From: a virus
Virus record (IMG/VR): IMGVR_UViG_3300038834_000101
Location: 1 to 20,617 of that record
DNA length: 20,617 nt
Reading direction: 5' to 3' (one strand)
In this document: positions 1-20,617 of the stretch, in pieces
How positions within the stretch are numbered: the first letter of the stretch is position 1
How the letters are laid out: each line of letters starts with the position of its first letter
Translations under genes and position numbers: made by a program
Notes under the pieces: model-generated
The model's input: only the letters and a program-made list of their open reading frames with translations
Database searches by the model: none
Told to the model about the DNA's origin: nothing

Positions 1-190
1 GCCAGTCTTCATCAACGAGCTTTTTAACTTCTGCCCAATCGCGCCATGCCGTATTGATTGAAACTTGTTCTTTCTCCTTGTGCTCATACACGAGAGCACG
101 TGCAGACAGGCCATCAAGCTGCCGTCGATAGAGACGCCTGATGCGATCCTCTTTTGCTTGTGTGGTGCGATCCGTTAGAGGCTCAGGCAT
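1..190 (-). CDS. Partial HTH-like DNA-binding protein, candidate small terminase subunit
   Basis: This reading frame starts at an ATG (190-188, minus strand) and runs off the left edge, leaving 63 residues. It begins MPEPLTDRTTQAKEDRIRRL and ends KKLVDEDW at the edge. It is charged and helical. The stretch around DGLSARALVYEHKEKEQVSI followed by NTAWRDW has the spacing of a helix-turn-helix in which a 'D/E-GLSA' helix precedes a recognition helix. Placement directly upstream of and divergent from the large terminase, plus the basic N-terminus, fits a small terminase subunit that binds the packaging site. A phage regulator or an unrelated HTH protein is also possible. AAGG and TAGG lie 5-15 nt before the start as weak ribosome-binding sequences. 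That it is coding is fairly safe; the function is inference, because the C-terminal oligomerisation part is outside the window. Confidence 0.6.
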   Translation of the reverse strand, partial: MPEPLTDRTTQAKEDRIRRLYRRQLDGLSARALVYEHKEKEQVSINTAWRDWAEVKKLVDEDW

Positions 191-288
191 CAACCTATCG
201 ACCTTTTTTCAGATAATAACTGCCCGCCATACGATCTGGCACGTCCAGGAGGGGGGTAGGGGTTGAAAACCTGTGTAATGTAATAGCC
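191..288. promoter_or_regulatory. Divergent intergenic region
   Basis: These 98 bases separate the minus-strand gene from the large terminase. They hold an AT-rich patch (TTTTTTCAGATAATAAC, 205-221) that could supply a -10 for the leftward gene (TATTAT on the minus strand). They also hold a purine run, AGGAGGGGGGTAGGGG (247-262), with a perfect Shine-Dalgarno core that lies about 36 nt before the terminase ATG. I do not see a well-spaced sigma70 promoter for either direction. By position the region could carry promoters or a packaging (pac/cos) site; nothing in the sequence proves this. Confidence 0.3.
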
Positions 289-1542
289 ATGAGCACAAAA
301 GCAGAGCCCGTAAGCCTGAGATGGGCGCAGGGCCAAGTTTTTTCAAGCGACAAACGATTCCGAGTTCTAGTTGCCGGTCGTCGATTCGGCAAATCGTACC
401 TTTCATGCGTTGAGCTATTGCGTGGAGCGCTCAACAGACCAGGCGAAACCTTCTTTTATTGCGCTCCGACTTATCGGATGGCCAAAGATATTGCGTGGAG
501 AGCATTAAAAAAGCTGGTTCCTAAGGTTTGGATTCATACCAAGAACGAAACCGACCTGCGAATTGAGCTAATTAACGGTTCAACGATTGAATTGAAGGGT
601 ACTGAGAACGCAATGGCGTTGAGGGGCCGCAGTTTGTCGGGCGTAGTGCTAGATGAGGCCGCTTTTATGGATTCAGAGGTGTGGTTTGAGGTGATTCGTC
701 CTGCTTTGGCGGATAAAGAGGGTTGGGCGTTGTTTATTTCGACGCCAGACGGTACAGCTAGCTGGTTTTACGACTTGTGGTGTTATGTCCCAGACGACGA
801 AACAAACGAATGGCAGCGATGGAGCTACACAACGATTGAAGGAGGAAACGTCAGCAAACAGGAGGTCGAAGCAGCCCGCGCTCAACTTGATTCGCGCACG
901 TTCCGCCAGGAATTCGAAGCGTCCTTCGAGAACCTGACTGGTTTGGTGGCTATCAGCTTTTCTGATGACAACATCTCGACAGAGGCGAAGGATATTTCGA
1001 TCCAGCCGCTGTTGTTAGGCGTTGACTTCAACGTGGATCCGATGAGCGGCATCTGTGCCGTCAAAGATCAGGACACGTTGTACGTGTTTGACGAGATCAT
1101 GCTGACGGGCGGGGCTACGACCTGGGATTTTGCGGAAGAAGTCACCCGTAGGTATGGGGTGGATCGTCGAGTTATTGCTTGTCCCGACCCGACGGGTGGA
1201 GCCAGGAAGACCAGTGGTGTGGGCGTAACGGACCACGCCATTCTCAGGCGCAGCGGTTTCACAGTTCAAAGCCCTAGATCACCGTGGAAGATCCGAGACA
1301 AGATCACAGCGGTCAACACTGGCCTAATGGATGCTTCTGGAGCGCGTCGGGTGAAGATTCATCCGCGTTGCAAGGAGCTGATCAAGTCGTTGCGGACATT
1401 GACTTACGCTCCAGGCACTGGTCTGCCTAACAAAAACTTAGGTGTGGACCACGCTTTCGACGCTTTTGGGTATTTGGTGTTGCAGCAATTCAACCTTGCA
1501 AAACCCGAAACTTTGGGGCCAACAAGTTACCGGCTTTACTAA
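289..1542 (+). CDS. terL: Terminase large subunit (DNA-packaging ATPase/nuclease)
   Basis: This is the motor and nuclease that cuts concatemeric phage DNA and pumps it through the portal into the prohead. Its 417 residues show the expected order. The N-terminal ATPase has Walker A GRRFGKS (30-36) and a Walker B ending VVLDEA (D122, E123). The C-terminal RNase H-like nuclease has acidic residues in LLGVDFNVDP (D246), PDPTGG (about D300) and GVDHAFDAFGY (D387/D391). The size and these motifs match the Terminase_6/6C class of large terminases. The ATG at 289 is the first start in the frame and leaves a normal short N-terminus before Walker A. It is the first gene of the rightward structural cluster. 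Assignment is secure; the packaging mechanism (cos or headful) cannot be read from this. Confidence 0.95.
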   Translation: MSTKAEPVSLRWAQGQVFSSDKRFRVLVAGRRFGKSYLSCVELLRGALNRPGETFFYCAPTYRMAKDIAWRALKKLVPKVWIHTKNETDLRIELINGSTIELKGTENAMALRGRSLSGVVLDEAAFMDSEVWFEVIRPALADKEGWALFISTPDGTASWFYDLWCYVPDDETNEWQRWSYTTIEGGNVSKQEVEAARAQLDSRTFRQEFEASFENLTGLVAISFSDDNISTEAKDISIQPLLLGVDFNVDPMSGICAVKDQDTLYVFDEIMLTGGATTWDFAEEVTRRYGVDRRVIACPDPTGGARKTSGVGVTDHAILRRSGFTVQSPRSPWKIRDKITAVNTGLMDASGARRVKIHPRCKELIKSLRTLTYAPGTGLPNKNLGVDHAFDAFGYLVLQQFNLAKPETLGPTSYRLY

Positions 1543-1543
1543 A

Positions 1544-1654
1544 ATGGCTGGGTACTTTGCCAAAAGGGCAAGGACAAGTCTCCTGCAGCGGATCAGGAGT
1601 GAGGAACGCCAGGCGCGTGAGCCGGTTCTAGTCCGCAATCATTTGGGGCGTTAG
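1544..1654 (+). CDS. Small basic protein, 36 aa, unknown
   Basis: A 36-residue frame opens with ATG one base after the terminase stop codon and reads MAGYFAKRARTSLLQRIRSE, then ends in RNHLGR. It is arginine-rich with an amphipathic-looking middle. The near-contiguous spacing to terL suggests translational coupling. I recognise no family. Support is position, uninterrupted frame and the similarity in character to the row of tiny basic genes that follows. It could still be a chance frame. Confidence 0.45.
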   Translation: MAGYFAKRARTSLLQRIRSEERQAREPVLVRNHLGR

Positions 1655-1678
1655 GCTTGCAGTAACTGGATATTGAAC

Positions 1679-1777
1679 ATGGCTTCTAAGAAAAGCGCCG
1701 CAATGAAGCGGTGTGAGGGCTACATAAAGGCCGTGCGCAAGGGAAAGAAGAAAACGGCTAGTAAGAAGAAAAAGTAA
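1679..1777 (+). CDS. Very small lysine-rich protein, 32 aa
   Basis: The frame encodes 32 residues, of which 12 are lysine and 2 arginine, with a single acidic residue. It starts MASKKSAAMKRCEGYIKAVR and ends in a run of four lysines. Such a composition suits nucleic-acid binding or electrostatic attachment to DNA or capsid lumen. Codons alternate AAG and AAA, and the ATG start follows a 24-base gap after the previous gene. No catalytic motif is present and no family can be named. Low-complexity sequence makes chance coding possible, but five such frames in a row argue for real genes. Confidence 0.5.
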   Translation: MASKKSAAMKRCEGYIKAVRKGKKKTASKKKK

Positions 1778-1786
1778 GAGTTAGAC

Positions 1787-1799
1787 TGGGTGTAACCCA
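1787..1799 (+). other. Short hairpin between tiny genes
   Basis: TGGGT-GTA-ACCCA forms a perfect 5-bp stem with a 3-nt loop in the 35-base gap between two small basic genes. There is no following T-run, so it is not an intrinsic terminator. It may only be a chance structure. Confidence 0.25.
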
Positions 1800-1812
1800 T
1801 TGCTTAGTTGTC

Positions 1813-1914
1813 ATGCCTGGTCATTACGGAGCTGGCGGCAAGAAAAAGCCCAACGGCAAGAAGAAGGGCATGAAGAAGGGCAGTAAGAAGATGCGGTGTA
1901 GCTGTGGCAAGTGA
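1813..1914 (+). CDS. Very small Lys/Gly-rich protein with C-x-C-x-K end, 33 aa
   Basis: This 33-residue frame begins MPGHYGAGGKKKPNGKKKGM and finishes RCSCGK. It has 11 lysines, no acidic residue, and ends in a C29-S-C31 pair. The MPGHYG opening followed by lysine blocks is a style I associate with tiny phage structural-cluster proteins, but I cannot name a family. The next gene's GTG start (1904) lies inside it, so the two overlap by 11 bases, which supports co-translation. Function is unknown; DNA or capsid-interior binding is a guess from charge. Confidence 0.5.
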   Translation: MPGHYGAGGKKKPNGKKKGMKKGSKKMRCSCGK

Positions 1915-2110
1915 AAACGTCCCAACTAACAGGGCGCTTTACAACCGTGTAAAAGCGGAAGCCGAGCGCAAGTTCGCGGTTTACCCGAGCGCATATGCAA
2001 ATGCGTGGCTTGTGCGCGAATATAAGAAGCGTGGCGGCACCTACAAGAAGGTAACCAGTGGCGGAACGAAAAAAACCACGAAAACCCGCAAAACCAAAAA
2101 AGCCAAGTAA
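1904..2110 (+). CDS. Small basic protein with YPSAYANAW motif, 68 aa
   Basis: A GTG-started 68-residue protein. Residues about 11-50 read as one compact helical module: RVKAEAERKF, then VYPSAYANAWLVREYKKRGG. The C-terminal 20 residues are a Lys/Thr tail. From memory, the 'wPSAYAs..lV..YKkrGG.Y' module occurs in small proteins of marine phages and of large algal viruses, where it may be joined to a second module like the one encoded by the next gene. The start overlaps the previous gene, and the last 53 bases overlap the next gene in another frame. It is probably a real, conserved gene; its role is unknown. Confidence 0.65.
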   Translation: MASENVPTNRALYNRVKAEAERKFAVYPSAYANAWLVREYKKRGGTYKKVTSGGTKKTTKTRKTKKAK

Positions 2111-2366
2111 GGGTCGTGGCGGCCTGGGCAGATGGTTTGACGAGAAATGGGTCGATATAAAGACCGGGAAGCCTTGTGGCCGCTCCAAAGGCGAAAATAG
2201 AGCGTATCCAGCATGTAGACCATCACGCAGAGTGTCAGATAAGACGCCAAAAACAACAAAAGAGATGAGTCCTGCAGAAAAGGCTCGTTTCAAGAAAGAA
2301 AAGACAGGTCCAAAGAAGATTTCTTATCAACATCGACGGCGCAAGGCGAAAAAGAAGAAATCTTGA
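2058..2366 (+). CDS. Small basic protein with GRWFDEKWVD / PCGR / CRPS module, 102 aa
   Basis: A GTG-started protein of 102 residues, with AGAAGG about 7 nt upstream as a convincing ribosome-binding site. After a Lys/Pro-rich lead, residues about 22-72 contain GLGRWFDEKWVDI, KPCGRSKGENRAYPACRPS and RRVSDKTPKTTKEMS, then a strongly basic tail. The paired cysteines (PCGR, YPAC) and the Trp/Arg pattern suggest a compact fold, possibly metal-binding. I recall this module in small proteins of marine phages and algal viruses (Pfam DUF type, number uncertain), sometimes fused to the YPSAYA module that here lies in the preceding gene. Function unknown; the high charge suggests contact with DNA. Confidence 0.65.
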   Translation: MAERKKPRKPAKPKKPSKGRGGLGRWFDEKWVDIKTGKPCGRSKGENRAYPACRPSRRVSDKTPKTTKEMSPAEKARFKKEKTGPKKISYQHRRRKAKKKKS

Positions 2367-2379
2367 GATGGCTTGTGGG

Positions 2380-2408
2380 TTGTGAACGGTTAGAATCAAC
2401 CGTATAGA
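2380..2408 (+). promoter_or_regulatory. Candidate sigma70 promoter before the major tail gene
   Basis: In the 60-base gap before the tail-tube gene, TTGTGA (2380-2385) and TATAGA (2403-2408) are separated by 17 bases. Each matches its consensus hexamer at 4 of 6 positions. The predicted start lies about 10-12 bases before the ATG at 2427, giving a very short leader. The gap is one of the few in the cluster long enough to hold a promoter. Moderate to low confidence. Confidence 0.35.
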
Positions 2409-2426
2409 CCCTTCCTATGTCTACTC

Positions 2427-2849
2427 ATGGCCATCCTTCGCGGAGAGCAAGGTGCGGTCCAGTTTGACGCCGCTGGTTCTTCTAACGCCACCATCGTTGG
2501 AACCCGCAGCTGGACTCTGAACATCACCAAAGACACGTTGGACGTTACCGATCACGGTGACACGTTCCGCAGTTTTGTCGGCAGCATGATTAGTGGTTCT
2601 GGCACTGTTGAGCTGGTGTACGACCCAGATGCAACCGGTCAGGCTGCATTCATTGAAGACGTGATTACTGCTGCAGACCCTGCAGACGCCACGTTTGAGC
2701 TGTTTACCACCGGTACTACCTCTGGTACTGACAGCGTGAGCTTTGCGGGCATTATTACCAGCATGGATATTGCATCCACTGTTGGCGATTTGGTCGTTGC
2801 CACCTGCAACTTCATCACCAGCGGCGCCATCACGTCCAACCTTGAATAA
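2427..2849 (+). CDS. Major tail (tube) protein
   Basis: The 140-residue product would polymerise into hexameric rings forming the tail tube. The sequence has the alternating beta-strand pattern of siphovirus tube proteins: SWTLNITKDTLDVTDHGDTF, then a GSMISGSGTVELVYD strand pair, then VSFAGIITSMDIASTVGDLV and a closing strand ending SGAITSN. The 'W-x-L-x-I ... D-x-T ... F' opening and 'G-x-V-x-S ... GDLV' end are typical of gpV/TP901-1-type tube folds. The length is at the short end, with no C-terminal Ig domain. The ATG at 2427 gives the good N-terminus; an ATG at 2417 is out of frame. It sits between terminase and portal instead of between tail terminator and chaperone, and has its own candidate promoter. 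Confidence 0.8.
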   Translation: MAILRGEQGAVQFDAAGSSNATIVGTRSWTLNITKDTLDVTDHGDTFRSFVGSMISGSGTVELVYDPDATGQAAFIEDVITAADPADATFELFTTGTTSGTDSVSFAGIITSMDIASTVGDLVVATCNFITSGAITSNLE

Positions 2850-2859
2850 GGGTTGAGCG

Positions 2860-3132
2860 ATGGTTGAATATCGCGGCGAAAAATTTGCTGGCTACAACAA
2901 GCCCAAGCGTACTCCGAGCCACCCCACTAAATCCCATGCCGTCTTGGTCAAGGAAGGGGACAAGATTCGGTTAATCCGATTCGGGCAACAGGGAGTCAGT
3001 GGCTCACCGAAGCGTGAAGGCGAGTCTGCAGCAGCAAGAAAACGCCGCGAAAACTGGAAGGCTCGCCACGCAGCCAACATTAAGCGTGGCAAATTTTCCC
3101 CTGCTTACTGGGCCAACCGCACGAAGTGGTGA
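2860..3132 (+). CDS. Small basic DUF6321-like protein, 90 aa
   Basis: The product carries YNKPKRTPSHPTKSHAVLVK, then IRLIRFGQQGVSG, GESAAARKRRENWKARH and a C-terminal AYWANRTKW. From memory this whole-length pattern is a conserved small protein of cyanophages and other marine phages classed as DUF6321; the identification is by recollection of sequence, not by a search. It is rich in Lys/Arg and His and probably binds nucleic acid or lines the capsid, but no function is established. The AAGGG 7 nt before the ATG is a clear ribosome-binding site, and only 10 bases separate it from the tail-tube gene, so the two are probably co-expressed. Confidence 0.7.
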   Translation: MVEYRGEKFAGYNKPKRTPSHPTKSHAVLVKEGDKIRLIRFGQQGVSGSPKREGESAAARKRRENWKARHAANIKRGKFSPAYWANRTKW

Positions 3133-3136
3133 CTAA

Positions 3137-4609
3137 ATGACTTACTCCGTTCCTGGCCTAGTTCGCACTCATTTGGTCAGCAGTTCCTATATGGGGACTG
3201 TTGATAGTCCTTTTGTAAGGACACGAGCTGTGATCGACCAGATGAAGGGCTGGGAGATCATGAAGGCCGTTACCAACGGCACGGAGTATTTACGCGAAAA
3301 CAGCGAAGCATTTCTGCCGCTAGAGCCGCGTGAGGACTACACCGCATACCTTGCGCGGGTCAATCGATCAGTTTTTACGCCTTACACGCAGCGTTTAATT
3401 CGAGCGGCTGCTGGCTTAATACTTCGCAAGCCAATTAGCGTAGAAGGCGACCCTTATTGGACAGATGTCTTTAATAAGGACGTTGATGGCTGTGGATCGG
3501 ATTTAGATGAATACGCTCGACGACTCTTGATTTGTGCCCTGACGTATGGGCACTGTCACACGCTGGTTGATTTTCCTGCGCCTTCGGGTGCAAGAAGTCT
3601 TGCAGAAGAGCGTGCTCTTAATCGTCGGCCCTATTGGATTGAGGTGGATCCCACTCAGATCTACGGTTGGCGACTGGACCGCGAAACCAATTACGGAAAC
3701 CTTACGCAAGTTCGGATTGGAGAAAAGGCTGTAGTCCCTGACGGCGAGTTTGGAGAAAAGGTCTATGACCAAATCCGTGTCATCGAGCCTGGTCGTTATC
3801 GCGTCTTCCGGCAAGAAGAGCAGAAAAAAGAGATGCAAGGGAATTTCCCATACCCCTCTTCCTTCGATCAATCCGACGCTACGGAGGAGTATGAATTGGT
3901 TGAGTCTGGTCCTTACTCGCTCGATCAGATCCCCCTGGTAACGATCTATGCAAATAAAACGGACACAATGACCAGTAAGCCACCGCTTCTGGACATTGCT
4001 CATCTCAATCTGGCCCATTATCAGCGGCAAGCGGATCTTATCCACAGTCTCCACATCGCTTCGCAACCGATGCTCGTCCTTGAAGGTTGGGACGACCAAA
4101 CGAAAGACATGGCTATCAGCGTTAATTACGCGATGGCGACCCAGCCGGGTAACAAGGTCTATTACGTGGAGCCTGCATCAAGCGCGTTTGAGGCGCAATC
4201 ATCGGAAATCCAGGAATTACAGCAACAGATGGCGACGCTGGGCATCAGTACGCTGAGCCAACAAAAGTTTGTTGCTGAATCTGCTGACGCACGCCGTCTG
4301 GATCGAATTGACACCAACTCAATGTTGTCGATGGTGTCAATGGATCTTGAGTCAGGCTTGCAAAAGTCTTATGACTTGGCGGCGAATTACTTGGGTCTTG
4401 AACCGCCCAAGGTGAAGATCAGTCGTGACTTTGACCTGCAACGCCTGATTGGGCAGGATATTGCTGCAATGGGTCAGCTGTTTGAGGATCAGGTGATCAG
4501 CCGTGAGGAGTTCCGCGACATGCTGGTGCAGGGCGAAATTTTGCCCACAGCAGCTGAGCAACAGCAAGAGCCGCTTAGCGATGTGGATAGGGCTGGTGGT
4601 ACGGTTTAG
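3137..4609 (+). CDS. Portal protein (DUF4055 type)
   Basis: The portal forms the dodecameric ring at one capsid vertex through which DNA enters and leaves. The 490-residue product has the portal layout: an N-terminal wing with YLPLEPR-like 'AFLPLEPREDYTAYLARV', RSVFTPYTQRLIRAAAGLIL, a clip/stem region around residues 260-330 (IPLVTIYANKT, PPLLDIAHLNLAHYQRQADL), and a long C-terminal helical segment with SSEIQELQQQMATLG. The LDIAHLNLAHYQ...D stretch is the hallmark I use for DUF4055 portals, a family in phages of cyanobacteria and others. It starts four bases after the preceding stop and is followed by scaffold and capsid, as expected. The C-terminal 25 residues are Gln/Glu-rich. Confidence 0.85.
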   Translation: MTYSVPGLVRTHLVSSSYMGTVDSPFVRTRAVIDQMKGWEIMKAVTNGTEYLRENSEAFLPLEPREDYTAYLARVNRSVFTPYTQRLIRAAAGLILRKPISVEGDPYWTDVFNKDVDGCGSDLDEYARRLLICALTYGHCHTLVDFPAPSGARSLAEERALNRRPYWIEVDPTQIYGWRLDRETNYGNLTQVRIGEKAVVPDGEFGEKVYDQIRVIEPGRYRVFRQEEQKKEMQGNFPYPSSFDQSDATEEYELVESGPYSLDQIPLVTIYANKTDTMTSKPPLLDIAHLNLAHYQRQADLIHSLHIASQPMLVLEGWDDQTKDMAISVNYAMATQPGNKVYYVEPASSAFEAQSSEIQELQQQMATLGISTLSQQKFVAESADARRLDRIDTNSMLSMVSMDLESGLQKSYDLAANYLGLEPPKVKISRDFDLQRLIGQDIAAMGQLFEDQVISREEFRDMLVQGEILPTAAEQQQEPLSDVDRAGGTV

Positions 4610-4632
4610 ACTTAATAAAATGCTTTTTCGTT

Positions 4633-4842
4633 ATGGCTCAATCATTACATAAAGTCTTGCAGGCTGATGGCAGCTACAAATGGCAGCTCGTTGACATGAG
4701 TGAAGCCAACGGAATTGTACCTGTTGGTAAAGACGGCAAGCCCGAACTTCCTAAACCTGCTCCCAAACGCACCAAAAAAGCGAAAGCTAAGGTTGAAGAG
4801 ACTAATGTAGAAACGTCAATCGAATCGACACCTGAATCCTGA
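4633..4842 (+). CDS. Small protein upstream of scaffold, 69 aa, unknown
   Basis: A 69-residue product with a folded-looking N-terminus (LHKVLQADGSYKWQLVDMSE), a Pro/Lys-rich hinge (PKPAPKRTKKAKAKV) and an acidic Ser/Thr/Glu tail. It ends two bases before the scaffold ATG, so translational coupling is likely. The charge-segregated, disordered second half resembles small accessory head proteins, but no family is recognised. Real coding is supported by position, ATG start and normal composition in the first half. Confidence 0.6.
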   Translation: MAQSLHKVLQADGSYKWQLVDMSEANGIVPVGKDGKPELPKPAPKRTKKAKAKVEETNVETSIESTPES

Positions 4843-4844
4843 TT

Positions 4845-5552
4845 ATGGAAGAGCAAGTCATCCAGGAGGCGTCCGTGGCGCCTTCTGAGCAGCCCGTGGC
4901 TGAGACTGCGAACACCGTCACCGTTGATGTTTCTGCTTACGAGCAGCAAATTCAAGCGTTGCAACAGCGTGCCACTGAAGCTGAGGAAAAGTTCCAAGGC
5001 ATCAAAGGCAAGCTCGACGACGTTTACAAGAAACAAGACGAGCAGCGCAAGAAAACGCTTGAAGATCAAGGTCAGTGGAAGGATCTCTGGGAAGAGGCCA
5101 ACAAGACGGCTCAAACCAAAGATCAACAGATTGCTGATTTGGAGCGGCAACTTGCTGAGCTTCGGACTTCAAACGAAACAGCAGCAATGAAAACTTCTGC
5201 GCTGTCTGCAATCAATCAGGCTGGTGCAATTAGCTCTGATCAAATGTTGCAGCTGGTGCAAAGCAAGCTGAAAAAAGCTGAAGACGGCAGCGTTAAGGTG
5301 TTGAACGGTGGCGTTGAGGAAGACCTCAATGTTTATCTTGCCAAGCTTAAAAACCCTGGTTCTGGCTACGAACATCATTTCAAGCCAAGTGCTCAAGCTG
5401 GCATGGGTGCCAAGCCAACTACAGGAACTGCCGGTGCTTCGGGTGTCGCTAATCCTTGGTTGGAAGGTAGTATTAACTTAACCAGGCAAATGGCCTTGGA
5501 AGCTACCGATCCTGACCTTGCAGCTGTGCTCAAGCGAGAGGCCGGTAAATAG
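4845..5552 (+). CDS. Capsid scaffolding protein
   Basis: This protein is expected to fill the prohead and guide coat assembly, then leave or be degraded. Its 235 residues begin with an acidic disordered segment and continue into a long coiled coil (about 30-120, e.g. YEQQIQALQQRATEAEEKFQ and QIADLERQLAELRT). A helical section, SALSAINQAGAISSDQMLQL, and a C-terminal short tail with TDPDLAAVLKREAGK follow. A coiled-coil protein of this size immediately before the major capsid protein is the standard scaffold position. The C-terminal tail is the usual coat-binding part in scaffolds; that is by analogy. No protease motif is visible in it or nearby, so maturation cleavage is not indicated. Confidence 0.8.
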   Translation: MEEQVIQEASVAPSEQPVAETANTVTVDVSAYEQQIQALQQRATEAEEKFQGIKGKLDDVYKKQDEQRKKTLEDQGQWKDLWEEANKTAQTKDQQIADLERQLAELRTSNETAAMKTSALSAINQAGAISSDQMLQLVQSKLKKAEDGSVKVLNGGVEEDLNVYLAKLKNPGSGYEHHFKPSAQAGMGAKPTTGTAGASGVANPWLEGSINLTRQMALEATDPDLAAVLKREAGK

Positions 5553-5588
5553 TCCCTGTGGGACACCACTTCGAGTCCGTGACTTGAA
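5552..5588 (+). other. Two tandem hairpins before the capsid gene
   Basis: The 65-base gap between scaffold and capsid genes holds GTCCC-TGT-GGGAC (5552-5564) and, five bases later, TTCGAGTC-CGT-GACTTGAA (5570-5588), an 8-bp stem with one G-T pair. Neither is followed by a T-run, so they are not classic terminators. RNA processing or stabilisation of the capsid message is a plausible role. Confidence 0.5.
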
Positions 5589-5617
5589 ACCCCGCAAACC
5601 TCAACCCTGAATAAGAA

Positions 5618-6706
5618 ATGGCCGCACCATTTCAGAATTATTCCGGCGGTGTCCTTCTGGCGGACATCGTAAAAAGGAATAATCTCAGCACCTATGTGTC
5701 TGAGGCAATCAAAGAGCGCAGCTTGTTCATCAAGTCTGGCGCTGTGGTTCGTAACGCCCTGCTCGATTCACGAGAAGGCGGTACTCGCATTCAAGTTCCT
5801 GAGTTCAACCCCGTTGCACCGACCGAAGAGATCTTCGACGGCACCGCAACTTGGGGCACCAGTGGCGCTGGTTACCTGACCCCTCAAAAGGTCGGTACTG
5901 GCACTCAAGTTGCAACCATCTGCCATCGCGGTTTCGCGTATGCCGTTGATGACGTTGCTCTTCTGGCTGCCGGTGAAGATCCCATGCTTCACATCCGCAA
6001 CCAGCTGGCTGACGCCATTAACAAGCTGAACAGCGCTCGTCTGTTCTCTCAGCTGAATGGTCTGTTTGCCGGCGGTTCTGGCGCTCTGGGCGCTAACCAC
6101 CTTGACCTAGGCGTTGCCGCTGCCTCTGGTGCGGATGAGGACAACTTCCTCACCGCTGCCACTGTTGCTCGCGGTCGCTCCCTGCTGGGTGAGCGCGGTG
6201 AAGAGCTGGACACTCTGATTGTTCACCCTTCAGTCGCTTACTACCTGTATCAGGTGGGCATGTTGACCTTCTCCACTTCTGCACTCGCCGCTGAAGGCGC
6301 TGTGACCTGGGGTGGCGGTGGCGTTGGCATCAGCGCTCGTGAGGTTGGTCAGTTCGCTGGTATGCGCGTGATTGTTGACTCTCAAGTCAATACTTCCGCT
6401 CCTGGCGCTTCTGGTCACCAGCGTGAGTTCCGCTGCTATCTGGTTAAGTCCGGCACCATCCTTGAGGGTGTGCAGCAGGATCTTCGGATTGAAGCTGACC
6501 GCAACGTGCTGTCCAAGCAAGATGTCCTGTCGGTTGACTACCACTCCACCTATCACGTGATGGGCACCAAGTGGGATGATTCCGGCGACAACCCCACCAA
6601 CGCTGAACTGTCCGATTCCAGCAACTGGGCAGCTACTTACGACGTTGACCTGATCCCCATGGTCGAACTGATCGTGAACAGCTCCCTGGACACCACCACC
6701 ATCTGA
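5618..6706 (+). CDS. Major capsid protein
   Basis: The coat protein, 362 residues, presumably HK97-fold. Visible support: N-terminal YSGGVLLADIVKRNNLSTYV and IKSGAVVRNALLDSREGGTR (an N-arm/E-loop style), the P-domain-like helix MLHIRNQLADAINKLNSARL at about residues 124-143, and the later VDLIPMVELIVNSSL strand at the C-terminus. Codon choice is unusually uniform (GGT, CTG, GCT, CGC/CGT) and GC-rich compared with neighbours (34 of 60 bases G/C in 6181-6240), as expected for the most highly expressed gene. A weak AAGAA precedes the ATG. It follows the scaffold and ends at a strong terminator. I am confident of coat identity; the exact Pfam coat family is not certain. Confidence 0.9.
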   Translation: MAAPFQNYSGGVLLADIVKRNNLSTYVSEAIKERSLFIKSGAVVRNALLDSREGGTRIQVPEFNPVAPTEEIFDGTATWGTSGAGYLTPQKVGTGTQVATICHRGFAYAVDDVALLAAGEDPMLHIRNQLADAINKLNSARLFSQLNGLFAGGSGALGANHLDLGVAAASGADEDNFLTAATVARGRSLLGERGEELDTLIVHPSVAYYLYQVGMLTFSTSALAAEGAVTWGGGGVGISAREVGQFAGMRVIVDSQVNTSAPGASGHQREFRCYLVKSGTILEGVQQDLRIEADRNVLSKQDVLSVDYHSTYHVMGTKWDDSGDNPTNAELSDSSNWAATYDVDLIPMVELIVNSSLDTTTI

Positions 6707-6723
6707 TCTCTGATCAGACAAAC

Positions 6724-6756
6724 GGCCCTACCATTAGGTGGGGCCTTCTTCTTTTT
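6724..6756 (+). terminator. Intrinsic terminator after the capsid gene
   Basis: GGCCCTACC-ATTA-GGTGGGGCC forms a 9-bp stem (one T-G pair) with a 4-nt loop, followed directly by TTCTTCTTTTT. This is a textbook rho-independent terminator 17 bases after the capsid stop. Its T-run ends three bases before the next ATG, so downstream genes need readthrough or another promoter. Confidence 0.9.
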
Positions 6757-6759
6757 CAC

Positions 6760-6927
6760 ATGGCGTACAGCAGTCCCAAAAAACTGACCACACGGCAAAA
6801 AGCCGCTATGGAACGTCATGCAGAGCATCACACCAAAAAACATATGGCCGAGATGCGTCGGCTGATGAAGGCTGGTAAGACCTTCACCGAAGCGCATAAA
6901 ATGGCAATGAAAAAAGTAGGTAGGTAA
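6760..6927 (+). CDS. Small basic protein, 55 aa, marine-phage type
   Basis: Fifty-five residues, highly helical and basic: MAYSSPKKLTTRQKAAMERH, then an HHTKKHMAEMRRLMKAG centre and a TEAHKMAMKKVGR end. From memory, the pattern 'T.rQk.AmkrH..HHtkkHM..M..lM..G.sFt.aHk.AmkkvG' recurs as a small hypothetical protein in marine phages. The frame starts directly after the capsid terminator and stops three bases before the next GTG. The His/Met/Lys face may bind nucleic acid or metal, but no function is known. Coding is well supported by the conserved-looking sequence. Confidence 0.65.
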   Translation: MAYSSPKKLTTRQKAAMERHAEHHTKKHMAEMRRLMKAGKTFTEAHKMAMKKVGR

Positions 6928-6930
6928 GCC

Positions 6931-7461
6931 GTGGCCGCAACCATCACAGCCACACTTGAAAGCGAAAACGCCAACAGCTATGTGACGCTGGCAGAGGCTG
7001 ACGCCTACTTTGAAACCGTTCCAAGCAGCACGCAGTGGGACAACAAGACTGATGATGCAAAGAACCGTGCATTGATTTCAGCCACGCGCTGGATCGATAC
7101 GTTGAATTTTTATGGTGATCGTTGCAATGCGGATCAAGCGCTGAGCTGGCCACGAAACAACTATCACGTAGATCGTGTTGAGCTGGCCTGTTCCGCGATT
7201 CCAAACGACATCAAGTATGCGACATATGAGCTAGCCAATGCATTGGCAAACGATACGGATGCAATCACTGGAACGACAGGTGACACGGGGCTTTATGAGT
7301 CTGTAAAGCTTGGCGAGATGGAGGTCAAGTACAACACGTCGAGCCAAGCGACGGGAACAGTTAACAACGTTTTCGATGTTTATCCTTGGTTGCAGTCGTA
7401 TCTGGGTGCCTACTGTCTTGGCGGTAGCGGCAGCTATCAGGTCCGTATGGTGAGGGGTTGA
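6931..7461 (+). CDS. Head-tail connector (adaptor), DnaT-like family
   Basis: The 176-residue product would bind under the portal as the first connector ring. It opens with the typical 'NSYVTLAEADAYFETVPSS' segment, in which an SYVT-eAdaYf pattern is followed by ALISATRWIDTL and a central LSWPRNN. C-terminal helices IPNDIKYATYELANAL precede a variable end. Proteins with this pattern are commonly labelled 'DnaT-like ssDNA-binding' by homology searches, yet in phage structural clusters they act as head-tail adaptors. Start is GTG at 6931, three bases after the previous stop. Its neighbours (capsid upstream, stopper and terminator-like proteins downstream) support the adaptor role. Confidence 0.8.
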   Translation: MAATITATLESENANSYVTLAEADAYFETVPSSTQWDNKTDDAKNRALISATRWIDTLNFYGDRCNADQALSWPRNNYHVDRVELACSAIPNDIKYATYELANALANDTDAITGTTGDTGLYESVKLGEMEVKYNTSSQATGTVNNVFDVYPWLQSYLGAYCLGGSGSYQVRMVRG

Positions 7462-7462
7462 G

Positions 7463-7846
7463 ATGGCAGGCCAACTTGACACGCTTTTCAAGAACGTCGC
7501 CAAATCAGTTGTCGCTGATCTGGGCAAATCGCTCGACACGACAATTACTTATGTAAGGAAAGCGTCTGCTAGCTACGATCTTGCAACTGGTGCGGTGTCA
7601 ACGACTGATACGTCTTACTCGTTTGACGCACCGATTGAATTTATTGCATCTGACGAAGAGTCTGGGTATCAGGAGAATACAGCTCGTCTTTACATAACAC
7701 CAGATCAGATTGGTGATAATCAAGCAACGCTGCAAGACGAGGTGTCATTGCAGTTCGCCGGATCAGAAAGAACCGCCAGGATTCAAGATATTCGGACCTT
7801 TAGAGGCGATCAGGAGTACATGTATATCCTTCGGGTGGTGTTCTGA
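7463..7846 (+). CDS. Head-tail stopper/head closure-like protein
   Basis: A 127-residue protein with a short N-terminal helix (LDTLFKNVAKSVVADLGKSL), then beta strands: TTITYVRKASASYDLATGAV, ARLYITPDQI, VSLQFAGSERTARIQDIRTF and a closing YMYILRVVF. A small beta-barrel with this strand order and a 'Y.l.vv' end matches head-closure proteins (Hc1/gp16-like) placed between adaptor and tail terminator. The start ATG lies one base after the previous stop and its own stop overlaps the next ATG, both pointing to coupled translation. Family assignment is by order and fold pattern, so moderate certainty. Confidence 0.65.
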   Translation: MAGQLDTLFKNVAKSVVADLGKSLDTTITYVRKASASYDLATGAVSTTDTSYSFDAPIEFIASDEESGYQENTARLYITPDQIGDNQATLQDEVSLQFAGSERTARIQDIRTFRGDQEYMYILRVVF

Positions 7847-8271
7847 TGACGCTTGTAAACGCCAGGGCTGCAATCGAGACTGCAATCAACACTGCGGTGA
7901 CAGATGCAGATGACACGGTTTCGGTGGTGTTTGACAATATGCCGTTTACAACGCCTGGCAAGACAAAGAAGTACGTGATGGTGACGATCAACTTTGATCA
8001 GTCAACGATCCAACCTCACGGCGCAGCGATTGATCAATACGCTGGAACGGTGCAATGTGGCATTTTTACGCCAAGAAATGGGGGCAGTGCTACAGCTGTT
8101 GCGATTGCGGAGTCCGTTATTGACGGCTTGACTTCAGTCAACGCTTCTGGCTATACCGATACCTATTCAGCGGTTCCACGTGTTGGTCAAGTCAATGGTC
8201 CTACTGCGGTAACCAACGAAAACGACAGTCATTTTGTCAGCGTTGTTAGCTGTCGATTTACTGCGGTCTAA
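7846..8271 (+). CDS. Tail terminator protein (DUF4128, gpU-like)
   Basis: This 141-residue protein probably forms the hexamer that caps the tail tube and joins it to the head. It starts with NARAAIETAINTAVTDADDT (helix) followed by a strand carrying VVFDNMPFTTPGKTKKYVMV. Residues about 60-100 have AGTVQCGIFTPRNGGSATAV, then AIAESVIDGL, and it ends VVSCRFTAV. The 'F-x-N-x-P ... G-x-q-C/v-x-i-f-t-P-x-g-x-G' pattern is the DUF4128/lambda gpU family signature I use. Its ATG overlaps the preceding stop (ATGA), and its stop overlaps the next ATG (TAATG). Confidence 0.8.
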   Translation: MTLVNARAAIETAINTAVTDADDTVSVVFDNMPFTTPGKTKKYVMVTINFDQSTIQPHGAAIDQYAGTVQCGIFTPRNGGSATAVAIAESVIDGLTSVNASGYTDTYSAVPRVGQVNGPTAVTNENDSHFVSVVSCRFTAV

Positions 8272-8759
8272 TGGCTAAGCCGATCACTGAGCTGACTAAG
8301 GATATTCGTAAGTTGATTGAGGATGGACGAGCAGCTGCTGGTCCAGAGATTGTTTTCAGCTTGCAAATGAAAGGTCCTTGGTGGACTGGAAACTTTGGTG
8401 AGTTGTGGGCACTTAATACTGTTCCAGTCAAGCCAGTCGTGGACATTGATCGTGACTGGCAGGCTCCGAACATGCCTACTCCTCGAAACTTTTTGCGACG
8501 CCCTGTTTTAAGAGTTCCAATCAACAGCCCCTTATACATCGGCAACTTGGCTGATTACGCAGGATATGCCGTCAATAATCCACAAGCCAAGCTTCCAGAC
8601 AGCGAAGGAGTTCCCAAGACTTACGGTCAAACTAGGCCGCCGCAGAGAAGTACAGCCAAGCCAGGACCAAGCTGGTACAAGATTTATACGGAAACCAGTA
8701 GAGATACAGGTTTGTTTCTTGACCTAGACATAGCTTTTCAAGGCGTTCGCTTAGGATGA
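8271..8759 (+). CDS. Neck/tail-completion protein, HK97 gp10-like
   Basis: A 162-residue protein with an N-terminal helix (ITELTKDIRKLIEDGRAAAG), PWWTGNFGELW, a basic middle, VPINSPLYIGNLADYAGYAV and a C-terminal LFLDLDIAFQGVRLG. The 'wTG.l..sW' plus 'i.N...YA.yvn.g' combination is characteristic of HK97 gp10-like neck proteins that fill the head-tail interface. Normally this gene precedes the tail terminator; here it follows it. Translation is coupled to the previous gene by a TAATG overlap. The identification is good at the superfamily level. Confidence 0.7.
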   Translation: MAKPITELTKDIRKLIEDGRAAAGPEIVFSLQMKGPWWTGNFGELWALNTVPVKPVVDIDRDWQAPNMPTPRNFLRRPVLRVPINSPLYIGNLADYAGYAVNNPQAKLPDSEGVPKTYGQTRPPQRSTAKPGPSWYKIYTETSRDTGLFLDLDIAFQGVRLG

Positions 8760-8787
8760 GCTATATTGTGCTAGTTGACTGAGTTTT

Positions 8788-9159
8788 ATGGCTGAAGCAC
8801 GCGCAATCGACATGCTGTGTAAGGCGTTTAGCGTCGAAGAGCGCAGCAGCTATACCATCAAAAAAGGTGGTGAGGTCGTTATCAAGCTGTATTGGAAGCC
8901 TTTGACCATTGCTGATCGGGACTCGATCAACAAGACTATGAAGGCGCTGAACTTGGGGCGTACAGAGGACAACTTGGATTTTGCGATCCAAATGTTGATC
9001 CGTAAGGCTGAGGACGAGGCTGGCAATCGTGTTTTTTCAGATGGTGACCGTGCCAAGATCCAAAACCGACTTCCAATGAGCATCGTGCTGGACATCATGT
9101 CCAAGATGCAAGGCATGGAAGAGGTGGAAGAAGCGGACGACCTTAAAAGCGACGCTTGA
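8788..9159 (+). CDS. Tail assembly chaperone, short product (gpG-like)
   Basis: The 123-residue protein should coat the tape measure protein before tube polymerisation and not enter the virion. It is a compact helical protein: a beta start SYTIKKGGEVVIKLYWKPLT, ADRDSINKTMKALNL, then LDFAIQMLIRKAEDEAGNRV and LPMSIVLDIMSKMQG before an acidic tail ending in TGA. The 'W-k-P-l-t' followed by 'lD.a..llIrka.de.G...F' pattern fits gpG-type chaperones. Immediately upstream of the stop lies CTT-AAA-AGC, and a second frame continuing as a gpT-like protein begins there (see next entry). A 28-base gap precedes the ATG. Confidence 0.8.
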   Translation: MAEARAIDMLCKAFSVEERSSYTIKKGGEVVIKLYWKPLTIADRDSINKTMKALNLGRTEDNLDFAIQMLIRKAEDEAGNRVFSDGDRAKIQNRLPMSIVLDIMSKMQGMEEVEEADDLKSDA

Positions 9160-9182
9160 GCAGGACAACTACTTGTTCCTGC
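9145..9182 (+). promoter_or_regulatory. Candidate +1 recoding site with downstream stem-loop
   Basis: CTT-AAA-A-GC (slip at 9145-9148) is followed, 11 bases later, by GCAGGACAA-CTAC-TTGTTCCTGC (9160-9182), a 9-bp stem with a single bulged T and a 4-nt loop. The zero-frame TGA lies at 9157-9159, just before the stem. An internal GAGGTG at 9121-9126 resembles a Shine-Dalgarno. Together these look like a programmed frameshift signal. Confidence 0.55.
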
Positions 9183-9349
9183 AGTTTTTCATCGCTGAAA
9201 AGCTCGGAATGACGCTGGGTCAGCTGCGCTCCACAATGTCAGCTGAAGAGCTGCAAGGCTGGAGCGTGTATCTGGCGTTGAAGTCTGAGCGAGAGGAGAA
9301 GGAGATGGAGAGGGTTCGTCAGCAGGCTCAGTTTCGGAAGGTGCGCTAA
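9149..9349 (+). CDS. Frameshift extension of tail chaperone (gpT-like)
   Basis: This 66-residue extension lies in the +1 frame relative to the chaperone and has no ATG or GTG of its own; upstream in its frame a stop occurs about 70 bases before, and the only ordinary start candidate is a TTG inside the conserved part. Read from the slip it gives ATLEQDNYLFLQFFIAEKLG, MTLGQLRSTMSAEELQGWSV and a charged coiled tail ending QFRKVR. 'LGMT..qLr..MSaeEL.gW..Y..l' is the classic gpT pattern that follows frameshifting in lambda-like tails. The joint is best explained by Lys-tRNA moving from AAA (9145-9147) to AAA (9146-9148), then reading GCG. The full G-T product would be about 186 residues. Frame and homology pattern are seen; the mechanism is inference. 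Confidence 0.75.
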   Translation, partial: ATLEQDNYLFLQFFIAEKLGMTLGQLRSTMSAEELQGWSVYLALKSEREEKEMERVRQQAQFRKVR

Positions 9350-9374
9350 CCTGAAGGCAATGTCTTCGGGTTAG
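9346..9374 (+). promoter_or_regulatory. 11-bp hairpin between chaperone and tape measure
   Basis: CTAACCTGAAG-GCAATGT-CTTCGGGTTAG pairs along all 11 positions (one T-G) around a 7-nt loop. The extension's TAA stop (9347-9349) is inside the 5' arm, and the 3' arm ends two bases before the GTG start of the tape measure (9377). There is no T-run, so it is not an intrinsic terminator. It would occlude the tape-measure initiation region unless melted by a ribosome. Confidence 0.7.
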
Positions 9375-9376
9375 TC

Positions 9377-12268
9377 GTGGCCGCTGAGTACGAAGTCAAT
9401 ATCAAGCTAAATACTCAGCAGATCGAGCGAGAGCTTAAGAAGGTTGATAGGGCTGTAAATAGCATTGGTAAAGGCAAAGGCGGAAAAAAACAGCCTATTC
9501 TTGCTCTTCCTAGTACAGACCAGCTATCTGCGGCAACGCGAAAAATTAAAGAACTTGACGGCTATAACAGAAAAATTCATTTAACGCAAAAGCAAATAAA
9601 TAAACAGACAAGAGATCAAGCTTTAAGCATAGACACACTTGTCAAAACGCAGGAAAAGCGTGCCCGCTTGTTGAACAAAATCAACGAGATGGAGGCAAAG
9701 GGCCTCAATGTCAGCAAGTTGAGAAAACAGTTAGCAAAAGCTACAACCGAGCAAAGCGCAAGACGTTTTGGCAGTGCTGAAAAAGAATTTCGCATTTTAG
9801 AAAAAAGTATTCGTTTAGAACAGTCCAAGCTGCGAATTCTCAAAGAACAGCGCAAAGGATTTCCATCAAGCCCTGTTCGTGGAACGCCGGCAATGATGGG
9901 CTCTCCAGCTCAGATTGCTGCATCTGGCAGACAAGCAGTAAGTCCTATTGGCGGCAGGATAGACATTGCTGGTTCTCCAGCTCAAATGGAAGCCATCAGA
10001 AAACTAGAAATGGCCGAAATACGAGCAGATAAAAATGCTCACTTTGCAGAATTAAAGCTGATACAGAAAAGGCAAAAAATAGAATTAGACAATGTAGATA
10101 AGTTGTTAGCGGCTGATTTAAGAGCGCTTGACAAGTTTGACAGAAGACTTGAGGCGTCTGATAGAGCGCGTCAAAAGCGACTGGCTGGCGCTCCAATCCC
10201 TGGGCTCAGAGGTCGAACATTTGGGCCATCACCAGCTTTTGCCGGACGTATTGCATCACCTATTGCTGGAACGGCAGGTACTCCCGGCTCTCCAGAGTTC
10301 AACAGAGCGCTTGAGATTGGTCGTCTCAGAAGCAGCCCTATTCAAGGGCGTAGAGACATTGCGGGATCACCTGAGGCTCGCAGGCTCAGAAGGCAACGTC
10401 TTGAGCAAGTTGGTCTTGGCGCTGGCTTCCCGCTGCTATTTGGCGGTGGAGCGGGATCAGTCATTGGCGGCGCTGCAGGTGGCTTAACAGGGTCATTTGG
10501 AGCGCAGATTGCATTCAGCGCCATTGGTCAGCAGATTGATCAGTTTGTTGCAAGTATGGTCGATGCTGGCAAAGCGTTGACCAGTGTTGGTGGTGCGGCT
10601 GACTTTATGGCCGAAAAGAGCTTGTTTAGCTCTGATGCGATGCAGTTCCGTATTGAGAAGCTAATTGAAGAGGGTCAAGTCACTGAAGCGGCTGCGTTAA
10701 TGACGCAGGAAATGGCGAAACAGGTCGGTGGCAGCGGCTTGAAAGCCTTGAAGGATTTGGGCACTGAAGCCAGCAAGATGGGCAAGTTGTTTAATGCGTT
10801 GATACTTCAAGTTCAAGCGTTTATTTCAAGAGCTTTGACTCCGTTGTTAGCCGCAATAAATAAGGTTGTTGGAGATATTGTGCTAAATAATCAGTTCAAC
10901 GCTTTGATGAGCGAAGCTACGGGCGCTAGAGCAAAAGAAATTGAAGAGTTTTTAAAGCCGTTTACTAAGACAGCTAGAAAAGGTGCTGCAGCTAAAGACG
11001 TAGTTACAAGCGAAGGTAAGCGCCTTGCTGTAGAAAGATTCGGCGGCCAAGTTATCCCAGAAGGCGCTGGTATCGAGCCAACACAATTAGAGCTGCTTAG
11101 AGCTGCAGACACGCCTAAGCGCAAAACAAGAGAAAGTCGCGTTCCTGAGCTGCAGATAGAAGTCAGCCTGACAGAGCGACTAAATGCTTTGAACAGGCAG
11201 GTTCTGGAAGCTAAGCGAGCTGAAAATCCAGTCAGGGAAGCTGCTCTGAAAATGGAGATAGCGCTTGAAGAGCAAGCGGCAGGAATTCAAAAAATAAATA
11301 ACAAAAAAATTCCTCAGGAAGAAAAAAATCTGCAAATTAAAAAACTTGAATTGCAGACTGATCAAAAAATCTTTGAAATTAACGACAAGTTTTCTGCTTC
11401 TAGGGCGGCTCAGGCTGAAAAGAATGAAAAAATTCTTGCTGATCTTCAGAGTCAAAATGACTTACTGCAAGCAAAGCTTGATGGACGCTTGAAAGAAGAA
11501 GAGATTGAGCAGCGAATCAGAGACCTTGCAGAGGATAATCAAGGTTTAGATGAAAAAGCAGTTCGCAATCTTCTTGAGAAGAATAAACTTCTCAACGAGC
11601 AGATCGCTGCTGCTGAACAGCTTGATCAGCTTTATCAATCTATCGGAAACACCATCGCTAACGGCGTTGTTAATGCGCTGGAGGGTGCGGTGATGGGCAC
11701 TCAGTCGCTTGCGGATGCTGCATCAAGTATGTTGAATAACCTTGCGAGACAAATGCTGCAAATTGCCACCAACATGGCACTGTTTGGCAACATGGGCGGC
11801 ACTTTTGAGTCGGGTTCAGGTCTTTTCGGAACAATAGCTCAGGGAATTATTTCCGGATTTAGTGGCGGTCTTGGCAGCGGTGGTGATGGCTCTGGTTTTG
11901 TAACGACTACTGACGGTCTCACTGCGACTGCGAATGGCAACGCATTTGGTCGAAACGGAGTTGTTCCGTTCGCAAGAGGTGGTGTAGTTAATCGACCTAC
12001 CTTGTTCCCGTTTGCGAATGGCACTGGCCTTATGGGTGAGGCTGGACCAGAGGCGATCATGCCTTTGCGCAGAAGCCCTGATGGCCGCCTTGGCGTTGAG
12101 GCTTCTGGAGGTGGAGCGGGACCTACCAACATCGTTGTGAATGTTGACGCTTCAGGCTCTAATGTCGAGGGTGATAGCCAACAGCAAAAAGCACTCGGCA
12201 AGGCCATTGGTTTGGCTGTCCAGTCTGAAATTGCCAAGCAAAAACGTCCTGGAGGTCTTCTGAGCTAA
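9377..12268 (+). CDS. Tape measure protein
   Basis: The 963-residue protein sets tail length and travels in the tube lumen; at about 0.15 nm per residue it predicts a tail near 140 nm. It starts AAEYEVNIKLNTQQIERELK, has long helical, Lys/Glu-rich coiled coils (about 60-165, 210-265, 610-760), and a glycine-rich hydrophobic stretch (about 350-385, FGGGAGSVIGGAAGGLTGSF). A second Gly-rich C-terminal part ends with FARGGVVNRPTLFPFANGTG and GEAGPEAIMPLRRSPDGRLG, a well-known tape-measure C-terminal motif. Four 18-residue Pro/Gly repeats lie at 164-336. Parts are notably AT-rich (15 of 60 bases G/C in 9541-9600). The GTG at 9377 gives the standard N-terminus; initiation may be controlled by the preceding hairpin. 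Its stop overlaps the next ATG. Confidence 0.93.
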   Translation: MAAEYEVNIKLNTQQIERELKKVDRAVNSIGKGKGGKKQPILALPSTDQLSAATRKIKELDGYNRKIHLTQKQINKQTRDQALSIDTLVKTQEKRARLLNKINEMEAKGLNVSKLRKQLAKATTEQSARRFGSAEKEFRILEKSIRLEQSKLRILKEQRKGFPSSPVRGTPAMMGSPAQIAASGRQAVSPIGGRIDIAGSPAQMEAIRKLEMAEIRADKNAHFAELKLIQKRQKIELDNVDKLLAADLRALDKFDRRLEASDRARQKRLAGAPIPGLRGRTFGPSPAFAGRIASPIAGTAGTPGSPEFNRALEIGRLRSSPIQGRRDIAGSPEARRLRRQRLEQVGLGAGFPLLFGGGAGSVIGGAAGGLTGSFGAQIAFSAIGQQIDQFVASMVDAGKALTSVGGAADFMAEKSLFSSDAMQFRIEKLIEEGQVTEAAALMTQEMAKQVGGSGLKALKDLGTEASKMGKLFNALILQVQAFISRALTPLLAAINKVVGDIVLNNQFNALMSEATGARAKEIEEFLKPFTKTARKGAAAKDVVTSEGKRLAVERFGGQVIPEGAGIEPTQLELLRAADTPKRKTRESRVPELQIEVSLTERLNALNRQVLEAKRAENPVREAALKMEIALEEQAAGIQKINNKKIPQEEKNLQIKKLELQTDQKIFEINDKFSASRAAQAEKNEKILADLQSQNDLLQAKLDGRLKEEEIEQRIRDLAEDNQGLDEKAVRNLLEKNKLLNEQIAAAEQLDQLYQSIGNTIANGVVNALEGAVMGTQSLADAASSMLNNLARQMLQIATNMALFGNMGGTFESGSGLFGTIAQGIISGFSGGLGSGGDGSGFVTTTDGLTATANGNAFGRNGVVPFARGGVVNRPTLFPFANGTGLMGEAGPEAIMPLRRSPDGRLGVEASGGGAGPTNIVVNVDASGSNVEGDSQQQKALGKAIGLAVQSEIAKQKRPGGLLS
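9866..10384 (+). repeat. Four 18-residue Pro/Gly repeats inside the tape measure
   Basis: Residues 164-181, 188-205, 293-310 and 319-336 align without gaps as x-S-P-[I/V]-x-G-x5-G-S-P-[A/E]-x3, e.g. SPIGGRIDIAGSPAQ and SPIQGRRDIAGSPEA. They form two pairs (24 and 26 residues apart) that are separated by a helical stretch. Confidence 0.85.
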
Positions 12269-12603
12269 TGGCTACTTTCCCTTCAATTACGCCGACCTAC
12301 GGCATCCAAAAGAAAAGCCAGCCCAACGTGCGAATCGCACAGTTCGGTTCAGGGTATAGCCAACGCACCACGTTTGGCCTCAACCAAAATCCGAAGAGTT
12401 ACGACCTGACCTTTGAGGTTTCAGAAACCGATGCTGACACCATTGAAGACTTCTTGGATGCTCGCGGTGGTGTTGAAAAGTTTGACTTCACGCCACCTGG
12501 CGATAGCAGCGGCAAGTACATCTGTCGCAACTGGAGCAAGTCAATTCCCTACTTAAACCGTGCGACGATCCAGGCGACATTTGAGCAGGTATTTGAAGCA
12601 TGA
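12268..12603 (+). CDS. Minor tail protein M-like
   Basis: A 111-residue tail tip component, equivalent to lambda gpM. The N-terminus FPSITPTYGIQKKSQPNVRI is followed by AQFGSGYSQRTTFGLN, a SYDLTFEVSETDADTIEDFL strand-helix and WSKSIPYLNRATIQATFEQV at the end. The 'P.v.ia.FGdGY.Qr...GlN' motif is the defining signature of the Phage_min_tail family. The gene begins on a TAATG overlap with the tape measure and ends in an ATGA overlap with the L gene, so these are co-translated. It forms part of the ring at the distal tip in lambda. Confidence 0.9.
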   Translation: MATFPSITPTYGIQKKSQPNVRIAQFGSGYSQRTTFGLNQNPKSYDLTFEVSETDADTIEDFLDARGGVEKFDFTPPGDSSGKYICRNWSKSIPYLNRATIQATFEQVFEA

Positions 12604-13301
12604 CTGTTCCAAATTCAATTCAAGAGCAGATACAGCTTCTTGAGCCCTCAGCAATTATCGAGCTGTTTGAGCTTGAGCTGACCGAGGCGGTCAATGGCGT
12701 TAACGAGACTTTTTACTATCACGCTGGAACGAATGAGCTAAATGCGGATATTGTTTTCAACGGTGTGACTTACGCGGCCTATCCGATTGAAGTTGATGGG
12801 TTTGAGCTGTCAACAAAGGGCACGCTGCCTAGGCCGTCGATGAAAATTGCCAATGCGAACAATGCTATTTCTGCATTGCTTTTGCTCTACAACCCATTGC
12901 AAGCAAAGGTAACGCGCATCAGGACATGCAAAAAGTTTCTTGATGCCAGCAACTTTTCCGATGGCAACGCAACGGCTGATCCGACCGCAAAGTTTGAGGA
13001 TGAAATCTGGTATATCGACAGGGTGGCAAATGAAAATCCGCAGTTGGTTGAGTTTGAGCTAACCAGCAAGCTTGATCTAACGAATCTTGCGTTGCCACGC
13101 CGCCAAGTTCTAGAGCACTGCCCTTGGCAGTACAAAGGCACGGAATGTGGTTACAACGGCACGGCTTACTTTGACTTGAATGACAAATCAACCACTCAGG
13201 CAAACGATCAGTGCGGCAAGCGTTACAGCAGCTGCGCTAAAAGGTTTCCGACAGGGTTATTGCCGTTTGGAGGGTTCCCTGGTGCAAGACTTCAGACCTG
13301 A
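12600..13301 (+). CDS. Minor tail protein L-like with Fe-S-type cysteines
   Basis: A 233-residue homologue of lambda gpL. N-terminal half: ELFELELTEAVNG with FYYHAGTNELNADIVFNGVT, then ELSTKGTLPRPSMKIANANN, a beta-rich domain. C-terminal half: LALPRRQVLEHCPWQYKGTE, CGYNG and QCGKRYSSCAKRF. Cysteines at 174, 183, 205 and 212 match in spacing the four ligands of the [4Fe-4S] cluster reported for lambda gpL. The end, PTGLLPFGGFPGA, is the conserved 'F.FGGFPG' tail. The Fe-S assignment here is by family knowledge; the cysteine spacing is seen. The next gene starts 20 bases before this one stops. Confidence 0.92.
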   Translation: MTVPNSIQEQIQLLEPSAIIELFELELTEAVNGVNETFYYHAGTNELNADIVFNGVTYAAYPIEVDGFELSTKGTLPRPSMKIANANNAISALLLLYNPLQAKVTRIRTCKKFLDASNFSDGNATADPTAKFEDEIWYIDRVANENPQLVEFELTSKLDLTNLALPRRQVLEHCPWQYKGTECGYNGTAYFDLNDKSTTQANDQCGKRYSSCAKRFPTGLLPFGGFPGARLQT

Positions 13302-13593
13302 AGCTGAGGCTCACGCTTTGGAGCAAGCGCCCCGCGAAGCTTGTGGTGTTGTTGTAAATGGCAAATACTGGCGTTGTCGGAACATTGCAGAAGATCCAGA
13401 GCAAGATTTTGTGATTGAGCCGCGTGATTATGCGGCGGCTGCTATATACGGCAGGGTTGAAGCAATCGTCCATTCACACCCAATGGGAGGGTCGGCAAGC
13501 CCTGCTGATAAATCTTCCTGCACCGGCACTAAGCTGCCATGGCATATTTGGAGCGTGCCAGACAAGCAATGGTCAACTATCAGTCCCTTGTAG
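13282..13593 (+). CDS. JAB/MPN metalloprotease domain, N-terminal half of gpK-like protein
   Basis: In lambda-like phages gpK combines a JAB (JAMM) isopeptidase-type domain and an NlpC/P60 peptidase in one tail tip protein; here the first domain stands alone. From the GTG at 13282 (103 residues) the JAMM residues are E19 in PREACGVVV, H64/H66 in VHSHPMGGSASPAD, S73 and D76. The spacing between the second His and Ser is one residue shorter than the textbook motif by my count. The end reads GTKLPWHIWSVPDKQWSTIS, which is the usual link to the second domain, then a TAG. The frame is open back to 13180, but the GTG start leaves the normal N-terminus. It overlaps the next gene in the -1 frame. Confidence 0.8.
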   Translation: MQDFRPEAEAHALEQAPREACGVVVNGKYWRCRNIAEDPEQDFVIEPRDYAAAAIYGRVEAIVHSHPMGGSASPADKSSCTGTKLPWHIWSVPDKQWSTISPL

Positions 13594-13961
13594 GTCGTCA
13601 GTGGGAGTACGGCGTCAACGATTGCTTTACGTTGATCCGTGATTGGTTTGGGTTGCAGGGCGTTGAGTTGCCTGACTTTTCACGCCCAGACGACTTAGAG
13701 GTCTGCGACAGCATCTTCCTGCAACAGGCGGAAGCGATTGGGTTTGAGCAGGTGTTCTTGGAGCGGCGAAAGCCCGGTGATGTTTTGATTATGCGATTGG
13801 GCACGAAAACGCCAATGCACGCTGCGATTTTGTTGCCTGACGAGTTGATTCTTCACCAACGGCAGGATTCATTGAGTGCGATTGAGCCGTTGCGGCGGTA
13901 CTATGTCGAAAGGATTGCAGCAGTGTTCCGCTATGCAGCAGGTCGTCCGACTGCTGGGTGA
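13539..13961 (+). CDS. NlpC/P60 peptidase domain, C-terminal half of gpK-like protein
   Basis: This 140-residue frame encodes the cysteine peptidase expected to cut peptidoglycan stem peptides during infection. It shows VGRQWEYGVNDCFTLIRDWF (nucleophile C29), LPDFSRPDD, a KPGDVLIMRL strand and TPMHAAILLPDELILHQ with catalytic-type H94 and H106. The first 15 or so residues (MAYLERARQAMV) are a shifted reading of the JAB-domain end and are unlikely to be functional; the ATG at 13569 is an alternative start. The frame is -1 relative to the JAB gene, so the original gpK-like protein appears split (see finding). The gpI-like gene begins inside its last 29 bases. Confidence 0.85.
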   Translation: MAYLERARQAMVNYQSLVGRQWEYGVNDCFTLIRDWFGLQGVELPDFSRPDDLEVCDSIFLQQAEAIGFEQVFLERRKPGDVLIMRLGTKTPMHAAILLPDELILHQRQDSLSAIEPLRRYYVERIAAVFRYAAGRPTAG

Positions 13962-15198
13962 TCTGGGTGAGCGGTACGGTGCTGAGCACACGTACTACGA
14001 CTTGCGCACACCAGCAGATGCGATCAAGTTGCTTTGTATCAACTCGCCGAAATTCCAGGATGAGCTAATTCATGCTCATGAGCATGGTGTTGGCTATCGC
14101 TTGATTCAAGCTGGTGCGGACTTAGATGTTGAGGATTTACATCTGCCGTTTGGCAGCAAGGATTTGATCCTTGTGCCTGTTATTGCGGGCAGTGGTGGCG
14201 GTGTTGGGAAAGTAATCGCTGGCGCTGTTTTAGTTGTGGCGGCAATCGCCGTTGCGGTAACTTTTGCTCCGGCTGGAGCTGGTTTTTTAGGTTTTGGAAA
14301 TGCTGCTATTACCGCTAGTACTGCTGGCGCTGGTGCGACATTTGCAGCGAGTGCAAGTATTGCTCTTGGCTCTATTGGCCTCTCCTTGGTCCTCGGCGGT
14401 GTTTCGCAACTGCTATCACCACAGCCAACAATTCCAAAGCTAGGCAGCAACAGGCTAGGCAGCGGTGAGGCATCAAGCACTGACGGCCCGCAGGGAGTCA
14501 CACGCGGTACTGACGGCAGACAGTCTTACGCCTACACAGGTGCAGCTAATTCGGTAGGTGTTGGAGCGACTATACCTGTGGCCTACGGAGAGGTTCTGAT
14601 TGGTAGTCATTTGATCAGCGCAAATGTTGATGTAGCGGATGAATCTGACCCTTTAAAAACAGCGATCAAAAACCCTGGCAAGGGCACCATCCGAGTCGGA
14701 GGAGAAGAGCTTCGCTTTGGCAATTTTGAAACTGCATCTGGCGTTCAAGTTAAACGCACAAGAAAAAACGTAAGAGGAAGCGATAATGATTTTAAAGCAA
14801 TCAATAAATTTATAGACCTGCGCAACGGCGAAACAGAGACTGAGGGTAATATTGATGAAAGCACCAGAAGGCGAGACAAACTCGATTTTATTCTTGAGCT
14901 ACGCGACGGATTGTTTGATTTTGTGAGCGGTAAAGGTTCTACACTTGTTGACGCCTTCTTCACCTACAGAATTGAAGTCATTGTCAGAAGAGATGGCCCA
15001 GACCAAGTAATTGCCACTTCACAAGCGACAGTTCAAGGGTTGTTAAATAACAATGATAACTATAGATGGGTGCACCGGGTCGAGCACCCCAATGTTGACA
15101 ATGACGATGAAATTAAAGGTCGAATTTCGATTATCGATCATAGATCAGACTCAAAAAACACATTGTTTTGGCAATCCTACGGTTACGACCTCGTTTAA
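13933..15198 (+). CDS. Tail assembly protein I-like with long C-terminal extension
   Basis: From the ATG at 13933 (421 residues), the first ~200 residues match lambda gpI: VVRLLGDLGERYGAEHTYYD, PADAIKLLCINSPKFQDELI, then DLILVPVIAGSGGGVGKVIA, two hydrophobic segments (about 95-165), LVLGGVSQLLSPQPTIPKLG and PVAYGEVLIGSHLISANVDV. The frame extends upstream to 13876, but the VVRLLG start is the conserved one. After residue ~225 there is a ~195-residue extension absent from lambda gpI, with KNPGKGTIRVGGEELRFGNF, KAINKFIDLRNGETETEGNI and TYRIEVIVRRDGPDQVIATS; it looks beta-rich and its base composition is AT-richer. Its role is unknown. gpI is needed for tip assembly in lambda and may act with K and J. 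Confidence 0.85.
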   Translation: MQQVVRLLGDLGERYGAEHTYYDLRTPADAIKLLCINSPKFQDELIHAHEHGVGYRLIQAGADLDVEDLHLPFGSKDLILVPVIAGSGGGVGKVIAGAVLVVAAIAVAVTFAPAGAGFLGFGNAAITASTAGAGATFAASASIALGSIGLSLVLGGVSQLLSPQPTIPKLGSNRLGSGEASSTDGPQGVTRGTDGRQSYAYTGAANSVGVGATIPVAYGEVLIGSHLISANVDVADESDPLKTAIKNPGKGTIRVGGEELRFGNFETASGVQVKRTRKNVRGSDNDFKAINKFIDLRNGETETEGNIDESTRRRDKLDFILELRDGLFDFVSGKGSTLVDAFFTYRIEVIVRRDGPDQVIATSQATVQGLLNNNDNYRWVHRVEHPNVDNDDEIKGRISIIDHRSDSKNTLFWQSYGYDLV

Positions 15199-15201
15199 AT
15201 C

Positions 15202-18200
15202 ATGGCGTTAAATTCCACTTCTGTCATCAAGTTTGTAGACCTACTTTGCGAGGGTCCAATCTCTGGATTGGTTGGCGCGGAGGAGGGTATTTTCCTTGAG
15301 GAAACGCCAATTAGAACCGGCAGCGCGCGCAATTTTTCAAATCAAGATGTTTCGTATGACTTTAAGCCTGGCGGTCGCACCCAGTCAGAGCTGGCTCAGG
15401 GCAAGAACGGGACATCAACTATTACTGATGTAAACACAGAGATCGGTGAAAATTACAGCGAGACGCTAAACGCAAACAACCAAGTCACTGCTCGCGACTA
15501 TGGCAGCGGGTCAGTTGTCAGGCAAATCACAGATACAGAAGTTGAGTCATTCGAGCTGCTGTTTACCATCCCGCGCATGTTTTCAACAGCGCAGGAAGGG
15601 TTGGCAAAGGGTCAGCTATTTAATGGAGAAATTGCTGTTGCCATTGACGTGCAGGCTCGCGGTAGAGCGTATAAAAACGTCTACGACACAAGGAAGACTG
15701 GTATCGCTGTTAGTAATTATCAGTTTAAAACTCCACGCCTCAATCTTCCAGGCGAAGGACCATGGAACATTCGCGTCACGAAAGTCAACTTAGGGGAAAA
15801 TCATTTTGAAGTAAAATTCAATAATTTTAGAGAAGTTGAAAAGAATATCCCGCTAGCAAATAGCAGAGCAAATCGGATCATATGGTCAAGCTTAATTGAA
15901 ATTCAATCATTGCGGACGGCTTATCCGTTTTGCGCTACTGCAGGAATCTCTCTGTCGACCAGGCAATTCTCAAGCCTTCCAACTAGGGCTTACAAGATCC
16001 ACGGTCGCATTGTCAAAATCCCTGCAAATGCTTCAGTTAGGTCAGATGGCAGTTTGTCGTTTTTTGGTGCGTTTGACGGCAGCCTCAAGGAAGCATGGAC
16101 AACTTGTCCTGTCTGCTGTTGGTACGACATGGTTACCAACAAAAGGTATGGGGCGGGTGATTTTGTAGAAGCGTCAAACCTTAGCTGGGTTGACCTGTAT
16201 CCGCTTGCGCAATACGCAAACCAGCTTGTTACTAACCCTGATGGCAGCACTGAGCCGCGTTTTGCGTGCAACACGGTTATCTCATCGCAAGCTGAAGCGT
16301 TCAACGTTTTGCAGGATTTAGCCAGTGTGTTTCGCGGGATGCTCTTTTGGCAGGCAAATACAATTCAGGCGGCTGCAGATCACGGCAATTTGAACGGCAC
16401 CGATGTGGCGCCAGTCCACCTATATACCAACAGCAATGTTATTAATGGAGCGTTTAATTACTCAGGGTCATCGCTGAAAACACGCAGCACAAAGATTCGT
16501 GTCCGCTATAACGATCCGCAAAACTTTTATAAATCAAACTACGTCTGCGTTGAGGATGCAACGCTCATCTCAAAGTACGGCTACCAAGAGAAAGAGATTG
16601 TTGCTTTTGGCGCTACATCTAAATTCCAAGCGCAACGCCTTGGGCGTTGGACTCTTGCATCAGAAGAGCTTGATGGAGAAATCGTCAACTTTGTTACTGG
16701 CTTGCAAGGTGCAGTCGTGCTGCCTGGTCAAGTTTTTGCGGTGTCGGACGAAATGCGTCAAGGCGTACGCCTTGCCGGTCGTGTTGTTAGTGCGACCACA
16801 ACGCAAATTACTCTCGATCAATCCGCTGACCCGTTACCTGCCGGCACAACTCATGAGCTGCACTGCACGCTTGCTGATGGAACGATTGAGGCGAAAGGAA
16901 TTACAAGCGTTTCCGGGAACGTTGTAACTACAGCAGCATTCAGCTCAGCTCCATCAGCGCAATCAATTTGGTCAATTACGTCGACAAGTGTTGAGCATCA
17001 AAAATTCCGTTGTTTGACTGTTACTGATGCGGGCGACGGCCAGTTTGGAATTGTAGGCGTCGAGTTTAATGACAGTATTTACAAGACAGCTGACGAGGGC
17101 GATGATCTTGTTTTTGATGATGTCACCCTATTCAACGATCAACCGGCCAAGCCAACAGAACTAACTCTTTCATTCAAAGAGGTCACGACTGGTCAAACAA
17201 AGACTAACCGGATGACAGCATCCTGGAGCCGTGGCATTGATGGCGCGACGTTTGGTTTTGAGATTCGTTATAAAGTTGGCGGCGGCAACTACATTGCAGC
17301 TAACACTACAGACACAATTTTTGAGGTTGACGGGCTAGATCAAGGTAAAACAATTACTTTCCAGATTCGCTCGGTTGGTGCGCCGCCGGTTGATAGAAAA
17401 TCTGCATGGGTTGAGGTTACTGGAATTGTACCCGCGCCAGACATTGATCCTGATGATGATGACGCTGTGGTCACGCCGCCTACACCTGCAGATGTCACGA
17501 TCCAAGCGATTGAAGGGGACCAAGCGATTTTGCGTTGGAAAATTCCGGCAACTGGGCAAAATACAACAAATTTCTTGGCGATTATTCGGCACGCACCACA
17601 AGTTGATGGGACGGGGCAGTGGCCAAACAGCACGTTGCTGCGTGATGTAAAAGCACAGACAAACTCAGCCACATTGCCTTTGATCGAAGGCGAATATCTG
17701 ATCAAGTTCCAAGACGAAAACGGCCAGCGGAGTGATGAAGCAGCTAGTGCAGTTATTGACCTGCCGAACAAGCTTCCACGGCTTGACATCCAAGTCCGTC
17801 GTGAAGATACAGACTCCCCGCCGTTTCAAGGCGACAAGGTTGATGTTTTCTTTGACACTGAGTATGACGGCTTGGTGCTTGACGGTGATGAAACTTTTGA
17901 TGACATCACCGATCTAGATGACCTTGGCACCTTTGACTTTATTGGAACGCGCTTGGCGTCCGGCGAGTATTTCTTCAACAACGTCTTAGACCTTGGCGGT
18001 GTGTTCAGCGTTGTATTTACGCGGAAGCTCACAACGCGGGGCCTGTATCCAGCAGACACGATCGATGACCGCGCAGAGTTGATCGATCGTTGGTCTGACT
18101 TTGACGGTGACATTCCAGATGACACGTCTGCTGCTGTCTACTTCCGTACTAGCGATCAAGCGACGACAGACGAAGAACTTCTGTTGGAGAATGGCGAGTT

Positions 18201-18630
18201 CTTTTTGCTTGAGGATGGAACGGACAAGATCCAGATGGAATCTGACATTGATTTTGGTGCGTGGATTCCGATGGAGTCAGGGCGCTTTACGGGCAGGCAG
18301 TTCCAGTTCAAGTGCGAGCTGAGTTCTGACCACGTTGACCAGACCCCAGTGATTGATGAGCTGGGCTTCACCATGCAGCTAGAACTGCGGACAGAAAGCA
18401 GCACAACCACCGCGTCAGGAGCTGGAGCGAAGGCGGTTACGTTTGCCAATGCTTTCTACCAAGAGCCGAGCATTGGCATTACGGCTTTCAATCTTGCGTC
18501 AGGGGATTACTATGAGGTGACATCCGCCTCTAGGACTGGATTCACAATCACGTTCTACAACAGCAGTAATGCTGCCATTGATCGTAATTTCCAGTACCAA
18601 GCAGTCGGCTACGGCACTGAGCAGACCTAA
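15202..18630 (+). CDS. Tail tip / host-specificity protein J-like
   Basis: At 1142 residues this is close in size to lambda gpJ, the trimeric tip protein that binds the receptor. It opens STSVIKFVDLLCEGPISGLV, the hallmark J start, and continues through DVQARGRAYKNVYDTRKTGI, a hub region with LYPLAQYANQLVTNPDGSTEP and KIRVRYNDPQNFYKSNYVCV, then VLPGQVFAVSDEMRQGVRLA. Two fibronectin type III-like domains follow (about 649-735 and 760-860) joined by an acidic linker PAPDIDPDDDDAV. The C-terminal third has Asp-rich strands (DGDETFDDITDLDDLGTFDF), the EELLLENGEFFLLEDGTDKI motif and an adhesin-like end. The receptor-binding part is expected at the C-terminus; receptor unknown. It starts three bases after the gpI-like stop. 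Confidence 0.92.
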   Translation: MALNSTSVIKFVDLLCEGPISGLVGAEEGIFLEETPIRTGSARNFSNQDVSYDFKPGGRTQSELAQGKNGTSTITDVNTEIGENYSETLNANNQVTARDYGSGSVVRQITDTEVESFELLFTIPRMFSTAQEGLAKGQLFNGEIAVAIDVQARGRAYKNVYDTRKTGIAVSNYQFKTPRLNLPGEGPWNIRVTKVNLGENHFEVKFNNFREVEKNIPLANSRANRIIWSSLIEIQSLRTAYPFCATAGISLSTRQFSSLPTRAYKIHGRIVKIPANASVRSDGSLSFFGAFDGSLKEAWTTCPVCCWYDMVTNKRYGAGDFVEASNLSWVDLYPLAQYANQLVTNPDGSTEPRFACNTVISSQAEAFNVLQDLASVFRGMLFWQANTIQAAADHGNLNGTDVAPVHLYTNSNVINGAFNYSGSSLKTRSTKIRVRYNDPQNFYKSNYVCVEDATLISKYGYQEKEIVAFGATSKFQAQRLGRWTLASEELDGEIVNFVTGLQGAVVLPGQVFAVSDEMRQGVRLAGRVVSATTTQITLDQSADPLPAGTTHELHCTLADGTIEAKGITSVSGNVVTTAAFSSAPSAQSIWSITSTSVEHQKFRCLTVTDAGDGQFGIVGVEFNDSIYKTADEGDDLVFDDVTLFNDQPAKPTELTLSFKEVTTGQTKTNRMTASWSRGIDGATFGFEIRYKVGGGNYIAANTTDTIFEVDGLDQGKTITFQIRSVGAPPVDRKSAWVEVTGIVPAPDIDPDDDDAVVTPPTPADVTIQAIEGDQAILRWKIPATGQNTTNFLAIIRHAPQVDGTGQWPNSTLLRDVKAQTNSATLPLIEGEYLIKFQDENGQRSDEAASAVIDLPNKLPRLDIQVRREDTDSPPFQGDKVDVFFDTEYDGLVLDGDETFDDITDLDDLGTFDFIGTRLASGEYFFNNVLDLGGVFSVVFTRKLTTRGLYPADTIDDRAELIDRWSDFDGDIPDDTSAAVYFRTSDQATTDEELLLENGEFFLLEDGTDKIQMESDIDFGAWIPMESGRFTGRQFQFKCELSSDHVDQTPVIDELGFTMQLELRTESSTTTASGAGAKAVTFANAFYQEPSIGITAFNLASGDYYEVTSASRTGFTITFYNSSNAAIDRNFQYQAVGYGTEQT

Positions 18631-18632
18631 GC

Positions 18633-20615
18633 ATGGCCACCCACGATTACATCATTGCTAACGCATCAGGTGCTGCAGTCAGGGCTGACCTGAACAATGC
18701 GTTGGCGGCAATCGTCAGCAATAACAGCAACGCAACGGCACCTGCTACGACGTATGCGTATCAGTGGTGGGCCGATACGACAGCAAATCAGCTGAAGCTT
18801 AGAAACTCAGCGAATGATGACTGGATCGTCATTCAAGAGCTTGACGGCACAATGCTGATGGAGGACGGCACTGCTGCTGCTCCCGGCCTGAGTTTTGCTT
18901 CAGACACTGACACTGGCTTGTTCCGTCCTGCAGCAAATCAGCTGGGCATTGCCACCAGTGGTGTTGAGCGGGTTGAGTTTGGAACATCTGAAGTTGTCTT
19001 CAATGATGGTGGGGCTGACGTTAATTTTCGGGTTGAAGGTGACGATGAGGCAAATTTGTTGTTCGTCGATGCAGGCAATGACCGTGTAGGTGTTGGAACG
19101 GGATCTCCTACAGATTTGCTCACAGTCGCTGCAAACGATGCTGATGCGACTATATGCCTTTCTAATCAATCTACATCGACTTCAGGTTCCAACAGAGCAT
19201 CAATTACTAAAGAAGATTTAGCTGGCGGTGCCGCCGGTGGTGCTTTAGAAATTTTTGCGTCTGAAGGCACGACAGGTGGAAATATCACATTTTCAACCGC
19301 TGCAAGCACTGAGCGGATGAGAATCGCTTCAGGCGGCAACGTTGGTATTGGAACATCTAGCCCAACCAGTGTACTTCACATAAAATCCGACACCAATAAC
19401 GACGTTAATAACGGTATTCTTTTTGAAGCTGATGACAGCACTAACAAAGTATTTCGATTATTTGAAAACGGTACAGGTGAAGCTTATTCAGAATGGTATT
19501 ATCAAGATTCTTTAAAAAATTTAATCAGAGCTAACGGAAACAGTTATTTCAATGGTGGCAATGTTGGCATAGGTACGGATAGTCCAGCAGGACAACTTCA
19601 TATTTCCGCTGGAACTTCTGGCGATTGTGAACTAATTATTGAAGCAGATACTGATAATAACAGTGAGACTGATAATCCAAGAATACTATTCAGACAAGAT
19701 GGTGGAACTGACCATAGTGCTATTGGTAATGGAGTTAATAATAGCACTCAAAATAATGCATTAATTCTTGCAAACAGTGTTTCTACTGGTGGCGGTATCA
19801 TATTTCAAACTGATACTGGTTCTGGATATACAAATGCAACAGAGCGGATGAGAATTCATCCTGGAGGCCAGGTTACTGTTGGCACCAATGCATTAAACCC
19901 TGGTGTTGGTAACACAATTTATGGAGCCTCTATTAATGGAGATGGATATATTTCTGCCTCAAGAGATAACCCCCTTGCTTATTTCAACAGACCTACTAAT
20001 GATGGTATTCTAGTTGTTTTCTCACAAGCTGGTACTAATGAGGGTCAAATTGTTGTTACTGGTACTTCTGTTACCTACGGTGGTGGTCACCTTGCTCGGT
20101 GGTCACAGCTAACAGCTGATGATACCTCTACAAACATTCTTCGTGGCACTGTTCTTAGCAACCTCGACGAAATGTGTGAGTGGGCTTATGAGGCTCAGGA
20201 CGCAGTGCTTTATACCGAGGAAGATGAGCTTCCTGAAGGTGTAAGCGTCGGCGACGTAAAAACACCTGCAAAAGATGCAGGTGTGGAAGACAACGAACAG
20301 TTGAACCGTACAAAAATTAGTGACGTTGAGGGTGATCCTAACGTTGCTGGTGTATTTGTTGCTTATGACACTGAAGACGAGGTCTATACCAACGACTTCT
20401 ACTGCGCAATGACAGGTGACTTTGTGATCCGCATTGCCCAGGGTACAACTGTTGCACGTGGTGACCTGTTGATGTCCGCTGGTGATGGAACGGCAAAACC
20501 GCAGGATGACGACATCGTGCGTTCCAAGACAATTGCCAAGGTGACTAGCACCACGGTTTCTGCCACTTATGCAGACGGCAGTTATTGCGTACCCTGTGTG
20601 CTGATGGCTTGCTGA
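18633..20615 (+). CDS. Tail fibre protein with GIGT-x-x-P repeats
   Basis: A 660-residue fibre encoded two bases after J. N-terminal residues 1-75 (DYIIANASGAAVRADLNNAL and TTYAYQWWADTTANQLKLRN) are the common attachment module of marine phage fibres. It is followed by SDTDTGLFRPAANQLGIATS, then beta-repeats with V-G-[I/V]-G-T-x-S-P-x3-L-x-[I/V] at residues 152, 237 and 311 and ERMRI spacers. The C-terminal ~150 residues form another domain (RGTVLSNLDEMCEWAYEAQD, RIAQGTTVARGDLLMSAGDG) that ends YCVPCVLMAC. Similar repeats often precede an S74 self-cleaving chaperone, but I see no SSDxxxKxN motif, so none is claimed. Residues 250-450 are AT-rich (22 of 60 bases G/C in 19681-19740, against 35 of 60 in 18841-18900), suggesting recombination. 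Confidence 0.88.
   Translation: MATHDYIIANASGAAVRADLNNALAAIVSNNSNATAPATTYAYQWWADTTANQLKLRNSANDDWIVIQELDGTMLMEDGTAAAPGLSFASDTDTGLFRPAANQLGIATSGVERVEFGTSEVVFNDGGADVNFRVEGDDEANLLFVDAGNDRVGVGTGSPTDLLTVAANDADATICLSNQSTSTSGSNRASITKEDLAGGAAGGALEIFASEGTTGGNITFSTAASTERMRIASGGNVGIGTSSPTSVLHIKSDTNNDVNNGILFEADDSTNKVFRLFENGTGEAYSEWYYQDSLKNLIRANGNSYFNGGNVGIGTDSPAGQLHISAGTSGDCELIIEADTDNNSETDNPRILFRQDGGTDHSAIGNGVNNSTQNNALILANSVSTGGGIIFQTDTGSGYTNATERMRIHPGGQVTVGTNALNPGVGNTIYGASINGDGYISASRDNPLAYFNRPTNDGILVVFSQAGTNEGQIVVTGTSVTYGGGHLARWSQLTADDTSTNILRGTVLSNLDEMCEWAYEAQDAVLYTEEDELPEGVSVGDVKTPAKDAGVEDNEQLNRTKISDVEGDPNVAGVFVAYDTEDEVYTNDFYCAMTGDFVIRIAQGTTVARGDLLMSAGDGTAKPQDDDIVRSKTIAKVTSTTVSATYADGSYCVPCVLMAC
19086..19604 (+). 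repeat. Fibre beta-repeats of the VGIGT-x-SP type
   Basis: VGVGTGSPTDLLTV, VGIGTSSPTSVLHI and VGIGTDSPAGQLHI (starting at residues 152, 237 and 311) are spaced 85 and 74 residues apart. They probably fold as repeated beta units of a trimeric fibre. A 14-base direct repeat, GAGCGGATGAGAAT, also occurs at 19311-19324 and 19842-19855 (both encoding ERMRI). Confidence 0.75.
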
Positions 20616-20617
20616 TC

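Follow-up and report, generated by a model that had tools for sequence, protein, structure and literature searches.

Hairpins that tie the start of one gene to translation of the gene before it are established for MS2 coat-lysis, f1 genes VII-IX and E. coli rpmI-rplT, and one cited study found coupling in E. coli undiminished at +25 nt (PMC12548453). Another arrangement is known from phage T4, in which an intervening stem brings the SD spacing of gene 38 from 22 to 5 nt and that of gene 25 from 27 to 11 nt (PMC3014915). Lambda makes G and GT at a ratio of 30:1, and its tape measure carries a single GT next to many G (PMC5009743).

The junction that we compare with these systems lies in a 20,617-base virus record, analysed over its whole length and called the window below, from what is apparently a marine cyanophage-like siphovirus. 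Its portal matches the marine single-cell virus contig AG-345-A17 (81%) as well as cyanophages, and the group probably consists of uncultured marine tailed phages with, we infer, cyanobacterial hosts; a DNA-level search of cultured phages returned nothing matching, and neither did a pattern search of bacterial and archaeal genomes. On the plus strand lie G, next T, read in a different frame, and directly after them the tape-measure gene TMP. G (8788-9159) encodes the zero-frame product of 123 amino acids, a tail assembly chaperone by its matches to PHROG 20784 (6e-18) and PHROG 344, tail assembly chaperone (1e-6), and has 80 homologs. These 80 loci are 76-100% identical to the window G and make 81 sequences with the window itself; the counts given below, whether over all of them, over the 70 unique relatives or over the 27 distinct junction sequences, exaggerate independence, since the relatives are akin to each other.

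As the first-pass annotation had correctly stated, the zero frame of G stops at TGA 9157-9159, while the frameshift product continues to 9349 in the +1 (equivalently -2) frame. The predicted +1 slip site, AAA AGC at 9145-9150, is present as AAAAGC in 70/70 unique relatives; the Lys tRNA would re-pair on AAA one base further on, whereas the alternative -2 slip would set the P-site tRNA on UUA/UGA/UCA/UAA. T, the +1-frame extension of G (9146-9349, PHROG 337/26456), ends with TAA 9347-9349, a stop that each of the 81 sequences places exactly 562 nt from its G start; judged by the 61 downstream codons, which match PHROG tail families, the frame is genuine. Frameshifting is the main expected entry to this frame, although ribosomes could in principle also enter at one of two internal starts: ATG 9209, which is kept in 70/70 unique relatives but encodes a conserved Met, and the in-frame ATG 9305, found in 39/70, behind a strong purine-rich leader (GAGGAGAAGGAG, 9293-9307). 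The earlier claim that only frameshifted ribosomes open the hairpin downstream thus holds in so far as ribosomes in the T frame alone reach it, and is weakened by these two possible entries. Among homologous chaperones the slip direction switches, being +1 at AAA AGN in the window group and in the related clades A and C, and -1 at A AAA AAC in clade B (S-H1, KBS-S-2A). In S-H1 (L251, MK105819.1) the frameshift is unannotated, and what is annotated at 13781-13924 as a short hypothetical CDS is the T extension begun at an internal start.

TMP (9377-12268) matches PHROG 1716, tail length tape measure protein (2e-30), and has a GTG start in 64/64 cases. The hairpin that precedes it had been described as an 11-bp stem at 9346-9374, with the T stop in its 5' arm and its end 2 nt before GTG 9377, and these coordinates were all exact: the arms are 9346-9356 (CTAACCTGAAG) and 9364-9374 (CTTCGGGTTAG), and one of their pairs is U-G. 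Folded at 37 C with standard parameters, the hairpin has 13 pairs (9346-9358/9362-9374) around the loop AAU (9359-9361) and an energy of -17.3 kcal/mol alone. In the consensus fold, a weak lower stem (9342-9345/9376-9379, with U9375 bulged) ties the GTG start into the structure by pairing it with the last bases of T; it brings 9342-9379 to -22.1 kcal/mol, would cost about 3.7 kcal/mol to open, and retains its pairs in 27/27 distinct sequences. The region 9330-9400 has a z of -4.2, with 0/200 shuffles equally stable, and 9343-9375 is the lowest-energy 33-mer in the window, both strands considered. At the TMP start (positions -36 to +3) z is -7.7, compared with +1.2 to -2.5 at the other 17 gene starts inspected, which makes it the sole strongly structured start among them.

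The U-G pairs show that folding takes place in the mRNA strand (sense -17.3 vs antisense -10.2). A DNA palindrome or an antisense RNA is disfavoured, as the conserved U-G pairs fail on the opposite strand; the opposite-strand matches of a covariance model of the hairpin (E 0.01-0.5) are the palindrome itself. We also rejected an intrinsic terminator, the stem being followed by TCGTGGCC, with no U-tract. A probable intrinsic terminator (GGCCC...GGGGCC, then T-rich) is found elsewhere, at 6722-6757, directly after the major head protein gene. The hairpin also holds a tiny ORF that starts in the loop (9360-9374, ATG TCT TCG GGT TAG) and whose stop ends 2 nt before the GTG; its ATG is present in 67/70 and its TAG in 66/70 unique members.

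The hairpin is found at the same place, after the T stop, in the 80 relatives; the stop codon itself lies inside the 5' arm in 81/81 sequences, and the 27-nt gap between stop and start is invariant. Pairwise difference is 6% in the hairpin and 6% in the first TMP codons but reaches 17% for G, 22% for T and 44% deeper in TMP, which ranks the hairpin with the best conserved DNA from G to TMP; the non-coding 9350-9376 has changed less than the G and T coding sequence beside it. Over the 27 distinct junctions, 98.5% of cells are paired, compared with 33-46% when the partners are slid. Two pairs have changed on both sides, with a covariation score reached by 0/500 shuffles, and the bare count of pairs with two-sided changes is reached in 71/500. 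Pair 9355/9365 occurs as A-U, G-U and G-C, with about eight changes on the G-T tree, and is never unpaired, the G-C state having arisen in L031, in L065 and in the L060 group; pair 9356/9364 shows a compensatory change from G-C to A-U. Most other stem pairs are invariant and hence uninformative on covariation, and four of 70 members, the L033/L037 group, have an unpaired position at 9347/9373, three of these four having a second one. Because its place is fixed, its conservation high and its pairing kept by compensatory changes, this comparative evidence leads us to conclude that selection maintains the hairpin as an RNA element of the sense strand, and it thereby passed the covariation check that the first-pass annotation had proposed for homologous phages.

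The same observations bear on whether the hairpin arose by chance and has merely been conserved by descent, without function. The sequences are closely related, and 0.3 stems of at least 13 consecutive pairs (loop 3-8) are expected in the window from shuffles, against two places at which such stems are found; the good conservation of 9350-9376 relative to coding DNA and the compensated changes nevertheless leave this reading with very little credit. The second such stem, also of 13 bp, lies at 3176-3205 near the portal gene start. An element for RNA processing or stability, which would protect the TMP message or separate TMP from G-T, fits a stable stem at a gene junction, but the position is locked to both the T stop and the TMP start, the start belongs to the structure, there is no U-tract and only a single copy per searched contig, and Rfam matched nothing in 8700-9800; we consider it improbable. 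Still less probable, in our estimation, is a site bound by a protein of phage or host that would repress TMP translation, in the manner of T4 gp43 and its operator hairpin: GCAAUGU, the loop with the inner stem, hardly varies in sequence and not in pairing alone, yet the inner stem differs in the L060 and L025 groups and there is no candidate protein. Since the stem is conserved, compensated and locked between the T stop and the TMP start, it is likely instead that the hairpin controls initiation of TMP at this junction, and thus the amount of TMP.

How it would do so depends in part on the signals around the start. With a cut-off of -4 kcal/mol or lower for the anti-SD duplex, 0% of the unique window-group members have an SD at canonical distance before the TMP GTG; the TMP start of clade A is likewise without one, and in clade B 37% have it. 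Immediately before the stem, however, in the last T codons, lies a putative SD-like motif, AAGGTG (9338-9343), and a motif of this kind occurs at the end of T in 78% of the window group (55/70 unique members, vs 32% in the coding background), 89% of clade A and 81% of clade B, against a background of 23-32% overall. Codon choice points the same way: codon -4 is AGG in 17 of the 31 unique members that encode Arg there, while AGG makes up 2% of Arg codons, and most members of clades A and B have AGG or CGG as their final T codon, as opposed to roughly 8% and 20% of Arg codons. The motif thus looks selected by codon choice. It could serve as one half of a split (accommodated) RBS as in T4 genes 25 and 38, in which the hairpin would loop out 29 nt, bring AAGGTG to within about 4-6 nt of the GTG and so act as an activator, with initiation independent of frameshifting. 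The enrichment of the motif against the stem, the rare codons and the missing canonical SD all speak for this, as does the T4 precedent. On the other hand, the motif is absent in 15/70 unique members and 14 of those 15 retain a perfect stem, the GTG is itself paired in the lower stem, and many genes of the window phage start without an SD in any case; clades A and B have the motif with no stable stem, and in clade C, which lacks an SD there, a few members nevertheless have hairpins. A split RBS seems to us a possible but somewhat unlikely explanation.

Of these three clades, A is of the AG-345-A17 type and slips +1, B is of the S-H1 type and slips -1 at A AAA AAC, and C, whose G is 55-70% identical to that of L081, slips +1. 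All three have a frameshifted T, the same gene order, a T-TMP gap of 16-32 nt and mostly a GTG start, and in clades A and B the SD-like site lies 24-32 nt before the TMP start. Shuffles come out at least as structured as the gap in A, B and most of C, and the idea of a bridging hairpin at every G-T-TMP junction was rejected on that ground. With the covariance model a single true copy turned up per searched contig of the window group, and none among 61 other loci (clades A and B plus a TMP search), so that homologs of the hairpin sequence were found in the window group alone. A few members of clade C (L469, L470, L474, L445) do have a hairpin at the same place, of unrelated sequence, and the bases displayed contain no SD-like motif. 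The arms of this hairpin are CUAAACUUUU/AAAAGUUUAG in L469 and L474, with one mismatch in L470, and GCUAACC/GGUUAGC in L445. As the junction is kept where the hairpin is lacking, the hairpin is best understood as something that one lineage added to a junction already old and fixed. Every member of the window group and of clade C ends T with CGC before the stop (9344-9349; L442-L492); in clade C the count is 33/33, including 25/25 in AT-rich members where CGC makes up 13% of Arg codons. The surrounding GTRCGCTAA element is conserved too, and in most of clade C nothing obvious is there for it to pair with.

The explanation that we consider best, and prefer slightly to a split RBS, is a gate opened by ribosomes that finish T. 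De novo initiation at GTG 9377 would be poor, given the lack of a canonical SD and the position of the start at the foot of a stable stem. A ribosome translating T would stop at TAA 9347, where, with TAA in the A site, its footprint would cover roughly 9346-9359 and could melt the whole 5' arm. The same ribosome, or a subunit from it, would then reinitiate 27 nt downstream; reinitiation is needed because the hairpin should close again before a new 30S subunit can bind. As most ribosomes in T would have got there by +1 frameshifting, the output of TMP would track the flux of GT. Such a gate is favoured by the stem being kept in 14 of the 15 members in which the SD-like motif is missing, and we also count the clade C hairpins at the same spot in its favour; against it stand the SD-like motif upstream of the stem, which a split RBS explains better, and the unpaired positions in the L033/L037 group, and neither explanation accounts for clades A and B having the motif but no stem. 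Clades A, B and most of C, without excess structure, also imply that a gate is dispensable for tail assembly in general. Readthrough of the T stop into TMP, which follows in the same frame with no stop codon in the 27-nt gap, was weighed as well, and nothing spoke for it.

The original proposal, that the rate of frameshifting sets how much TMP is made and matches GT to its client in one step, is thus partly supported. The T stop always lies in the stem, the GTG in the lower stem, and a canonical SD is missing, and TMP tied to GT flux would yield a sensible ratio, because in lambda one GT serves among many G; but most relatives with a frameshifted T and the same gene order have a weak hairpin or none, so that matching cannot generally need one, and a split RBS fits as well. 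Control of TMP by admitting only frameshifted ribosomes is plausible from the arrangement of these elements, whereas the full claim, in which the hairpin blocks the TMP start unless a +1-frameshifted ribosome finishes T and each ribosome's single decision fixes the ratio of GT to client, appears doubtful to us. The best reading overall is a lineage-specific translation-initiation hairpin for TMP. No description of coupling between frameshifting and TMP appeared among the titles and abstracts searched, a set with subscription journals mostly outside it and hence weak evidence of novelty, and a 2025 review of translational coupling does not mention frameshifting (PMC12548453). If a gate exists, it would give a tailed phage a direct way to keep the rare GT and the ruler protein in step, with a recoding event controlling a second gene; if the junction holds a split RBS, phages of the sea that are known mainly through metagenomes would supply one more start that depends on structure. 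With some relatives that have the hairpin and others that do not, the question lends itself to a direct test.

Among known systems, MS2 offers a parallel in which rare frameshifted ribosomes would open a downstream start: Kastelein et al. in 1982, as cited in PMC5009743, reportedly proposed that lysis expression depends on frameshifting. The parallel has its limit, as the title of Berkhout et al. (1987), cited in the same paper, names normal termination at the coat gene as what activates lysis. The likeness to T4 genes 25 and 38 lies in the order of SD-like motif, stem and start, with a spacing of 33 nt unfolded and about 4-6 nt folded (PMC3014915); in the window group, by contrast, the motif is not universal, the stem persists without it, and the start is GTG and sits in a weak lower stem. 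Lambda shares the order of G, frameshifted GT and tape measure, with slippage near the end of G (PMC5009743), but slips -1, like clade B at A AAA AAC, where the window would slip +1 at AAA AGC. In the hairpin-gated systems, an inhibitory hairpin close to the downstream start is reached by ribosomes that translate, or terminate in, the cistron before it (PMC12548453): here, too, the start adjoins a stable structure, the T stop lets a terminating ribosome overlap it, and the GTG, 27 nt from that stop, is close to the +25 nt of the E. coli study (PMC12548453). They differ from the window in that its upstream cistron is reached mainly by programmed +1 frameshifting, and in that coupling, established there, is here a proposal.
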